Below, one piece after another: positions 1-64,000 of a stretch of DNA of 64,000 nt (position 1 is its first letter; each line of letters begins with the position of its first letter). The stretch covers positions 496,001-560,000 of the forward strand of contig NZ_JIAF01000004.1 in the NCBI RefSeq assembly GCF_000688375.1. Direction: 5' to 3'. The position numbers and the translations under genes are program-made. This stretch comes from Prevotella sp. HUN102. GTDB lineage: Bacteria > Bacteroidota > Bacteroidia > Bacteroidales > Bacteroidaceae. Below the pieces are notes generated by a model. That model had not been told where the DNA came from. It searched no databases and saw only the letters and a program-made list of their open reading frames with translations.

Positions 1-1939
1 TCTGTTGCATTCCTGACGAAATATGGGCGCGGTCGAAATAATGGGTCGTGCCGCATTTCAGAATAAACATCAGATGCTTGCCCACATCGGCACGGGCAAA
101 GAGCGAACAATGGATGCCTTCGCCGTAGAAGACCGGAAAGCTGAAGGAATAGAGCGGTCCCTGCTCGTAGGTATAGAGGCGTGAGGCGAAGTCGTCGGTA
201 TGGAAATAACCCAATGCAGCCGACGCTTGAAGCCAAGCGAACGGTTGCCACGTGGCGTGCTCGCTGACCATATAGCCGAAGGAGGCGTCTCCGTAGTTGC
301 TATGGGCGAGGTCTATCTGCGTTTTGCACGACCACGAGGCTTCGGAATAAGCAAAGGCGAATCGTGCCCGTTGCGTGGTTTCGCCCACGAGTTCGGTCTT
401 TTCGGCATTGTCCCTCGTACGGATTTTCAGTCGGTAGCGAGCCGAAAGCGTATAGTTGCCACGATTATAGACGGCAGCTATCAGATTGTCCCACGCATCG
501 CTTGCAATGGAAGCCTGATAGCGGGGCTTTGCGAAGTAGGCATAATCGGTGTAGGCAGTCAGCGAGAGACAGCTATTAACCTTCCAGTTTGCACCCAAGA
601 GCAGACCGTTCTCGTTTTGCGTGCGCCCTCCTTCGCTGAAACTTGCGGCGTGGAGTGAGTAATACCGGTGGCCGTAGAAGCGTTGAATCGCCATCAGCGA
701 AAGCATTTCCGTGGCTTGAAACGAAAGGGAATTGAGCATTGCAATGCTGCCGCTGCCTCTCGTTGCCGTTTCGCCGCTGAAGTTCCACCGATGGTTGATG
801 AACCCGTAGTTCACGCTCACGTTCCAGAAATCGTTTCCCTGTGGATAATAGAGCCGATACTGCTGCGAAGTGTTCGGTCGCAAGGATTTGTAGAAGCGAG
901 TGTAAAGCCCCGTCAGCCCGATATGGAATCCGTTGCCTGCCCACTGAAGATTTCCGCCGGCCGTGGTCTGCGAGGCGTTTCGCTTCTTTTCCATTTCCTT
1001 TTCCGTCCGGTGATAGCCCGTTTTCAATATTGTTTGGATGTTTCCATCGTCGTTCAGCGTTGCGTCTATTCGTCTGTACGACGCAAATGCCGTCATATCA
1101 ATGCGCTTTGAAAGCTGAATGGTTGCCGCTGCACCTTGCAGATAATCGGCTTGCGAGCGTGAGGAATGGGCACGAATGGTGCTGCTCCTTCGCCCGAAAG
1201 TGGAGAACATAGCCGTTTTTCCCAAATTGAAGTCGTTGTTTATTACCAGTCCCTCGCCTATTCTTACCTTATAGCATCCTACTGCCAGCGTCTTTATGCT
1301 GCCGAGTTTGCGCACCAATGCGTAAAAACTGTAATGGTCGTAGCCCAGAGAGTTTCTGTTGGCGAAGAATGGCTCGCCGGCGTCCTGCGCCCCCACCAAT
1401 CCCACTTGCAGATAGTCGCCGTAATGGAATTTATAGCGCAGCGAATGCTGATACTTGTAGCCGAGATAGCCGTTTTGGTCGCCTTTCCGTTCATAGAAAG
1501 GGAGCTTCGCCGTGAACATAATGCTGTGTTTTCCGTATTTCAATATGTTGCCGATCGATGGGAAATGCGCAGTTTCCTCCGAAGAGACGTAGACGAAATA
1601 GCAGAGCAGCTTCCGTCTGTTGGCATCCAGCGATTCGATCATCATCAGTTCGCCCAGCGTTTTCATCCCCCTGTATTGGTACACGTAAGCCTGAATCTCC
1701 TCTATCTGCTGTGCCGTAAGGAAAGGAATGCGCTCCAAGTCTTCCCTTGTTGCCGTGTTGAGATTGAGGGGATGCTGCTCCAGTTCGCAGAGAATGTCGA
1801 ATGCTTCTTCTTTCATCGTGCTGTTTTCGTCGTCCGTCATCACGAGTTCGTCGAAAACTCGCTCCCAAGAGTGCTCTTGCTGTGCGGCGGCAGTTACGGC
1901 AATAGCGCAAAGAATGGATATTATTATGGTGCGTTTCAT
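1..1939 (-). CDS. Helix-hairpin-helix (ComEA-like) protein with a long beta-rich C-terminal part, 3' end outside the window
   Basis: The reading frame is open from an ATG at 1939 to the left edge, so the C-terminus is missing. An N-terminal signal peptide (MKRTIIISILCAIAVTAAAQ) is followed at about residues 55-105 by a helix-hairpin-helix region (LNLNTATREDLERIPFL, then YRGMKTLGEL), the DNA-binding fold of ComEA-type proteins. The remaining 540 or so residues are rich in aromatic and alternating polar residues (for example KYGKHSIMFTAKLPF), as in an outer-membrane barrel. Bacteroidota genomes often carry this HhH-plus-barrel arrangement. A role in DNA uptake would be an extrapolation from ComEA. 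A promoter (TATATTTG on the minus strand, 1979-1986) lies upstream and is shared back to back with the DUF4294 gene. Confidence 0.8.
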   Translation of the reverse strand, partial: MKRTIIISILCAIAVTAAAQQEHSWERVFDELVMTDDENSTMKEEAFDILCELEQHPLNLNTATREDLERIPFLTAQQIEEIQAYVYQYRGMKTLGELMMIESLDANRRKLLCYFVYVSSEETAHFPSIGNILKYGKHSIMFTAKLPFYERKGDQNGYLGYKYQHSLRYKFHYGDYLQVGLVGAQDAGEPFFANRNSLGYDHYSFYALVRKLGSIKTLAVGCYKVRIGEGLVINNDFNLGKTAMFSTFGRRSSTIRAHSSRSQADYLQGAAATIQLSKRIDMTAFASYRRIDATLNDDGNIQTILKTGYHRTEKEMEKKRNASQTTAGGNLQWAGNGFHIGLTGLYTRFYKSLRPNTSQQYRLYYPQGNDFWNVSVNYGFINHRWNFSGETATRGSGSIAMLNSLSFQATEMLSLMAIQRFYGHRYYSLHAASFSEGGRTQNENGLLLGANWKVNSCLSLTAYTDYAYFAKPRYQASIASDAWDNLIAAVYNRGNYTLSARYRLKIRTRDNAEKTELVGETTQRARFAFAYSEASWSCKTQIDLAHSNYGDASFGYMVSEHATWQPFAWLQASAALGYFHTDDFASRLYTYEQGPLYSFSFPVFYGEGIHCSLFARADVGKHLMFILKCGTTHYFDRAHISSGMQQ

Positions 1940-1978
1940 AATGTCAGATTTCTTTTTCGTTTACATTTCAGTTAATTG

Positions 1979-1986
1979 CAAATATA
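1979..1986 (-). promoter_or_regulatory. -7 promoter element of the HhH gene
   Basis: On the minus strand this reads TATATTTG, matching the Bacteroidota -7 consensus TAnnTTTG. A TTTG lies about 20 nt upstream on the same strand. The start codon is about 40 nt downstream. Confidence 0.55.
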
Positions 1987-2060
1987 GCTTATCTTGCGCA
2001 GAAAAACAAACAAAAAGACAAATTAATATTAAAAAAGAAGAGTGGTTCGGAAATAATAAT

Positions 2061-2068
2061 TATTTTTG
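2061..2068 (+). promoter_or_regulatory. -7 promoter element of the DUF4294 gene
   Basis: TATTTTTG matches TAnnTTTG and ends only 8 nt before the ATG at 2077. Transcription would therefore start almost at the start codon, giving a leaderless or nearly leaderless mRNA. Confidence 0.4.
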
Positions 2069-2076
2069 CTGCTGAT

Positions 2077-2712
2077 ATGCGATTCAACAGAATATTTCTT
2101 GCAGTAGGTTTTTCCGTCATTTCCGTTGCAATGACGGCACAGGAACGTATCAATCCAGAGGACAGAGTGGTTGATATGGACTCTCCGACGTTCGTCCCGA
2201 TGGTGCAGATTGGCAAGACGAAGGTGGGGAACGACAGCATACAATACGTGAAAACGAACAAGATATACATCTTTCCACAGCTCGAATTCAAGAACGAAAA
2301 GCAGAAACAAGCCTATAACCGATTGGTTTACAACATAAAGAAGGTGTTGCCCATAGCGAAGGAATGCAATGAAATTATTCTTGAAACAGGCGCATATCTT
2401 GAGACGCTGCCGACCAAGAAGGAGCGCGAGGCGCATATGAAACTCGTGGAAAAGAGCATCAAGGAGGAGTACACGCCCCGAATGAAAAAACTCACTTATT
2501 CTCAGGGAAAGCTGCTCATAAAACTCATCGACCGCGAAACCAGCTCCACGGGCTACGAGTTGGTGCAGGCATTCCTCGGTCCGGTGCGCGCAGGATTCTA
2601 TCAGGCGTTTGCCGTTCTCTTCGGTGCAAGCCTCAAGAAAAGGTATAATCCCCAAGGAGCCGACAAGCTGACGGAGCGAATTGTGTTGCAGGTGGAGGCG
2701 GGACAGTTGTAG
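2077..2712 (+). CDS. DUF4294 domain protein
   Basis: A 211-residue protein with a probable N-terminal signal peptide ending near TAQ (residues 20-22). It is followed by a charged helical region with EFKNEKQKQAYNRLVYNIKK and RETSSTGYELVQAFLGPVRA. This matches the small Bacteroidota family DUF4294 as I recall it. The function is unknown. The ETSS..GYELV...GPVRAGFYQ segment looks like the conserved core. It is transcribed away from the HhH gene and ends before a bidirectional terminator (2955-2987). It does not share an operon with any neighbour. Confidence 0.75.
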   Translation: MRFNRIFLAVGFSVISVAMTAQERINPEDRVVDMDSPTFVPMVQIGKTKVGNDSIQYVKTNKIYIFPQLEFKNEKQKQAYNRLVYNIKKVLPIAKECNEIILETGAYLETLPTKKEREAHMKLVEKSIKEEYTPRMKKLTYSQGKLLIKLIDRETSSTGYELVQAFLGPVRAGFYQAFAVLFGASLKKRYNPQGADKLTERIVLQVEAGQL

Positions 2713-2897
2713 AACAGCAATGCACTCTTGCCCGAATCCGGGATAAACTATATTTCTAAACTTACCATTTGTTCTCTTGCAGCTATGAGTTCAAACTAAG
2801 TTGGCTTACCTTCTTAGCCATTTATCCAGACCGTTTATAAATCATTAAACATTGATCGATTTAAAACAGCTTCCCTGTCTTTACAAGAGTGGGAAGC

Positions 2898-2937
2898 AAA
2901 TATCACGTAATATTCTTTCAAATATCACGTGATATTC
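2898..2937. repeat. Two-unit 22-bp palindrome array, family A
   Basis: Units AAATATCACGTAATATTC (2898-2915) and AAATATCACGTGATATTC (2920-2937) are separated by TTTC. The second contains the perfect palindrome ATATCACGTGATAT. The period is 22 bp. Sequence and spacing match the eight-unit array at 57833-58004. Confidence 0.85.
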
Positions 2938-2954
2938 TGCAACCTATCAAATAA

Positions 2955-2987
2955 ATAAGGTGGAAAACTCGTCGTTTTCCACCTTAT
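2955..2987. terminator. Bidirectional hairpin terminator
   Basis: A 14-bp perfect stem (ATAAGGTGGAAAAC with GTTTTCCACCTTAT) closes a 5-nt loop. It lies between the convergent ends of the DUF4294 gene and the GT4 gene and can serve both strands. Confidence 0.75.
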
Positions 2988-3030
2988 TATATATGTAGAT
3001 TTGGTATAAGCGAACAAGCATTTCGGTTCT

Positions 3031-4218
3031 TTATTCTATTTCCAACAGTTCATTATAGAAGTCGAGATAGTCCGTTGCTATCTTTTTGGGCGAGAAACGG
3101 GCGATTACATCCTCTCTGATGGCAGCGGCATCGTATTCGGTCTGCAATGCCTTTCGGATGCCTTTTTCCAACGCATCAACGGTGAAATCATCGCAGCGAA
3201 TGCCGTTGACGGGCGTAATAAGTTCGGATGTGCCGCTGCAAGGGAAGGCGATTACGGGCAATCCACACGCCATTGCCTCGATAGGGGCTTGCGCAAAGTT
3301 CTCCTTAAAACTGGGCATACAGAAGTAATCGGCAGCCGAAAGCACCCACGACATAGCCTCCTGATCGGATATTCGGCCTACTTCCATCACGTTGGGCCAT
3401 ACCATTTTGCTTCTGTTCTTGCCGATTGCCAGTATCTTATAGCTTGCGTCTATGCACAGAAGAGCTTCCGAAAGTACGGAAAGTCCCTTGAGAGGGTCGT
3501 GGATGTTACAGGCGCAGAAGGCGAAAACCTTTTCGTCTTCCGATAGTCCGAGCCGTTTTCTCGCTTCCGATTTCGGGCGTGGTTGGTATTCTTCGTGCTC
3601 CACGAGGTTGTAGATGATTCGCTTCCTTGCTAAGTCTATCATTTCGTGCTTGCCGAAAAGGTCATAGATCATATTTGAAAGGAAGACTACGCCGAGGCGT
3701 TTTACCTTCTTCAGTTGCTCGAGCTTCATATTGTAATACTTGCGTTCCAAGGGATTGTCGGCCAGTCGCTGCTGTTCTATGTTCGCCAGTCCGTAGAGAA
3801 GGTTCTGGTCGTGGAGCGTGCAGACGATGGGCTTGTCCTTGAAATAGTCGAAAAAGGTTCTGTAATCAAGGAATCCTCCCACCCAGTGCAGGTGGATGAT
3901 GTCGGCTTCTCTGATTACTTTCAGGCTCGTGAGGTCTATCGGCGACACCGGAAGCGTGTAGACGGCATTGTGTTTCTTTGCCAATGCCCTGCAAGCGTTG
4001 AGGTCGTCGTGTATGTAGAACAGTTTCTTCGTCTTGTGAAGAACGCTGTGGAGAAAGTATTTCATTCCTCCATATTCGGTTATGAAACCGTCGTTGTGCT
4101 TCTTGCGCAGCACCACCATCCGGCTGTCGAGCCCCAATGCCCGCTGCGCCTTGCAGATTCTGTAAGCGCAGAGACCTGCGCCGTTGAAGTCTGCCATACT
4201 GATATGAACTATCTTCAT
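3031..4218 (-). CDS. Glycosyltransferase family 4
   Basis: A 395-residue GT-B enzyme that would transfer a sugar from a nucleotide-sugar to a glycan acceptor in the cytoplasm. The N-terminus (MKIVHISMADFNGAGLCAYR) and IIHLHW near residue 110 belong to the acceptor domain. In the donor domain KENFAQAPIEAMACGLPVIA supplies the E-x7-E motif of GT4 enzymes. It is the last gene of a leftward four-gene unit, 34 bp after the DUF5672 gene. The cluster points to a lipid-linked or surface glycan. Donor and acceptor cannot be told from the sequence. Confidence 0.88.
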   Translation of the reverse strand: MKIVHISMADFNGAGLCAYRICKAQRALGLDSRMVVLRKKHNDGFITEYGGMKYFLHSVLHKTKKLFYIHDDLNACRALAKKHNAVYTLPVSPIDLTSLKVIREADIIHLHWVGGFLDYRTFFDYFKDKPIVCTLHDQNLLYGLANIEQQRLADNPLERKYYNMKLEQLKKVKRLGVVFLSNMIYDLFGKHEMIDLARKRIIYNLVEHEEYQPRPKSEARKRLGLSEDEKVFAFCACNIHDPLKGLSVLSEALLCIDASYKILAIGKNRSKMVWPNVMEVGRISDQEAMSWVLSAADYFCMPSFKENFAQAPIEAMACGLPVIAFPCSGTSELITPVNGIRCDDFTVDALEKGIRKALQTEYDAAAIREDVIARFSPKKIATDYLDFYNELLEIE

Positions 4219-4252
4219 ACGTGGTTAATGGTTTATGTAAGTCTTGTCTATG

Positions 4253-5023
4253 TTATATTCCCGGGATGAACTGCCGCCAGAAGGCTATGCGTGGTGCTTT
4301 GTTGAAACCGTGGCACGCCATCGGCAACTGATGCTTGTTGAGCTGATAGGAGAGTTCCGGCTTCAAGTCGAACGAGAAAGTCAGTGCCTCCTCCACGGAA
4401 GGAACGTGCAGTTTTGGCACCAATGCCCAGAAAAGGTCCTCGTTGTGCAGGTCGTCGGTCTGACTGTTGAAATAATTTATCTCGTCGGCATACTGGATGC
4501 ACGCCTCTCTGAAGGTCTGAACTTTGCGGAGACAGAGTCCTCCGTTGCCTATCTTGCCGAACATCTGGCAGTGCAGTATTCTGTTTTGGGGCTTCAGCAG
4601 CATCTTCAGTTTCAGATACTGTTTCAGCGGGAATCGCGTGTATCGGGGACGGGTGGGCCACGGCGCAGCCACAAGGTCGTAGCCCTTGCCGCACCACGCC
4701 GCGAGTTCGTTTCGGAAGATCCACGCATCTACGTGGCAGATAAATATGTATTGATATTCGGAAAAGAGTTCGTAGAATTTCTCCGACATCATCATTGCAT
4801 TGTAGCCCTGTATTCCTCGCTTCGTTCCCAACCAGTCATCGCTGACGCTCATCACTTCGGCATCGGGATATTGTGCGTGGATGGCACTCACGTCTACGCT
4901 TTCGGGCTTCAGGAATGCCACGGGAAAGCCTTTCAGCAACTTCATATTGTTGTCGAGAGCAGCCTGTTCAAAGCCGCGCAACGTGGGCGTATAAATGGGA
5001 ATAATGACTTTAACTAAGTTCAT
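4253..5023 (-). CDS. DUF5672 family protein, putative glycosyltransferase-like
   Basis: A 256-residue protein with an N-terminal beta strand (VKVIIPIYTP), a QYIFICHVDAWIFRNEL segment that resembles the acidic metal/nucleotide site of GT-A enzymes, and YDLVAAPWPTRPR. These fit DUF5672, a family found in glycan gene clusters. It starts 18 bp after the stop of the GT2 gene and precedes the GT4 gene by 34 bp, so all three are probably cotranscribed. The biochemical activity is inferred from context and the strand-D-x-W pattern only. Confidence 0.75.
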   Translation of the reverse strand: MNLVKVIIPIYTPTLRGFEQAALDNNMKLLKGFPVAFLKPESVDVSAIHAQYPDAEVMSVSDDWLGTKRGIQGYNAMMMSEKFYELFSEYQYIFICHVDAWIFRNELAAWCGKGYDLVAAPWPTRPRYTRFPLKQYLKLKMLLKPQNRILHCQMFGKIGNGGLCLRKVQTFREACIQYADEINYFNSQTDDLHNEDLFWALVPKLHVPSVEEALTFSFDLKPELSYQLNKHQLPMACHGFNKAPRIAFWRQFIPGI

Positions 5024-5041
5024 TTCTTCTTCTGTGGTGGA

Positions 5042-5968
5042 TTAATTCTTCATTTCTCGCTTGCCGAGTTTCTCTGCAATGCCGTCGTAATAAGCACGAT
5101 GGAGCATCATCAGGTCTTTCATTTGCCAAGCTTTGGTAAACGGCATCGTGAGAATGGCGGGAACAACGTAGCCCATTGCGCCGATCCAACTGCGCAGATA
5201 GCGCACGCCCCAGTTCTTTCCGTAGTGATGGTTCATATAGGCTTCGTTGCGAACCTGATAGAAACGCTTCCATTTTTTCTTCTGATTGCGTGTCGTCCAC
5301 GAATCGTTGGAAAAGAATTTGTGCTTGTCCATCAGTGCGTCCGGCACGTAAAGCAGACGGAATCCCGCCAGATGGGCACGAAGACAGTAGTCCGTATCAT
5401 CGCAGAAGATGAAGAATTCCTTGTTGGGAAATCCTATTTTTTCCACCACTTCGCGGCTGATGAAGGGTCCTTCAAAGTCGCAGCCTACTATTTCCGTCGG
5501 TTCGGTTTCCGTACCGTTGAGTTTCTTTCCGTGCATACTTCCGATTGGATTCGTGAAGTTGAACTGACGGAACTCGTGCGTGAACACGCTGCCCTCCATC
5601 ATTCTGCGGGGACTTAGTATGCTCAATGGCTGCCCGCCGTCGGCAGCAACGTTTACTTCCACCTGTGCGAGCAGCCTGTCCAAGCAGTCTTCGCGTGGGA
5701 AAACATCGTCGTCCATACACCAAAGCCAGTCTGCACCGTCTTCGTATGCAGCCTTAATGCCGGTATAGAATCCTCCTGATCCACCTACGTTGTCCTGATG
5801 AATCACGGTAAGGTCGGCTTGTTCGTCGAGCCACTTATCGGTTCCGTCGGTGCTGCCATTGTTCACCACGAGGATGTCCGACAGTCGGGCTTGCTTCCGT
5901 AAGCAGTCAATGCCTTTCTTCAGCAGCTCCAAACGGTTGTAAGTAACTACAATAGCTGTTATTTTCAT
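5042..5968 (-). CDS. Glycosyltransferase family 2 (GT-A)
   Basis: A 308-residue GT2 enzyme. The N-terminus MKITAIVVTYNRLELLKKGI and VVNNGSTDGT are the usual nucleotide-binding elements. WLWCMDDDVFPRED near residue 88 gives the DxD metal site, and FFIFCDDTDYCLRAHLAGF near residue 195 carries the catalytic acidic region. The D-D-x-F context and overall length are like galactofuranosyl- or rhamnosyl-transferase relatives (GlfT2-like), but the sugar is not fixed by sequence. It lies 12 bp after the acyltransferase stop in the same leftward unit. Confidence 0.88.
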   Translation of the reverse strand: MKITAIVVTYNRLELLKKGIDCLRKQARLSDILVVNNGSTDGTDKWLDEQADLTVIHQDNVGGSGGFYTGIKAAYEDGADWLWCMDDDVFPREDCLDRLLAQVEVNVAADGGQPLSILSPRRMMEGSVFTHEFRQFNFTNPIGSMHGKKLNGTETEPTEIVGCDFEGPFISREVVEKIGFPNKEFFIFCDDTDYCLRAHLAGFRLLYVPDALMDKHKFFSNDSWTTRNQKKKWKRFYQVRNEAYMNHHYGKNWGVRYLRSWIGAMGYVVPAILTMPFTKAWQMKDLMMLHRAYYDGIAEKLGKREMKN

Positions 5969-5980
5969 ATCTTTAAAAGA

Positions 5981-6928
5981 TTAGTTTTTCTGCTTTCTGA
6001 GCACCTTTCCGTCCACTACTTCCCAGTTGCGGTCGAACTCCTCGCGCGTTCTCTTCCATCTGTTATGGCTCCACAGATAGCAGACCGGGTCGCGCCTGAT
6101 GGTTTTTTCCAGCATTCTGAAGTAGATATCGGTAAGTTCAAATTCTTCAGCTTCCTTCGGGTTGAGCATCATCAGCTTCATCTCGCACTCATAGTAGCCA
6201 CGCTTCACTCGGCGCACATCGCCGTAAAAGCACGCCTGACGCGTGTGCTTTACGATGCGCTCGGCTCCCGTCAGTACAGGAGTGTCGTGATGAAGGAAGT
6301 CCACCCAGTGATGAATGTTCCACCACAGCGGCACCTGATCGGCTATGTAGCCCACAACCAACGACTTATTGCCGCGCTTGAACTCGAGAATCTTGCGCAG
6401 CGATTCCTGCATCGGGATGCAGAGAGCGTTCTGTCGCTCGCGTACATACTTGAAGAGCTTGTCGAAATACTCATTCTCCAACGGATGATACAGCTCGCAG
6501 CACTGCACGTGTTCGGGAATCCAGTAGGGAAGGGACGTTATCCACTCCCAATTACAGTAGTGTCCGAGATAGATGGCGCAGGATTCGCCATTGTTCAGCA
6601 CCTCATTGAACTGCTCCATACCCGTGAATCTCATTCGTTTGCGCAGCGATGAGGGCGACATCGTCATCAGTTTGATGGTCTCCACGAGATAATCGCAGAA
6701 CCAATGATAGAAACCTTTCTCCAAATCGCGCAGCTCCTTCTCGCTCTTCTCGGGAAAACTCTCCGTGAGATTCTTCCATATTACCCTGTGGCGATACTTC
6801 ACTACCCTTGCCACGAGCAGATAGAGGAAATCAGATAGCAGATAAAGCACCGGGAATGGCAGCAGCGACATCAGATACCAGAAGCCGTAAGCCAGTCCGT
6901 AAGCCATATAATTGAATACTTTCTTCAT
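5981..6928 (-). CDS. LpxL/LpxM-type lysophospholipid (lipid A) acyltransferase
   Basis: About 315 residues from the ATG at 6928. An upstream in-frame ATG at 6958 would add ten residues, and the chosen start gives the expected short cytoplasmic tail before the membrane anchor GFWYLMSLLPFPVLYLLSDF. GHYCNWEW near residue 130 provides the H-x4-E catalytic dyad of the HtrB/LpxL family, which transfers a secondary acyl chain to lipid A on the inner face of the inner membrane. It is first in a leftward unit with three glycan genes, so the cluster probably builds or decorates lipopolysaccharide. Confidence 0.88.
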   Translation of the reverse strand: MKKVFNYMAYGLAYGFWYLMSLLPFPVLYLLSDFLYLLVARVVKYRHRVIWKNLTESFPEKSEKELRDLEKGFYHWFCDYLVETIKLMTMSPSSLRKRMRFTGMEQFNEVLNNGESCAIYLGHYCNWEWITSLPYWIPEHVQCCELYHPLENEYFDKLFKYVRERQNALCIPMQESLRKILEFKRGNKSLVVGYIADQVPLWWNIHHWVDFLHHDTPVLTGAERIVKHTRQACFYGDVRRVKRGYYECEMKLMMLNPKEAEEFELTDIYFRMLEKTIRRDPVCYLWSHNRWKRTREEFDRNWEVVDGKVLRKQKN

Positions 6929-7103
6929 TAAAAGCAGATTATATACAATATATTGCACAAAGATATTAAAAAACTTTCGGATTGTGGCAGATACGGCAGT
7001 GCAAATTCATCATTGCAGCCTCGGAACGCATTAACAGCCTCTTTGTTTTGCGTTGATCGGCATTTTTCCATCCACAATAAGCGTTAATAGACGTGAAACG
7101 AGA

Positions 7104-7164
7104 ATATATCGCCGGCGATATATGTTAAAATGAAGTTAAACGAAAGTTATATCGCTTGCGATAT
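7104..7164. promoter_or_regulatory. Paired palindromic operator upstream of the ferritin-like gene
   Basis: A 20-bp perfect palindrome (ATATATCGCCGGCGATATAT, 7104-7123) and a related site ATATCGCttGCGATAT (7149-7164) share the arms ATATCGC/GCGATAT. Their centres are 43 bp apart, about four helical turns. The second overlaps the expected -33 position of the promoter at 7178-7185. This is the layout of a repressor or redox/iron sensor operator. The regulator is not identified. Confidence 0.6.
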
Positions 7165-7177
7165 TAACTATTTTGCT

Positions 7178-7185
7178 TACCTTTG
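7178..7185 (+). promoter_or_regulatory. -7 promoter element of the ferritin-like gene
   Basis: TACCTTTG matches TAnnTTTG, with TTGC 18 nt upstream inside the second palindrome. The leader to the ATG at 7262 would be about 70 nt. Confidence 0.6.
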
Positions 7186-7261
7186 CATCGTCAATCAGAA
7201 ATGATTCGACAGTGAAACGCAAACAACAACACGAAATATACAATTTTAAGAAACTACAATT

Positions 7262-7717
7262 ATGGATGCAAAGAAATCAATCGAGGCTTTACAGTTCTTC
7301 ACAACAGGTTTGACAAACGGTGCTTTCGCACACTTGGTACAGGGCAAGCACTTTGAGGCTTTGGGTTTCAGCAAGCTCGCTGAAAAGTATATCGGGCACT
7401 ATAATGAGGAGATGGAATGGGTAAAGAAGTTCATTACCCGCATCAACGACCTTGGCGGCACGGTGAAGATTGAGAATCAGGAAGGCCGCGAACTTGTTAA
7501 GGATCCCGTGGAATACGTGAAAGCAGACCTTGCCATTCAGGAAAAGGGCATTGAACTTCTTTACAAATGCGTTGCAGACCTGAAGGATGACCCCACGACA
7601 TACGACATTCTCAAGGCTTATCTCGCCGATGAGGAGGAAGACCTCTATTGGAGTCAGGGCGCATTGGAGATGATTGAAATGATCGGCCGTGAGAATTGGT
7701 TGGTAAAACAGCTTTAA
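7262..7717 (+). CDS. Ferritin-like (Dps/bacterioferritin-related) iron storage protein
   Basis: A 151-residue, largely helical protein. Glu/His-rich helices of the ferritin four-helix bundle are visible: HFEALGFSKLAEKYIGHYNEEMEW (an E-x-x-H type ferroxidase region, residues about 29-52) and LADEEEDLYWSQGALEMIE near residue 120. It resembles the Dps-like ferritins of Bacteroides that oxidise and store iron and limit Fenton damage. It is followed 142 bp later by a glutathione peroxidase and then an OhrR-type regulator, which supports a peroxide-defence role. The exact subfamily (Dps-like or bacterioferritin-like) is uncertain. Confidence 0.8.
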   Translation: MDAKKSIEALQFFTTGLTNGAFAHLVQGKHFEALGFSKLAEKYIGHYNEEMEWVKKFITRINDLGGTVKIENQEGRELVKDPVEYVKADLAIQEKGIELLYKCVADLKDDPTTYDILKAYLADEEEDLYWSQGALEMIEMIGRENWLVKQL

Positions 7718-7859
7718 TCTTTTAGGTATTAATGAATTGAAAACGGGCTGAACCCCATTCAGGACGACAAAATAATAATATTAACGTAAAGGAACCGAGG
7801 GGCATACGGTTGAAAAACTTGCTCCATAAGTTCTGCAAAATATCAAACAAAACAAAATT

Positions 7860-8408
7860 ATGGCAACAGTTTATGATTTCAACTTGAAGAATAAGAAGGG
7901 TGGCGAAGTGAGCCTTTCAGAGTATAAGGGCAAAGTTCTCCTCGTCGTGAACACGGCGACAGGCTGCGGATTTACACCACAGTACGAGGAATTGGAGGCT
8001 ATCTACAAGCGGCTGAAGGAAAAAGGATTGGAAATCCTCGATGTTCCTTGCGACCAGTTCGGCCATCAGGCACCCGGTTCCGACGAAGAGATAGCAGAGT
8101 TCTGCACAATGAAGTTTGGAACAGACTTTCCACAGTTCCAGAAGAGCGATGTGAACGGTGCCAACGAATTGCCTCTCTACACTTGGCTGAAGGGTCAGAA
8201 GGGCTACGCTGGTGGTGCTTACGACGACAAGCTCGCAGCCGTGATGGAGAAACTCTACAATGAGAGCAACCCGGAACCACGCAAGCAGGACGATATTCAG
8301 TGGAACTTCACCAAGTTCGTTGTCAATCGTGAGGGAGAGGTAGTAGCTCGTTTCGAGCCTACGGTGGCATTGAAGGAAGTGGAAAGCTGCATCGAGACCC
8401 TGCTCTGA
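7860..8408 (+). CDS. Glutathione peroxidase family (thiol peroxidase)
   Basis: A 182-residue thioredoxin-fold peroxidase that reduces H2O2 or organic hydroperoxides, in bacteria usually with thioredoxin. NTATGCGFTPQY places the peroxidatic Cys at residue 36, Gln70 lies in CDQFGHQAPG, and WNFTKF (Trp148, Asn149) completes the catalytic tetrad. The common CNQFGxQEPG box is changed to CDQFGHQAPG. There is no signal peptide, so it is cytoplasmic. It sits between the ferritin-like gene and the ohrR-like gene, all on the plus strand. Confidence 0.93.
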   Translation: MATVYDFNLKNKKGGEVSLSEYKGKVLLVVNTATGCGFTPQYEELEAIYKRLKEKGLEILDVPCDQFGHQAPGSDEEIAEFCTMKFGTDFPQFQKSDVNGANELPLYTWLKGQKGYAGGAYDDKLAAVMEKLYNESNPEPRKQDDIQWNFTKFVVNREGEVVARFEPTVALKEVESCIETLL

Positions 8409-8610
8409 TCCCCTCATTCAGATATTAGAACAGAAAAAGCAAGGCAGAAGAATGCGAGAACAAAAGGGCTTAGTACAATAGATAACCAATCCATTCAATG
8501 TACTTCCCTGCCCCTTGTACTCTTGTTCTTCTGCCTTTATTCGTGTCCGAAGGCGCGGAAATGGCAATCAGTCCCATCCTCCGGACCAATGGAATAAATA
8601 CATTATACTT

Positions 8611-9057
8611 ATGTCATACGATCAACTGAAGCTGGAAAATCAGCTCTGTTTCCGTCTCTACACGGCAAGCAGACTGATAACGCAAGGCTACGAACCGTTT
8701 CTGAAAAAATTAGGCATCACTTACACGCAGTATCTGGTGCTCCTCGTGCTGTGGGAGAAAGACGACCAGCCCGTGAACGACATCGGAAAGAAACTCCTTC
8801 TGGGCATCAACACCACCTCGCCGCTCGTCAAGCGTATGGAGAAACTGGGACTTGTGGCGCGCCACGACAGCGAAACCGACCGGCGGCAGCAGTTCGTCTA
8901 CCTGACGCAGAAAGGAAAAGACTTGCAGAAAGAAGCGGCAAAGATTCCCAACTGTATGGGCGAAACGCTCTGTGAGTGTGGGATTGACATAAGTTCATTG
9001 ACGCAAATGATTCCCGTCTTGGACGATTTCATCAGCAAGATGAAGGATAAGGAGTGA
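8611..9057 (+). CDS. MarR-family regulator of the OhrR (organic hydroperoxide sensor) type
   Basis: About 148 residues from the ATG at 8611. A further in-frame start at 8515 would add an unlikely 32-residue extension. ENQLCFRLYTASR near the N-terminus matches the OhrR signature with the single redox-sensing Cys (residue 13). The winged helix lies at about residues 55-100 (NDIGKKLLLGINTTSPLVKR, then DRRQQFVYLT). OhrR is a dimeric repressor released when this Cys is oxidised by organic peroxides. The upstream peroxidase is a likely target. A later Cys pair (CMGETLCECG) could form the partner disulfide of 2-Cys types. Confidence 0.85.
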   Translation: MSYDQLKLENQLCFRLYTASRLITQGYEPFLKKLGITYTQYLVLLVLWEKDDQPVNDIGKKLLLGINTTSPLVKRMEKLGLVARHDSETDRRQQFVYLTQKGKDLQKEAAKIPNCMGETLCECGIDISSLTQMIPVLDDFISKMKDKE

Positions 9058-9516
9058 ATCAAATTGTAAATATTATTGACGGAAAAACGATGCCTGAAAA
9101 TTTTCAATCCAGAGTTTGAAAGCCAATAATCCAACGATTTCCTCCTCGTTTTCCCATACTCATTTCTCAATTCTCCGAAGACCGTTTTGCATTTTTGCGA
9201 AGAATGCAAATCATTCTTGCGAAGAACGCAGTGCAATCTTCGCAAGAATGGATTGCCGGCTTGCGAAGAATGAAAGGCAGAATCTTGTTATATTTCTCTT
9301 ATTTTCAGGTCGTTTTGCGAACAATATCGTTTCTTTGGCAGTATGTCAAATAGTATAAAATTGATAATTCACTGTTAGTCAGATTGTTATAATCCTGCTC
9401 ATAATTCGCGTATTTGAAAATAAAAAATCCTTTGTTCAAAATAAACGAATTATGAAGAGGGGGTTGTCAAGATAATTCACAGCAAGCAGGGAGTTTGAAC
9501 ATAATGCAGTCATAAC
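9058..9516. other. Intergenic region with dispersed repeats
   Basis: The 459 bp lie between convergent genes and contain no convincing gene. 9067-9135 resembles 13310-13385. A four-unit palindrome array follows at 9189-9275. A 30-nt segment at 9398-9427 recurs with two mismatches at 29232-29261. Confidence 0.7.
9189..9275. repeat. Four-unit 22-bp palindrome array, family C
   Basis: Four imperfect palindromes related to CATTCTTGCGAAGAATG have centres at 9198, 9220, 9242 and 9264, exactly 22 bp apart. The core alternates between GCG and CGC. The first unit, GCATTTTTGCGAAGAATGC, is the best preserved. Related arrays lie at 13433-13493 and 50799-50881. Confidence 0.85.
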
Positions 9517-11346
9517 TTATTTGTGCAGGAATCTAAATACTTTCTTTGCGCTATCAATAAAAAATGTCAGGATTCTATGATGGCGAATCCTGACATTTCT
9601 CTTATGTTTTATTTGTAGATGCCTTACTTGCTGCACGGCACTCTGTCTGACACCCATACGTGCTTCAACAACGTTTACCACGTAGTCGCCGAGCTTTTCA
9701 CATTCCTGAATGATGTCCATATACATCGTGCCGATGGCATAAGTGTATTTATGGTCGTTCACGTCGGCGATGTTCTGCGTGCGGAGCTGGTTGCGATAGC
9801 TGTTGATTTCGTTCTCCACGTTGAACGAATGGTTGATGTTGTTCTCGTGCTTGTGCCCTACAAGTATATTGTTCATCTGCGTAAGGGCATCGTCAGTAAG
9901 TTCAAACATCTGGAAGATGTGGTTGTACTGGTCTTCCGTAAAGTCTTCCTTAGCCGTGATACGACGATTCTGAGTGCGTGCAATGTTGTAGCAGGCATCG
10001 CCGATACTCTCCAATTCTGAGATTTCGCGCAGCATACAGCGCACCTTCTCCTTGGTTTCGTCGCTCAGGTGGGCATTGCTTACTTGGTCAAGATACTTTG
10101 CAATCTCTATTTCCATATTGTCAGAGATTCCCTCATACTTTTCGATGCGCTCGAAGAGCTTGGCAAACGCATCTGGATCCTTTATCGTGAGCAGCTCGCG
10201 AACCATATTGAACATACGGTGCAGGCGTTCTGCAAACGACTGTATCTCCTTGCTGGCTTCCAAAACGGAGAGTTCGGGAGTCTTCATAATGCCCGCCTGA
10301 ATGAAACGGAGACGGAAATCTTCCTCGTCTTCCTTCTTTCCCGGTTTGATAATCATACAAACCAGCTTCTCTATCTGTGGAATGAACCATATAAGGATGG
10401 AGGTGTTGATGACGTTGAAGCAAGTGTGGAATGCAGCCAACACAATCGGGAGGCGCAATGCCAGTTGCTGCTGCGTCTCGGCGTGGCTTTCTGGGTCGAA
10501 ACCGACAAGTTTGCAAACCGTGTTTACAAAAGGATAGAACACTATCAGTACCCAGATCACACCGATGACGTTGAACATCAGGTGAGCCAACGCCGTGCGT
10601 CGTGCCTGCGTGTTTGCGCCCAGTGCGGCGAGGTTGGCCGTGGCCGTGGTGCCGATATTCTCGCCCATAACGAGCGCAATGCCCAAGTAGATGGGCAGAA
10701 CGCCCGTGGAACAGAGCAGAATCGTAATCGCCATAACGGCAGCCGACGACTGAACGATACAGGTAATGACGGTTCCGATGGCGAGGAAAGCGAGAATGGT
10801 CCAGTAGCTGTTGATGTCGAACGAGCTGAAGAACTCTACAATCTGTGGATTGTTGCCCAAATCAAGATCCTTTCCGCCCTTGCTCAGGAGTACAAGGCTG
10901 AAGAACATAAAGGCTATACCGAACAGGAAGTCGCCGATGTAGCGTGCCCGACGGTTGTAGATGAGAATAATGCCGATGAGGAACGACGGATAAACCACCG
11001 TCATCAGGTCCACCGAGTATCCCAAGGACATAATCCACGCCGTAAGCGTAGTACCGATGTTGGCACCCATAATCACGGATATGGCCTGAGCCAGCGTCAG
11101 CAAGCCCGCGTTCACGAAGGAAACGGTCATAACCGTCGTAGCCGAGGAGGATTGAACGGCACAGGTTACGAACGTTCCTGTGAGCATTCCTGTGAAACGA
11201 TTGGTTGTCATTGCGCCGAGAATGTGGCGCAGCTGTGAGCCTGCCATCTTTTGCAGTGCCTCACTCATTATCTTCATACCGAAAATCAGTAGTGCCAACG
11301 AGCCGACAATCTGAAAAAAAATAGCAAAATAACTACTTGTACTCAT
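9517..11346 (-). CDS. Na+/phosphate cotransporter family protein with PhoU-like C-terminal domain
   Basis: A 609-residue inner-membrane transporter. Two inverted repeats each carry the QSS signature of the NptA/SLC34 family: TCAVQSSSATTVM near residue 65 and TCIVQSSAAVMAI near residue 205, with GANIGTT and GENIGTT partner motifs. Residues from about 340 are cytoplasmic and helical (PhoU-like). A hairpin terminator (9562-9598) lies inside the last 25 codons, so the C-terminal tail NVRIRHHRILTFFIDSA is encoded by terminator DNA. Loss of the original stop is likely. The gene stands alone, convergent with ohrR. Confidence 0.9.
   Translation of the reverse strand: MSTSSYFAIFFQIVGSLALLIFGMKIMSEALQKMAGSQLRHILGAMTTNRFTGMLTGTFVTCAVQSSSATTVMTVSFVNAGLLTLAQAISVIMGANIGTTLTAWIMSLGYSVDLMTVVYPSFLIGIILIYNRRARYIGDFLFGIAFMFFSLVLLSKGGKDLDLGNNPQIVEFFSSFDINSYWTILAFLAIGTVITCIVQSSAAVMAITILLCSTGVLPIYLGIALVMGENIGTTATANLAALGANTQARRTALAHLMFNVIGVIWVLIVFYPFVNTVCKLVGFDPESHAETQQQLALRLPIVLAAFHTCFNVINTSILIWFIPQIEKLVCMIIKPGKKEDEEDFRLRFIQAGIMKTPELSVLEASKEIQSFAERLHRMFNMVRELLTIKDPDAFAKLFERIEKYEGISDNMEIEIAKYLDQVSNAHLSDETKEKVRCMLREISELESIGDACYNIARTQNRRITAKEDFTEDQYNHIFQMFELTDDALTQMNNILVGHKHENNINHSFNVENEINSYRNQLRTQNIADVNDHKYTYAIGTMYMDIIQECEKLGDYVVNVVEARMGVRQSAVQQVRHLQIKHKRNVRIRHHRILTFFIDSAKKVFRFLHK
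9552..9598 (-). terminator. Rho-independent terminator overlapping the transporter 3' end
   Basis: A 13-bp perfect stem (AAATGTCAGGATT / AATCCTGACATTT, 9562-9574 and 9586-9598) with an 11-nt loop is followed on the minus strand by TTTTTTATTGATA. It falls within the annotated coding frame. Confidence 0.8.
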
Positions 11347-11374
11347 AAATTAATATTATTGTAATGCGATATTT

Positions 11375-11405
11375 TTTGCATTCTGAATGGAATTTGCTAA
11401 CTTTA
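11375..11405 (+). promoter_or_regulatory. Promoter of the nucleoside kinase gene
   Basis: TTTG at 11375-11378 and TAACTTTA at 11398-11405 are separated by 19 nt, the Bacteroidota -33/-7 arrangement. The start codon at 11442 is about 30 nt downstream of the expected start site. Confidence 0.65.
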
Positions 11406-11441
11406 TCGCCACAACTTAATAGCTGAATAAATTTCATAGAA

Positions 11442-13103
11442 ATGAAACAAGTATTACAAATCCGTTGCAAAAATAATAAAAAAACTCTAGAAGTCCCAAT
11501 CGGAAGCACACTTTATGATATTTATTGTGCAAATGACTTGCAGATGGAATACGGTCCGGTAAGTGCGCGTGTAAATAATAAGGTGGAAGGTTTGCACTTC
11601 CGCGTCTACCATAACAAGGATGTGGAGTTCCTCGACCTGCATAGTTCTTCGGGCATCCGTACCTATACGCGCTCGCTCTTTCTGGTGCTCTGCAAGGCCG
11701 TTCACGACCTTTATCCGGGCAGCGAAGTCGTTATCGACGTGCCGGTGTCGAACGGTTACTATTGCAACTTGAAGCTCGGACACGCCGTGGAAGCCGAGGA
11801 CGTGGCGAGAATACGCAAGAGGGTGCAGGAAATAATTGATGCAAAGATGCCGATATCAAGGTTTGAGACTCCGACGGAGGAAGCCGTGAAAATGTTTGAG
11901 CGACTGGGCGACGAGGCCAAGGTGAAACTGCTGAAGAGTATCGGCTCAATCTACACCATATATTACGACCTTGACGGCTACAAGGACTATTATTACGGTT
12001 CGATGCTCACGAACACATCGCAGATTTATCTGTTCGGCATAGAAAAATATTTCGACGGAATCCTTCTCCGCATCCCATCAACGGACGACCCTTCACAGTT
12101 GGGCGAGCTGATCCGTCAGGACAAGATGTTCGAGGTGTTCAAGGAACACCACCGTTGGCAGAGCATTCTCGGCATAAGTACCGTCGGCGACTTCAACGAG
12201 GCTGTGAAGAACGGACTCTCAAACGACCTCATCAACGTGAGCGAAGCACTCCAAGAGAAGAAGATTTCGCAGATTGCCGACACCATAGCCAACAGGAAAG
12301 GAACCAAGGTGGTGCTGATTGCGGGACCGTCTTCGAGCGGAAAGACCACTTTCTGCAAGCGTCTCTCCGTGCAGTTGCTCGCCTGCGGCATAAAACCCGT
12401 GCAGGTGTCGCTCGACGACTATTTCGTGGACAGGGCGAAGACGCCGAAGGACGAGAACGGAGAGTATGATTACGAGAGCATATACGCACTCAACATTCCC
12501 TTGCTCAACCAACAGTTCACGGCTTTGTTCAACGGCGGGGAGGTGGAACTGCCGAAATACAATTTCCAGTCGGGACTGAGCGAGATGAGTGGCAACAGAC
12601 TGCAGTTGCAGGACAACAATATACTCGTTGTTGAAGGCATTCACGCGCTGAACCCATTGCTCACGGAGCAGATTCCCGACGAACAGAAGTTCAAGATATA
12701 CGCTTCCGCGCTGACGACCATCCTCTTGGACGACCACAATTATATCCCCACAACCGACAACCGACTGCTCCGCCGCATCGTGCGCGACTACAAGTACCGG
12801 GGCTGTTCGGCAGAGGAAACCATCAGGCGGTGGCCGAGCGTGCGTGCAGGCGAGAAGAAATGGATATTCCCCTATCAGGAAAACGCCGACGTTATGTTCA
12901 ACAGTGCAATGCTTTTCGAGCTTGCCGTCATCAAGAATCAGGCCGAGGAAGTGCTCGAACAAGTGCCCGAACACTGCGATGAATACGCCGAAGCCTATCG
13001 TCTGCGCAAGTTCCTGAAGTATTTCTCCACGCTTCCGTACCGCAGCCTTCCCCCAACTTCGCTCCTCCGCGAGTTCCTTGGTGGCTCATCGTTCAAGTAT
13101 TAA
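11442..13103 (+). CDS. Nucleoside (uridine-type) kinase with TGS and ThrRS-like N-terminal domains
   Basis: A 553-residue cytoplasmic protein. Residues 1-65 resemble a TGS domain (VPIGSTLYDIY), and about 65-210 the editing-associated domain of threonyl-tRNA synthetase. From about 285 there is a P-loop kinase with GPSSSGKTTF (Walker A), VQVSLDDYFVDR and VVEGIHALNPLL, as in the uridine kinase/phosphoribulokinase family. Bacteroidota commonly encode this fused form, annotated as nucleoside kinase. The role of the N-terminal fusion is not known. It has its own promoter and a strong terminator (13146-13187). Confidence 0.9.
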   Translation: MKQVLQIRCKNNKKTLEVPIGSTLYDIYCANDLQMEYGPVSARVNNKVEGLHFRVYHNKDVEFLDLHSSSGIRTYTRSLFLVLCKAVHDLYPGSEVVIDVPVSNGYYCNLKLGHAVEAEDVARIRKRVQEIIDAKMPISRFETPTEEAVKMFERLGDEAKVKLLKSIGSIYTIYYDLDGYKDYYYGSMLTNTSQIYLFGIEKYFDGILLRIPSTDDPSQLGELIRQDKMFEVFKEHHRWQSILGISTVGDFNEAVKNGLSNDLINVSEALQEKKISQIADTIANRKGTKVVLIAGPSSSGKTTFCKRLSVQLLACGIKPVQVSLDDYFVDRAKTPKDENGEYDYESIYALNIPLLNQQFTALFNGGEVELPKYNFQSGLSEMSGNRLQLQDNNILVVEGIHALNPLLTEQIPDEQKFKIYASALTTILLDDHNYIPTTDNRLLRRIVRDYKYRGCSAEETIRRWPSVRAGEKKWIFPYQENADVMFNSAMLFELAVIKNQAEEVLEQVPEHCDEYAEAYRLRKFLKYFSTLPYRSLPPTSLLREFLGGSSFKY

Positions 13104-13145
13104 CAGCCGACGGATGTTCCGCCGCCGCGTATCTCCGTAAACAGT

Positions 13146-13190
13146 CTGCCCACAATGTTCAGATGCAGGTCTTTACATTGTGGGCAGTTT
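13146..13190 (+). terminator. Terminator of the nucleoside kinase gene
   Basis: A 13-bp perfect stem (CTGCCCACAATGT / ACATTGTGGGCAG) closes a 16-nt loop and is followed by TTTCTTG. Confidence 0.8.
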
Positions 13191-13432
13191 CTTGTTTCTG
13201 TCTTTCTTGATGATGAATATAGCGGCAATTATTTATGAGCATCTGCTTGAAGCCTCTTCAATGAATGAAAGAAGAACAGGACTTTCAGGGAGTTTCTGTC
13301 GTCAGTATGTAAATATTAATTACTCAAAAACGATGCTTGAAGATTTCCATTCCAGCGTTTGAAAGGCAATAACTCCGAGATTTCAGACCAATTTCAGTTT
13401 GTTTGAAATTCGTTTTTCACAAGATTGATTTA

Positions 13433-13493
13433 CATTTGTGCGAAGAATGCCGTGCAATCATCGCAGAAATGGAGTGCAAAGCTGCGAAGAATG
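13433..13493. repeat. Three-unit 22-bp palindrome array, family C
   Basis: Degenerate CATTCTTGCGAAGAATG units have GCG/CGC/GCG cores centred at 13441, 13463 and 13485, exactly 22 bp apart. The upstream 120 bp also resembles the flank of the array at 9189-9275, so the two are copies of a longer repeat. Confidence 0.8.
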
Positions 13494-13626
13494 AAACGTA
13501 ATTTCTACTTGAAAATGAAGAAAACTCCAAGTTGAAGAGAACAGGCTGATAATGAGGCAGGAATGGAATGATTCGCACAAAACTGCTCTATTCGTAAAGG
13601 GCAGAAATATGTAGATTTAAGCAGAA

Positions 13627-13694
13627 ATTCAGTTACCAAAATGTTACCCTGTTGTGGCATAGGTAACGATGGAGTAAAAACAGGTAACTGAATT
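13627..13694. repeat. Inverted-repeat cluster near the element's left end (possible recombinase sites)
   Basis: AATTCAGTTACC (13627-13638) is inverted as GGTAACTGAATT (13683-13694). A second GTTACC lies at 13643 and a second GGTAAC at 13662, spaced 10 and 21 bp from their partners. The 11-mer GTAAAAACAGG at 13674-13684 recurs at 29112-29122, where GTTACC (29037) and GGTAAC (29062) are also present. This suggests attachment or arm-type integrase sites at both ends. The exact crossover is not resolved. Confidence 0.45.
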
Positions 13695-13749
13695 ATTTCC
13701 ACTCGTGTGGCTGTTGCTTCGGTCGGCAGTTTTCTGCATAAGTGAAGGA

Positions 13750-13790
13750 CGCTTTAATTCGGGTAATTTTGCCCATAAAAATTAAAGCGT
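13750..13790 (+). promoter_or_regulatory. Promoter within an inverted repeat, upstream of the first integrase
   Basis: ACGCTTTAATT (13750-13760) and AATTAAAGCGT (13780-13790) are perfect inverted repeats. They enclose GGGTAATTTTGCCC, which carries the -7 box TAATTTTG (13764-13771). The ATG follows directly at 13791. The hairpin could act as an operator or mask the start region. Confidence 0.55.
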
Positions 13791-15020
13791 ATGCAAACAG
13801 AAAAAATGAAGGTATTACTCTACCTCAAAAAGAGTGGTCTGGACAAGTCGGGTAAAGCCCCGATAATGGGACGCATCACCATTGGACATTCCATCGCACA
13901 GTTCAGTTGTAAGTTGTCTTGCAATCCTGATTTATGGAATTCTCGGGAAAGTCGAATGGATGGCAAGAGCCGTGAAGCGGTGGAGATAAATGGCAGGTTG
14001 GAGAACCTTTTGCTTTCCATTCAAACAGCCTATAAGTCTCTGCTATCCAAAGGATGTTCATTCAGTGCAACAGATGTAAAGGAACAGTTTCAAGGTAGTG
14101 TGCAGACACGGTGTATGCTTATCGAAAGGTTGGATATACTCATCAAGGAAAAGGAGAGTCATATCGGGGTGGATATAAAGAAAGAATCCATATCCAGTTA
14201 TCACTCTACCCGAATCCACTTGCAGGAGTTTATTCAAAAGAAGTACAATGTGTCGGACTTGGCGTTCTCTCAACTGACAGAGAACTTTATTTATGAGTTC
14301 CGTCAGTATTTCTTGGGAGAACTTGCTTTTCAAGAGAGTTCTTTCTATGGTATAGCATCCCATTTGAAAACAGTCTGTAAATTGGCATACCGTGAGGGAA
14401 TTGCAGATACGCTCCTGTTTGACAAAGCCAAAATAGAGAGAGGAAACAAGAAATCTCCAAAGGCACTTGACAAGGAGGCATTGGAGAAGTTGAAGGCACT
14501 CAGCTTTGAGGATTTGGAAGAGGAAATGGAAAATGCACGGGATATTTTTCTTTTTGCCTGTCATGTGGGTGCAGCATATTGTGACTTGATGAATCTGAAC
14601 AAGAAACACCTTTTTCGTGACGATGAAGGCAAAATGTGGTTGAAGTTCAACCGTCAGAAGACAGGTGTACTCTGCCGTGTCAAACTGTTACCTGAAGCCC
14701 TCAGACTAATAGAGAAATTTTACAGCGATGAAAGGGAAACGTTACTCCCTATCATCGAATATGCCTCTTATCAATCATATTTGAAAGCCCTCAGACTTCG
14801 GGCTGGTATCTCCCTTCACTTTACCACACATACCGCAAGGCACACTTTTGCCACGCTCATCACGCTTGAACAGGGTGTGCCTATTGAAACGGTAAGCAAA
14901 ATGTTGGGACATACCAATGTAAGCATGACGGAACAGTACGCAAAGGTTACACCCCAAAAACTCTTCGGCGAGTTTGAACGCTTCTTTTCTTTCACAGAAG
15001 ATATGCAGTTGGCTATCTGA
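13791..15020 (+). CDS. Tyrosine recombinase (integrase), first of a tandem pair
   Basis: A 409-residue integrase of the Bacteroidota mobile-element type. An N-terminal arm-binding domain is followed by a SAM-like core-binding domain (about 105-205) and a catalytic domain. The visible catalytic residues are HTARHTFAT (H-x-x-R), MLGHTNVSMTEQYAKV (His and the nucleophile Tyr). The first catalytic Arg is not at its usual place (HVGAAYCDL), as is known for IntDOT-like enzymes. It is followed 68 bp later by a second integrase. Both probably mediate integration and excision of the element spanning about 13.6-29.2 kb. Confidence 0.92.
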   Translation: MQTEKMKVLLYLKKSGLDKSGKAPIMGRITIGHSIAQFSCKLSCNPDLWNSRESRMDGKSREAVEINGRLENLLLSIQTAYKSLLSKGCSFSATDVKEQFQGSVQTRCMLIERLDILIKEKESHIGVDIKKESISSYHSTRIHLQEFIQKKYNVSDLAFSQLTENFIYEFRQYFLGELAFQESSFYGIASHLKTVCKLAYREGIADTLLFDKAKIERGNKKSPKALDKEALEKLKALSFEDLEEEMENARDIFLFACHVGAAYCDLMNLNKKHLFRDDEGKMWLKFNRQKTGVLCRVKLLPEALRLIEKFYSDERETLLPIIEYASYQSYLKALRLRAGISLHFTTHTARHTFATLITLEQGVPIETVSKMLGHTNVSMTEQYAKVTPQKLFGEFERFFSFTEDMQLAI

Positions 15021-15088
15021 GCGATTGCCATGTATTCATTTCAATTCAATTCTTTTTATATAAACACCAATATTCAATCAAGACCATT

Positions 15089-16363
15089 ATGAGAAGTACA
15101 TTCAAGATATTGTTCTATATCAACAGACAAAAGATAAAGACAGACGGCAGGACAGCTATCTTCTGCCGTATCACCATAGACGGAAAGAACACAGCCATAA
15201 CCACAGGAGAGGAATGCCAGCCATCCGAGTGGAACAGCAAGCAAGGCTTGAGTATCAATAAGAAGACAAACCAAAGAATAGATGAATTTCGAGAACTTGT
15301 GGAGAGGACTTATCAGGATATACTGATAAAGGACGGAATGGTAAGCGTTGAACTACTCAAGAACCGTTTGCATGGAATAGCCACGACTCCCACATCCCTC
15401 CTTGCCATGAGCAGGCAGGAACTGAAATCCATCAAGGAGAGCGTTGGCAAATCAAAGGCAGAGGGAACTTATCTGAATCTGCTTTATTCGGACAAACTGC
15501 TTACGGAGTTTATCAATGATAAAGGCTTACAGGATATACCCATTGCCACTATTACAGAAGAATTGTTTGAAGATTTCCGCTTCTTCCTGAAAAGACGTGG
15601 TTATGCAGCAGCAACCATAAATCGCTATCTCTGTTGGCTGAGTCGGCTGATGTATCGAGCTGTCAGCCAAAGAATCATCCGCTACAATCCCTTTGAGAAT
15701 GCCAAGTATGAAAAAGAGGAAAAGAAGATACGCTTCTTGCAGAAGAACGAGATAGTCAAACTCATGGCAATGAAAATGGAGGACAAGGAAGCGGAGCAGG
15801 CACGGCTAATGTTTATCTTTTCCTGTTTCACGGGTATAGCTATCGCTGACATGGAACGTTTGCAATACCAACATATCCAAACTGCTGCAGACGGACAGAA
15901 ATACATCCGTAAGGAACGTCAAAAGACAAAGGTGGAGTTTGTCGTACCGCTACATCCGATTGCAGAATCCATTATCAACTATTGCAGAGCAAAACAGACA
16001 ATGAAAGAAAAGGACGACAGTCTTGTCTTCCATTGTGATAAAAGCCGTAGCGTAATGAGTCATATGCTGAGCATCGTTGGCACGGCTTGCGGTATCAGAG
16101 GTCGGTTGTCCTACCATCAAGCTCGCCACACGTTCGGCACGATGGCACTTAGTGCAGGAATACCCATTGAGAGTATTGCCAAGATGATGGGGCATGCCTC
16201 CATATCAAGCACGCAGATTTATGCACAGATAACGGACAACAAGATTTCTGAGGATATGGACAGGCTTATTGCCAAATGTAAGGCTAAGGACAAAGATATG
16301 GCAGATGTAAAGGCAATATCGCTTATCGTCAATCCAAGCCTAAGAAAGGAGGTTACGGCATGA
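15089..16363 (+). CDS. Tyrosine recombinase (integrase), second of a tandem pair
   Basis: A 424-residue integrase with the same domain order as the preceding gene but different sequence. Catalytic-domain landmarks are FSCFTGIAIADMERL (Arg I position again lacks Arg), HQARHTFGT and MMGHASISSTQIYAQI with the Tyr nucleophile. Its last four bases overlap the next start codon (ATGA at 16360), so the small downstream protein is translationally coupled. Tandem non-identical integrases are typical of some Bacteroidota mobilizable elements. Which of the two performs integration cannot be told. Confidence 0.92.
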   Translation: MRSTFKILFYINRQKIKTDGRTAIFCRITIDGKNTAITTGEECQPSEWNSKQGLSINKKTNQRIDEFRELVERTYQDILIKDGMVSVELLKNRLHGIATTPTSLLAMSRQELKSIKESVGKSKAEGTYLNLLYSDKLLTEFINDKGLQDIPIATITEELFEDFRFFLKRRGYAAATINRYLCWLSRLMYRAVSQRIIRYNPFENAKYEKEEKKIRFLQKNEIVKLMAMKMEDKEAEQARLMFIFSCFTGIAIADMERLQYQHIQTAADGQKYIRKERQKTKVEFVVPLHPIAESIINYCRAKQTMKEKDDSLVFHCDKSRSVMSHMLSIVGTACGIRGRLSYHQARHTFGTMALSAGIPIESIAKMMGHASISSTQIYAQITDNKISEDMDRLIAKCKAKDKDMADVKAISLIVNPSLRKEVTA

Positions 16364-16776
16364 GGAGGAACAGTCATTCTCCAACGAAAGTGAATACGCT
16401 CAATCAACGCAGTTATTTTGATTGGGGCAACAATATGCAGGTCATCCGTAAAGGCAATGGTGATATAGTCATGACAGAAAGCGAACTTGTGAGGTTCTTC
16501 GGTGTAACGTGGAAGAAACTCAACCACAGACTGCAACTGCTTATGAAGTCCTCTAACCTGCATCCCAATGAGAGGGAGGCAGGTGAAGAAGGTGTTTTCT
16601 TGAACGGACGCTTGCAGGGCTATGCACCGCTTTATTCGCTCTCTATCATCATTGCCCTGTCCTTTCAGTTGGATAGTATGGAAGCCCATTTGTTCAGAAA
16701 ATATGTTTGCACAGCGATGCAACGACCCACATCCGCCATAACACCGATTTTACTGATAGGTAATAAGTATAATTGA
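16360..16776 (+). CDS. Small element protein, weakly RhuM-like, function unknown
   Basis: 138 residues, overlapping the upstream integrase by 4 bp (ATGA), so expressed with it. MTESELVRFFGVTWKKLNHR (about residues 38-57) could be a helix-turn-helix. YAPLYSLSIIIALSFQLDS followed by AHLFRKY resembles the core of RhuM/phage antirepressor-type proteins (YxLxxIIxxxxxxxS...FRxW). It may regulate or assist recombination. I cannot assign it firmly. Confidence 0.55.
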   Translation: MRRNSHSPTKVNTLNQRSYFDWGNNMQVIRKGNGDIVMTESELVRFFGVTWKKLNHRLQLLMKSSNLHPNEREAGEEGVFLNGRLQGYAPLYSLSIIIALSFQLDSMEAHLFRKYVCTAMQRPTSAITPILLIGNKYN

Positions 16777-16991
16777 TATCTCTTTTTCTTTCACTGATAT
16801 TATCTTACTACGTAACTACAACATAGGTAATGAAATGAAAGAGAAAGTGTTTGAATGTAGTAATTAATAGATATTTTACACTACCAACAATTAACTACAT
16901 ACTACTTTTTCAATTCATTGTTTTGATTCATGCAGGGATAGAACGCTTGATAATTATTTTATTTATGAGAGTCCTCATATCATAATTTTAA

Positions 16992-17011
16992 AATACCCAA
17001 TTGTGGGTATT
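16992..17011. promoter_or_regulatory. Palindromic operator upstream of the TonB receptor
   Basis: AATACCCA (16992-16999), four bases, then TGGGTATT (17004-17011) form a perfect 8-bp-arm palindrome. It overlaps the expected -33 region (TTG at 17010-17012) of the promoter with -7 box TAACTTTG at 17033-17040. The position suits a repressor, possibly the TetR protein encoded 4 kb downstream. Confidence 0.6.
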
Positions 17012-17032
17012 GTGTGAGCAGGTTATATATAC

Positions 17033-17040
17033 TAACTTTG
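17033..17040 (+). promoter_or_regulatory. -7 promoter element of the TonB receptor operon
   Basis: TAACTTTG is a perfect TAnnTTTG match, 22 nt before the ATG at 17063. Confidence 0.65.
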
Positions 17041-17062
17041 CGAAATTAATATACATAGTGTT

Positions 17063-19519
17063 ATGATTGAAAGAAAAATAAAGAGGAAGATTGCCTCTAT
17101 CAGTATCTCAAAAGAGTGCCATGTTTGTATGTGGCACTCTTTTTTTTCGAATATTTTTTCATTATATTCATTATTGGAGGGGCGGGCATTTTGTCTCTTC
17201 CTATTCATATCAGCCCTTATTCCGTTGTCTTCCCATGCTCAGGAATGTATTGTACATGGTAGGATTACGGATGGGCATACAGGAGAGGCTCTTGGTCGTG
17301 TATATGTCATGACCAATAACAATATTGCAGCGATAAGTCTACCAGACGGTACTTATACTATCAGACTCCCATTAGGTAAGATTGTCAATATTGCTTTCAA
17401 ATCGTTAGGGTATGAAACGAAGAATGTCATAAAAAAGGCATCAGCCCCCGATAGTATAAGACATGATGTCATCCTGTTTATATCTGAAAATCCATTGGAA
17501 GAAGTTGTTGTGACAGCTCGCAGTGAGGCGCGGAAACTGCGGGAAAGCTCGATGCCTATTTCTGTCATCTCACAGCACCAACTTCAGGGAACAGCATCGT
17601 CAGTTAATGAGGTTCTGGCACGGACGACAGGCGTAACTGTACGTAATACAGGCGGAGTTGGCAGCGCATCACGCATATCGGTACGTGGATTGGAGGGAAA
17701 GCGCATGGGACTTTTCATGGACGAATCGCCAATGGGACAGATGAGCAATTTCATAAGTCTGAACGACATTCCAACCGATATGATAGAAAGGATTGAAGTC
17801 TATAAAGGTATCGTTCCGTATAAATTCGGAGGTTCTGCACTTGGGGGAGCCGTGAATATTGTTACGAAAGAGTATCCGCCGTTTTACTTTGATGTTGCCT
17901 ACGAAATAAGTTCGTTCAATACTCACAGATTGAGTACTATTCTGAAACATACCGACTCAAAGACAGGCATACAATTGGGCATAGGAGGGTATTACACTTA
18001 CTCGGACAATAATTACAATATGCGTCTGATTAATCTTGATGACCGTATAGTCAGGCGAAATCATGACAAATTCAGCAATGTGCTTGTCGGGGCATCCCTG
18101 AAGGCAACAAAATGGTGGTTTGATGAGTTGAAGTATGAATTGCTGTTCTCTCGCACCCGGCAGGAGATACAGGGCATAGATATGGACATCAGGGAGGCTT
18201 TCAACCATTCCTCATCCATCATCACGGGACTTACCATGAAGCGTAAGAATTTCTTCGCAGATGGAGTGGACTTCGATTTTGATTTAGTATATAACTACGG
18301 TCGGTATGGACTAAAAGACACTGCAAAGTACCGTTATGATTGGAATGGAAAACAATACCCGGCAGTTTCCACATACGGAGGGGAACAGGGAAACTTTCCA
18401 TCAGATGGACGTAATAAATCTCACGAGGTTTATGGGAAACTAAATCTTTGCTATACGCTGGACAAACATCATTCCATAAACCTGAATGCCTACGCAAACC
18501 ATACCAGACTTCTACCTAAGAACGAACTGATGGATAAAGTTCTTGGATATGCCGCAAACCATCCCAGCAATATGAACAGTTTTGCCATAGGTTTCTCATA
18601 TGACCTCGCACTTTTTGACAATCGTTTTCAAAGTGCCTTTACATTAAAAGACTTTTTCTTCTATTCCCGTTCAAAAGTTATGGAAAGCTACAATATAAAC
18701 GAGTTGCAGACTATAAGTCTCAACAGAAACCATATAGGATGGAGTGGATCTCTGCGTTATAGACTTTCTTCTGTTTTTCTTGTAAAGGGTTCTTTTAACT
18801 CTGAGATAAGGATTCCTACAAGTGAAGAATTGTTGGGGAACGGTTTCTCTATTCTTCCTTCAACCGCATTGGAACCTGAGAGAACTACAGGCTGCAATCT
18901 TGGTTTTCTTTATCATAAAGCTCGCAAATCTGGTGGTTTTATGGAAGCGGAGATAAACGGCTTTTACAATAATCTCAGTAACATGATACGGTTTACCCAA
19001 GACCTTTTGCCCTCTATGGCAAGATACAGAAACTTCGGAAGTGTGCAGACATATGGAATAGAGGGAGAAATAAAAGGAGATGTTCTGCCGTACCTTTATG
19101 TATATGCAAACGCCACATATCAGGATTTAAGAGATACGCGTAAAAACATACCCGGGACGAATGTATCTAATCCCACCAAGAATAAACGTATTCCGAACAT
19201 TCCATATATGTTGGGAAATTTTGGTATGGAATTTCACCATGAGAATCTTTTCGGTGGGAAAGGGCAGAATACGCGTATTCTGTTTGATGCTTCATACATT
19301 CACCAATATTTCTATGATTTTGAAGTAAGTGTCAATCAAAATCGCAAAATTCCCACATCATTCACAATGAATGCAGGTATAGAACATAGTTTTATGAATA
19401 ACAAATGGACGATTTCCATAAAACTGAAAAACCTGACCGACAGGGAGGTTTGGTCAGAACTGAACCGTCCCTTACCAAGGCGTTCTGCCAGTTTAAAGAT
19501 AAGATATTTATTAAAATAA
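17063..19519 (+). CDS. TonB-dependent outer-membrane receptor, candidate ferric-siderophore importer
   Basis: 818 residues. An extended N-terminus precedes a signal sequence (AFCLFLFISALIPLSSHAQ, about residues 41-59). Next come a carboxypeptidase-like regulatory domain (GRITDGHTGEALGRVYV, about 66-145), a plug domain (EEVVVTARSEARKLRES, then GLFMDESPMG and KGIVPYKFGGSALGGAVNIV) and a 22-strand-type barrel ending in LKIRYLLK. There is no SusD partner. Instead a surface beta-propeller lipoprotein follows after 24 bp. That pairing resembles the XusA/XusB xenosiderophore system of Bacteroides. The ligand is inferred, not shown. An operator-like palindrome lies upstream. Confidence 0.88.
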   Translation: MIERKIKRKIASISISKECHVCMWHSFFSNIFSLYSLLEGRAFCLFLFISALIPLSSHAQECIVHGRITDGHTGEALGRVYVMTNNNIAAISLPDGTYTIRLPLGKIVNIAFKSLGYETKNVIKKASAPDSIRHDVILFISENPLEEVVVTARSEARKLRESSMPISVISQHQLQGTASSVNEVLARTTGVTVRNTGGVGSASRISVRGLEGKRMGLFMDESPMGQMSNFISLNDIPTDMIERIEVYKGIVPYKFGGSALGGAVNIVTKEYPPFYFDVAYEISSFNTHRLSTILKHTDSKTGIQLGIGGYYTYSDNNYNMRLINLDDRIVRRNHDKFSNVLVGASLKATKWWFDELKYELLFSRTRQEIQGIDMDIREAFNHSSSIITGLTMKRKNFFADGVDFDFDLVYNYGRYGLKDTAKYRYDWNGKQYPAVSTYGGEQGNFPSDGRNKSHEVYGKLNLCYTLDKHHSINLNAYANHTRLLPKNELMDKVLGYAANHPSNMNSFAIGFSYDLALFDNRFQSAFTLKDFFFYSRSKVMESYNINELQTISLNRNHIGWSGSLRYRLSSVFLVKGSFNSEIRIPTSEELLGNGFSILPSTALEPERTTGCNLGFLYHKARKSGGFMEAEINGFYNNLSNMIRFTQDLLPSMARYRNFGSVQTYGIEGEIKGDVLPYLYVYANATYQDLRDTRKNIPGTNVSNPTKNKRIPNIPYMLGNFGMEFHHENLFGGKGQNTRILFDASYIHQYFYDFEVSVNQNRKIPTSFTMNAGIEHSFMNNKWTISIKLKNLTDREVWSELNRPLPRRSASLKIRYLLK

Positions 19520-19543
19520 CTGTTTAATTTAAAATGTAAAATT

Positions 19544-20782
19544 ATGAATGTCAGAAAATTATTTTCGGCAATACTACTCGTTGCCTTTTGTGTTTCATGC
19601 AACAACGATGACAATCCGTCTCCCATGCCCCCTACACCCGAAGTAGCACCTCAGTCTGTAGTCTTTGCCACGAGTATTCCCAATCCTGAAGGTAATACCG
19701 GAAGTGTATATCTGCAAGCGATACCCAATCTCAATCCTGCCAAATACGACAACAAAAACAGTATTCCGACAGGATTTGCTGCAACTCCGATAGCATTTCC
19801 TGACGGGGACATTTATTCACTGCCGGCATACAGCGGAAATACAAAGGCGGAAATGGTTCGTTACCGACTCAACACGCAGAACCGTTTTGTAAGCAAGGGT
19901 ACACTTGCCCTGCCTGCTGGTTCTGGAGCATCCTGTATCGTCAAACTAAATGCACAGAAAGCGTATCTCACTTTACAGAATTTGGGACTGATATATGTGT
20001 TCAATCCTGAGACGATGAAATTGCTTAAAGAAATTAACCTCAACAAACTTAGCCATGCTGATACCAAAGTGTCTCCTGCTGCCATGATTATCCGTGACGG
20101 ATATTTATATGTCGGACTTTCGCAATTTGATAGCAAATGGCAACCGCGCGAGAATAAGGTTGAGATAGCCCTGATAAATACGGCAAAGGACGAATTGGAA
20201 AAAGTTATCGTAAATGATAAACTTGGTGTAAGCGTACCTACGCGTCCGACAGATGCCAAGTCCATCTTTATGGATGAGCATCAGAACATATATATCAACT
20301 GCATATCGGGATTTGGAGCCAACACTAAGCAATATCCTGCGGGCATTATCCGCATTAAGAAAGGTACGCATGAGATAGACTCGGACTACTGCATCCGTCT
20401 TGACAAGACAAAGGTCACGGGGCTGCCCGTGAATTATGCCGATTATCTGCCTTCCGTCTTCTATGCTGGCAACGGAAAACTCTATGCCTATGCCAATGCT
20501 TACGCCCTTGACACACACAGCAAAAATCCATACACGACCTTATCAAGAGTGCCAGTTATTATTGACTTGAATGCCAAGACAATAGAAAAGATAGAGGGAT
20601 TTCCGGTATCTACTCCTTTCGGCGAAGCCATCGGAAGGCACAAAGGAGTGATTGTATTCGGCAGTGCAAACAGAGACCATAACGGCTTTTACACCTATGA
20701 CCCGGAGAGCAAGAAAGTAACAGGACCCGTCGTGAGTGTGGAAGGCTATCCTTCATTCTTTTACAGTTTTTCCAAAGAATAG
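19544..20782 (+). CDS. DUF4374-like surface lipoprotein (beta-propeller), candidate XusB-type siderophore binder
   Basis: 412 residues with a lipoprotein signal (LLVAFCVSCNNDDN, lipid-anchored Cys about residue 19), and acidic residues after the Cys as in Bacteroidota surface-export signals. The body has repeated strand motifs typical of a beta-propeller (GDIYSLPAYSGNTKAEMVRY, GLIYVFNPETMKLLKEI, FYTYDPESKKV). It resembles DUF4374, the family that I recall includes the XusB lipoprotein of a TonB receptor partner. It is 24 bp downstream of the receptor and ends before a hairpin at 20803-20850, so the two form an operon. Iron chelate binding is inference. Confidence 0.75.
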   Translation: MNVRKLFSAILLVAFCVSCNNDDNPSPMPPTPEVAPQSVVFATSIPNPEGNTGSVYLQAIPNLNPAKYDNKNSIPTGFAATPIAFPDGDIYSLPAYSGNTKAEMVRYRLNTQNRFVSKGTLALPAGSGASCIVKLNAQKAYLTLQNLGLIYVFNPETMKLLKEINLNKLSHADTKVSPAAMIIRDGYLYVGLSQFDSKWQPRENKVEIALINTAKDELEKVIVNDKLGVSVPTRPTDAKSIFMDEHQNIYINCISGFGANTKQYPAGIIRIKKGTHEIDSDYCIRLDKTKVTGLPVNYADYLPSVFYAGNGKLYAYANAYALDTHSKNPYTTLSRVPVIIDLNAKTIEKIEGFPVSTPFGEAIGRHKGVIVFGSANRDHNGFYTYDPESKKVTGPVVSVEGYPSFFYSFSKE

Positions 20783-20802
20783 TGTCTTTTGCGAGGGATA
20801 AA

Positions 20803-20850
20803 TGAACGGCAGGCGCTTCTCACAATATATGAGGAGAAGTGTCTGCCGTT
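20803..20850 (+). terminator. Hairpin after the receptor/lipoprotein operon
   Basis: A 17-bp stem with two mismatches pairs AACGGCAGGCGCTTCTC with GAGAAGTGTCTGCCGTT. No long T-run follows, so it may be a weak terminator or an mRNA-stabilising stem. Confidence 0.45.
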
Positions 20851-20971
20851 AATCCATTGAAGTTATGCCCATTGCTCGGAATAGATAAATCCACCATAGG
20901 TGCGTTGACTTGGTGTGATATAAAATTTCACATATGCAATAATGCTCCCTCCCATACGTTATTCTAATAAA

Positions 20972-21598
20972 ATGACAGGATATATGCAGAAATTGAAAGA
21001 CGATAAAAAGAAACTTATCCTCACAGTTGCCCATCAGGAATTTGTAAACAACGGTGTAAGAAAAACGTCCATAAAGCAAATCGCTACAAGTTCGGGCGTT
21101 GCCGTGGGAAATATTTACCATTACTTCCATAATAAGAATGAAATATATTGCGCTGTGATGCAACCAACTATAAAGGCTCTCTATAAATTTATAGAGAGAT
21201 ATAATGGAAAAAAGGGACTGAATATTGAATTTTATTCAGCAGAGGAATATCAGCAGCAGATGGTTGATATCCTTTTGAACTTTGTGCATAAGCATAAGAA
21301 TGAACTCAGGCTCCTGCTTTTCCATTCTACAGGAACATCATTGGAGAATTTTCGAGAAACACTTATAGCAAAACAGGCGGAATACGGTGAAACTTATTTG
21401 GAAGGAATGAAAAAGAAATACCCTCACATCATTAATGGGATATCGCCCTTATTCTTGCATTTTTTATGTTCCATGTGGGTGTCCATGCTTAGTGTACTCT
21501 GTATGCAAGAGAGCCTTTTCGATGAAAAAGCAATTTCTTTCCTAAAGGAATTTATCATGTATGGAACGGCTGGTTGGAAAAGATTGATGCAGATATGA
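20972..21598 (+). CDS. TetR/AcrR family transcriptional regulator
   Basis: About 208 residues. The start is taken at 20972, though 20984 and 20942 are also possible. The N-terminal helix-turn-helix is clear: KKLILTVAHQEFVNNGVRKT followed by SIKQIATSSGVAVGNIYHYF, the TetR DNA-binding domain. The C-terminal helices bind an unknown ligand. It lies 190 bp after the TonB receptor pair on the same strand, inside the mobile element, and is the natural candidate regulator of that pair. Confidence 0.88.
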   Translation: MTGYMQKLKDDKKKLILTVAHQEFVNNGVRKTSIKQIATSSGVAVGNIYHYFHNKNEIYCAVMQPTIKALYKFIERYNGKKGLNIEFYSAEEYQQQMVDILLNFVHKHKNELRLLLFHSTGTSLENFRETLIAKQAEYGETYLEGMKKKYPHIINGISPLFLHFLCSMWVSMLSVLCMQESLFDEKAISFLKEFIMYGTAGWKRLMQI

Positions 21599-21800
21599 TA
21601 AATTTCAATTGTGCGAATGTAATAATATCACCACTTCGCAAGAGTGATAGAGCTTTTTTTGAGAGTCTAAAAAGAAGGCAGAATACATCTTACAAAGTTT
21701 GGATAAATTAATCCCTATCGTACAGTCATCCTCCTCAAATTATGATTTATTTAACTATAGGAAGTCATAATTGATTTTTTAAATAACCCCAAATATATTC

Positions 21801-22094
21801 CTATTTTGAGTTATAATTCTCTTCCAGCATCCTTTCCAAATCCGAAGCCTTGTAGAGAATCTTCCCTGCAAAGTGCTTGTAAGGTATAATCTTTCTATCA
21901 CGATAGTCCTGTAAGGTGCGAGGGCTGATATAGAGCCGCTCGCACACTTCCCTTCCCGTGAGGAAATGCTCACCGCCAAAGAGCGGTTTGTGTGTCTGTG
22001 CCACTTCCCTTATCCGTTTGCTTACGCCTCTGAGTGCGGACAGCAGGACCTGCATGTCGTCCGCTTCCATATTCAAGTCTTTTCCGATTTCCAC
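21801..22094 (-). CDS. Helix-turn-helix DNA-binding protein (excisionase-type), second of a pair
   Basis: 97 residues with a GTG start at 22094 that overlaps the upstream TAG stop by one base. An ATG at 22070 is an alternative. LTGREVCERLYISPRTLQDYRDRKIIPYKHFAGKILYKASDL is a MerR/excisionase-like winged helix seen in many Bacteroidota conjugative and mobilizable elements. It is probably involved in excision or in control of transfer genes. It forms an operon with the next gene to the right. Confidence 0.8.
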   Translation of the reverse strand: MEIGKDLNMEADDMQVLLSALRGVSKRIREVAQTHKPLFGGEHFLTGREVCERLYISPRTLQDYRDRKIIPYKHFAGKILYKASDLERMLEENYNSK

Positions 22095-22393
22095 TATTTT
22101 CTTTTGTCTTTAGGTTTCTCTGATTTAATTTGGAGCAACCGCTCCACGTCCTCACGCTTATAGTAGCACTTATGTGCGATTTGCGTAAACGGCAGTACCC
22201 CTGTGTCTCGGTAGTGCTGCAAAGTACGTTTGCTGATGTTCAGTAACTTGCATACCTCTCCGTTGTGCAGCCAGTCAGTGTGCTTGCACTGTTCTCCGAA
22301 AGCCTTGTGGCAGGTTTCGGCGAGGCTCAGAATCTCGTCCCTCAACCTTGCCCAATTCGAGTCCGTAATGATAAAATATCCCATAGTCTTCAT
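22094..22393 (-). CDS. Helix-turn-helix DNA-binding protein (excisionase-type), first of a pair
   Basis: 99 residues. The motif LHNGEVCKLLNISKRTLQHY plus TGVLPFTQIAHKCYYKREDV is paralogous to the downstream protein (same spacing of HTH and beta wing). The two genes share one base at the stop/start junction, so translation is coupled. This pair sits between the cargo and the replication/mobilization genes, where regulatory or excision proteins are common in these elements. Confidence 0.8.
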   Translation of the reverse strand: MKTMGYFIITDSNWARLRDEILSLAETCHKAFGEQCKHTDWLHNGEVCKLLNISKRTLQHYRDTGVLPFTQIAHKCYYKREDVERLLQIKSEKPKDKRK

Positions 22394-22970
22394 ACTATTT
22401 TGTTTATTAATTCTTTGTCTTGTTTTACGCCTTGTAGCACGTTTCTGCCTGCAAATTTATGGCGTGTTTGCTATGTTTCAAAGCAGCAGGGAACAGCGGG
22501 GAAACATCGGGAACTTTGAGGAAAAAGGCAAGATGATTCACCTGTAGCCATCCGCATTTAACAGCTCCTTATGCTTCCTTATTCCGTCCTCTTGTGCAAA
22601 GATATGGCTGCTCTTATCCAAATCCGACACCTTTTGTTTAAGTGGCAGCTTGTGGCTCTCTCCATTCGGACAGACACCTCCATTGGGGAAGCCTTTTTCA
22701 TAGTTTCCCGTATCGAAGAAAAAGGCAGCGAACGAACGTAAAATCATACATGCCCGTCTTTTTCTTTTTCGCTTTTCCTCCCTCTGTTTTCGACTTAATC
22801 CGACACATTCTCCCTTGTTTCGGACAATTATCCGTATGAACTTTATTGCAGATGAAAGCAACATTATGCAAGCACTCTCTGATTGCTTGGAATGAGCCTG
22901 TTCTTACCTTAACTTCACTCTTGGAAACCCAAATGGGCTGATAGTGAAACCAAATGCAGATTCAAGCAAA
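22394..22970. other. Intergenic region, no confident gene
   Basis: The 577 bp lie between the divergent HTH pair and the VapE-like gene. A 108-codon minus-strand frame (22538-22864) has no recognisable domain and unusual Arg/Lys and Phe runs. I see no convincing gene. Confidence 0.5.
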
Positions 22971-24146
22971 ATGGAGGATAAAAACAATACATCAAACAGG
23001 AGGAACGCTTCCTCCAAGAACAAGGAGATAGAAGCCTATCTTGGTATGCGCCATGAGTTCAGATACAACACGGTATTGGGACGAACCGAGTACCGAAACA
23101 AGGACAGTGATTACTTTTCAAAAGTTGGTCGCTATGAAATCAACACGCTCCGCAGGGAACTTGACAACGATGTGGGTATTGTTACTTCTTCCGATAATCT
23201 CTACTCCATCATCGAGAGCAGTTTCTCTCCACCTGTCAATCCCATACAGGAGTATTTCAAGGAACTTCCCCTGATGGATATGGACGAAGATTCTTCCCTT
23301 TCACCGAAAGCCATTTCTGAATTGGCTGATTGCGTTGTCGTACGCAATCCCGACAAATGGTTGCCATACCTTACCAAGTGGCTCGTGGCAGTGGTAGCCA
23401 ACGCAATGGACGACCGTGAGTGCCGTAACCATACCTGCCTTGTACTGACAGGCGAGCAAGGCAAGTTCAAAACCACGTTTTTGGATTTGCTATGTCCGCC
23501 CAAACTGCACGGTTACAGCTACACAGGCAAGATATATCCGCAGGAAAAAGACACGCTCACCTATATCGGTCAGAACCTTATCGTGAACATCGATGACCAG
23601 CTCAAAGCCCTCAACAAGCGGGACGAGAACGAATTGAAGAATCTTATCACATGCCCGATGGTCAAGTACCGTATGCCGTATGACAAGTATGTGGAGGAAC
23701 ATCCCCACTTAGCGAGTTTCGTGGCGTCGGTGAACGGCAATGATTTTCTGACAGACCCCACAGGCAGCAGACGTTTCCTGCCCTTTGAGGTACTGTCCAT
23801 CGACATCAAGAGGGCAAAGACGGTATCAATGGATGAAGTCTATGCCGAAGCGAAAACCTTGCTTGAATCAGGTTTCCGTTATTGGTTTGACGATGACGAG
23901 ATAACGGAACTATACAGGCAAAGCGAGGACTTTCAAGTGCAAACCGCAGAAATGGAACTCCTGTTGCGCTGTTTTGAGAAACCGATGGAGGATAGCCACT
24001 GCTCCTATATGACTACCACCGAGATTCTGACCTATTTGGGACTATACACCCGTCAGCCCCTGTCCTTGAAACACATGGGCGAGGCTCTGAAAAGAACAGG
24101 ATTCGAGAAAATGAGCAAAAGGCGGAACGGGGACAGTCCCATCTAA
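22971..24146 (+). CDS. VapE-like P-loop ATPase of the mobile element, probably C-terminally frameshifted
   Basis: 391 residues from the ATG at 22971, preferred over an in-frame GTG at 22944. It belongs to the virulence-associated E (VapE) group of primase/helicase-like ATPases. Landmarks are LVLTGEQGKFKTTFLDLL (Walker A, about residue 160), LIVNIDDQLKAL (Walker B) and SVNGNDFLTDPTGSRRFLPFEV (sensor and arginine region). Such proteins accompany a toprim primase in Bacteroidota elements. The frame stops at RNGDSPI. Shifting by one base past TCTAATG continues as VYKVRKILPCPLPGSCSSQM to 24210, which suggests a single A insertion. Confidence 0.82.
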   Translation: MEDKNNTSNRRNASSKNKEIEAYLGMRHEFRYNTVLGRTEYRNKDSDYFSKVGRYEINTLRRELDNDVGIVTSSDNLYSIIESSFSPPVNPIQEYFKELPLMDMDEDSSLSPKAISELADCVVVRNPDKWLPYLTKWLVAVVANAMDDRECRNHTCLVLTGEQGKFKTTFLDLLCPPKLHGYSYTGKIYPQEKDTLTYIGQNLIVNIDDQLKALNKRDENELKNLITCPMVKYRMPYDKYVEEHPHLASFVASVNGNDFLTDPTGSRRFLPFEVLSIDIKRAKTVSMDEVYAEAKTLLESGFRYWFDDDEITELYRQSEDFQVQTAEMELLLRCFEKPMEDSHCSYMTTTEILTYLGLYTRQPLSLKHMGEALKRTGFEKMSKRRNGDSPI

Positions 24147-24415
24147 TGTGTACAAGGTAAGGAAGATACTTCCTTGTCCACTACCGGGTAGTTGTAGTAG
24201 TCAAATGTAGTAGTATGTGCAGTGTCGTTCAAGACTACAAATAGCTGTTGGCTATCAGATGATTACAATAAAATATCGTGTAGTAAGAAGAAAGATGAAA
24301 AAAGTTTGGAGGGAAAAACTTTTAAAAAACCAAACTAGAACACTATAAAAACCATTATAATTCAACAAACTATATTAATAAGCAAATAAAATGAGAGCAA
24401 AAATTCCACCATAAG

Positions 24416-25387
24416 TTATTTTGTTTGATGGGTAGAAACGAATCCATCCACATAAGGTGCATCTGACTTTATTACTGCAAAAGCCTGTCTGACGAGCTTG
24501 TTTGCGACAGCAATAAGAGCTACCTTGGAAGGTTTCCCATTGGCTTTCAATCGCGCATAACACTCTTTGCAAGTAGTGTTTCCACGTAAAGCAGACCATG
24601 AAGCGACATAAAGCAATGAGCGCAGGTTAGCATCCCCATTACGGTTTATCCCACCTTTGATGTGTACGGATGTTCCTGACTGCTGGTAAGTCGGGCATAT
24701 CCCGATAAAACGGGAAACCTGCTTTGCATTGTTGAAATAGGAGAATCCTCCGGTAGCCACAATCAAAGCTGTAGCCAAAGTGATGCCAATCCCTTTGATG
24801 GATGTAAGGAGCTTAACCTGCCTGTCAAACTCAGATGAAGCCAAGTCTGCAAGTTCAGATTCCAAAGACTCAATTTGGCTTACCAAAAAAGAAATAGTCT
24901 TATCCAAGGCTTTCATCCCGTTCTTGTCTTGGAACGGAAGCACCACGAGAGAGCTTTTCAGGTTCTTGCTCGCCGTAAGCTGTTTCTTCAACTGCCTGAT
25001 AATCGTTTTCTTCTGCTTCAGCAGCATGACGGTTTCAGAGGGCATCTTGTAAACAGGAGGATTCATTTTCTCCCCGTACATGGCAATCATGCAGGCATCT
25101 TTGGGGTCGGTCTTGGTGACGGTCATCATCATGCGTGAAAAGTGCTTGATTTGTTTGGGATTTACCATGCTGGCAGCTATTCCTTGCCTGTCAAGCAGAT
25201 AAAGGAGCAGAAAGCCGTAATTGCCGGTGGCTTCCATCACACAATGATGTTCTGTTACGGAAAGCGAGCCGATGAACTTCCTGATACCTTTTACGGTATT
25301 AGGGTAAGTTTGGGTCTGATAACCCGATACTGTCGGAAAAGCAGCTACGAAGCTGTTCTTGCCGATGTCGATTCCAATGTAAGTCAT
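24416..25387 (-). CDS. IS110-family transposase (DEDD recombinase)
   Basis: 323 residues. The N-terminal RuvC-like domain has YIGIDIGKNSFVAAF (first Asp), VMEATGNYG (Glu) and TKTDPKDACMIA (Asp pair). The C-terminal domain has IKGIGITLATALI and CPTYQQSGTSVHIKGGINR with the Ser expected for the catalytic Ser of IS110 enzymes. These elements insert without terminal inverted repeats and use a bridge RNA from their own non-coding end. The insertion separates the VapE-like gene from the toprim primase. Confidence 0.93.
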   Translation of the reverse strand: MTYIGIDIGKNSFVAAFPTVSGYQTQTYPNTVKGIRKFIGSLSVTEHHCVMEATGNYGFLLLYLLDRQGIAASMVNPKQIKHFSRMMMTVTKTDPKDACMIAMYGEKMNPPVYKMPSETVMLLKQKKTIIRQLKKQLTASKNLKSSLVVLPFQDKNGMKALDKTISFLVSQIESLESELADLASSEFDRQVKLLTSIKGIGITLATALIVATGGFSYFNNAKQVSRFIGICPTYQQSGTSVHIKGGINRNGDANLRSLLYVASWSALRGNTTCKECYARLKANGKPSKVALIAVANKLVRQAFAVIKSDAPYVDGFVSTHQTK

Positions 25388-25576
25388 AACGTCTTTAATT
25401 TGGTTGAATACATCCTATAACCTATCGTCGCTAACACGGGATCTGAGTCCCAACGAACTATCCAGATTTCAGATGTAAAGGCATGGGGACTGAACGTTGA
25501 ACCCGGCTTCATGAGCCACCAATTAATCGGTCTTTGTCCATGCCTATATCAAAGTTATAAATTATCGAATTATTAA
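25388..25576 (-). ncRNA. Non-coding 5' end of the IS110 element, candidate bridge RNA
   Basis: The 190 bp upstream of the transposase are non-coding and can fold. AGGCATGG (25479-25486) pairs with CCATGCCT (25538-25545) around a 51-nt region that contains a smaller GGCT/AGCC hairpin (25505-25517). GGGA (25438-25441) pairs with TCCC (25448-25451). IS110-group elements with the long non-coding segment 5' of the transposase encode a bridge RNA there. Identification is by position and fold only. The target- and donor-binding loops were not defined. Confidence 0.45.
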
Positions 25577-25614
25577 CCAACGTACAAATGTACGACCAAC
25601 GTACAAATGTACGA
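25577..25614. repeat. 19-bp tandem duplication at the IS110/primase junction
   Basis: CCAACGTACAAATGTACGA occurs twice in direct tandem (25577-25595 and 25596-25614). Each contains the palindrome CGTAC-AAAT-GTACG. The second copy supplies an ATG (25607) in frame with the primase. Confidence 0.85.
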
Positions 25615-25633
25615 CCAATTAAATATTACAGCA

Positions 25634-26590
25634 ATGAAAGAAGAAGATTTTTCAGCAATCAAGCGATACCCCATCGTGGCGTATCTCGAAGTGAAAGGTT
25701 TCAACCCTGTCCGCAGAACGGCAGCCTATGCGATGTACCGCTCACCGATCAGGGAGGAAACGCATCCGAGTTTTAAGGTGGACACACAGAAGAACCTTTG
25801 GATTGACTATGCAGAAGGCAGAGGCGGTAGCATCATAGACCTTTGTATGCGTTTGGAGGGCTGTACACTGTCGGAAGCCATCCGCCGTTTGGGGCAGAAA
25901 TCTTCCGAAAATGTTGTGTATGAGCATTCAAGTGTCACAGCATATAAAAGGACACCGACCACAGAAATGGCAAATGGAGCAAGGAGACTGATAGAGGTAT
26001 CAGACACCTTACCGCCACATTTGCAGGAGTATCTCACGAGGGAACGCTGTATCAACTTGGAAAAGGCAATGCCCTTTCTGTGTTGTATCAGCTATGAGGT
26101 CAGAGGAAAATGCCACCAAGCCATCGGCTTTGCCAATCAGTCAGGCGGATATGAACTTCGGGACAGTCACTCGTTCAAGGGAACGATAGCCCCCAAAGAC
26201 ATTACTCCCATATTCACGGACAGCACAGAACCGGTATGTATCTTTGAGGGGTTTATGGATTTCCTCTCCTTTCTTTCAATGAAAGAGAAAGTAACCAACC
26301 GCTGCCTTGTGATGAACTCCGCGAGCAATGTGGCAAGAGCTATACGCTATCTCTGTGAGAGGCACCTGACTTCTGTCCACACCTTTCTTGACAATGACGA
26401 TGCCGGACGGAAAGCCGTACGGGAGTTTGTGCAGGCAGGGATTAATGTAGAGGATATGTCCGTGCATTACGCAAAGTTCAAAGACCTTAACGAGTTTCAT
26501 GTCACTCGTTTCCGTGAGCAGAGAAAAAAGCAAAGGCAGGCAGAGCCTATAACAATAAAACCCAGACAAGTAAAACATAAAATCAGATAG
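25634..26590 (+). CDS. Toprim-domain primase-like protein of the mobile element
   Basis: About 318 residues from the ATG at 25634. An in-frame ATG at 25607 lies inside a duplicated sequence and may not be original. The N-terminal half resembles the zinc-free CHC2 fold of DnaG (REETHPSFKVDTQKNLWIDY and GGSIIDLCMRLEGCTLSEAI). The C-terminal toprim domain has VCIFEGFMDFLSFLS (Glu) and TFLDNDDAGRKAV (DxD). Such proteins prime replication of transferred element DNA. Before the IS110 insertion the gene probably followed the VapE-like ATPase directly. Confidence 0.88.
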   Translation: MKEEDFSAIKRYPIVAYLEVKGFNPVRRTAAYAMYRSPIREETHPSFKVDTQKNLWIDYAEGRGGSIIDLCMRLEGCTLSEAIRRLGQKSSENVVYEHSSVTAYKRTPTTEMANGARRLIEVSDTLPPHLQEYLTRERCINLEKAMPFLCCISYEVRGKCHQAIGFANQSGGYELRDSHSFKGTIAPKDITPIFTDSTEPVCIFEGFMDFLSFLSMKEKVTNRCLVMNSASNVARAIRYLCERHLTSVHTFLDNDDAGRKAVREFVQAGINVEDMSVHYAKFKDLNEFHVTRFREQRKKQRQAEPITIKPRQVKHKIR

Positions 26591-26594
26591 AGAA

Positions 26595-27065
26595 ATGGAA
26601 AAGAATACAATGATGAGCGACAAAGAGCTTTCATGGTTTTTGGGAAACCAAGATGATGAGGCAGACAATGAGGTTATCTCACAAACGGAAGCACAACCTG
26701 TTCAAATGGAGAAAACAACAACGGACATAGAAATGAAGAATGATAGTATTATTCATGGAAAAACAGACATCGCTTCAGGGCAATCCGAGCATACAAGGCA
26801 CACAGAGAACGCAACCATTCAAAGACGTATCAGTGCTAAGATGAGAAAGGAAACACTTGGTGCCTACAAGCAAGCCTATCTTATGCCGACCAAATTGAGC
26901 AACCGTAAGGCGGTCTATCTGAGCAAGGAGACACAGGAACGTGCCGACTTCATCGTCCGCAGGTTGGGCGACAGGGGGAGCAACCTTTCAAGTTTCGTGG
27001 AGAACATCGTGCGCATTCATTTGGAAGAGTACGGTGAGGATATAGAGAAATGGAGAAAACTGTAA
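26595..27065 (+). CDS. DUF3408 family protein
   Basis: 156 residues, starting 4 bp after the primase stop, so cotranscribed. The N-terminal 85 residues are acidic and low in structure. The C-terminal part (KLSNRKAVYLSKETQERADF, then LGDRGSNLSSFVENIVRIHL) looks like a ribbon-helix-helix DNA-binding fold and matches DUF3408, a family found next to transfer genes in Bacteroidota conjugative elements. A relaxosome or partition role is likely but not shown. It lies just left of the probable oriT. Confidence 0.82.
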   Translation: MEKNTMMSDKELSWFLGNQDDEADNEVISQTEAQPVQMEKTTTDIEMKNDSIIHGKTDIASGQSEHTRHTENATIQRRISAKMRKETLGAYKQAYLMPTKLSNRKAVYLSKETQERADFIVRRLGDRGSNLSSFVENIVRIHLEEYGEDIEKWRKL

Positions 27066-27404
27066 ATCGCAGGAAAAGGACGAGGGTTTTCTTGAAAAGG
27101 GACAACCTTTCCATCCAAAACCCTCAACCCTTTCTGATGAACGTAGCAACAAACTTTTACTGAACATACTGAATGGAGGGAACGCCACGAACGCAGTTAG
27201 AAATGGAATGCACGGCATTCACTTTTCAACTACAAAACGTTTTATGCGTAAACGTCTCGTTAGCTGACATTGCAAGACGTCAGTTTGTACCCACAAACTG
27301 CGCTTGCTCCCCTCATTCGACTATCGGGGAGATTAGACTGTAATCACTCCGTTCTCATCAGTCAGCGTTCAGATTTTAAGAAACAACGAAAAGAGGACTT
27401 TTAT
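27066..27404 (+). other. Probable oriT region
   Basis: This 339-bp gap precedes mobC and the relaxase gene and holds no gene. It includes the perfect hairpin CAGTTTGT-ACCC-ACAAACTG (27281-27300) followed by CGCTTGCTCCC, and an upstream GCAAGACGT segment whose GCAAG is inverted as CTTGC at 27303. A stem-loop just before a nick region next to mobC is the usual layout of mobilizable elements. The nick site itself is not identified. Confidence 0.5.
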
Positions 27405-27833
27405 ATGGAAAGATACCATAAAGCAGTCAAGAGACTGCAACAAGACAAAGAAGAACAGAAGATGAACAAGACGGAGTTCATCAAAGTGAGATGTACTTTG
27501 GAAGAGAAAATACGAATAAGAGAAAAAGCGAAGAGTACGGGTAAGAAGTTCTCAGACTATTGCCGTGAGGCGCTCCTTGATGGAGCGGTTTTTGCAGTTC
27601 CCCAAATGACGGACAATGAGAGAGAAGCCGTCGATGTATTGAAAAGAACCGCACGATTCTTTACCCGTATTTCCAGCCTTATCAAGACAAGGAATGATGG
27701 TTGGGTAGTGATTACCCAGAGCCTTTCTTATTTGTCAAGAGAGGCATTTAAGCGATTTTTTAACCCCAAATACCGCATTCAGGGAGAAGCGTTTAAGCTC
27801 TTAGATATTATGGAAGATGATAGGAAAATGTAA
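27405..27833 (+). CDS. MobC-like mobilization accessory protein
   Basis: 142 residues from the ATG at 27405, with a shorter start possible at 27462. TEFIKVRCTLEEKIRIREKA followed by GKKFSDYCREALLDG is the ribbon-helix-helix type N-terminus of MobC proteins, which bind oriT and open it for the relaxase. Its 3' end overlaps the relaxase start by 17 bp, so the two are coupled. It lies directly right of the probable oriT. Confidence 0.82.
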   Translation: MERYHKAVKRLQQDKEEQKMNKTEFIKVRCTLEEKIRIREKAKSTGKKFSDYCREALLDGAVFAVPQMTDNEREAVDVLKRTARFFTRISSLIKTRNDGWVVITQSLSYLSREAFKRFFNPKYRIQGEAFKLLDIMEDDRKM

Positions 27834-28884
27834 GGCAATCGCTCACGGAAGCACGGCATTGGAATATATTTTCAGAGAGGGTAAATTCGGGCAAAACCTT
27901 GTTTCCAACAATCTCTGCGGAACTACACCGAAGGAGATTTACGAGGAAATGAGAATGGTCAACGACTACAACAGCAGGTGCAGGAACAAGTTCCTTCGTA
28001 TCGAAATAGGAATTGCACCGAAGGATGAGTCAAGATTGAGTTTCACATCAGTCCGTAACCTTGCCTCAAACTTTGCGAGGCGCATGGGACTTGACGACCA
28101 TCAATGGGTAGCGGTAACACATAAGGACACTGACAATATGCACATCCATATCATAGCTAACCGCATCAGTCTGTATGGCTCCGTCTATGACACTACCTTC
28201 GTAAGCAACAGGGCAGCAAGGGTGGCGGAGGAACTTAGCCGTAAATATGGCTTGACCATTGCAAAGGAAATCAAGGCGGAAAGGAAATATCAGAAGGCAA
28301 AAGCCAATCCTGCAAGAGAAACCGCCAAGCAACAGGTACAGAAAATCTGCCATGCGGCGTTTGAAAAGTATAGAGAGATGGGGAGGTTAGGACACTCTTT
28401 GTTCCTGTATGAACTCCATAGAAGTAGTATAGGCATAGAGCGGATGAAGAACAAGCAAGGCAAGATATATGGCTTGAAGTTCTCATATGGCGGACATACT
28501 TTCAAGGCTTCTGAAATCGGCAGGAAGTTCGGTTATCATTCTTTGCAAAAGAACTTTGATACAGACGACCTCACAGAGGGGAAGCAGCAGGCTTCGTCGC
28601 CACCTCAGGAGATGGAGAAGAAGCGTCCTTTGGATACCGACAGACCGCTTGTTTTTCTAAGCCATTCTTCTTGTACGCCATCGTCTGCCAATGATAAACT
28701 GCAAGTGCCACAAACCACTGGCTCAACAGTAGAAACTGCAATGTCCATTGCAGGGGAGGTTCTGGCGGGATTGGGGGGAATAGTTACACCTCAGGTGCAT
28801 GGAGATGACTATGCCGAGATGGCATGGCAACGAAGACTCAGAAACCAAGTCAACAAAAAGAAAAAACGAGGAAGAGGGTTATAG
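27817..28884 (+). CDS. Relaxase/mobilization nuclease (MobP-type)
   Basis: 355 residues. The N-terminus GKCKAIAHGSTALEYIF and the metal-binding motif DNMHIHIIANRI (about residues 106-117, HxHx4N) are those of the Bacteroidota MobB/relaxase family that nicks oriT and pilots the strand into the recipient. No coupling protein or mating-pair genes occur in the element, so it should need a helper conjugative element. It is the last element-encoded gene before the right end. Confidence 0.92.
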   Translation: MIGKCKAIAHGSTALEYIFREGKFGQNLVSNNLCGTTPKEIYEEMRMVNDYNSRCRNKFLRIEIGIAPKDESRLSFTSVRNLASNFARRMGLDDHQWVAVTHKDTDNMHIHIIANRISLYGSVYDTTFVSNRAARVAEELSRKYGLTIAKEIKAERKYQKAKANPARETAKQQVQKICHAAFEKYREMGRLGHSLFLYELHRSSIGIERMKNKQGKIYGLKFSYGGHTFKASEIGRKFGYHSLQKNFDTDDLTEGKQQASSPPQEMEKKRPLDTDRPLVFLSHSSCTPSSANDKLQVPQTTGSTVETAMSIAGEVLAGLGGIVTPQVHGDDYAEMAWQRRLRNQVNKKKKRGRGL

Positions 28885-29268
28885 CCCATGACCAATAGAA
28901 AAAGTGCAAAAACAAGAAGATTTCTTCAAAAACGCTTGCTGTCCAGCCGAAAAAAGAGTACCTTTGCAACAGACAGACAAGCGTTCTTTGTTTAGCAGAA
29001 AACAGCAAACTGATGTAGTTCGCTCGTTTCCAAATCGTTACCAATTCTATCTTCAACAAATGGTAACTTCCTTATTTTCAATAGGATAAAATTGCAGAAT
29101 CATCTTCCGACGTAAAAACAGGACAATTAACAAGGATAATTGGTCTTTTTAAGAGGTAATTTCTTTTTAAATAATCATCCTTTATGGTTGGATATTTGTA
29201 ACTTTCTTATTATCAGTAGTTTACTAAAACACTCATAACTCGCATATTTGAAAATAAAAAACATTGCC
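28885..29268. other. Right-end region of the mobile element and flank
   Basis: No gene is seen. GTTACC (29037-29042), GGTAAC (29062-29067) and the 11-mer GTAAAAACAGG (29112-29122) echo motifs at the left end. By 29232 the sequence matches a host intergenic repeat (9398-9427), so the element should end between about 29070 and 29230. Confidence 0.5.
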
Positions 29269-30557
29269 GTCCACTAAAAATCGCTAAGCGTTCTTTGAAA
29301 TATTTGAAATATAGTTAGTTACAGAGATTTTCAAGGTGCGACGATTTGATTTTGTATCTTTGCAGTCCAAACAGATGACTGCATATGAACAAGCCCAAAT
29401 ACGTTTTCTCCCAATTGGTCGCTTTTATGGATTCAGACAAGTTTCGTCACATCGTTGATAAGTATGGCGGTAACCGCTATGTGAAGCACTTCACATGTTG
29501 GAACCAGCTCCTTACACTCATGTTTGGGCAGTTGAGCAATCGTGAGAGCATGCGAGACTTGATTGTCGCCATAGAGGCACATTACCAGAAGTGCTATCAT
29601 CTCGGACTTGGCAAGCACGTGACCAGAAGTAATCTGGCTAAAGCCAATACAAATCGTGACTATCGCATCTTCGAGCAGTATGCCTACTACCTTGTGAGTA
29701 AGGCCAGGCGCAAACGGGCTGCGAATATCTTCAAACTTGACGGTAATGTCTATGCTTTCGATTCCACGACCATCTCGCTATGCCTGAATGTGTTTTGGTG
29801 GGCCAAGTTCCGCAAGCATAAGGGCGGTATCAAGATACATACCCTATATGACCTGGAGACTCAGATTCCCGCCTTCTTTCATATCACCACAGCATCAGTG
29901 CATGACTCCAAGGCGATGGGGGAAATCCCCATTGAGACTGGTGCTTACTACATCTTTGACCGTGGCTACAACAACTTCAATGAGCTCTATCGCATACATC
30001 GTGCAGAGTCGTTCTTCGTTGTCAGGGCCAAGACCAATTTGCAGTACAAGTGCATCAAGTGGAGACGCAGGCTGCCCGGGGGAATAATGACAGATGCTGA
30101 GATAGAGCTGACCATCTATGGCAGTCAGAAAGGCTATCCAGAACATCTTAGGCTTGTACGATTCTTCGATGAGGAGCAAGGCCGTGAGTTCATGTTCCTG
30201 ACTAACGCAATGGAACTGACCGCACTGCAGGTTTCCGACCTCTACAAGAATCGTTGGCAGATAGAGCTTTTCTTCAAGTGGCTCAAGCAGCACCTCAAAA
30301 TCAAGAAATTTTGGGGAACAACTGAGAATGCTGTCAGAATACAGATTTACTCCGCCATCTGTGCCTACTGCCTCGTTGCCATTGTGCAATATGATATGCG
30401 ATTGGATAGAAGCACTTATGAGGTGCTGCAAGGCACTTACAGACACAACAAATCTCAGAGATCTCTTCGACAAAACTATATTCAAAAATGACAAGACCGA
30501 AGCGGTTCAGGTGAACCTAATTTATTTAATTTTTAAACTCGTCTATTTTTAGTGGAC
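29269..30557 (+). mobile_element. IS4-family insertion sequence
   Basis: Terminal inverted repeats GTCCACTAAAAATCG (29269) and, at the right, ATTTTTAGTGGAC (30545-30557) enclose one transposase gene. The element is 1289 bp. I see no matching target-site duplication directly outside the repeats. Confidence 0.8.
29385..30491 (+). CDS. IS4-family transposase with DUF4372 N-terminal domain
   Basis: 368 residues. The N-terminal 75 residues (KYVFSQLVAFMDSDKF, then LTLMFGQLSNRESMRDL) are the DUF4372 domain of this IS4 subgroup. The DDE catalytic core follows: VYAFDSTTISLCL (first Asp, about residue 125), YYIFDRGYNNFNELY (second Asp) and YKNRWQIELFFKWLKQHL (the Y-x3-E/K-type Glu motif). It looks intact. 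A -7 box TATCTTTG (29355-29362) lies 22 nt before the start. Confidence 0.92.
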   Translation: MNKPKYVFSQLVAFMDSDKFRHIVDKYGGNRYVKHFTCWNQLLTLMFGQLSNRESMRDLIVAIEAHYQKCYHLGLGKHVTRSNLAKANTNRDYRIFEQYAYYLVSKARRKRAANIFKLDGNVYAFDSTTISLCLNVFWWAKFRKHKGGIKIHTLYDLETQIPAFFHITTASVHDSKAMGEIPIETGAYYIFDRGYNNFNELYRIHRAESFFVVRAKTNLQYKCIKWRRRLPGGIMTDAEIELTIYGSQKGYPEHLRLVRFFDEEQGREFMFLTNAMELTALQVSDLYKNRWQIELFFKWLKQHLKIKKFWGTTENAVRIQIYSAICAYCLVAIVQYDMRLDRSTYEVLQGTYRHNKSQRSLRQNYIQK

Positions 30558-30899
30558 ACTAGTGAATAAAAAAATATTTTTTCAAAATATGGGCTTATTT
30601 TAGACCATTTTGTAAACAAAATTCAGCATTGAAGCACATTCAGTTTGCTCCTGTTCTGCTCGCAGTCTGCCGATACTTATTCTGCATTTAGGCAACGGCA
30701 GCCATCCCACCGGGTATTGGTACTGAAGATTCCAAATCGAAGTGCAAAAAAGAGTAGCCCTCGCCGAGAGATGCAGACGTTCTCGAAGCGTAGCGAGAGG
30801 TTGTCTGCATCTCTCGCCGAGGAAAAAGCAACAACCGGCAATACAAATTAAAAAAGGGAGACCGAAGTCTCCCCAAGATTAACTAACTTTGTATTGTTT
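30492..30899. other. Spacer between the IS4 and IS30 elements with protective hairpins
   Basis: No gene is seen. 30558-30730 is unassigned flank. In the IS30 leader a 14-bp inverted repeat CGAGAGATGCAGAC (30765-30778) pairs with 30803-30816, and GGGAGAC-CGAA-GTCTCCC (30856-30873) forms a second hairpin. A promoter box TAACTTTG (30884-30891) is next to the start. Such stems can shield the transposase from read-through transcription. Confidence 0.55.
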
Positions 30900-31849
30900 A
30901 TGTACCATCAATTAATCTCGGAGCAAAGGTCGCAAATTTTCGCCTTACTTCAAAAGAAAACCGCAAGAAAAGAAATTGCCGCCATCGTCGGCATCAGTCA
31001 GGCAACACTCTCACGTGAAATCAAACGCAACAGCACGCCCTCGGGAAAGTATATCTGGACGAAGGCGCACGACATGGCCATGGAGCAAAGGAGGCGAACG
31101 GTGAGCAACTCCAGGCTCTCCGACGAATTGGTCTGGAGAATCAAGGAATATATCGTTAATGACCAATGGTCTCCAAGACAAATATCGGGGTATCTGCGTG
31201 TGAATGAGGGGATAAGGGTGTCCCATCAGTCCATCTACAACATCATCCACGATGACCCGACAGGGAAACTTGCCGGGCACACAAGACATCAGATGAAATA
31301 CAGGCATCACCCCAAGGGTGGGCATCTTCCTGTCAAGGACAGGGTGAGCATCCATGAGAGAAGCAAGGAAGTGGACGGGAAGAGATTTGGAGACTTTGAG
31401 ATGGACCTGATCGTCGACCCTGCCCAAAGGGCCATACTCACACTGGTGGAGAAATCCACCAATTATGTTGCTTATGCGGAAACTGCCATTTGGGAAGCAG
31501 TCGAAGCCTCTGGCAAAAGCAGTCAGGAGACTGCTGCTGCCATACAAGGACAGACTGAAGACCATTACCACTGACAACGGACCTGAGTTTGCCGCACATA
31601 AGGATATCACGAAATGGTTGGGCGTGCCTGTGTACTTTGCAGATCCATATTGTCCATGGCAAAAGGGAGCCATTGAGAATACAAACAAGTTAATCAGGCA
31701 ATATATACCTAAAAAGGATTCCTTTGAGAACTATACGGACAAGAGGATTATGGCCATACAGAAGAAATTGAATGAAAGACCAAGGGAAAAACTAAACTTT
31801 TCCACACCAAAGTGCGAGTTCTTCAAACATGTGTTGTAATTTTGCACTT
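30740..31849 (+). mobile_element. IS30-family insertion sequence, inactive
   Basis: AAGTGCAAAA (30740-30749) and its inverse TTTTGCACTT (31840-31849) bracket a frameshifted IS30-type transposase and are probably parts of the terminal repeats. True ends may lie about 10-15 bp further out, where the match is weaker. Confidence 0.55.
30900..31839 (+). pseudogene. IS30-family transposase, one-base frameshift
   Basis: The first frame (30900-31574) carries the IS30 N-terminal HTH (KEIAAIVGISQATLSREIKR) and the start of the DDE domain (DFEMDLIVDPAQRAILTLVE). It then reads into unrelated sequence. The correct C-terminus is in the next frame from about 31466 (LMRKLPFGKQ, ITTDNGPEFAAH, IENTNKLIRQYIP with the catalytic Asp and Glu) to 31839. 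Reading GTTGCTT as GTGCTT restores STNYVLMRKL, so a single extra T near 31467 explains the break. Confidence 0.85.
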
Positions 31850-31933
31850 GCTGGTTGACTCTACAGGTACATATCTGTGGTTTTCGTCTTTCTTAAAATA
31901 AGTAAAAACCACGCTTGTTCAGTTTATTTACAG

Positions 31934-31941
31934 TAATTTTG
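31934..31941 (+). promoter_or_regulatory. -7 promoter element of the GH3 gene
   Basis: TAATTTTG matches TAnnTTTG, 23 nt before the ATG at 31965. Confidence 0.5.
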
Positions 31942-31964
31942 TAGTTTAAAACAACCGGATTATA

Positions 31965-33473
31965 ATGAATCTTACCAGCATAGTAAATAAGTTGTATTTT
32001 CAACCACGTCGCCGTGAATTGGACCGTTACGAACACGATGGAGAAGCCATTCAAGCGGAAGTTCTGAAATATCTCATAGAGCGTGCCAAGGATACGGAAT
32101 ACGGAAGAAATCATCTTTTTTCTACTATAAAGTCCTATGAAGACTACGCGCAGAACGTTCCCGTAAACACCTACGAGGAACTTAAGAACGATATAGACAG
32201 AATGCGCCACGGCGAGCTCAATATCCTATGGCCGGGACAGGTGAAATGGTATGCGAAGTCGTCGGGAACCACCAACGACAAGAGCAAGTTCATTCCCGTG
32301 TCGAACGAAGGATTGCAGAGCGTACACTATCAGGGCGGAAAGGACGTTGTGGCACTCTATCTTGCCAACAATCCCGACAGTCGGCTGTTCAGCGGCAAGA
32401 GCCTGATACTCGGCGGAAGCCATTCTCCCAACTACAATCTTCCGAACTCTCTCGTCGGCGATTTGAGTGCTATCCTCATAGAGAACATCAATCCTCTGGC
32501 AAACCTGAAGCGTGTGCCCTCCAAGCAGGTGGCTCTCCTGAGCGATTTCGAGGTAAAGCGCGACCGTATTGCGCAGGAAACGCTGAATGCGGACGTTACG
32601 AACATTTCCGGTGTACCGTCGTGGATGCTCAGCGTGCTCGTGCGTGTGATGGAACTTTCGGGAAAGACGCATCTCGAGGAAGTGTGGCCCAATCTGGAAG
32701 TGTTCTTCCACGGCGGCATAGCCTTCACACCCTATCGTGAGCAGTACGAGCAACTGATCACGAAGTCGTGTATGAACTATATGGAAACCTACAATGCCTC
32801 GGAAGGATTCTTCGGCATTCAGAGCGACCCTGACGACCAGAGTATGCTGCTGATGCTCGATTACGGCGTGTTCTATGAGTTCCTTCCGATGGATGAATTT
32901 GAAAGGGAAGACCCGAACATCGTTCCGCTGGGCGGCGTCGAGATAGGGAAGAACTACGCAATGCTCATCAGTACGGCGTGCGGACTGTGGCGTTATGAGA
33001 TTGGCGACACGGTTCAGTTCACATCCAAAGACCCATACAAGTTCATTATCACGGGTCGCACAAAGTATTTCATCAATGCCTTCGGCGAAGAACTCATAAT
33101 GGACAATGCCGAAAAGGGACTTGATGCAGCCTGCAAAGCCACGGGTGCGCAGATTCTCGACTATACGGCAGCCCCAATATTTATGGATGCCAATGCAAAG
33201 TGCCGTCATCAGTGGCTCATTGAATTTGCAAAAGAGCCTTGCAGTTTGGAGGAATTTACCGCAATTCTCGACTCGAAACTTCAGGAAATCAACTCGGACT
33301 ATGAGGCTAAACGCTTCCACGACGTAACCTTGCAGCGACTGGAAATCATCCCTGCCCGCAAGAATCTTTTCAGCGACTGGCTCAAGTCAAAGGGAAAGCT
33401 CGGAGGGCAGCATAAGGTTCCCCGACTTTCCAACAGCAGAAAGAACATCGAGGAGATGCTGGCGATGAATTGA
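31965..33473 (+). CDS. GH3 auxin-responsive promoter family protein (acyl-adenylating ligase fold)
   Basis: 502 residues of the ANL-superfamily GH3 family, which in plants conjugates acids to amino acids through acyl-adenylates. Bacteroidota members have no established substrate. KWYAKSSGTTNDKSKFIPVS near residue 100 is the ATP-binding P-loop-like motif. YNASEGFFGIQ near residue 275 and YEIGDTVQFTSKDPYKFIITGRTK near 350 are the adenylate-binding and hinge regions. It is cytoplasmic with no signal peptide. It is a single host gene that resumes after the IS elements. Confidence 0.9.
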   Translation: MNLTSIVNKLYFQPRRRELDRYEHDGEAIQAEVLKYLIERAKDTEYGRNHLFSTIKSYEDYAQNVPVNTYEELKNDIDRMRHGELNILWPGQVKWYAKSSGTTNDKSKFIPVSNEGLQSVHYQGGKDVVALYLANNPDSRLFSGKSLILGGSHSPNYNLPNSLVGDLSAILIENINPLANLKRVPSKQVALLSDFEVKRDRIAQETLNADVTNISGVPSWMLSVLVRVMELSGKTHLEEVWPNLEVFFHGGIAFTPYREQYEQLITKSCMNYMETYNASEGFFGIQSDPDDQSMLLMLDYGVFYEFLPMDEFEREDPNIVPLGGVEIGKNYAMLISTACGLWRYEIGDTVQFTSKDPYKFIITGRTKYFINAFGEELIMDNAEKGLDAACKATGAQILDYTAAPIFMDANAKCRHQWLIEFAKEPCSLEEFTAILDSKLQEINSDYEAKRFHDVTLQRLEIIPARKNLFSDWLKSKGKLGGQHKVPRLSNSRKNIEEMLAMN

Positions 33474-33497
33474 AAGCCTTTCCAAAGTCCGTTCAGA

Positions 33498-33744
33498 GCC
33501 TCCCCAAGCCCCTCCGAGGGAGGGGATGTGGTTGGCAAAATGAGACATAGGATTTACTTAAATTCTTTATATAAGGAAAGGAAGTAGATGGCAAGATAGA
33601 TAAAATAGCCTCCCCAAGCCCTTCCAAGGGAGGGATGTGGTTGGCAAAGTAATGTGTAAAGATGAGCTTATGTTTTCAAGATTATCAAATAATATAAAGG
33701 TGTTCCTCAAACACATCCCCTCCCTCGGAGGGGCTTGGGGAGGC
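33498..33744. repeat. Three copies of a GC-rich repeat, one inside a gene start
   Basis: GCCTCCCCAAGCCC (with a G-rich inverse half and GATGTGGTTGGC) occurs directly at 33498-33539 and, diverged, at 33608-33648. The inverse occurs at 33712-33744. The first and third are identical over 33 bp. The third encodes HIPSLGGAWGG near the N-terminus of the downstream lipoprotein. Confidence 0.85.
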
Positions 33745-35694
33745 TTTGAAGGGACTTTTGTTTTCTTTCTTTTCCTTTTCCTCCTCTCTTCCTGTGCAAA
33801 AATGGGCGAACCCGACGGTGGATGGTACGACGAAGCACCACCGAAGATACTGGGTTCTGCGCCTGCCGACCGCTCAACGGACGTGAACAGCAAGAAGATA
33901 ACCATTCTTTTCGATGAATTTATCAAGTTGGACAATCCTACGGAAAAGGTGGTCGTGTCGCCCCCGCAGCTCGAAGCACCCATAATCAAGGGACAGGGAA
34001 AGAAGATTTCCATTGAGCTGATAGACGAGCTGAAACCCAACACCACCTACACGGTGGACTTCTCGGACGCCATTTCGGACAACAACGAGAACAATCCTCT
34101 CGGAAATTACACCTATTCCTTCTCCACCGGCGACCACATCGACACGATGGAGGTAGCCGGATATGTGTTGGAAGCCGAGAATCTCGAGCCTATCAAGGGC
34201 ATACTCGTGGGCTTATACAGCAACCAGTCCGACACGGCTTTCCAGAAACTGCCGATGCTCCGTGTGTCGCGCACCGACAGCCGCGGCCACTTCTCCGTCA
34301 AGGGCGTTGCAAAGGGCGATTACAGAATCTACGCCCTTCAGGATGCCGACGGCAACTATATGTTCAATCAGCCGAGCGAAAAGCTGGCGTTCACGCCCGA
34401 AGTGATTATGCCTTCGTCCAAACCCGACATCAGACAGGACACGATCTGGCGTGACTCGCTGCGCATTCAGGACATCAGGCAGACGCCCTACACGCATTTC
34501 CTCCCGGACGACGTGGTGCTCACGGCTTTCACGGAAGTGCTTACCGACCGTTATTTCCTGAAGGCCGAACGCCGTGAGGCCGACCATTTCTCGCTCTTCT
34601 TCAGCTACGGGCACGCCGACCTGCCGACAATCAAGGGGCTGAACTTCAATGCCGACGATGCCTTTATCGTGGAACCGTCGATGAATCAGGACACGATAAC
34701 CTACTGGCTGCGCGACACAATGCTCGTGAATCAGGACACGCTGCAAATGGAACTCCAGTATATGGCGACCGACTCGCTCGGCAGTCTCGTGCCGCAGACC
34801 GACACGCTGGAAGTATTGTCGAAGAATCCTTACGCCAAGCGTATGAAGCAGAAACAGGAGGAATACGCCAAATGGAAGAAGCAACAGGACAAGAACAAGG
34901 AGCGCGGACGGGAATATGAAACCGAATATCCCGCAGAACTGCTCGACGTGCGCTACAATGTGGCATCGAGCATCGCACCTGATGAGAATCCCACCTTCGA
35001 CATTCCCGCGCCGGTGGCCGTCTGCGACACGTCGAAGATACACCTTTACGAAAAGATAGACACCCTCTGGTATCGTGCCCAATACCAATTCGGAGCCGAC
35101 CCGAGCCACCCTCGGCGATACAAGCTCGTTGCAGGCTGGAATCCGGGCAGCACATACAGCCTTGAGCTCGACTCAATGGCGTTCGTCGATGTCTACGGAC
35201 GTCCTTCAAAGAAGTTCAAACAGGGCATAAAGGTGCGCGCATTGGAGGAGTTCAGCACGCTGATATTCTCCCTCCAAGGCGTGGACGGCAAGAATTGTCT
35301 GCTCCAACTGATGAACGCGAGCGACAAACCATTGAAGACCGTTGCGGCAAAGGACAACGCCGCCATATTCTATTATGTGAAACCCGGCAAGTATTATATG
35401 CGGATGATAGTGGACGACAACGACAACGGCCGATGGGACACCGGGCTTTACAGCGGGCAGCGTCAGGCAGAAGCCGTATATTACTACCCCAAGGAGATAG
35501 AATGTCAGGCCAAGCGCGAGTTCCGCGACACGTGGAATCCTCACAGCACGCCGCTTTACAGGCAGAAACCGGCCAATATAACCAAGCAGAAGGGCGACGC
35601 AAAACAGAAACAGCGCAGCAGAAACGCCGAGCGCGCAAAGAATCTGGGACTGGAATACAATCCGAAAAACGGCATAGAAGAGCATTTAAAGTAA
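33670..35694 (+). CDS. Ig-like domain lipoprotein (Big_5 type), repeat-derived N-terminus
   Basis: About 674 residues from the ATG at 33670. The region before the lipobox is unusual: residues from the dispersed repeat (HIPSLGGAWGG) precede FVFFLFLFLLSSCAKMGEPDGG, whose Cys is the lipid-anchored residue. No in-frame ATG or GTG occurs between repeat and Cys. Residues about 55-150 form an Ig-like Big_5 domain (APPKILGSAPADRSTDVNSK, TVDFSDAISDNN), followed by a carboxypeptidase-regulatory-like region (GYVLEAENLEPIKGILVGLY). The C-terminal part is repetitive beta and a Lys/Gln-rich tail. It is a surface or periplasmic protein of unknown role. Confidence 0.82.
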   Translation: MFSRLSNNIKVFLKHIPSLGGAWGGFEGTFVFFLFLFLLSSCAKMGEPDGGWYDEAPPKILGSAPADRSTDVNSKKITILFDEFIKLDNPTEKVVVSPPQLEAPIIKGQGKKISIELIDELKPNTTYTVDFSDAISDNNENNPLGNYTYSFSTGDHIDTMEVAGYVLEAENLEPIKGILVGLYSNQSDTAFQKLPMLRVSRTDSRGHFSVKGVAKGDYRIYALQDADGNYMFNQPSEKLAFTPEVIMPSSKPDIRQDTIWRDSLRIQDIRQTPYTHFLPDDVVLTAFTEVLTDRYFLKAERREADHFSLFFSYGHADLPTIKGLNFNADDAFIVEPSMNQDTITYWLRDTMLVNQDTLQMELQYMATDSLGSLVPQTDTLEVLSKNPYAKRMKQKQEEYAKWKKQQDKNKERGREYETEYPAELLDVRYNVASSIAPDENPTFDIPAPVAVCDTSKIHLYEKIDTLWYRAQYQFGADPSHPRRYKLVAGWNPGSTYSLELDSMAFVDVYGRPSKKFKQGIKVRALEEFSTLIFSLQGVDGKNCLLQLMNASDKPLKTVAAKDNAAIFYYVKPGKYYMRMIVDDNDNGRWDTGLYSGQRQAEAVYYYPKEIECQAKREFRDTWNPHSTPLYRQKPANITKQKGDAKQKQRSRNAERAKNLGLEYNPKNGIEEHLK

Positions 35695-35715
35695 GGCAGA
35701 TGCCGCCCATTACCT

Positions 35716-35753
35716 TTCAACCCGAGTTCAGAACAAGCCTGAACTCGGGTTTT
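35716..35753 (+). terminator. Terminator of the Ig-like lipoprotein gene
   Basis: CAACCCGAGTTCAG pairs with CTGAACTCGGGTTTT around an 8-nt loop, and the stem is followed by a T-run. Confidence 0.8.
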
Positions 35754-35839
35754 TCTATATGCCAAAGACTTTCCCCTGTGCGATGAAGACATTGCTTTCC
35801 CTATACCTACGCCAGTTCGGGATAGGATAAACCAAAAAT

Positions 35840-35920
35840 CTCTCACAGAGAGCACAGACTCACAGATTAACGTCTACTCTTCCAAAAACAATCTCTGTGA
35901 TTCAGTGCTCTCTGTGAGAG
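35840..35920. repeat. Inverted repeat of the CACAGATT family
   Basis: CTCTCACAGAGAGCAC (35840-35855) and GTGCTCTCTGTGAGAG (35905-35920) are perfect inverse copies. Inner TCACAGATT and AATCTCTGTGA continue the pairing. Related sequence occurs at 50955-51047 and 57525-57740. Confidence 0.75.
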
Positions 35921-36020
35921 GTTAAAACAAAAGAAGATTGATAACTTTTCAGCACAATCTTATGTTTCTTCATCAGGGTTATCACGAACTAAGATTCGTA
36001 TCTGCATTTATTTATACACC

Positions 36021-36128
36021 GTTCCGAGAATAGTTTCAAAGCTATGAGACAGTTGTTTCATAGCTTTGAGACAACTGTTTCATAATTATGAGACAATAGT
36101 TTCATAGCTTTGAGACAATTCTCGGAAC
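36021..36128. repeat. Four-unit 22-bp palindrome array, family B, with inverted flanks
   Basis: Four 18-bp units (GTTTCAAAGCTATGAGAC, GTTTCATAGCTTTGAGAC, GTTTCATAATTATGAGAC, GTTTCATAGCTTTGAGAC) start at 36033, 36055, 36077 and 36099, each followed by 4 bp. Each unit is an imperfect palindrome. The array is bracketed by GTTCCGAGAAT (36021-36031) and its exact inverse ATTCTCGGAAC (36118-36128). Confidence 0.9.
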
Positions 36129-36375
36129 AGTATAGCGACAAATGAAAGTACGTAGGAAATACAATCGGAATACAAGGGAAGAAACGATGCAGACCCGAGA
36201 ACGCAGGGCTTGTGAGCGTTCTGTCCGTCGGTCTGTTCCCTTGTTTCCCGCTCTCTCACGGGGCTTTCTCCCAACTCCTTTGCTTCTTTTCCCAATCTCC
36301 GACAGGAAAACAGCATCGCCCGTGCGATGTATTTCTCCGGAAATCCTCCGATTTTTATATTCCTTTTTTTTTTAT

Positions 36376-36383
36376 TACCTTTG
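36376..36383 (+). promoter_or_regulatory. -7 promoter element of argS
   Basis: TACCTTTG matches TAnnTTTG, 23 nt before the ATG at 36407. The -33 region is T-rich but not a clear TTTG. Confidence 0.5.
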
Positions 36384-36406
36384 CATCCAGAATAATAAAC
36401 AACGTT

Positions 36407-38224
36407 ATGAAGATAGAAAATCAGATAACAACCGCAGTACTCGCTGGCGTGAAAGAACTCTATGGTGCCGACGTACCGGCACAGATGATTCAGTTGCAGA
36501 AAACCCGTACCGACTTTGAGGGCAATCTTACGCTCGTGGCTTTCCCACTCTTGAAAACCTCGCGCAAGAAGCCCGAAGACACGGCACAGGAAATAGGCGG
36601 GTATCTGAAGCGGAACTGCGGGGCTGTTGCTGATTTCAATGTCGTCAAGGGATTCCTCAATCTCGTCATCGCACCGGCTGCGTGGATGGGCTTGCTCAAC
36701 GAAATACACGCTGACGAGAAGTTCGGCGAGAAGAGCGTAACGGAGGAAAGCCCGCTGGCAATGGTGGAATATTCCTCTCCGAACACCAACAAGCCTCTGC
36801 ACTTGGGGCACGTGCGCAACAACCTGCTCGGTTGGTCGCTCGCAAAGATTATGGAAGCGAACGGCTACAAGGTGGTGAAGACCAACATCGTGAACGACCG
36901 CGGCATCCATATCTGCAAGTCTATGCTCGCTTGGCAGAAGTGGGGCGAGGGCATCACGCCCGAGAAGGCCGGCAAGAAAGGCGACCATCTGATCGGCGAC
37001 TTCTACGTTGCCTTCGACAAGCACTACCGTGCCGAGCTGAAAGAGCTTACCGACAGGTTCATTGCCGAGGGTCTGGACGAGGAAGCGGCGAAGGCGCGTG
37101 CCGAAAAGGAATCTCCCCTGATGCAGGAAGCCCACGAAATGCTCGTGAAGTGGGAGTCCAACGACCCCGAGGTGCGCCGTCTCTGGGAAATGATGAACAA
37201 CTGGGTGTATGCAGGTTTCGACGAGACATACAAGGCTCTCGGCGTAAGTTTCGACAAGATTTACTACGAAAGCAACACCTATCTCGAAGGAAAGAAGAAG
37301 GTGGAGGAGGGTTTGGCAAAGGGACTCTTCATCCGTAAGGACGACAATTCCGTATGGGCGGACTTTACCAACGAGGGACTCGACCAAAAGCTGTTGCTCC
37401 GCAGCGACGGCACATCCGTCTATATGACACAGGACATCGGTACTGCCGATATGCGTTTCAAGGATTTCCCCATCGACAAGATGATCTACGTCGTGGGAAA
37501 CGAGCAGAACTATCACTTCCAAGTGCTTTCAATCCTCCTCGACCGTCTCGGCTTCAAGTGGGGAAAGGACCTCGTCCACTTCTCCTACGGTATGGTGGAG
37601 CTGCCTAACGGAAAGATGAAGAGCCGTGAGGGAACGGTGGTCGATGCCGACGAACTGATTGAAGCAATGATTTCCGATGCCCGGAAGACATCCGACGAAC
37701 TCGGAAAATTCAAGGATATGAGCGAGGAAGAGAAGAGCGAGATAGCCCGTGTGGTGGGCCTCGGCGCATTGAAATACTTCATACTCAAGGTGGATGCCCG
37801 TAAGAATATGCTCTTCAATCCGGAGGAATCAATCGACTTCAACGGAAATACCGGTCCGTTCATCCAATATACTTACGCCCGCATCCGCAGCATTCTGCGC
37901 AAGGCAGCCGACCAGAGCATCGCCGTTCCGGCTTCATTGGCGGACGATGCTCCGCTCAACGAGAAGGAAGTGGCATTGATTCAGAAGATGAACGACTTTG
38001 AGGGCGTGGTGGCTCAGGCCGGAATTGATTACAGTCCGAGCGGCATTGCCAACTATTGCTACGAGCTTACCAAGGAGTTCAACCAGTTCTATCACGATTA
38101 CAGCATTCTCAATGCAGAGAATGAAGACGAGAAAATCGTTCGTCTGGTGCTCGCGCAGAACGTTGCCAAGGTCATAAAGAACGGTATGGCACTCTTGGGA
38201 ATCGAGGTTCCCGAACGTATGTAA
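36407..38224 (+). CDS. argS: Arginyl-tRNA synthetase
   Basis: 605 residues, the usual size. It charges tRNA-Arg in the cytoplasm. The N-terminal Add-1 domain that binds the tRNA D-loop starts MKIENQITTAVLAGVKELYG. SSPNTNKPLHLGHVRNNLLG contains the HIGH-type ATP motif (HLGH, about residue 131), and GKMKSREGTVVDADEL near 403 is the KMSK-equivalent. The C-terminal DALR anticodon-binding domain ends KVIKNGMALLGIEVPERM. An in-frame extension to 36212 has no promoter support, and the start at 36407 follows a good -7 box. Confidence 0.96.
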   Translation: MKIENQITTAVLAGVKELYGADVPAQMIQLQKTRTDFEGNLTLVAFPLLKTSRKKPEDTAQEIGGYLKRNCGAVADFNVVKGFLNLVIAPAAWMGLLNEIHADEKFGEKSVTEESPLAMVEYSSPNTNKPLHLGHVRNNLLGWSLAKIMEANGYKVVKTNIVNDRGIHICKSMLAWQKWGEGITPEKAGKKGDHLIGDFYVAFDKHYRAELKELTDRFIAEGLDEEAAKARAEKESPLMQEAHEMLVKWESNDPEVRRLWEMMNNWVYAGFDETYKALGVSFDKIYYESNTYLEGKKKVEEGLAKGLFIRKDDNSVWADFTNEGLDQKLLLRSDGTSVYMTQDIGTADMRFKDFPIDKMIYVVGNEQNYHFQVLSILLDRLGFKWGKDLVHFSYGMVELPNGKMKSREGTVVDADELIEAMISDARKTSDELGKFKDMSEEEKSEIARVVGLGALKYFILKVDARKNMLFNPEESIDFNGNTGPFIQYTYARIRSILRKAADQSIAVPASLADDAPLNEKEVALIQKMNDFEGVVAQAGIDYSPSGIANYCYELTKEFNQFYHDYSILNAENEDEKIVRLVLAQNVAKVIKNGMALLGIEVPERM

Positions 38225-38252
38225 TGCCCAGTCTCCACGCATCCACACGCCA

Positions 38253-38714
38253 ATGCTCCGGAATCCACCATCCAATCGCCACGACACCGTATTGCCTTTG
38301 CCGCTCGAGGTAAAGGCGAATGCGTGGGCTGTGGATGCCGGTTGCTCCGGAAATCCCGGTCCGATGGAGTATCAGTGTGTGGATTTGGCTACCGGTGCCA
38401 CCGTGTTTCATTACGGTCCTGTGTGGGGAACGAACAATATCGGCGAGTTTCTCGCCATCGTCCACGCTTTGGCACTGATGGACAAGCAGGGAATCAGGGA
38501 CAAGGTTATATACAGCGACTCCTACAATGCCATTCTCTGGGTAAAGAAGAAGAAATGCAAGACCACCTTGGAGCGAACCCCGAAGACCGAGGAACTCTAT
38601 CAGGTAATCGCCCGTGCCGAACAATGGCTCCGTGCCCACGCCGTAACGGTTCCCCTCATTAAGTGGGAAACGAAGACGTGGGGGGAGATTCCCGCGGATT
38701 TTGGTAGAAAGTAG
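38253..38714 (+). CDS. RNase H-like protein
   Basis: 153 residues. The catalytic acidic residues of the RNase HI fold are recognisable: VDAGCSGNPGPMEYQ (Asp), NNIGEFLAIVHALALM (Glu), KVIYSDSYNAILWVKKKKC (Asp) and IPADFGRK near the end (Asp). RNase H cleaves RNA in RNA:DNA hybrids. This short Bacteroidota form lacks the N-terminal hybrid-binding domain. It starts 28 bp after argS and is probably cotranscribed. Confidence 0.8.
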   Translation: MLRNPPSNRHDTVLPLPLEVKANAWAVDAGCSGNPGPMEYQCVDLATGATVFHYGPVWGTNNIGEFLAIVHALALMDKQGIRDKVIYSDSYNAILWVKKKKCKTTLERTPKTEELYQVIARAEQWLRAHAVTVPLIKWETKTWGEIPADFGRK

Positions 38715-38839
38715 GCTTTATAAGAGCTTGGAATTAATAATTATCCACTGATAATCAGAAATTTGTTGTTATTTTTCAGGTGTTGGAAAAATATACTGCT
38801 GCTTTTTACGTTAATATGAAAAACAATCTGTTGCTAAGA

Positions 38840-39553
38840 ATGAAAAAAAATATTATTCTCCTTTTTCTATTTATATGTGCGATTTCTGCAAACGCACAAA
38901 GGTTTGCAGGAGACATAACTTTATATCCACGCTTGGGAATAAACTTTGCAAAATTTAGTGATGGTTATTCGTATGCAAAATATCAGAATCAAATAGAGGA
39001 TAAGACTAAGCCTGTCTTTAAATTCGGTTATGATATAGGTATAGAGCTGCATCGCCAGTTTGATGAAAGGTTTGGAGCATCAATAGGTTTGCTTTTTGCA
39101 CGTGAGGGTGGCAAGCTATCTGATTATTCCGAAGAAACGGAGCGTATAAAGAATGTGATAAAGGATTCTAATACAAGTCTTTATTATCTGCATCTTCCGC
39201 TTTTAGCAACTGCTGACATAGTAAAATGGCGAAATTCGGGTATTTCTATAAAGGTTGGTGTGCAGCCCGGTATATTAGTAAGTGCAAGAAACTCTAATGA
39301 AACAGAAGTGTATAATAAGAAAGATAATATATGGATTCTTGATAAGGAAAAGAGCGGACGGGCAAGTGGGAATGTTAAATCTGCGTACAAAGATTTAAAC
39401 TTGTCAATTCCTGTTGGAGTAGAATATAGATATAAGAATTATTCTTTCGATTTAAGGTATAATATAGGACTGACCAAAGTCTATGAATATGTAGACGACA
39501 ATATAAATAACAGAAGTATCCTATTGACCATAGGATATGGTATACCTTTATAA
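38840..39553 (+). CDS. PorT-like outer-membrane beta-barrel protein
   Basis: About 237 residues from the ATG at 38840, with an upstream alternative at 38816. A signal peptide (IILLFLFICAISANAQ) is followed by strands of alternating hydrophobic residues (FAGDITLYPRLGINFAKFSD, YDIGIELHRQF, VGVEYRYKNYSFDLRYNIG), as in the small barrels annotated as outer-membrane beta-barrel or PorT-family proteins. The gene is clearly more A+T rich than its neighbours, which may indicate recent gain. It has no obvious operon partner. Confidence 0.72.
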   Translation: MKKNIILLFLFICAISANAQRFAGDITLYPRLGINFAKFSDGYSYAKYQNQIEDKTKPVFKFGYDIGIELHRQFDERFGASIGLLFAREGGKLSDYSEETERIKNVIKDSNTSLYYLHLPLLATADIVKWRNSGISIKVGVQPGILVSARNSNETEVYNKKDNIWILDKEKSGRASGNVKSAYKDLNLSIPVGVEYRYKNYSFDLRYNIGLTKVYEYVDDNINNRSILLTIGYGIPL

Positions 39554-39670
39554 ATTCATCTTATTACAGGCAGACAACTGAAAGGAGAACTGAAATGACA
39601 GGCAAACGGCGTGCCCTGTTTGCGGAAAGGTTTGTCTGCGCTCGTTTGCCCGTCCCCCGATTCGGGTAAT

Positions 39671-40714
39671 TCAATCCTCCGGTTTATAGGTAATGATGGT
39701 GTTTCCGTAGTTTACTGTTTCCGCAATCCTTATATTCTCGGGCAATACAGGTGCGTCAATTCCGTTGGCAACGATGAAAGGAGCCGTTTCCACTCTTATC
39801 TCGTCCCATAGCCTTTTATCGATGAAGGATTGGAGAACACTTGCTCCTCCCTCCACGATGAGGCTTTGCAGCTTTCGCTCGTAAAGGTCGTTCAGCAGCG
39901 ATTCGATAGAAGAAAAGACGAGTGGCGTGGGGAGAACGGAGGATTCGGATGGGACGGATGAGACTGGGAGTGAGGAGGAAAGGACTATCTTTTGTGGACT
40001 TGGGCCGCTCCATTCGCGCACGTTGAGCTGTGGATGCTCCAATTCTTCCGTGATTCTGCCCACTAATATCGCATCGTTCTCGGCTCTCAGCTTGTGTACC
40101 AGCATCTTTGTGAAAGGCGTAGACAGCCTTAACGCCTCATACGCTTTGCCGTTGTCGGCCGTTTCCGTTTGCTCTTTTTCGGAGGAAAGGAGGTATGTGT
40201 GTCCTATCTTTCCGTTCTTGCTCTGCGCCCATTTCAGTATGATGTAGGGATGCTTATGCGTGTTGAAGGTAATGAACTTCCTGTTGATTTCGAGGCATTC
40301 TCTTTCAAGTACGCCCACGGTAACCTCTATTCCCGCTGCCTGAATGCGCTGAATGCCGCGCCCCTGTACTTCGGAGAACGGGTCTATGCAGCCACAGACC
40401 ACTCGCTTCACGCCTTTTCTGATAATCAGGTCGGCGCAGGGTGGTGTCTTTCCGTGGTGCGAACAAGGTTCAAGGCTCACGTATAGAGTGGACGTTGCAA
40501 GCAGAGCTTCGTCCTCGGGTCGCACGGATGCAAACGCATTTACCTCTGCGTGTCCCTCGCCGCAGCGCACGTGGTAGCCTTCGCCGATGATTCTCCCCTC
40601 ATTGCTCACGATTACGGCACCCACCATAGGGTTAGGCTTTGCCAGTTGCTCGCCGTTTGCCGCCAGTTGCAGGCAGCGGCGCATATACATTTCGTCTATT
40701 TCTTCTTGTTTCAT
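39671..40714 (-). CDS. ribD: Bifunctional riboflavin biosynthesis deaminase/reductase
   Basis: 347 residues that catalyse two successive steps of riboflavin synthesis (deamination of the pyrimidine ring, then reduction of the ribose side chain). The N-terminal deaminase has the zinc motif GHAEVNAFASV (about residue 49) and PCSHHGKTPPCADLII (about 78). The C-terminal reductase includes KWAQSKNGKIG and RAENDAILVGRITEELEHPQ. Its start is 26 bp from that of the divergent prmC gene, so the two promoters overlap. Confidence 0.95.
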   Translation of the reverse strand: MKQEEIDEMYMRRCLQLAANGEQLAKPNPMVGAVIVSNEGRIIGEGYHVRCGEGHAEVNAFASVRPEDEALLATSTLYVSLEPCSHHGKTPPCADLIIRKGVKRVVCGCIDPFSEVQGRGIQRIQAAGIEVTVGVLERECLEINRKFITFNTHKHPYIILKWAQSKNGKIGHTYLLSSEKEQTETADNGKAYEALRLSTPFTKMLVHKLRAENDAILVGRITEELEHPQLNVREWSGPSPQKIVLSSSLPVSSVPSESSVLPTPLVFSSIESLLNDLYERKLQSLIVEGGASVLQSFIDKRLWDEIRVETAPFIVANGIDAPVLPENIRIAETVNYGNTIITYKPED

Positions 40715-40728
40715 TTCGTTTTATTTTC

Positions 40729-40736
40729 TACCTTTG
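40729..40736 (+). promoter_or_regulatory. -7 promoter element of prmC, suggesting a leaderless mRNA
   Basis: TACCTTTG ends 4 nt before the ATG at 40741, so transcription would begin at or next to the start codon. The upstream half of this promoter lies within the 5' end of ribD on the other strand. Confidence 0.55.
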
Positions 40737-40740
40737 CAAT

Positions 40741-41598
40741 ATGTCATATCAGGAATTATGCCAGCGATTGTCGAACGTTTATCCACAAGGCGAGGCACAA
40801 GCCGTCGTCCGTACTGTGCTCGATATGCGTTTCGGACTCTCGCTGACCGATATTTATACAGGCAAAGTTAATGAATTATCCTCAGAAGATGCTGCCGAAC
40901 TCGAAAAAATAATGCTCCGTCTGGAACAGGCAGAGCCGGTTCAGTATGTTCTCGGCGAGGCAGAGTTTCTGAATCGCACGTTCCGTGTGGAGCCGGGCGT
41001 GCTTATTCCTCGTCCCGAAACGGAAGTACTCTGCCGTTGGATAGCCTCGGACTGCAATCGTCCGTACTGCGCTCTTCAGCCGCCTGCGCCATTGCAGATA
41101 CTCGATGTCGGGACAGGCAGCGGCTGCATTGCCGTATCTTTGTCGCTGGACATTCCCAATTCCGAAGTAACGGCGTGGGATATATCCGGCGATGCGCTCT
41201 TGATTGCACGCAACAATGCCATCAGTCTCGGCGCAAGCGTGAACTTTCAACTGCAAGATGCGCTTTCTGCGCCGGAAAATGCCCATTCCGTGGATATTAT
41301 TGTGAGCAATCCTCCTTATATTTGCGACTACGAACGAAAGGATATGGCACGGAACGTATTGGACTTTGAACCTGAAACGGCATTGTTTGTGCCCGACGAT
41401 AATCCGTTGCTCTTCTATCGTGCGATTGCCGAATACGGAACGGAGGCATTGCGAAAGGGTGGTGCGCTCTATTTTGAAACCAATCCGTTGCATATCGATG
41501 CTGTTGTCGATATGATGAAAGTATTGGGATATTCTCTGATTGAAATGCGGGAAGACCAGTTCGGCAAGCGAAGATTCACCAAAGCCATAATGCTATGA
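40741..41598 (+). CDS. prmC: Release factor glutamine N5-methyltransferase
   Basis: 285 residues. It methylates the Gln of the GGQ motif of RF1/RF2 using SAM. An N-terminal helical domain is followed by the SAM-binding ILDVGTGSGCIAVSLSLD (about residue 120) and the substrate motif VSNPPYIC (NPPY near residue 190). An in-frame upstream ATG at 40639 lies inside the opposite gene and is not credible. The recX start overlaps its stop by 4 bp. Confidence 0.95.
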   Translation: MSYQELCQRLSNVYPQGEAQAVVRTVLDMRFGLSLTDIYTGKVNELSSEDAAELEKIMLRLEQAEPVQYVLGEAEFLNRTFRVEPGVLIPRPETEVLCRWIASDCNRPYCALQPPAPLQILDVGTGSGCIAVSLSLDIPNSEVTAWDISGDALLIARNNAISLGASVNFQLQDALSAPENAHSVDIIVSNPPYICDYERKDMARNVLDFEPETALFVPDDNPLLFYRAIAEYGTEALRKGGALYFETNPLHIDAVVDMMKVLGYSLIEMREDQFGKRRFTKAIML

Positions 41599-42110
41599 TA
41601 CAGAAGAAACCGATGACCGAGGCGGCAGCTTTGAAGAAACTGGGCGACCTCTGTGCGAGAAGCGAGCATTGTTCGGGCGAAATGGCAGAGAAAATGCGCA
41701 AGTGGGGAATTGCCAAAGACGCTCAGGAGCGCATCCTCGACTATCTCATTGACCATAAATATATCGACGATTCGCGCTTCACGCAGTCTTTTGTACACGA
41801 CAAAATCGTTTACAACAAATGGGGGCGCAGGAAGATTGAGCAGGCGTTGTGGCTGAAGAAAGTGCCGGAGAGCATTTCCCGGCCTATTCTCGACGAAGTG
41901 GAAGACGGCGAATACCTTGCAGTCTTGCGCCCATTGCTGAAAAGTAAGTATCCGACAATCAAAGCCGAGACCGATTATGAGCGTTCCGTGAAGCTGATTA
42001 AGTTTGCTATGGGGCGTGGTTTCACACTCGACCTGATACGGAAGTGCATAGACGATGCGCCGTTAGTGGACGATGCCGACCTTGATTTTGAAGATGGAGA
42101 AGACGATTAG
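41595..42110 (+). CDS. recX: RecX family regulatory protein
   Basis: 171 residues, a small helical protein that inhibits RecA filament extension. Repeated three-helix modules are visible: ALKKLGDLCARSEHCSGEMA, then DYLIDHKYIDDSRFTQSFVH, then RRKIEQALWLKKVPESI. The tail is acidic. It overlaps prmC by 4 bp (ATGA) and comF by 17 bp, so the three are translationally coupled. recA is not in this window. Confidence 0.88.
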   Translation: MIQKKPMTEAAALKKLGDLCARSEHCSGEMAEKMRKWGIAKDAQERILDYLIDHKYIDDSRFTQSFVHDKIVYNKWGRRKIEQALWLKKVPESISRPILDEVEDGEYLAVLRPLLKSKYPTIKAETDYERSVKLIKFAMGRGFTLDLIRKCIDDAPLVDDADLDFEDGEDD

Positions 42111-42798
42111 CGTTTGGTCGCGCCTGTTCGACCTCATTGCTCCCCGTGCCTGTCCCGTGTGCGGCAGACGGATGAGCATTACCGAAGTGGCATTGTGTGG
42201 TGCCTGCAACTTCACGCTGCCGAGAACTGGCTATCAGAAATCTCCACTTGACAACGAACTGGCACGGCTCTTTTGGGGCAGAATACCTGTGGAAAAGTGT
42301 GCAACTTTCTTCTTTTACAAGCCCCATTCGCCTTCGAGCCATCTCATCTACAAACTGAAATACTACGACCATCCCGAGATAGGAGAGGAATTGGGCGAAA
42401 TGCTCGCCGAGGAATACCTGCCGTCGGGCTTCTTCGACGGTATCACGATGATTCTTCCCACACCTCTTGCCCGCAAGCGCATCCGTCAGCGGGGCTACAA
42501 TCAGAGTCTGGAGATAGCCAAGGGCGTGGCAAAAGTTACGGGACTGCCCATTTGCGAGAAGGCCGTGAGGCGAAGAAACTTCACGGAAAGCCAAACGAGA
42601 AAAGGCCGATGGCAGCGAAATGAGAACGTAGAAAAGGACTTTGAGCTGTTGAACACCGACATTCTGGAAAACCAGCACGTGCTTCTGATAGACGACGTGA
42701 TTACGACTGGTGCCACGCTGTCGGCATTCGGAAAGGAAATAGCCAAGGCTAAGAACGTAAAAATCAGCATCCTTGCTTTGGGATTCGCCAAAAGTTAA
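42094..42798 (+). CDS. ComF family phosphoribosyltransferase-like protein
   Basis: 234 residues from the ATG at 42094. A zinc-binding N-terminus has CPVCGRRM and CGAC pairs. The type-I PRTase core follows, with LPTPLARKRIRQRGYNQSLE (about residue 125) and the PRPP motif VLLIDDVITTGATLSAF (about 195). ComF proteins are linked to natural DNA uptake, but many Bacteroidota carry them without known competence. It overlaps recX and is followed 32 bp later by pyrE, with a separate promoter at its own 3' end. Confidence 0.88.
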   Translation: MEKTISVWSRLFDLIAPRACPVCGRRMSITEVALCGACNFTLPRTGYQKSPLDNELARLFWGRIPVEKCATFFFYKPHSPSSHLIYKLKYYDHPEIGEELGEMLAEEYLPSGFFDGITMILPTPLARKRIRQRGYNQSLEIAKGVAKVTGLPICEKAVRRRNFTESQTRKGRWQRNENVEKDFELLNTDILENQHVLLIDDVITTGATLSAFGKEIAKAKNVKISILALGFAKS

Positions 42799-42807
42799 TT
42801 ATCTTTG
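42777..42807 (+). promoter_or_regulatory. Promoter of pyrE
   Basis: TTTG (42777-42780), 19 nt, then TATCTTTG (42800-42807) is a full Bacteroidota promoter. It overlaps the last codons of comF. The pyrE ATG is at 42831. Confidence 0.65.
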
Positions 42808-42830
42808 CAGAAGAAATTTATATCGATATA

Positions 42831-43463
42831 ATGGAAGATTTGAAGAAAACATTTGCAGGCAAACTGCTCGGAATCAAGGCTATCAAGTTGCAGCCGAACG
42901 ACCCTTTCACGTGGGCGAGCGGTTGGAAGTCTCCTTTCTATTGCGACAACCGAAAGACATTATCGTTCCACGATGTACGTTCATTCGTAAAACTGGAACT
43001 CACTCACGCCGTCTTGGCTCACTTTCCTGAAGCTACGGCCGTTGCAGGTGTAGCCACCGGTGCCATTGCGCAGGGTGTTCTGGTGGCCGATGAGTTGGCA
43101 ATGCCCTACGCATACGTTCGTCCGAAGCCGAAGGACCACGGAATGAAGAACCAGATTGAGGGCGAGTTGCCGGCAGGTTCGAAGGTAGTGGTGGTGGAAG
43201 ACCTCATTTCCACCGGCGGCTCTTCGCTGAAAGCCGTTGCCGCCTTGCGCGAAGCCGGTTTTGAAGTAGTGGGTATGGTGGCATCCTACACCTATGGTTT
43301 CCCCGTAGCTGAAGCGGCATTCAGCGAAGCCGGCGTGAAACTCGTAACGCTCACGGACTATAAGAGCGTGGTGGAGAAGGCCTTGGAAATCGGTTATATC
43401 AAGGCAGATGAAGTTCCTATGCTCGACGAATGGCGCAAGGATCCTGCAAACTGGAAGAAATAA
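42831..43463 (+). CDS. pyrE: Orotate phosphoribosyltransferase
   Basis: 210 residues, converting orotate plus PRPP to orotidine 5'-phosphate in pyrimidine synthesis. PFTWASGWKSPFYCDNRKTL near the N-terminus is the orotate-site region. AVAGVATGAIAQGVLVADEL and the PRPP motif VVVVEDLISTGGSSLKAV (about residue 120) are canonical. It is dimeric and cytoplasmic. A complete promoter lies at 42777-42807. The SRPBCC gene starts 13 bp after its stop. Confidence 0.95.
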   Translation: MEDLKKTFAGKLLGIKAIKLQPNDPFTWASGWKSPFYCDNRKTLSFHDVRSFVKLELTHAVLAHFPEATAVAGVATGAIAQGVLVADELAMPYAYVRPKPKDHGMKNQIEGELPAGSKVVVVEDLISTGGSSLKAVAALREAGFEVVGMVASYTYGFPVAEAAFSEAGVKLVTLTDYKSVVEKALEIGYIKADEVPMLDEWRKDPANWKK

Positions 43464-43476
43464 TCTTGTTGTTTTT

Positions 43477-43893
43477 ATGAGTAAATTTGAAAGTAGCGTA
43501 AAGCAGATTGCTTATCCTCAGCAGAATGTATATAATATGCTGAGCGATCTGACGAATATAGAACGTGTGAAAGACAAGGTGCCGGAAGACAAGTTGAACG
43601 ATTTGACGTTCGACAAGGACACCATTTCCGTGAGTGTGCCGCCGGTCGGACAGATAACGATGCGTATCATCGAGCGCGAAGAACCGAAGATGATCAAGTT
43701 TGCGAGCGAGAACTCGCCGTTGTCTTTCAACTTCTGGATTCAGGTGCTGCCGACGGATGAGGCTAATTCCAAGATGCGCCTGACGATAGATGCCGACATT
43801 CCATTCTTCGCAAAGGCTATGGTGTCGGGTCCGTTGCAGGAAGGCATCGAGAAGATAGCCGATGCGCTGGCAATGATTCCCTATCAGGAATAA
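43477..43893 (+). CDS. SRPBCC (START/Bet v1-like) family protein
   Basis: 138 residues from the ATG at 43477 (MSKFESSVKQIAYPQQNVYN). The frame extends upstream into pyrE, but this start fits the family. The pattern of N-terminal strand, V-P-E-D-K, central beta sheet (VSVPPVGQITMRIIEREEPK) and C-terminal helix (QEGIEKIADALAMIPY) fits a small ligand-binding SRPBCC fold. The ligand is unknown. It is cytoplasmic and cotranscribed with pyrE. Confidence 0.82.
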   Translation: MSKFESSVKQIAYPQQNVYNMLSDLTNIERVKDKVPEDKLNDLTFDKDTISVSVPPVGQITMRIIEREEPKMIKFASENSPLSFNFWIQVLPTDEANSKMRLTIDADIPFFAKAMVSGPLQEGIEKIADALAMIPYQE

Positions 43894-43914
43894 GTTCATA
43901 GTAAGGAATACACG

Positions 43915-44508
43915 ATGGCAAAAAACAAGATTTGGCGCAAGGCATTGCCGCTCTGTCTGGCAGTTGTCGGACTGTTGGCTTCCTGTGGCGACAGCCTTGA
44001 TTTCAAGTACAGCGAGTTCCATCCGAACCTGACAATCGACAACAGCGTACATCTCGACCAAACGTTGGCGAGCGCGATGAATGCGCTCTCGCCCGGTGTG
44101 TTCACGGTTGTAAAAACAACGTTCAAGGACGGAGCAAACTACTTTGTCTTCCGCAACAATCAGGGACAGTCGTCCGAGAAACGCTTCACGGCAATAGACC
44201 TTCGCCTGCAAAGCTATCTGCACGTGGGGATGAACAACGGGCTTATCGTGGGCTTCGGCAATCTCGATAACCCTGCCGTCTTCTATTCCTACGACCTCCA
44301 ATGCCCGAATTGCTTCAGCCTTTCGGCTCTTCCCCTCCGTTCCTATGAATTGTCATTGAGTGGTACGGGCATCGCCACCTGCAACACCTGTCATCGCACC
44401 TATAATCTGAATACGGGCGGAAACATTATGACCGGCGACCACGGCAAGCCCCTTGAGCGTTACCGTGCATCCACAACCGGACCCAACGGAGTGCTGCGCG
44501 TGTATTGA
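43915..44508 (+). CDS. Predicted lipoprotein with paired CxxC motifs
   Basis: 197 residues with a lipobox (CLAVVGLLASCGDSLDF, Cys about residue 24) and no close family known to me. The C-terminal half has CPNCFSLSAL and, 25 residues on, CNTCHRTYNLNTGG, which would make a four-Cys metal site. The GDHGKPLERY segment after it resembles the end of Rieske-type domains, but the two His ligands of a Rieske centre are not both present. It starts 21 bp after the SRPBCC gene. Confidence 0.7.
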   Translation: MAKNKIWRKALPLCLAVVGLLASCGDSLDFKYSEFHPNLTIDNSVHLDQTLASAMNALSPGVFTVVKTTFKDGANYFVFRNNQGQSSEKRFTAIDLRLQSYLHVGMNNGLIVGFGNLDNPAVFYSYDLQCPNCFSLSALPLRSYELSLSGTGIATCNTCHRTYNLNTGGNIMTGDHGKPLERYRASTTGPNGVLRVY

Positions 44509-44562
44509 GGCAGGCAGTTTGAGGGAGGAAGAATTGCAAAGAAAATAAGTTGAAAAATGAAT

Positions 44563-44619
44563 AAGAGAAGATGGTTCGGCATTTCAAACATCGGTGTCGT
44601 CCCATCTTTTCTTGTTTTA
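44563..44619 (+). terminator. Probable terminator after the CxxC lipoprotein gene
   Basis: AAGAGAAGATGG (44563-44574) pairs with CCATCTTTTCTT (44602-44613) with one mismatch, then GTTTTA. The loop is long (27 nt), so confidence is moderate. Confidence 0.45.
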
Positions 44620-44905
44620 TACGCTATCTGTGCAGTTGCATAGAACCACGAAAAAACTTTACATCATACTTTTTATACTGCGAAAGTCTGTAATTCATAA
44701 ATTCCTGATTTACAGATACATAACATACTTACGTCATTTAGCTTGCATTCTTCGCATAATTGAAAACGCGCTCTTGTCAAACAACTCGGGTTAGTGATAA
44801 ACAACGAAGAAAGAAGGACAGAATAACCTTATGTTTCTTGGTTCGGGCTGACTCCGAATTCGGTTTACTGACAATATTGATTCGGGGAAATCCACCGGTT
44901 TACAA

Positions 44906-44941
44906 ATAAAAAGCCCACGGACGCAGCGCATCCGTGGGCAT
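44906..44941 (-). terminator. Rho-independent terminator of the M16 peptidase gene
   Basis: GCCCACGGA (44915-44923) pairs with TCCGTGGGC (44933-44941). On the minus strand it is followed by TTTTTATTT. Confidence 0.85.
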
Positions 44942-44969
44942 TGATATATGTTCTGACTATTCGACTGGC

Positions 44970-47786
44970 TTACTTAGCCGGTGTCATAGTAACCTTAACG
45001 TGGTTGCCGGAAGCGAGCAAGCTCTTGAAGAAGCCTGCAATCTTCTGAGTTGTCAAGCCTTCAACGGCAGCCTTGTAGCCGTTATGAAGGTCTACACCAC
45101 CCCAAACAAACTCGTCGATTACACCCATCCAGTGTCCGTTGCTCTTTGCTTCAAGGTCAGCATTCTTGAGCATATTCTCCTTTACCTTCGTAAGTTTATC
45201 TGCATCAACTGTTACAGATGTCTTCTTGATACCTTCCTGAAGCAGCTTCAGAGCCTGTTCAGCCTTTTCTGGTGTCATTGGGCAGTATGCCTGAACGGCA
45301 GCAACGGTCTTGTCTCCCTTGCGGCTCAAACCACCGTAAGCACCTACTGAGTAAGCAGCACCTGCATCTTCACGGATGTCCTTCAGGTAAACCATACTGA
45401 GAACCTGGCAAGCAGCATCAACAAGAACATAGTTTTCAACTGTCATTGGCATATTGGTGTGCCAGAAGTCGAACGTAATTGCCTTCGGAGTTTCAGACTT
45501 GCGTGTGAACTCGTTCACAACCTTGCCCTTTGCAACGTCCGGAGTCTCTGTCCAGTTTTCAGCCTTACCCTTTGGAAGACTGCCGATATACTTCTCGATC
45601 AATGGGCGGAGTGTAGCCTCATCAAAGTTACCTACGAAATAGTAAACGAACTGACCGGGGTTAGCGAAACGCTCTTTCCAAATCTGGAGCACGCGGTCGT
45701 AGTTCACCTTGTTCAATCTCTCGATGCTCATCGGAGCGTGACGGTCTTCGTGGTTGTAGAGAGAATAGGTGAGAGAATCTGAGAATACGCTTTCAGGAGA
45801 AAGATCCTTGTTCTTCAAAGCCTGCTCGTACTGAGTCTTCAAGGCATTGAATGACTCCTGATCCTTTGCAACGCTTGTGAAGTTGAGGTAAACCAACTGA
45901 AGCATTGTCTCAACATCCTTTGGTACTGACTGGCCGGAAACATACTGATAGTAGCCACCCAAGCCCAAACTTGCGCTTGCCTGCTTACCGAAGAGAGCCT
46001 TCTTCAACTCCTGATTAGAGAAGTTTCCAAGACCGCTGACAGAGATTACATCGTCGAAGAGAGCGAGGTTGGCGAAGTCTGACTTGCCGTAAGCACCTGA
46101 ACCACCCTTAGCCTTAGCTGTGAATCGGATTTCGTTGTCCTTGAAATCAGTCTTCTTCAAGATAACACGGGCACCGTTGCTCAATGTGAGTTCCTTGTAG
46201 CCGAATGTCTTGTTGGCTGTTTCCTTAACAATCTTGCCGGCCTTTGGCAACTTTGTTACGTCGAGCAGAGGCTCGTTCTTCACGTTATCAACGTAAGCCT
46301 CGAGCTTTTCGCCGCGAACTTCCTTGATAGCCTGTGCCATAGCAGTCTCAGAAGCATAGTTTGCACCTGCCTGTTCGCGCGCGAACATATAAACAACGAG
46401 ATTGCTGTCAACGTCGGTAATGAGGTCCATAACGTATTCGTTCACGATTTCAACGCCGATCTGCGGCATCTCGATGAACTGCTTCATAAGCTGATATTCG
46501 TCTTCCTTGCTTGGAATAGGCTCGTTTGCGAGATAGTGATCGCGAAGTTCATCGCCGTACTGATCGTTCTTGATCTTGTTGCGGTTCTGATATTGAGACT
46601 CCAACTGTGAAAGATATTCAGACTTCATACGGTCGAACTCGCCCGGAGTGAAACCGAACTGACGCGCGCGCTGTGCTTCACGATACAGAGCTTTCAGTGC
46701 TTCGATGTCCTTTCCTTCCTTAGCCGTAGCAGACAACTGGAATGCACCCTTTGTATTTGAAATTATATAGTCGCCGTCAAAGCCATAAGCATTGATAAAT
46801 GGGCAGTCAGCTTTCTGAACCATCTCGCTGAAACGCTGATTGAGCATCATTGCAATCATATCTCTCAGATAGCTGTCGAGGAGATAGAACATATCGCTCT
46901 TCATTTCCTTTGGAGTGGCGTCGTGCTTCATAGCAATGCCGATGGAAGTGCGCTGCATTTCCTTATCCTTGTCGAATACGTAGAGTGCCTCCTTGTTGTC
47001 AGGCACCTGTTCTTCAACCACCTGAGCGGCATTTGCCGGAACAGTAACGTTTGCCCAGAGTTTCTTGATTTCCGCTTCGGTGTGATCCACGTCAATATCA
47101 CCTACAACGATGATACACTGGTTGTCCGGACGGTACCATTTGTGATAGTAGTCGCGCAAAGCCTGATACTCAAACTTATCGACAACGCTCATCAGACCGA
47201 TTGGCAGACGCTTTCCGTACTTAGCTCCCGGATAGAGCTTTGGCAAAGCACGGTCGTAGATTCGCATAATCGGAGACTGACCGTTCAGCCATTCCTGATG
47301 GATAACGCCACGCTCCTTGTCGATTTCCTTGTCTGAAAGTGTAAGACCGTTTGACCAGTCCTTCATAATCAGCAAACAAGAGTCGAGTGCGCTCTGTCGT
47401 GTCGTCGGCACATTGCAAACACGGTAAACCGTCTGGTCAATGCTTGTATAAGCATTCAGGTCGCTACCAAATTCAACACCGAGAGAACGGGTGAACTCCA
47501 ACAGCGTTGAATCAGGGAAGTGCTCGGAACCATTGAACGCCATGTGCTCAAGGAAGTGAGCCAAACCACGCTGATGTTCTTCTTCCTGAATAGAACCCAC
47601 ACGCTGAGCGATGTAGAAGTTAGCTACTTTTTCAGGCCATTCATTGTGCAGAATGTAATAAGTCAAGCCGTTGCTGAGCTTACCTTGCCTTACGTTCTTA
47701 TTAACAGGAATTGGTCCCATCTGCTGAGCAGACACCATTCCGGCAACAAAAAGAAAGGCAACCAAAAATAAATGTTTAATTTTCAT
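44970..47786 (-). CDS. M16 (insulinase/pitrilysin) family metallopeptidase, periplasmic
   Basis: About 938 residues from the ATG at 47786, which gives a clean signal peptide (IKHLFLVAFLFVAGMVSAQ). An upstream frame start at 47858 is less likely. GLAHFLEHMAFNGSEHFP holds the inverted zinc motif HxxEH (residues 77-81), with the further Glu about 75 residues on in DKERGVIHQEW. A second M16 domain from about residue 500 lacks the zinc site, as usual. It degrades oligopeptides in the periplasm or at the surface. It is a single-gene unit with its own promoter and terminator. Confidence 0.92.
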   Translation of the reverse strand: MKIKHLFLVAFLFVAGMVSAQQMGPIPVNKNVRQGKLSNGLTYYILHNEWPEKVANFYIAQRVGSIQEEEHQRGLAHFLEHMAFNGSEHFPDSTLLEFTRSLGVEFGSDLNAYTSIDQTVYRVCNVPTTRQSALDSCLLIMKDWSNGLTLSDKEIDKERGVIHQEWLNGQSPIMRIYDRALPKLYPGAKYGKRLPIGLMSVVDKFEYQALRDYYHKWYRPDNQCIIVVGDIDVDHTEAEIKKLWANVTVPANAAQVVEEQVPDNKEALYVFDKDKEMQRTSIGIAMKHDATPKEMKSDMFYLLDSYLRDMIAMMLNQRFSEMVQKADCPFINAYGFDGDYIISNTKGAFQLSATAKEGKDIEALKALYREAQRARQFGFTPGEFDRMKSEYLSQLESQYQNRNKIKNDQYGDELRDHYLANEPIPSKEDEYQLMKQFIEMPQIGVEIVNEYVMDLITDVDSNLVVYMFAREQAGANYASETAMAQAIKEVRGEKLEAYVDNVKNEPLLDVTKLPKAGKIVKETANKTFGYKELTLSNGARVILKKTDFKDNEIRFTAKAKGGSGAYGKSDFANLALFDDVISVSGLGNFSNQELKKALFGKQASASLGLGGYYQYVSGQSVPKDVETMLQLVYLNFTSVAKDQESFNALKTQYEQALKNKDLSPESVFSDSLTYSLYNHEDRHAPMSIERLNKVNYDRVLQIWKERFANPGQFVYYFVGNFDEATLRPLIEKYIGSLPKGKAENWTETPDVAKGKVVNEFTRKSETPKAITFDFWHTNMPMTVENYVLVDAACQVLSMVYLKDIREDAGAAYSVGAYGGLSRKGDKTVAAVQAYCPMTPEKAEQALKLLQEGIKKTSVTVDADKLTKVKENMLKNADLEAKSNGHWMGVIDEFVWGGVDLHNGYKAAVEGLTTQKIAGFFKSLLASGNHVKVTMTPAK

Positions 47787-47826
47787 TTTATTACAGGTTA
47801 AAATCAATAATTTATTATCAATGAGA

Positions 47827-47834
47827 CAAAGGTA
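47827..47834 (-). promoter_or_regulatory. -7 promoter element of the M16 peptidase gene
   Basis: The minus strand reads TACCTTTG, a TAnnTTTG match, 40 nt before the start codon at 47786. Confidence 0.55.
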
Positions 47835-47964
47835 CATAAATTCCTCCAACATCGCCATATTTTCGTATTTTTTTCACATTATTATTAGAAAAAACACATA
47901 TAGAAAGTGGATTTCCACGGTTTAAATGGAAATTTATGACTGTGTTAGGATTAAGAGACCCAAC

Positions 47965-48891
47965 CTACGAATTGTATCGAATGTTTCTCGGATGATGCTC
48001 CAATATCTCTTGCCGGAGCGTCGTGGTGTCAATATGCGTGTATATTTCTGTGGTACCGATACTTTCGTGTCCGAGCATTGCCTGAATGGCACGCAGGTCC
48101 GCGCCTCCCTCCAACAAAGCAGTGGCGAAGGAATGGCGCAACGTATGAGGGGAAATAGTTTTCAGAATCCCCGCATCCTTTGCATAGTTCTTTATCATTA
48201 TGAGAATCATCGTTCGGGTAAGATGGGCACCACGCCGATTCAGGAACACATAGTCCTCCTCTCCGGGTTTTATTTTCATCACATTACGGTCCATAAACCA
48301 GTAGCCAAGCTCCTCTATTGCCCGAGGCGAAATAGGCACGAGGCGTTCCTTGCTGCCCTTTCCCATCACACGCACGAACTGCTCTTCCAGATAGAGATTC
48401 GAGAGCTTGAGATTCGTAAGTTCCGAAACACGAAGCCCACAGGAGAACAACACCTCGATAATCGCCTTATTGCGGTGTCCCTCCCATTTGCTCAAGTCAA
48501 TGGCTTTTTCGAGCATATCCACCTCTTCCGTCGAAAGCACTTCGGGCAGATGCTGCGGCTGCTTGGGAGATTCGAGCAGTTCCGTGGGGTCGTTTTCGAG
48601 ATAGCCGTCGAGCACCAGATAGTTGTAGAACTGCCTGACGCCGCTCAATATCCTTGCCAGAGAACGGGCACCGATGCCCAAATCGCGAACGGCACCGGCA
48701 AAGCGTTCGATGTCTTCCAGTTTGGCGTCCACGACAGAGATGTCTTCTCCCTTCAGAAATACCAGCAACTTCTGCAAATCGCGCATATATGCGTCCAGAG
48801 TGTTGGGCGAATAACCCTTCTCCAATTTCAGATAACGCTGATATTTCTGCCTAAAATCAGAAAATGTATCTTTCTTTGTTTCCATTTTCAT
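47965..48891 (-). CDS. xerD: Tyrosine recombinase XerD
   Basis: 308 residues. The N-terminal SAM-like domain (FRQKYQRYLKLEKGYSPNTL) is followed by the catalytic domain with all four key elements: LFSCGLRVSELTNLKLSN (Arg), HTLRHSFATALLEGG (His-x-x-Arg), MLGHESIGTTEIYTH (His, Tyr nucleophile). Unlike the element integrases at 13.8-16.4 kb it keeps the first Arg and lacks an arm-binding domain. It resolves chromosome dimers at dif with XerC. dif is not seen here. Confidence 0.9.
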   Translation of the reverse strand: MKMETKKDTFSDFRQKYQRYLKLEKGYSPNTLDAYMRDLQKLLVFLKGEDISVVDAKLEDIERFAGAVRDLGIGARSLARILSGVRQFYNYLVLDGYLENDPTELLESPKQPQHLPEVLSTEEVDMLEKAIDLSKWEGHRNKAIIEVLFSCGLRVSELTNLKLSNLYLEEQFVRVMGKGSKERLVPISPRAIEELGYWFMDRNVMKIKPGEEDYVFLNRRGAHLTRTMILIMIKNYAKDAGILKTISPHTLRHSFATALLEGGADLRAIQAMLGHESIGTTEIYTHIDTTTLRQEILEHHPRNIRYNS

Positions 48892-48914
48892 TGTGTATTT
48901 CTACCCTGATTAGA

Positions 48915-48955
48915 ATACAGAGGACAAGAGGACAAGAGAACCAGTTTACAAGGAA
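48915..48955. repeat. Purine-rich GGACAAG repeat
   Basis: AGAGGACAAGAGGACAAGAG is a short direct repeat upstream of xerD. Similar purine-rich stretches (GGGGACGAGG, GGACAAG) occur at 56312-56352 and 57427-57474. Confidence 0.6.
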
Positions 48956-49163
48956 AGCATCTGCCTGTGAGAATGTTGGCAAGCAGACACACCAACATCG
49001 CTGGCCTTTCAGCATTCTCTTTTCATCGCCATCGGGTCATTTCTTCTCCCTGATTCTGTTCTCTGCAAAGATACAAAAATTCATTATAATGATAAAATCC
49101 ACAAGAGGATATTTCGACACACCCTCTTGTGGATTTCATAACGGAATTTACAGGCAAGCGGAA

Positions 49164-50504
49164 TTACCTTGCAAACTTCAGCGATTCGCCCTTTTCGGTG
49201 CGCAGGATGAAGATGCCTCTGCCCAAATCAACGTTTGCAGGAACAGTTCCACCCCACACCTGCTTACCGCCTGCGTCGTAGATACGGGCCTCAACCTGTT
49301 CGTCTGCATAGATTTGGCAACCGTTTTCGGTCTTCATCACGCTGATATTCCCCGTCTGTTCAGCCTTTGCCGCGCTGATACCGGTAGCCGTATCCGTGAG
49401 CTTAATCATATAAGTGCCCACCGTGTTTGCATTCTTCTTGCCGATTCCGGGATAGCCCGGATTGCTCATCGTGCAGTAAACACGGAGCGTGTCGTCTTCG
49501 GAAAGCGTCTTGTCGAACGTGAACTTGCCCTTATCGTTGGTCATCTTGTCTGCCGGCACCACCACGTATTTTGCAGTGGCATTGGGCTTGTACTTCCATA
49601 TAAACTCGCTCTGCTGCTTAGTGGTGGCAATTCCCATCGCCATATTCAGATGGGAAAGATCCACAGTATAGTCCTTAATCTTGGATTTCGCAACGAGATA
49701 GGTTGTCTGCGAGGAATAACGGAAATTCTCGATAGGCTCTTCCACCATATAGCGGTCTGGAATCTGGTCGAAACCGAGTGCATTTGCACGCACGTCCAAC
49801 GTCTTGAGGAACTTCAGGTTCTTTGCTCCCTTGATGCCGCGCAGGGGCTTTTGGGGCAGACTGCACACAAGCGTTTCCAGTTTCGGAGTCTTCGTGAGGT
49901 CGAGCGTGTCGATAGAAGCACCCACGAAACCTATTTCCTTCAAGTTGGGAACACCGTCGAGATTTACCTTTTTCAGCGTGCCCTGCCCCAAATCGGTAGG
50001 CGAAGCCTGAACAGATTCAAACTTGCTGCTCTGCGGCAACACGATTTCCTCGATACCGGTACTTGTCAGCGTGAGCGAAACGAGACCTGAACAGTTCGTA
50101 ACGTCTATCTTGTTGTGAGCCGTAAGCGACGTGTAGTCGATGTTGAGATTCTCCAATACGGATGAATTTACGGAAACAACGCCGTTTATTGAACGGCTCG
50201 ATACCACACGGAAAGTGGTCAGTGCGTCGGCGGCAATCTCAATCGTGCGCTCATTGGCAGACGGAGTTGCAAAGGTGTACTTGATGGATTCCACCTTGGT
50301 CTTGCCCACATTGTCGTAGGTTTTCACGCCTTCTCCGAAGTCGCAGACCAACGGTCCGGCACCCTCTGTCATTCTTACGGCGAACGATACATTTACAGCA
50401 TTCGGCGCAACGATCAATACTATCTTCTCTGCCGGCATAGTCTGAGCCGATGCCAATCCCACAAAACCAGTGGCAAAAGCCGATAAAAGTAGATTTTTAA
50501 TCAT
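49164..50504 (-). CDS. Leucine-rich-repeat-like exported protein with probable T9SS C-terminal domain
   Basis: About 446 residues from the ATG at 50504, which gives a signal peptide (IKNLLLSAFATGFVGLASAQ). The middle has short LRR-like repeats (LVSLTLTSTGIEEIVLPQSS, NLKEIGFVGASIDTLDLTKT, KFLKTLDVRANAL). The end (VEARIYDAGGKQVWGG, then RGIFILRTEKGESLKFAR) matches the Por secretion tail pattern of type 9 secretion substrates. It is therefore likely at the cell surface. Upstream lies a palindrome array, and the gene is divergent from aroQ. Confidence 0.72.
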   Translation of the reverse strand: MIKNLLLSAFATGFVGLASAQTMPAEKIVLIVAPNAVNVSFAVRMTEGAGPLVCDFGEGVKTYDNVGKTKVESIKYTFATPSANERTIEIAADALTTFRVVSSRSINGVVSVNSSVLENLNIDYTSLTAHNKIDVTNCSGLVSLTLTSTGIEEIVLPQSSKFESVQASPTDLGQGTLKKVNLDGVPNLKEIGFVGASIDTLDLTKTPKLETLVCSLPQKPLRGIKGAKNLKFLKTLDVRANALGFDQIPDRYMVEEPIENFRYSSQTTYLVAKSKIKDYTVDLSHLNMAMGIATTKQQSEFIWKYKPNATAKYVVVPADKMTNDKGKFTFDKTLSEDDTLRVYCTMSNPGYPGIGKKNANTVGTYMIKLTDTATGISAAKAEQTGNISVMKTENGCQIYADEQVEARIYDAGGKQVWGGTVPANVDLGRGIFILRTEKGESLKFAR

Positions 50505-50798
50505 AGGTCTATAAATAATAATGTTATAAAATAGATTCGTTTTGCTTATCGCTTGTCTACGCACACATACAGCGATGGAACATAAATCTGCTGAACAGCG
50601 TCTGTATTGCAATTTTTAGCGACAGAATGCAAAGATAGAAACATTTAATTAAAAATCAAACATTTCTTTTGTTATTTTTACAATCTGACACATTTATGCG
50701 ATTTCCACAACCATATTAACATAAACCAAAATTCCACAAAAGAGGAATGGGAATACAGGAAATGGCAAGCGGATGAGGAAGGAAATTCAGTTGGTTTG

Positions 50799-50881
50799 CA
50801 AACGTGCGAAGAACGCATTCCATTCTTCGCAAAAACGCAACGCATTCTTGCGAAGATTGCGCCGCATTCTTCGCAAGAATG
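50799..50881. repeat. Four-unit 22-bp palindrome array, family C
   Basis: Units related to CATTCTTGCGAAGAATG have cores centred at 50807, 50829, 50851 and 50873, exactly 22 bp apart, alternating GCG and CGC. The last unit reads CATTCTTCGCAAGAATG, a near-perfect palindrome. Confidence 0.9.
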
Positions 50882-51032
50882 GAAAGCAGAGAAATAGTAT
50901 CTGATTATCAAACACTTACAGGAGTTGAATGATAATAATTTCTCAGCCTTGCTATTTTATCTCTCACAGATTGCACAGAAGCACAGAATTCATTTTTACC
51001 ACAGAGAATGCAAGGCATTCAAGGATGGCACA

Positions 51033-51208
51033 GATTTCCGTGTGCGAATGTGTGTTGCAGAATATCTTTTAAAAGATTGGTCCCGAACTCGGATAATATT
51101 TTCTTCATTGCTGCTTGATTTCCGTGTGCGAATGTGTGTTGCAGAATATCTTTTAAAAGATTGGTCCCGAACTCGGATAATATTTTCTTCATTGCTGCTT
51201 GATTTCCG
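51033..51208. repeat. 84-bp perfect tandem duplication
   Basis: An 84-bp unit starting GATTTCCGTGTGCGAATG occurs at 51033-51116 and 51117-51200, followed by the first 8 bases of a third copy. I see no differences between copies. It overlaps the end of a dispersed CACAGATT-family repeat. Confidence 0.92.
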
Positions 51209-51380
51209 CTTATTGTTTGCAGATTTCAAGGATTTTTCGGAACTTTGTAACGAAGTTGTACGCAGCATCGGCAGCACAGACTGTGCAGACGGCAAGCCGA
51301 AAAACGGCTGAAGTCCGGCGATGCGTACAGTTTTCCGTTATCAATATTTTATGGATTTAATTCAATCACGGAGGAAGAAT

Positions 51381-51809
51381 ATGAAAATAATCATCATCAA
51401 CGGTCCCAATCTCAACCTGCTCGGGACGCGCGAACCGGAAATATACGGCAGCGAGTCGATGGAGGCTTACATTCCAAAGCTCCGGCAGCGTTATCCCGAT
51501 ATGGAAATTGAATACTATCAGAGCAACGTGGAGGGCGAACTGATCAACAAGATGCAGGAAGTGGGCTTCTCTTACGACGGAATCGTGCTCAATGCCGGTG
51601 CCTATACGCACACGAGCATTGCACTTCTGGACTGTATCCGTTCCATTCACACGCCTGTCGTGGAAGTGCATATAAGCAATGTGAGCAGCCGTGAGGAGTT
51701 CCGCAGCCGCTCAGTGATTGCCCCCGGATGCAGAGGAACCATACAGGGATTCGGTCTCGACAGTTACCGGCTCGCCATTGAGAGCCTTCTGGGCTTGGCG
51801 ACAAGGTAA
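51381..51809 (+). CDS. aroQ: Type II 3-dehydroquinate dehydratase
   Basis: 142 residues from the ATG at 51381. It dehydrates 3-dehydroquinate in the shikimate pathway as a dodecamer. IIINGPNLNLLGTREPEIYG carries the active-site Asn and flexible-lid Arg, YQSNVEGELINKMQEV, LNAGAYTHTSIALLD and VEVHISNVSSREEFRSRSVI the substrate site residues including the His. An in-frame start at 51321 adds an unconserved extension. The methyltransferase gene follows after 35 bp. Confidence 0.95.
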   Translation: MKIIIINGPNLNLLGTREPEIYGSESMEAYIPKLRQRYPDMEIEYYQSNVEGELINKMQEVGFSYDGIVLNAGAYTHTSIALLDCIRSIHTPVVEVHISNVSSREEFRSRSVIAPGCRGTIQGFGLDSYRLAIESLLGLATR

Positions 51810-51844
51810 GGGTGCAAGGAAACAGGAAACGAATTGAAAAGAAA

Positions 51845-52483
51845 ATGAGCGGAAACGAAACCATAGACCAGTACATCCAGTCGCACATCGACCACGAGGG
51901 CGACTATCTCTATCGCCTCTATCGAGCCACGAACATTCACACCGTTCACGGCAGAATGGCGAGCGGACACATTCAAGGACGACTGCTGAAAATGCTCGTG
52001 AAGATGATTCAGCCGAAGAATATCCTCGAAGTGGGCACGTTCAGCGGCTATTCGGCAATATGCCTTGCCGAAGGACTGGCAGAAGGGGGCAAGCTCTATA
52101 CATTTGAAATCAACGACGAAATGGAGGATTTCACGCGTCCGTGGATTGAGGGTTCGCCCGTTGCCGACAAGATAGACTTCAGAATAGGCGATGCCAACGA
52201 GGAAGCACCGAAACTCGGCGTGGTATTCGATATGGCTTTCGTGGACGGCGACAAGCGAACCTACATTGAAACCTACGAAATGACGATGAGGATTCTGCGC
52301 CCGGGAGGCTATATCCTTGCCGACAATACGCTGTGGGACGGACACGTCATCGACCCTGCCTACGACAAGGATCATCAGACCTTAGGCATACGCAATTTCA
52401 ACGATCACGTAGCCAAGGACGAGCGTGTGGAGAAGGTCATACTCCCGCTCCGCGACGGTCTTACCATCATTCGGAAGAAATAA
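51845..52483 (+). CDS. Class I SAM-dependent O-methyltransferase
   Basis: 212 residues from the ATG at 51845. It resembles the caffeoyl-CoA O-methyltransferase-like family, using a divalent metal and SAM. NILEVGTFSGYSAICLAEGL (about residue 60) is SAM motif I, MAFVDGDKRTYIETYEM (about 130) contains the metal-binding Asp, and GGYILADNTLWDGHV (about 155) supplies a second metal/substrate segment. The substrate is unknown. It starts 35 bp after aroQ on the same strand. Confidence 0.9.
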   Translation: MSGNETIDQYIQSHIDHEGDYLYRLYRATNIHTVHGRMASGHIQGRLLKMLVKMIQPKNILEVGTFSGYSAICLAEGLAEGGKLYTFEINDEMEDFTRPWIEGSPVADKIDFRIGDANEEAPKLGVVFDMAFVDGDKRTYIETYEMTMRILRPGGYILADNTLWDGHVIDPAYDKDHQTLGIRNFNDHVAKDERVEKVILPLRDGLTIIRKK

Positions 52484-52508
52484 GTTTCGCTATTTGGCAA
52501 AGAATCAG

Positions 52509-52516
52509 TAACTTTG
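52509..52516 (+). promoter_or_regulatory. -7 promoter element of rbfA
   Basis: TAACTTTG matches TAnnTTTG, with TTTC about 20 nt upstream. The leader to rbfA would be about 60 nt. Confidence 0.55.
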
Positions 52517-52583
52517 CACATTCAAAACAACGGCTGCCGGCAATGCACGCACATCGAAAGGCAGCTTCAAACACATTTATCAA

Positions 52584-52919
52584 ATGCAAGAAACAAGACA
52601 GAATCGCATAGCCCGCCTGCTTCAGAAGGAACTGGCGAGCATCTTCCAGAGCCAGACACGTGCAATGCACGGCGTCCTCGTGAGTGTTACCCGCGCAAAG
52701 GTAAGCCCCGACCTCGGTATCTGCACTTCCTATCTGAGCATCTTCCCATCGGAACGCGGCGAGGAAATCCTCAAGAACATCAATGCCAACGAGAAAACCA
52801 TCCGCTACGAGCTTGGACAGCGTGTTCACAATCAGTTGCGCATCATTCCCGAACTGCGTTTCTTCATCGACGATTCGCTGGACTACATCGAGAGAATTGA
52901 CGATTTGCTGAAGAAATAA
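52584..52919 (+). CDS. rbfA: Ribosome-binding factor A
   Basis: 111 residues with the KH-like fold of RbfA, which aids 30S maturation near the 3' end of 16S rRNA. Typical segments are TRQNRIARLLQKELASIFQS, GVLVSVTRAKVSPDLGICTS and RIIPELRFFIDDSLDYIERI. Its stop overlaps the permease start by one base (TAATG), so the two are coupled. Confidence 0.93.
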   Translation: MQETRQNRIARLLQKELASIFQSQTRAMHGVLVSVTRAKVSPDLGICTSYLSIFPSERGEEILKNINANEKTIRYELGQRVHNQLRIIPELRFFIDDSLDYIERIDDLLKK

Positions 52920-54145
52920 TGAATTTTCCCTTCTACATCGCCCGCCGCTACCTTCTCTCCAAGAAGAGCACGCACGCCATCAATGTGATCAGTCTGATTT
53001 CAGTGATAGGCGTTGCCGTGGCTACGATGGCACTGGTGGTTGTGCTGAGTGGCTTCAACGGTTTCTCGGATCTCTTTGCCTCGTTCTTTACCAACTTCGA
53101 TCCACAGCTGAAGATAGAAGCAACGAAGGGAAAGGCAGCAGCGGCCGACGACCCGATTCTGGAGAAAATCAAGTCGCTGCCATCCGTAGCCGTTGCCACG
53201 AAGTGTGTCTCCGATCAGGCTATGGCTACCTACAACGGCAAGCAACTGATGGTTACGGTAAAGGGAGTGGAAGACAACTTCGATTCGCTTACCAACATCA
53301 GCAACATTCTCTATGGCGACGGCGATTTCAGGCTCCACATTGCCAATCTTGAATACGGCATCGTCGGCATTGGCGTGGCAGAATCGCTCGGAACCACTGT
53401 TGAATGGCGCGACTATCTGCGCATCTACGCGCCACAGCGCAAGGGGCAATACGATATGTCGAACCCGACGAATGCCTTCGTGGCAGACTCTTTGATTTCG
53501 CCGGGTGTGATATTTCAGGTAAAAAACAACAAATACGCAAACCACATCATCACTTCCATCGGGTTTGCCCGGAGAATCTTCAACCGTCAGGGCGAGATAA
53601 CCTCGCTCGAACTTCGCCTGAAAGCAGGGGAAGACATAGAAAAGACGAAGAAACAGATACAGGAATTGGCAGGCGATGCGTTTACAGTAAAGGACAGATA
53701 CGAACAACAGGCCGACACTTTCAACATTATGCGCATTGAAAAGCTCTTTGCCTACGTATTTCTTACCTTTATATTAATGGTGGCGTGCTTCAATATCATC
53801 GGTTCGCTCTCAATGTTGATGATCGACAAGAAGGAAGACATACAGACTTTGCGCAATCTCGGTGCAACGGACAAGCAGATTAATCAGATATTTCTCTTTG
53901 AGGGGCGTATGATTTCTGCCTTCGGTGCATTCATCGGAATCGCCGTCGGACTGCTCCTGTGCTGGCTTCAGCAGGTTTACGGAATTGTCCGGCTCGGCGA
54001 TCAGGCGGGAAACTTCGTTGTAAACGCCTACCCTATCAGTGTGCATCCGTGGGACATCGTTGCCATTTTCCTTACCGTGATTGTCATCGGATGGCTCGCC
54101 GTGTGGTATCCTGTGAGATATATGAGCCGAAAACTCACAAAATAG
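52919..54145 (+). CDS. FtsX-like ABC transporter permease (LolC/LolE type)
   Basis: 408 residues. FYIARRYLLSKKSTHAINVI precedes the first membrane helix (VIGVAVATMALVVVLSGFNG). A periplasmic domain of about 200 residues follows, then three C-terminal helices (VFLTFILMVACFNIIGSLSM, AFGAFIGIAVGLLLCWLQQV, VAIFLTVIVIGWLAVW). This is the architecture of LolC/E, which extract lipoproteins from the inner membrane together with a separate ATPase that is not in the window. It starts one base before the rbfA stop ends. Confidence 0.88.
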   Translation: MNFPFYIARRYLLSKKSTHAINVISLISVIGVAVATMALVVVLSGFNGFSDLFASFFTNFDPQLKIEATKGKAAAADDPILEKIKSLPSVAVATKCVSDQAMATYNGKQLMVTVKGVEDNFDSLTNISNILYGDGDFRLHIANLEYGIVGIGVAESLGTTVEWRDYLRIYAPQRKGQYDMSNPTNAFVADSLISPGVIFQVKNNKYANHIITSIGFARRIFNRQGEITSLELRLKAGEDIEKTKKQIQELAGDAFTVKDRYEQQADTFNIMRIEKLFAYVFLTFILMVACFNIIGSLSMLMIDKKEDIQTLRNLGATDKQINQIFLFEGRMISAFGAFIGIAVGLLLCWLQQVYGIVRLGDQAGNFVVNAYPISVHPWDIVAIFLTVIVIGWLAVWYPVRYMSRKLTK

Positions 54146-54300
54146 GAACGCGCTCTACCTATTTATAGATAGCCATCAGCCCGACATTGCATCGACATCA
54201 GCTCGCTTATATATTGCCATTAGCCCATTGGCTAATGGCTTTTTCGTATTCATCGGTTCAGAAAATAATCCCTCTCAAAAGACATTATCATTAACAAGAC

Positions 54301-54325
54301 ATTATTACGAAATAATCGTAATAAT
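54301..54325. promoter_or_regulatory. Distal palindrome upstream of the blaI-like gene
   Basis: ATTATTACGA (54301-54310) and TCGTAATAAT (54316-54325) are a perfect inverted pair with a 5-nt spacer. The core TACGA...TCGTA resembles the operator at 54387-54403. Confidence 0.55.
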
Positions 54326-54376
54326 CTATTTATCAGTAAAAATATCTCTTTAATTTGCATTTATTAACGTCTAAAA

Positions 54377-54408
54377 CTTGACATTACTACGAAAAGTTCG
54401 TAGCTTTG
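54377..54408 (+). promoter_or_regulatory. Promoter and operator of the blaI/M56 operon
   Basis: TTGAC (54378) and TAGCTTTG (54401-54408) form a promoter with about 19-nt spacing. CTACGAA-aag-TTCGTAG (54387-54403) is a perfect 7-bp-arm palindrome sitting between and over the -7 box, as expected for autorepression by the BlaI-type product. Confidence 0.65.
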
Positions 54409-54437
54409 CGACAGATAAAAACTTAAATGGATTGACA

Positions 54438-54791
54438 ATGGAGAAATTAACGAAACAGGAAGAGGAAGTAATGCTGCTCATCTGGAAGCTGGAATCCTGC
54501 ACAGTGAAGCAGGTTTTGGAACTGATACCCGAGCCAAAACCACCCTACACAACGCTCGCCTCTACCATAAACAACCTGAAACGGAAGGGATACCTCAACG
54601 CCGAACAGAAAGGAGTTACCTATATTTTCACACCGAACATCAGGCAGAGCGAATACAAAAAGGAATTTATGACGAGCTTCGTGGGCGACTATTTCAAAAA
54701 TTCGTTTCGCGAAATGGTGTCATTCTTCGCAAAGGAGCAGAAGATTACGCCCGAAGAACTGAAGGACATCATCAGAGAAATAGAGAAATAA
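54438..54791 (+). CDS. BlaI/MecI/CopY-family repressor
   Basis: 117 residues from the ATG at 54438. The winged helix is clear: LTKQEEEVMLLIWKLESCTV, VKQVLELIPEPKPPYTTLAS (recognition helix) and INNLKRKGYLNAEQKGVTYIFTP (wing). The C-terminal helices form the dimer. BlaI proteins repress their operon until the partner M56 sensor triggers cleavage. The M56 gene starts 94 bp downstream, and an operator lies in the promoter. No beta-lactamase gene is adjacent, so the target may be the operon itself. Confidence 0.92.
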   Translation: MEKLTKQEEEVMLLIWKLESCTVKQVLELIPEPKPPYTTLASTINNLKRKGYLNAEQKGVTYIFTPNIRQSEYKKEFMTSFVGDYFKNSFREMVSFFAKEQKITPEELKDIIREIEK

Positions 54792-54885
54792 ATGCTGAAT
54801 GAGGGAACGTTCATTGCAGAATAAGGATACCCTCATTGCTCCGGCATTCAGTATATAATCCAACATTCCCAAACAAAACTGCCCT

Positions 54886-56313
54886 ATGATCTATCTCCTC
54901 AAAGTAAACATTGCGCTAATAGTGCTCTTCGGCTTCTACAAGCTGATATTCTCTGGCGACACCTTCTTCCATTGGAGACGTGCCAGTTTGCTGTGCATCT
55001 ATTTCATAGCGATGCTCATTCCGGGGCTTAACTTCTCTTACTGGATCAGCTCAAACACGGAAATGCAGTCTATGGCAAACTCCTATGCGGCGAACGTGCT
55101 GCCGGCAATCACTATAACGCCGCAACAGGAACAGGGCATCGGATGGCAGAGCATCTTTCTGTGGGGCTACGCTGCCGTTGTCGCTCTCCTATTGCTGCGG
55201 TTCGCAGCGCAGGTAATTTCCATTGCGCAACTGGCAAGGGAATGCAAGGTGGAGGAAGTAGGCGGCCGACGCATCCACAAGCTGAAAGCCAACGAAGGTC
55301 CGTTCTCGTTTTTCAACTGTATATTCGTGAATCCGGAGAAGCACACGGAGCGCGAACTCGCCGAAATAATGGAACACGAACAGACGCACTGCCGACAACT
55401 GCACTCGCTGGATATTCTCTTCACGGAACTCTTCAGCATCCTTTTCTGGCTGAATCCATTCACTTGGCTGCTGAAAAGGGAAGTGAGGCTGAACCTTGAA
55501 TATCTCGCTGACAACCGAGTGCTTGAAACCGGCTCCGACAGCAAGGAATACCAGTACCACCTCTTGGGACTGACTTATAGAAAGAACGTAGCTACAATAT
55601 CAAATAATTTCAATGTTTTACCCCTTAAAATGAGAATCAAAATGATGAACAAAAAACGTACAAAAGGGATTGGAAAGGCTAAATACGGCCTGTTCGTCCC
55701 GATGACAGCAGCGTTGCTCGTTGTAAGCAACATAGAAACTGTGGCAAGAGAAATAGCAAACGGAGTAGCAAACATCCCAGTCCTTTCCTCCGTAACGGAG
55801 AAGATGGCGACTAACGGCAGCGAGACTGTCAAGCCCGAGAGCAAGATAATCGAGCCTGTGGCGCAATCTCCATCCGACATTAATAAGGAAGAGGTGCAGA
55901 ACGAAGTGGCATTGAACCCAACAGAAGCACTTCCAAACGAGACAGAAAATGCTGCCGAAGAACTTGCAAGCGGCCCAAAGAAGATTTATATGACAACCGA
56001 GCAGATGCCTCAGTTCGATGGAAATATGATGCAATGGCTGGCAGAGAATCTGAACTATCCTGCTGAAGCAGAGAAGAAGAACGAGCAGGGAAAAGTGGTG
56101 GTAAGATTCGTGGTAAATGAAAACGGCAAGGTAACGGACGCGGAAATAGTGCGAAGCATATCGCCATCGCTCGACAAGGAAGCTCTGCGCGTGGTGCTTG
56201 CAATGCCGAAGTGGAAACCCGGTATGAAGGACAACAAGCCAGTATCCGTTTACTACACATTGCCTATCACCTTCAAGCTGACGGGCGACAAGGCTGACAA
56301 GAATACGAAATAA
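54886..56313 (+). CDS. M56 (BlaR1-like) membrane metallopeptidase with TonB-like C-terminal domain
   Basis: 475 residues. Membrane helices at the N-terminus (YLLKVNIALIVLFGFYKLIF, RASLLCIYFIAMLIPGL, IFLWGYAAVVALLLLRFA) precede the zinc motif EIMEHEQTHCRQLHSLD (HExxH, about residue 163) and LNLEYLADNRVLETG with the third ligand. A Pro/Glu-rich linker (about 300-360) leads to a TonB C-terminal domain (NLNYPAEAEKKNEQGKVVVR, ALRVVLAMPKWKPGMKDNKP). It lacks a penicillin-binding domain, so the signal is not a beta-lactam by the known BlaR1 route. Confidence 0.9.
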   Translation: MIYLLKVNIALIVLFGFYKLIFSGDTFFHWRRASLLCIYFIAMLIPGLNFSYWISSNTEMQSMANSYAANVLPAITITPQQEQGIGWQSIFLWGYAAVVALLLLRFAAQVISIAQLARECKVEEVGGRRIHKLKANEGPFSFFNCIFVNPEKHTERELAEIMEHEQTHCRQLHSLDILFTELFSILFWLNPFTWLLKREVRLNLEYLADNRVLETGSDSKEYQYHLLGLTYRKNVATISNNFNVLPLKMRIKMMNKKRTKGIGKAKYGLFVPMTAALLVVSNIETVAREIANGVANIPVLSSVTEKMATNGSETVKPESKIIEPVAQSPSDINKEEVQNEVALNPTEALPNETENAAEELASGPKKIYMTTEQMPQFDGNMMQWLAENLNYPAEAEKKNEQGKVVVRFVVNENGKVTDAEIVRSISPSLDKEALRVVLAMPKWKPGMKDNKPVSVYYTLPITFKLTGDKADKNTK

Positions 56314-56488
56314 GAGAGAGGGGACGAGGGGACGAGGAAACAAAGGAACAAGTAGGTTTCTTCATTTCTGTCCTTTCATTCACAGCCTGCCATTAGTTTT
56401 CGTGCAAGCACAAAGAATCTTACTTGCCCCTCCGCCTCTCGTCCCCTTTCCCATCTTCCACTTCCCATCTCCCATTTCCCATCAGCCA
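56312..56488. repeat. Purine-rich and pyrimidine-rich repeats between the M56 and TPR genes
   Basis: GAGAGGGGACGAGG repeats (56312-56352) are followed near the TPR start by CCCATCTCCCATTTCCCATC (56463-56483). The first contains GGGGACGAG and the second part CTCGTCCCC (56438-56446), so they can pair. Confidence 0.6.
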
Positions 56489-57430
56489 ATGAAGAAAACA
56501 ATATACATTCTCCTCGCTTTCCTTGCCCTCGCAAGCCATTTGCAGGCACAAAGCCGACAGACATTTATTGCCAAGGGAGACAGTTGCGTGAAGGAATACG
56601 ACTATCACACAGCCATCTTCCACTATCAGGAAGCACAGAAGATGAAGAACGATGCCGAGGTGCAGACGAAACTCGCCGACTGCCACTATCAAAGGAACGA
56701 ATACAGAAAGTGTTTCGACCTGCTGAACGGCATCAGCGAGGACAGTCTGAACCACGATATGATGCGCAAGAAATACTATCTGCTCGGAAATCTGAAGATG
56801 CAGGTGGAGCAAATATGGTGCGGCGTTGCCATCGTGAAGCGTTTTCCGAAGGACAGCCGAATCGTTGCCGACCTTATGAGGCTCTACATCAGCGATGATT
56901 TCTTTCAGCCCAACACGGCAATCCGATACGGAATGCAGTACTGCGCTCAGGATTCCACCAACAACGAAGTGAACCTTGCACTCGCCGAAGCATACTTCCA
57001 CAACAAAAAATACGAGGAATCCGTCGAAACCTACAAGAAGGTGTTTGCCAATAACGACACCACCTACACGGCTCTCTACTACACGGGCAATGCCTACGAA
57101 TACCTGAATCAGCCCGATTCGGCTGTGGTCTACTATCGGAAAGCCGTCGGACGCTATCCGCAATACGCCGTGGGCTACTATCGTCTGGGCGTTGTGGAAG
57201 CGAATCTGGGATATTCCGAAGCAGCCGTGGCGCATCTTCAGCAAGCCGTGGCTCTCTACGAACCGAGCAAAGCCATTATGGCTATCATCTACCGGAATAT
57301 GGGCGATGCAAAATACAATCTTAAAGATTATGAAGCTGCAGATGCCTATTGGGAAGCCGCACTGAGCTATTCGCCCAATGAGGAACTGGAACGGAAGCGC
57401 GAGGAAGTGAGAAAAGAAGCAAGGAGATAA
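56489..57430 (+). CDS. Tetratricopeptide repeat protein, exported
   Basis: 313 residues from the ATG at 56489, giving a signal peptide (KKTIYILLAFLALASHLQAQ). The upstream frame start at 56402 is inside pyrimidine repeats. TPR-like helix pairs run through the protein: YDYHTAIFHYQEAQKMKNDA, AYFHNKKYEESVETYKKVF, YTGNAYEYLNQPDSAVVYYR and VGYYRLGVVEANLGYSEAAV. TPRs mediate protein contacts. The protein is periplasmic with no assigned partner. It is followed by a repeat-rich gap. Confidence 0.85.
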   Translation: MKKTIYILLAFLALASHLQAQSRQTFIAKGDSCVKEYDYHTAIFHYQEAQKMKNDAEVQTKLADCHYQRNEYRKCFDLLNGISEDSLNHDMMRKKYYLLGNLKMQVEQIWCGVAIVKRFPKDSRIVADLMRLYISDDFFQPNTAIRYGMQYCAQDSTNNEVNLALAEAYFHNKKYEESVETYKKVFANNDTTYTALYYTGNAYEYLNQPDSAVVYYRKAVGRYPQYAVGYYRLGVVEANLGYSEAAVAHLQQAVALYEPSKAIMAIIYRNMGDAKYNLKDYEAADAYWEAALSYSPNEELERKREEVRKEARR

Positions 57431-57524
57431 GGGGACGAGGAAACGAGTGGACAAGAAGACAAGGGGACAAGGAGGCATTTGCAGTTCTATTAATCCGAAT
57501 CCGGAATAAAATGGCAAGGCTCTA

Positions 57525-57740
57525 TCGCTCACAGATTTCGCAGATTCACAGATTTACCCCTATTTTCCAAAACACAGAGAAAGCAAAGCCTTCAAAGATA
57601 ACACAGATGCTTGATGAGAAACGATTGGGTATTTGGTTTGCAATACTCATTCGCACAAGGAAATCCGTGCTATCCTTGAAGGCTTTGCCTTCTCTGTGGC
57701 GTAAATAAACATCTGTGATTCTGCGCAATCCGTGAGAGAA
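57525..57740. repeat. Inverse pair of CACAGATT-family repeats
   Basis: CTCACAGATTTCGCAGATTC (57529-57548) is inverted with few mismatches at 57712-57737. The inner parts, CACAGAGAAAGCAAAGCCTT and its inverse, match the repeat at 50994-51047 (CACAGAGAATGCAAGGCATT). Confidence 0.75.
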
Positions 57741-57832
57741 AAAACACAAAATGGCTGAATAATTATTAGCGCAACCACACACTTTCAAGTTCAGACTCAT
57801 CCTGAACTCAAGTTACTATATGATATTTATTG

Positions 57833-58004
57833 AAATATTACGTGATATTTACCAAAATATTACGTGATATTTACCAAAATATTACGTGATATTTACCAAA
57901 ATATTACGTGATATTTACCAAAATATTACGTGATATTTACCAAAATATTACGTGATATTTGCTAAAATATTACGTGATATTTGCTAAAATATTACGTGAT
58001 ATTT
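57833..58004. repeat. Eight-unit 22-bp palindrome array, family A
   Basis: Eight identical 18-bp imperfect palindromes AAATATTACGTGATATTT start at 57833, 57855, 57877, 57899, 57921, 57943, 57965 and 57987. They are separated by ACCA (first five) or GCTA (last two). A decayed ninth half-unit, TGATATTT (57821-57828), keeps the 22-bp register. A two-unit relative is at 2898-2937. Confidence 0.95.
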
Positions 58005-58165
58005 ACAGTTCATCCCTGCAAAAAATGCACTACATTCTTCGCACGCTTGAAAAAGGAAAAATATCCATTGCTTTTCAACGACTTGCAAAACACGCAATAT
58101 TGCTCATATTATGCAAGTCCAAACCGCCACTCTTCCCCAACAAAAGAAAGGGAATTGCCTTCCAT

Positions 58166-58231
58166 CTCACATTTCCCATTTCCCATCTCACATTTCCCAT
58201 CTCCCATTTCCCATCTCCCATTTCCCATTAT
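58166..58231. repeat. CATTTCCC/CATCTCCC short tandem repeat
   Basis: CATTTCCCATTTCCCATCTC and variants repeat about nine times with a 7-bp period, ending at the stop codon of murI. Similar tracts lie at 56446-56483 and 61041-61110. Confidence 0.8.
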
Positions 58232-59070
58232 TCCAAATCCAAATGCTCCACTTCGATATCATCGTGTAGGAAGATGCGTGCACTTTCCTTGAACTTCGTT
58301 TCGTTTTCCGTAGTGCAATAGCGAACCGTGCCACCCTTCGTACACAAACAATCCATTTCCTCGTGCCGGGCAAGATAACTCTTCAGGCTCTCGGCAACAT
58401 ATTCGCCCTGTGGGACGATGCGGATACCTCGGGGAACGTACTTCAGAATCTTCGGCATCAGGATGGGATAATGCGTGCAGCCAAGAATGAGCGTGTCTAT
58501 TTCCGGATCCTGCTGCAAGATGTGATCGATGCGCTTCCGAACGAAATAGTCTGCCCCGGGGCCGTCTGCCTCATTGTTCTCGATGATGGGCACCCAGAGT
58601 GGACAGGCAACGCCCGTTACCGACACGTCGGGCCACAGTTTCTGAATCTCCATCGTGTAGCTGTTGCTCTTCACGGTGCCCTCGGTAGCCAACAGGCCTA
58701 TATGACGGCTGTTGGTCAGTTCGCCGATGATTTCTGCCGTAGGACGTATTACGCCCAATACGCGGCGCCGGGCATCAATCCGCGGAAGGTCGTTCTGCTG
58801 AATGGTGCGGAGGGCTTTCGCCGAGGCTGTGTTGCAACCGAGGATTACCAACTGGCAACCCATATCGAAGAGCTTCAGCACGGCCTGTCGCGTGAACTGA
58901 TAAACCACGTCGAAAGAGCGCGAGCCGTAGGGCGCACGGGCATTGTCGCCAAGGTAGATGTAGTCGTACTGGGGCAACAACTGTCGGATTCCGTCGAGAA
59001 TGGTAAGCCCTCCATAGCCGGAATCGAAAACCCCGATGGGACCGGGAGATTGAGAATAGGTCTGCCTCAT
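58228..59070 (-). CDS. murI: Glutamate racemase
   Basis: 280 residues, producing D-glutamate for peptidoglycan. GVFDSGYGGLTILDGIRQLL (catalytic-region Asp), LGDNARAPYGSRS, VILGCNTASAKAL (first catalytic Cys, about residue 78) and DTLILGCTHYPILMPKI (second Cys and His, about 195) are canonical. Its start lies 7 bp after the stop of the last skp-like gene, so it is cotranscribed with it. The downstream end runs into a pyrimidine-rich tandem repeat. Confidence 0.95.
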   Translation of the reverse strand: MRQTYSQSPGPIGVFDSGYGGLTILDGIRQLLPQYDYIYLGDNARAPYGSRSFDVVYQFTRQAVLKLFDMGCQLVILGCNTASAKALRTIQQNDLPRIDARRRVLGVIRPTAEIIGELTNSRHIGLLATEGTVKSNSYTMEIQKLWPDVSVTGVACPLWVPIIENNEADGPGADYFVRKRIDHILQQDPEIDTLILGCTHYPILMPKILKYVPRGIRIVPQGEYVAESLKSYLARHEEMDCLCTKGGTVRYCTTENETKFKESARIFLHDDIEVEHLDLE

Positions 59071-59077
59071 CTTGGGT

Positions 59078-59581
59078 TTACTTCAGCATATTCTTGAGCA
59101 TTTCCGTTATGTTCTCGCCCACCAATGCGTCCACGTAGGGCAAGGCGTTGTTGTCGGTGTTGAGAATGAAAGCGTATCCCTTCGCTGTTCCCATCTGACG
59201 GATGGCAGCATTGAGCTTTGCAAACACAGGAGCAAAGGCATCCGCCTGTGCTTGATTCAGCAGTCGCTGGGATTCCTGCTTGAAAGCCTCATTCTTGTCC
59301 ATCATTTCCTGAAGTTCAGCCTGACGCTTCTTGAGAATTGAAGGTGCAAAATCCTTTTGTCCTTCCAGAAAATCTTCGTACTTGGCGTGGAAATCATTCT
59401 CGGAACGCTGGAGTTCGGCGTCGTACTTGGCACGCAGTTCGTCGAGATTTCTTGCAGCAACAACATAGTCGGGCATAGATTTCAATACTTCGTCGTAGCT
59501 GAAATATGCAAACTTCAATGACTGAGCCGATGCCAGCAGGGGCAAGGCGAGGAGGAATAGAAAAAGAATTGATTTTTTCAT
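59078..59581 (-). CDS. OmpH/Skp-family periplasmic chaperone (third of three)
   Basis: 167 residues with a signal peptide (KKSILFLFLLALPLLASAQ). The body is the Skp layout: strand KFAYFSYDEVLKSMPDYVVA, two long charged helices (AKYDAELQRSENDFHAKYED, KRQAELQEMMDKNEAFKQES) and a final strand with YAFILNTDNNALPYVD. Skp holds unfolded barrels on the way to BamA. A terminator (59611-59656) separates it from the previous copy, so this one and murI may have their own promoter. Confidence 0.9.
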   Translation of the reverse strand: MKKSILFLFLLALPLLASAQSLKFAYFSYDEVLKSMPDYVVAARNLDELRAKYDAELQRSENDFHAKYEDFLEGQKDFAPSILKKRQAELQEMMDKNEAFKQESQRLLNQAQADAFAPVFAKLNAAIRQMGTAKGYAFILNTDNNALPYVDALVGENITEMLKNMLK

Positions 59582-59610
59582 TATTATTGATTTTGTCGCT
59601 ATGGTTGAGA

Positions 59611-59656
59611 AATAAAAAAGAGGTCATCGCAACAAGAGTATTCCTGCGATGACCTC
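59611..59656 (-). terminator. Rho-independent terminator between two skp-like genes
   Basis: GAGGTCATCGCA (59620-59631) pairs with TGCGATGACCTC (59645-59656) around a 13-nt loop, followed on the minus strand by CTTTTTTATTT. Confidence 0.88.
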
Positions 59657-59763
59657 ACCCAATCTCATCCTGTTGAGGAAGAGACTTGTTGAACGGGGTA
59701 AAGACACCCGTGATTTCTTAATTAAGACGCAATGAAGTTAAGGAACGACTTCTGCCTTCCCTC

Positions 59764-60267
59764 TTACTTCATCTTAGCCAACTGTGCCTTTACTTCGGCT
59801 GTGATGTCCTTGCTTACTGCATCGTTGATGTAGAGAGGCTGACCTGCTTCCTTCTCCATAATGTAAACATAACCACCAGCCTTGGCTACTGCTGCAATGG
59901 CGTTGCGAACCTTTTCGAGCACAGGGCCGAGAGACTTCTGCTGCTCCTCGTTGAAAGCGCGCTGGTTGTCCTGAGCTGTCTGCTGAATCTTAGCGTACAT
60001 ATCCTGAAGAGCCTTTTCAGTTTCAGCCTGCTTTGTAGCATTCATCGTACTCTTCGTCTTGTCGTACTCTTCAGCCTTACGCTGCAATTCTGCCTGCATA
60101 TCCGTAAGCTGCTTCTCGTACTCCTTGCCCTTGGCTTCGAGCTTCTGCTGCACGCTGGTAGCTTCGGGGAGAGACTGAAGAAGAGCCTGTGAATCGAGGT
60201 GGCCGAACTTCTGAGCAAACATTGTCATTGGTGCGCAAAGCATCAACATTAAAAATAGCTTTTTCAT
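59764..60267 (-). CDS. OmpH/Skp-family periplasmic chaperone (second of three)
   Basis: 167 residues with signal peptide (KKLFLMLMLCAPMTMFAQ). FGHLDSQALLQSLPEATSVQ is the N-terminal strand and turn, followed by a long coiled-coil pair (KGKEYEKQLTDMQAELQRKA, KQAETEKALQDMYAKIQQTA) and GGYVYIMEKEAGQPLYIND. It is a paralogue of the genes on both sides. It ends before a strong terminator. Confidence 0.9.
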   Translation of the reverse strand: MKKLFLMLMLCAPMTMFAQKFGHLDSQALLQSLPEATSVQQKLEAKGKEYEKQLTDMQAELQRKAEEYDKTKSTMNATKQAETEKALQDMYAKIQQTAQDNQRAFNEEQQKSLGPVLEKVRNAIAAVAKAGGYVYIMEKEAGQPLYINDAVSKDITAEVKAQLAKMK

Positions 60268-60374
60268 TTTCTTTATAGTTTTAATTGTTTATAATTTTCT
60301 TTACTGTATTATCTGTTTTTTGATTTTCATCCAATCAATATGAATGCTGCAAACGAGACGGAACAGACGCATTA

Positions 60375-60911
60375 TCAGTTGCCGTAGCCGAGCTTCTGCA
60401 ACACTTCGTTGCTGATATCCACCTTCGGCGAACCGTAGATGATGCCGGCTGTCTGGCTTGAACGGTCGATGACGAGACTGTAACCTCGCTGATCAGATAT
60501 GTCCTTAACGGCGTTGTAGATTTCGTCCTGAATAGGACTGATGAGACTGGTGCGCTTCTTGAACAGCTCGCCTTCCGGTCCGAAGTACTTACGCTTCAAG
60601 TCGGCAGCCTGCTTCTCCTTTGCCATAATGTCTTCCTGTTTCTTCTTCTTCTGTTCTTGAGACAGGAACACCACCTCGTTCTGATAGTTCTTATACATAG
60701 TGCTTGCCTCCGTGTTGAGTGCTTCAACCTCGGCCTGCCATTTCTTGCTTACTTGATTCAACTGCTCGTTGGCTCTTTCATAAGCCGGAACATTGCTGAG
60801 CACGTATTCCATATCAATAAGAGCAAACTTCTGTGCCTGCGCTCTCAGAGGTAAAAGAGCAAAGAGGCAAAGAGGCAATACTATCTTTACAGCTTTCAAT
60901 ATACTTTTCAT
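60375..60911 (-). CDS. OmpH/Skp-family periplasmic chaperone (first of three)
   Basis: About 178 residues from the ATG at 60911. A start at 60923 would add four residues. The signal peptide (VLPLCLFALLPLRAQA) precedes QKFALIDMEYVLSNVPAYER, a long helical hairpin (QAEVEALNTEASTMYKNYQN, SQEQKKKKQEDIMAKEKQAA) and RGYSLVIDRSSQTAGIIYGS. It lies just downstream of bamA on the same strand, the common bamA-skp order. Confidence 0.9.
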   Translation of the reverse strand: MKSILKAVKIVLPLCLFALLPLRAQAQKFALIDMEYVLSNVPAYERANEQLNQVSKKWQAEVEALNTEASTMYKNYQNEVVFLSQEQKKKKQEDIMAKEKQAADLKRKYFGPEGELFKKRTSLISPIQDEIYNAVKDISDQRGYSLVIDRSSQTAGIIYGSPKVDISNEVLQKLGYGN

Positions 60912-61040
60912 TTGAATATTCATTTTTAATTCCTCCTTGATTTTATTTCAATTAGATGGAAAGAGATTGAAAAGGTTTGGTCGGGAAAGAACATATTGGC
61001 ATAAGCCTCTATATCTTATTCCTTTCCCTTCTCTCCTTAC

Positions 61041-61110
61041 ACATTTCCCATCTCACATCTCCCATTTAACATCTCCTATTTCACATTTAACATTTCACAT
61101 CTTCCATTCC
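61041..61110. repeat. CATTT/CATCT short repeat between bamA and skp
   Basis: Repeated CACATTTCCCATCTCACATC-like units, more decayed than the tract at 58166-58231. It lies at the 3' end of bamA. Confidence 0.65.
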
Positions 61111-61114
61111 TCCA

Positions 61115-63736
61115 TCAGAACTCCTGTCCGAGAACGAAGTGGAAATGGCTTCCACCTTTCTTTCCATATACTTTATCGAAACCGTATGCCCAGTCGATAC
61201 CCATCATACCGACCATTGGAAGGAAGATACGCACACCGAGACCTGCCGAACGCTTCATATCGAATGGGTTGAACTTCTTCGTATCCGTCCACGCATTACC
61301 TGCTTCTACGAATCCAAGACCATAAATGGTGGTATTACCCAAGAGGAACGGATAACGGAGTTCGAGTGTGAAACGGTCATAGGCATAGCCCATTTTTCTT
61401 TGATCAGGTGTCAATGAGCCGTTTTCATAACCACGAAGACCGATGGTTTCTTCTGCATAACCGGTAGAATAGCCACTCATACCGTCGCCACCCATATAGT
61501 AAACTTCAAACGGACTCTTCTTGTATTTGTTGTAGCTGCCGAGCAAACCGAGTTCCACTCGTGTCATCAACACGAAGCATTTAGTGCCACTTGTCAATGC
61601 CGTGAAGGTACGTGCCTTGAACTTCCACTTATGGTATTCAATCCAACGGAACTTTTCCTGTTGCTCTGCCTGATAAGTTGGCGAGTAAGGGTCGTTGGCA
61701 AGATTCTTGTAATCCTTCTTGTCCCACTTAGACCAAGGCGGAGTTACGGCGAGCGATATCGTAAATTCAGAACCACGGCGTGGGAAGAGCTGATTGTCGG
61801 TAGATGAACGGTTGAGCGAAATGTTCAAGTTCAAGTTGTTGGCCGCACCGTTCGACATTATGAAGTAACCCCAGTTCTTCAGCATATAACGCTGATAGGA
61901 TAGCTGCAACGACAATGTAAAGTAGTCATCAGGCCAAGAGAGACGCTTGCCCCAACCGATATTTGCGCCTAAAAGCTGTAAATACTTGTCCGGATCTAAA
62001 TAATTCTCATAGTTATTATAATTATAATTTCCGTAACCGTACATATAATTATAATAATTGTTCATATAACTATGATTATAATAGTTGCTCGAAACGGCGG
62101 TCATCTTTGAGTAGTTCAGACCTACTGTGAACTGAATCGGACGCTTGCCGCCAAACCAGTTCGTGGCATATTGTGCGCCGTATGACTGATAGTAGCGGCC
62201 GTTGGTACGTACATTCAACGACAGCGTTTCGCCATCACCGATTGGAAGCAATCCTCTGCGCTCACCCTTCTTGCGGAAGAGGTTTGCCATAGAGAAGTTG
62301 TTGAGCCTCAATCCCACGGTACCAACCACGCCGGTCTGTCCCCATCCCAATGAAAATTCTATTTGGTCGTTCGACTTCTGTTTCAGATTCCAGTTGATAT
62401 CCACAGTTCCGTCTTCAAATTTAGGCTGCACATCAGGGTTTACGGCTTCAGGATCGAAGTGTCCTATTGATGCCAGTTCGCGAGCAGTACGCTGAAGGGC
62501 TTCCTTAGAGAAGAGGTCGCCCGGCTTTGTGCGAAGCTCACGACGCACTACATTCTCATAAATACGGTCGTTACCATTGATTCTCACACGATTGATATGC
62601 GCCTGCTGACCTTCGAATATACGCATTTCGAGGTCGATAGAGTCGCCTACGATATTAACTTCCGTAGGTTGGAGACTGTAAAAGAGATAACCGTTGTTCC
62701 AGTAAGCATTGCCCACCGCGTCGTCGTCTTCCGTCAGACGCTTGTTCATATACTTCTGATTGTAAACGTCGCCCTTGTGAAGGTCGAGCAAGTTGGAAAG
62801 ATAATCGGTTGAATAAACTGTATTTCCCACCCAAGTGATGTTTCGGATGTAATATTTCTTTCCTTCGTCTACCTTTATATATACATCAACGTGCTTTGGA
62901 TCCACGTTGCTGATGCTGTCAGCGACGATGGTTGCATCGCGGAAACCGTATTCGTTGTATTTATTTATCAGGTTCTTCTTGTCCTCTTCCCAGCGTTCGG
63001 AGGTAAATTTCTTCGATTTCAGGATATTCCCTAACTTGCCTGCTTCGTGGGTCTTGCTGAATGCACCCTTTGAAAACATTGTACCCTTGATTTTCTTATC
63101 GGCAAGTGCCTCGTTTCCGTCGATGGTAATTGTGCGAACCTTCTTCTTTTCCTTCTTGTCTACGTCTATATCGAGGATTACCTGATTCCTTGCAACCACG
63201 TCGTCGCGCTGCCGAATGTTGATTTCAGCATCCTTGTAGCCCTTTTCTTCAAAATATTTCTTTGCCAAAACCTGAGCACGGTCAATCATATTAGGCGTAA
63301 TCTGACCACCTTTGAGCAGACCAATTCGCTTTTCCAAGTCTTCGCGCTCTGATTTCTTCACACCGAGATAGTTGATATCGGAAACACGTGGACGAGGTTT
63401 CAGATGGATATGCAGATAAGCATTCCGACCAATCAGCGAATCCACCGTGATGGCAACGTCGGAAAAGAGGCCGTGCTTCCAATAACGCTTCACGGCATCC
63501 GTGATGTCGGTACCGGGAATCTCCAGTTCCTGTCCGATGCTGAGACCAGAAATACCCGTCAGCACATAGTCTTCATAACCTTCGATGCCCGATACAGAAA
63601 GTCCAGCCAACTTATAGACTTCCGGATTTCCGGCATAATTTACAGTTGGATTTACTATCTTCTCCTGAGCTTTCATCTTTAAACTGAGTCCGAAGACCAC
63701 AGCCAAGAGAATCAAGACCTTGTTAATATTACTCAT
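61115..63736 (-). CDS. bamA: BamA outer-membrane protein assembly factor
   Basis: 873 residues. A signal peptide (LILLAVVFGLSLKMKAQ) is followed by five POTRA domains (about residues 45-420, for example VAITVDSLIGRNAYLHIHLK and YIRNITWVGNTVYSTDYLSN). The 16-strand barrel comes next, with VYYMGGDGMSGYSTGYAEET and AGLGVRIFLPMVGMMGIDWA near the end and a final Phe (LGQEF). It folds barrel proteins in the outer membrane. A Tyr/Asn-rich insert sits in one barrel loop. It is next to uppS upstream and three skp genes downstream. Confidence 0.95.
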   Translation of the reverse strand: MSNINKVLILLAVVFGLSLKMKAQEKIVNPTVNYAGNPEVYKLAGLSVSGIEGYEDYVLTGISGLSIGQELEIPGTDITDAVKRYWKHGLFSDVAITVDSLIGRNAYLHIHLKPRPRVSDINYLGVKKSEREDLEKRIGLLKGGQITPNMIDRAQVLAKKYFEEKGYKDAEINIRQRDDVVARNQVILDIDVDKKEKKKVRTITIDGNEALADKKIKGTMFSKGAFSKTHEAGKLGNILKSKKFTSERWEEDKKNLINKYNEYGFRDATIVADSISNVDPKHVDVYIKVDEGKKYYIRNITWVGNTVYSTDYLSNLLDLHKGDVYNQKYMNKRLTEDDDAVGNAYWNNGYLFYSLQPTEVNIVGDSIDLEMRIFEGQQAHINRVRINGNDRIYENVVRRELRTKPGDLFSKEALQRTARELASIGHFDPEAVNPDVQPKFEDGTVDINWNLKQKSNDQIEFSLGWGQTGVVGTVGLRLNNFSMANLFRKKGERRGLLPIGDGETLSLNVRTNGRYYQSYGAQYATNWFGGKRPIQFTVGLNYSKMTAVSSNYYNHSYMNNYYNYMYGYGNYNYNNYENYLDPDKYLQLLGANIGWGKRLSWPDDYFTLSLQLSYQRYMLKNWGYFIMSNGAANNLNLNISLNRSSTDNQLFPRRGSEFTISLAVTPPWSKWDKKDYKNLANDPYSPTYQAEQQEKFRWIEYHKWKFKARTFTALTSGTKCFVLMTRVELGLLGSYNKYKKSPFEVYYMGGDGMSGYSTGYAEETIGLRGYENGSLTPDQRKMGYAYDRFTLELRYPFLLGNTTIYGLGFVEAGNAWTDTKKFNPFDMKRSAGLGVRIFLPMVGMMGIDWAYGFDKVYGKKGGSHFHFVLGQEF

Positions 63737-63751
63737 TTATAGCGTATCTTA

Positions 63752-64000
63752 TTATTTTCCTTGTTCTGTTTCAACTTGTTCCTCTGTCTTTCCGAAACGG
63801 CGTTGGCGTCCCTGATAGTCTGCTATTGCCTTGCGGAGGTCTGCTTCCATAAAGTCCGGCCAGTAGGTATCGCAGAAGTATAGCTCGGAATAAGCCAACT
63901 GCCACAGCATATAGTTTGAAATGCGCAACTCTCCTCCTGTCCTGATAAGCAAATCGGGATCGGGCATAAAGTTGGTACAGAGCCGTTCGCTGATGGTTGT
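63752..64000 (-). CDS. uppS: Undecaprenyl diphosphate synthase, 5' end outside the window
   Basis: Only the last 82 residues are present. The frame is open to the right edge. [20 protein letters not shown] and [16 protein letters not shown] are the C-terminal signatures of cis-prenyltransferases, with RTGGE..RISN binding the isopentenyl diphosphate. The enzyme makes the C55 lipid carrier for peptidoglycan and other envelope glycans. It ends 15 bp before bamA, so the two are probably cotranscribed. Confidence 0.93.

Follow-up and report, generated by a model that had tools for sequence, protein, structure and literature searches.

Porphyromonas is a member of the Bacteroidales, and a repeat from this genus is a near analogue of the arrays considered here. 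BrickBuilt, a MITE of P. gingivalis, consists of 23-nt tandem units with no spacer, present in 1 to ~23 copies at 19 loci (PMC4596501). It is always intergenic, with mixed housekeeping neighbours and predicted stem-loops, and has a leader and a tail with IS5-type terminal inverted repeats (PMC4596501). A second point of comparison is provided by REP/BIME and REPIN sequences with RAYT transposases, which are palindromic, extragenic, clustered units (PMC3733652).

The window analysed here is a stretch of 64,000 nucleotides from Prevotella sp. HUN102, corresponding to C4:496001-560000 of a 3.32-Mb genome designated G000. One intergenic region of the window contains the array under study and a remnant of F1 (TGCATTCTTCGCAAGAATGCA with a GCG/CGC middle), the commonest array family of this genome. 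The features of the region and its flanking genes are:

56489..57430, plus strand: TPR protein gene (protein family match), left neighbour, 3' end towards the array
57789..57807, no strand: small stem-loop GTTCAG...CTGAAC directly left of the array (from the letters; paired in the predicted fold)
57811..57828, no strand: decayed ninth unit, in register, 13/18 positions matching (letter comparison)
57833..58004, no strand: the 18-bp palindrome AAATATTACGTGATATTT in eight identical copies, 22-bp step, 4-bp spacers (letters and Tandem Repeats Finder, TRF)
58016..58051, no strand: F1-like remnant of about one and a half units (ATTCTTCGCACGCTTG; by eye)
58146..58163, minus strand: terminator-like stem plus T-run between the murI end and the array (consensus match only)
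58228..59070, minus strand: Asp/Glu racemase family gene (protein family match), right neighbour, 3' end towards the array

The eight units start at 57833, 57855, 57877, 57899, 57921, 57943, 57965 and 57987, all exact, and are separated by ACCA five times and then by GCTA twice. TRF assigns the array a period of 22 and a score of 323, with 96% matches and 0 indels. A sequence-only reading of this DNA had described both the eight exact copies at 57833-58004 and the decayed unit that keeps register at 57811-57828, and both are confirmed. All eight palindromes are imperfect, with T at position 7 and G at position 12 unpaired. From its family and gene size, the right neighbour is presumably glutamate racemase (murI); the array lies 381 bp from the 3' end of the TPR gene and 222 bp from that of murI. 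Because the F1 remnant adjoins the array, two array families occupy one intergenic region.

Five other loci of the window carry arrays in the same geometry:

2897-2942, no strand: two units (2898..2937) of the same palindrome as the AAATATTACGTGATATTT array, 22-bp step (TRF and letters)
9188..9275, no strand: F1 array of four units in 22-bp register, both unit orientations
13439..13493, no strand: degenerate F1-type array (TRF period 22)
36029..36120, no strand: third family, GTTTCATAGCTATGAGAC, four units in 22-bp register (TRF and letters)
50797..50884, no strand: F1 array of four units in 22-bp register

The sequence-only reading had counted these five loci and credited all of them with other sequences. 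All are present; three are F1 and one is GTTTCATAGCTATGAGAC, but the locus at 2897 belongs to the AAATATTACGTGATATTT family and has the same palindrome.

Further repeats in the window include tandem 7-bp repeats of the CCCATTT/CCCATCT type (56448-56483, 58162-58229 and 61040-61108), which are non-palindromic and have higher periods of 14 and 21 bp. An 84-bp unit forms two exact tandem copies at 51033-51208 (TRF: 2.1 copies, 100%), and ACCAACGTACAAATGTACG, at 25576-25618, is a 19-bp tandem repeat with an internal palindrome in 2.3 exact copies. Beyond murI, the segment 59078-63736 encodes three small secreted-type proteins with a Skp/OmpH-like chaperone look and a large BamA-like outer-membrane protein, all judged by eye.

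Across the genome, the palindrome with the CACGTG core forms nine arrays of 2, 8, 4, 20, 6, 4, 5, 17 and 5 units (71 in total), and a search of the whole genome with up to two mismatches finds no site outside them. All 62 neighbour steps in these arrays are 22 bp and none is off-register. The 18-mer is near-invariant among units, the alternatives being C/T for position 7 and G/A for position 12, as detected by a regular expression that fixed ten of the 18 positions beforehand; many units, including all eight in the window's longest array, have an asymmetric core. Spacer positions are near random, at 1.8-2.0 bits each in the 37 units that differ within their own array. Every spacer is different in several short arrays, and spacers are nearly uniform in the long arrays of 8, 17 and 20 units (ACCA, CAGC and GAAA), which indicates that arrays grow by local duplication. 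From this pattern, what is common to the different loci is the palindrome and the step. Several families exist side by side in the genome, namely AATAT-CACGTG, F1, GATTACC, GTTTCAT and AAAAG types. L063:4372-4455 looks like the replacement of one family by another: next to a decayed AATAT-type unit, and 23 bp on from it, begins a row of AAAAGCTCTTAAGCTTTT-type units in 22-bp steps.

These arrays share with BrickBuilt a short tandem unit, close to two helical turns in length, as well as many loci, intergenic position, mixed neighbours and predicted stem-loops. The intergenic position holds without exception for all nine CACGTG arrays, and none of 70 F1 arrays overlaps a predicted gene. Unlike the 23-nt BrickBuilt unit, the 22-bp unit here is an 18-bp palindrome plus a variable 4-bp spacer; further differences are that many unlike palindromes share one step, that the core is lineage-specific and that the palindromes are constrained over the spacers. 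None of the nine CACGTG arrays has inverted flanks (150 bp on each side) above shuffles, 34 to 199 of 200 shuffles reaching the observed score. Since neither the unit length nor the ends of BrickBuilt are found, the 57833..58004 array is not filed as a BrickBuilt member; the resemblance to BrickBuilt is greater for F1, which has ends, than for this array. The sequence-only reading recognised no described element, a statement that needs amending insofar as BrickBuilt is a described near analogue. A literature search, mostly outside subscription papers, led to work on BrickBuilt and REP elements, and among the papers listed no description of 22-bp palindrome arrays in Prevotella or Bacteroides was noticed.

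In 1.124 Mb there are 70 F1 arrays of at least three units, 59 of them with exactly four; units occur in both orientations, and core-to-core distances are 22 bp in 152 cases, 21 bp in two and 24 bp in one. The motif TGAWAATCA lies ~27 bp outside the array in 45/134 F1 flanks, often with TTTGTAA before it, and a looser count finds the end on one side of 48 of the 70 arrays, on both sides of one and on neither side of 21. These recurrent outer ends, conserved in part, mark F1 as a dispersed element. By eye, a similar end is present in two P. disiens arrays that have a different core. Along C4, F1 arrays are spread a little more evenly than a Poisson process would give, with a mean of 1.27 and a variance of 0.84 per 20 kb over 51 stretches.

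The main rival to the explanation favoured below is that the arrays are dispersed, non-autonomous mobile repeats of MITE or REP type, BrickBuilt-like, with an internal palindrome minisatellite whose 22-bp unit was inherited from founders and is kept by copying, not by the binding of a protein. The defined four-unit form and outer ends of F1, and the similar end in P. disiens, are what such a repeat would leave. So are common flanks among the CACGTG arrays: two arrays have a long common flank (score 54.5 versus 15 for the best of 400 shuffles), and two more of 144 flank comparisons score 17, one of them between the 57833..58004 array and L062. Occupancy points the same way, in that the genome's own arrays lie in 73 of the 173 intergenic gaps of at least 400 bp in a sampled third of the genome, a figure raised by the length that arrays themselves add to gaps and by a few chance detections. 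Mobility is harder to reconcile with the failure of all nine CACGTG arrays to show inverted flanks above shuffles, with several unlike palindromes on one period, with palindromes constrained relative to spacers of the same element, and with 4/7 array loci of one relative (G130) having a counterpart among the six loci looked at in its sister (G017/P. falsenii). We consider the mobile-repeat explanation unlikely for the arrays as a whole; it perhaps fits F1 better than the CACGTG array.

The likeness to REP/BIME lies in the palindromic, extragenic, clustered units and, for F1, in the presence of units in both orientations. Unlike the variable spacing of REP/BIME, the step here is fixed at 22 bp. 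On a preference for convergent or tandem genes and their 3' ends the evidence is divided: arrays in G000 are neutral, F1 having no bias towards gene 3' ends, and in the GACGTC species 0/17 array loci are divergent. A RAYT transposase also counts among the missing parts of a mobile system: Y1_Tnp (PF01797) has 0 matches in this genome, and the control matches in 5/14 genomes.

The sopC site of F is a plasmid partition array in which tandem dyad sites are read by a dimer, and the ends of Tn7 and Mu carry 22-bp transposase sites that are not known to be palindromic. Like sopC and iteron arrays, the present arrays are tandem dyad sites on which a cooperative nucleoprotein would be expected. Unlike them, they lie on contigs of chromosomal size (2.3 Mb here) and at nine loci. 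No rep or par gene is found among the CACGTG array neighbours examined. Iterons of plasmid type, one of the options offered by the sequence-only reading, are thus disfavoured by neighbours such as murI and the TPR gene and by the nine loci. The site length of 22 bp is shared with Tn7 and Mu, whose sites, unlike those here, are not known to be palindromic, and no transposase is found among the same neighbours examined.

The 22-bp geometry is evident without reference to sequence when three (or four) dyads are required in register at a given step and no similarity between units is demanded. Across 393 kb, with 7 of its 21 stretches chosen because they hold or resemble the CACGTG palindrome, the three-dyad test yields 15 arrays at period 22, compared with 0-2 at other periods apart from the harmonics 33 and 44, and first-order Markov shuffles yield 0 arrays at period 22 in three runs. 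Comparison with shuffles was the check attached to the sequence-only reading, and 22-bp palindrome runs prove far commoner than other periods or shuffles. In 1.124 Mb of this genome, made up of the window and 53 position-picked stretches (13 + 40), the three-/four-dyad test finds 29 arrays at step 22, and other steps (15-43, harmonic 33 omitted) average 1.67 and reach 6 at most.

The same geometry extends to relatives. Ten members of the genus, at 80 kb each, contain 21 arrays at step 22 versus 1.65 for the summed means of other steps, a count that includes AT-rich rows resembling chance (e.g. L109, L113 and L167); 9/10 have at least one such array and G064 has none. Among 24 Prevotella-type named murI loci of 20 kb (474 kb), nine arrays at step 22 occur in 6/24 loci, against a mean of 1.33 and a highest rival step, 18, with 6. 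The 56 other named murI loci (1.05 Mb, mostly Bacteroides and Phocaeicola) have 14 arrays at step 22 versus a mean of 2.22; step 23 yields 8 and step 21 yields 4. Bacteroides-type arrays at 23 or 21 bp include L247:15520, L231:16279, L234:2325 and L248:14616 (GAAATGCAGCATTTC, AAACGTACGGTGCGTTT, ATCGCAAGGCTTGCGAT). As several 21- and 23-bp arrays in these loci look like the same kind of array, what is shared may be a step near two helical turns, strictest at 22 in Prevotella. Five genomes from other families of the order (400 kb) have 0 arrays at step 22. When tandem identity replaces dyads, one 22-bp repeat is detected in outgroup G112, and single 21- to 35-bp repeats in G078 and G095, all without registered dyads.

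The geometry is kept among relatives and the sequence is not. Palindromes of other genomes and families differ (TTTCATCATGATGAAA, GTTCCCACNGTGGGAAC, GTTTTGCATCGCAAAACC, GATTACCCAACGTGGGTAATC, CAATCCTGGCAGGATTG, AAATATGACGTCATATTT and others), and step 22 is common to even-centre palindromes (18 + 4 bp) and odd-centre ones (19 + 3 bp). The two-unit palindrome of 57833..58004 has 0 matches in 118 other genomes, its exact two-unit pattern has 0 in a contig collection possibly omitting this genome's records, and plasmid or phage records gave no match. The sequence-only reading had named absence from close relatives as a ground for refutation, and this check does not refute it: the geometry recurs, although this palindrome pair does not. 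The nearest named relative found is 82% identical in MurI, and no other strain of the species turned up.

A closer comparison is possible for the arms of the palindrome. A pattern with arms AATAT...ATATT, a free six-base core and two units at step 22, allowing at most one mismatch, matches 9/299 genomes of the genus: G000 61 times, G017 17, G130 14, G299 8, G232 4, G254 3, and G054, G015 and G279 once each. A backward control of the pattern matches 10 genomes 1-4 times, so that low counts mean little alone, and the matches in G232, G015 and G279 look like AT-rich chance. Among the matches listed, the core in G000 is CACGTG or a one-sided variant, with the single exception of C4:125380. In this exception (C4:125380-125417), an AATAT...ATATT pair lies 22 bp apart with cores CAACAG and CTGTTG, inverted to each other. 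Among the matches listed for other genomes, the core is GACGTC in G130, G299 and G017 (with one GATGTC unit), and also in the one pair of G054. The cores of a four-unit array in G254 are GTATAC, GATATC, GTACAC and GATATC. With the arms kept, the core differs symmetrically, C...G versus G...C, at many loci per genome.

Some of these arrays occupy similar gene surroundings. A GntR-like/M13-peptidase-like gene pair (by eye) adjoins a AAAAGTACGTACTTTT array in G000 (L132:16196-16284) and AAATATGACGTCATATTT (GACGTC) arrays in G130 and P. falsenii (L304 and L209:15337). A pyrF-like gene (by eye) stands beside a GACGTC array in G299 and beside F1 in G000. In L305 and L309, from both sister genomes, about four more diverged units (AAGCATGACGCCATATTC type) lie in 22-bp register to the left of the GACGTC array. 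The idea of conserved 'slots' for arrays was rejected: the genome's own arrays already fill many gaps, 10/28 gene sides is no clear excess, some of these sides came to notice through the searches for murI and AATAT themselves, and L156, a third syntenic gap, has no array. The murI locus as a special site was likewise set aside as compatible with chance.

Orthologous arrays indicate where constraint acts. The sister genomes G130 and G017 were compared through eight neighbouring protein pairs, six of them 95-99% identical and two 85 and 91%; at one place the named P. falsenii locus L209 stood in for G017, whose murI-side array has identical letters. Seven G130 loci were fetched, and four arrays had counterparts among the six G017/P. 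falsenii loci looked at. Differing positions in these four arrays number 1/216 in palindromes, 4/32 in spacers and 82/695 in flanks, a flank set that includes some gene ends and, at one locus, more decayed units (Fisher, palindromes: p 2.6e-9 vs flanks, 0.001 vs spacers). The search located orthologous palindromes through their arms and tolerated a single mismatch there, which lowers their difference count, and for this reason the six core positions, free in the search pattern, were counted alone: 0/72 differ, p 4e-4 vs flanks. Within G000, the arrays of L057 and L060 are an old duplicate with a common flank; their palindromes differ at 1/72 positions and their spacers at 3/12, with no indel inside the array, and 130 bp of flank has 31 mismatches plus 8 gap positions. 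In these alignments the palindromes are thus constrained, with a constraint that stops at the palindrome edge and leaves the spacer free. Homogenisation by gene conversion could mimic this constraint.

The same comparisons bear on the proposal that the arrays are neutral minisatellites grown by slippage. One orthologous pair differs by an extra 22-bp unit in G017, as slippage would produce, and the near-uniform spacers of the long arrays (8, 17 and 20 units) are in keeping with it. Slippage alone would not be expected to hold palindromes more constant than spacers, to settle many sequences on one period or to leave 0/62 steps off-register, and this origin is highly improbable.

We tentatively favour the explanation that the arrays are phased rows of sites for putative dimeric DNA-binding proteins. 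Several features together suggest a dimeric protein that reads DNA in rows on one helical face: the step, the symmetry, a constraint that does not extend beyond the palindrome, a spacer that varies freely and a core that differs symmetrically between lineages. Each array would be a row of high-affinity sites for a putative homodimeric, sequence-specific DNA-binding protein, with one dimer on each 18-bp palindrome. The 22-bp step, about two helical turns, would place the dimers on one face with neighbours touching, giving a presumed cooperative ribbon, and several such systems, each with its own palindrome, may operate in parallel in this genome. Arrays would gain or lose whole units. Lineages would change the palindrome core jointly across many loci, which is what a shift in the specificity of the reader should bring about. 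The sequence-only reading had suggested that a spacing of two helical turns and the palindrome are both under selection and that the sites are of dimer type, and the counts support it (29 vs 1.67 for the step; 1/216 vs 82/695 for the palindromes and flanks). The asymmetric cores in all eight units of the window's array, and in many others of this genome, count against sites for a dimer, as do the 23- and 21-bp steps that accompany step 22 in Bacteroides-type loci.

Gene context helps to separate a chromosomal role from a gene-by-gene one; gene predictions here are those of a simple hexamer caller, not an annotation. The nine CACGTG arrays lie between predicted genes that are convergent in three cases, tandem in four and divergent in two. 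Their neighbours have no common theme and include genes for Asp/Glu racemase, TPR, thiamin pyrophosphokinase, Ham1, M24 peptidase, RlmN, glycosyltransferases and TonB proteins, among others. Of 439 G000 gaps of at least 120 bp, 83 are occupied by its own arrays. For F1, 63 arrays (7/70 without two neighbours being omitted) comprise 35 tandem, 16 divergent and 12 convergent cases, close to the corresponding intergenic-length shares of 59, 25 and 16%. Since arrays lie between genes of any direction, an architectural role is likelier for the proposed ribbon than service as a promoter or terminator device, and it may fold, border or mark the chromosome. Neutral orientation, mixed neighbours and the many long gaps occupied likewise argue that the role of the arrays, with their putative protein and its cooperativity, is probably architectural.

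A different proposal is that the dyads matter in RNA, as transcribed hairpin chains at gene 3' ends that serve as terminators, RNase shields or processing sites. The predicted RNA fold of the 57811..58004 array is strong (z -14.6), as expected for any palindrome row, and the lineage core difference keeps pairing. In the GACGTC species, 17 array loci are 8 convergent, 9 tandem and 0 divergent (three orthologous pairs counted twice), although 26% of intergenic length at these loci is divergent, and several arrays are less than 40 bp from a gene 3' end; both the lack of divergent loci and this closeness fit a transcript-level role. Bacteroides-type arrays have a median distance of 25 bp to 3' ends (11 distances) versus 94 bp to starts (9). 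On the other hand, arrays in G000 show no preference for gene 3' ends, F1 neighbours are neutral in orientation, and 9/51 other arrays are divergent, none of the four groups showing a significant deficit; this set used 17/24 Prevotella-type and 41/56 other named loci and omitted arrays overlapping predicted genes (2) or without two neighbours.

Covariation and strand asymmetry also speak against RNA hairpins. The F1 alignment (A1) holds 43 of 50 oriented elements, seven irregular ones being omitted, out of the 59 four-unit arrays. In these 43 sequences both-side changes number 8 within units versus 9.3 in shuffles and 4 across spacers versus 6.6, and the covariation term of RNAalifold is -0.1. 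The across-spacer dyad pairs less than in 500/500 shuffles, with 1/24 column pairs forced unpaired by row orientation, and pairing drops when the partners are shifted by 1-3 columns, an outcome that every dyad would give. A strand-symmetric version of mutual information for F1 was set aside as confounded by element polarity. In four CACGTG arrays between plus-strand genes, 30 asymmetric units read C.A on the sense strand and 0 read T.G, units within one array not being independent; C.A rather than T.G on the sense strand means that the RNA pair is broken. Terminator-like sites number 2 in the 901 bp scanned around the array, where 0.6 are expected, with 0 at 57811-58004, and Rfam gives 0 matches at gathering score in the window. 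Chained 3' UTR hairpins, another option of the sequence-only reading, lose ground both through the absence of F1 covariation and of a 3'-end preference in G000 and because, on the murI side, the terminator-like site precedes the array. We regard RNA hairpins as quite unlikely.

The arrays might instead be operators of one local transcription factor, forming an ordinary regulon. Dyad sites and constrained palindromes would suit operators, and in three genomes an array has a GntR-like gene (by eye) next to it. The genes beside the nine arrays share no theme and take every relative orientation, and arrays reach 20 units, features that make a regulon improbable. For the favoured binding explanation, one reader considered was the DNA-binding HU-HIG (PF18291). 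Its genes start near CACGTG-type and AAAAGTACGTACTTTT-type arrays of G000 and near an array of G254, at these sites:

L060:3924-4034, with L060:4099-4602: HU-HIG/array site
L287:1500-1582, with L287:1711-2130: HU-HIG/array site
L333:1317-1405: HU-HIG/array site

An array is near 6/18 HU-HIG loci and near 179/706 genes. This is no clear excess of linkage, so HU-HIG as reader of the palindromes is a lead only.

For Prevotella, and less exactly for other Bacteroidaceae, a wider picture is possible, if doubtful: parallel chromosome-marking systems, each with a diverging putative dimer and its own palindrome in intergenic arrays of two-helical-turn step, in which palindromes are rewritten symmetrically and genome-wide as the reader's specificity changes, with arms-race-like turnover while the geometry stays fixed. 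If proteins read the arrays, chromosome organisation in Prevotella becomes directly testable, and the symmetric core difference between lineages would be a natural experiment in the co-change of a protein and its many sites. If the arrays are mobile repeats instead, they would be an example of a MITE within which helical phasing is selected.
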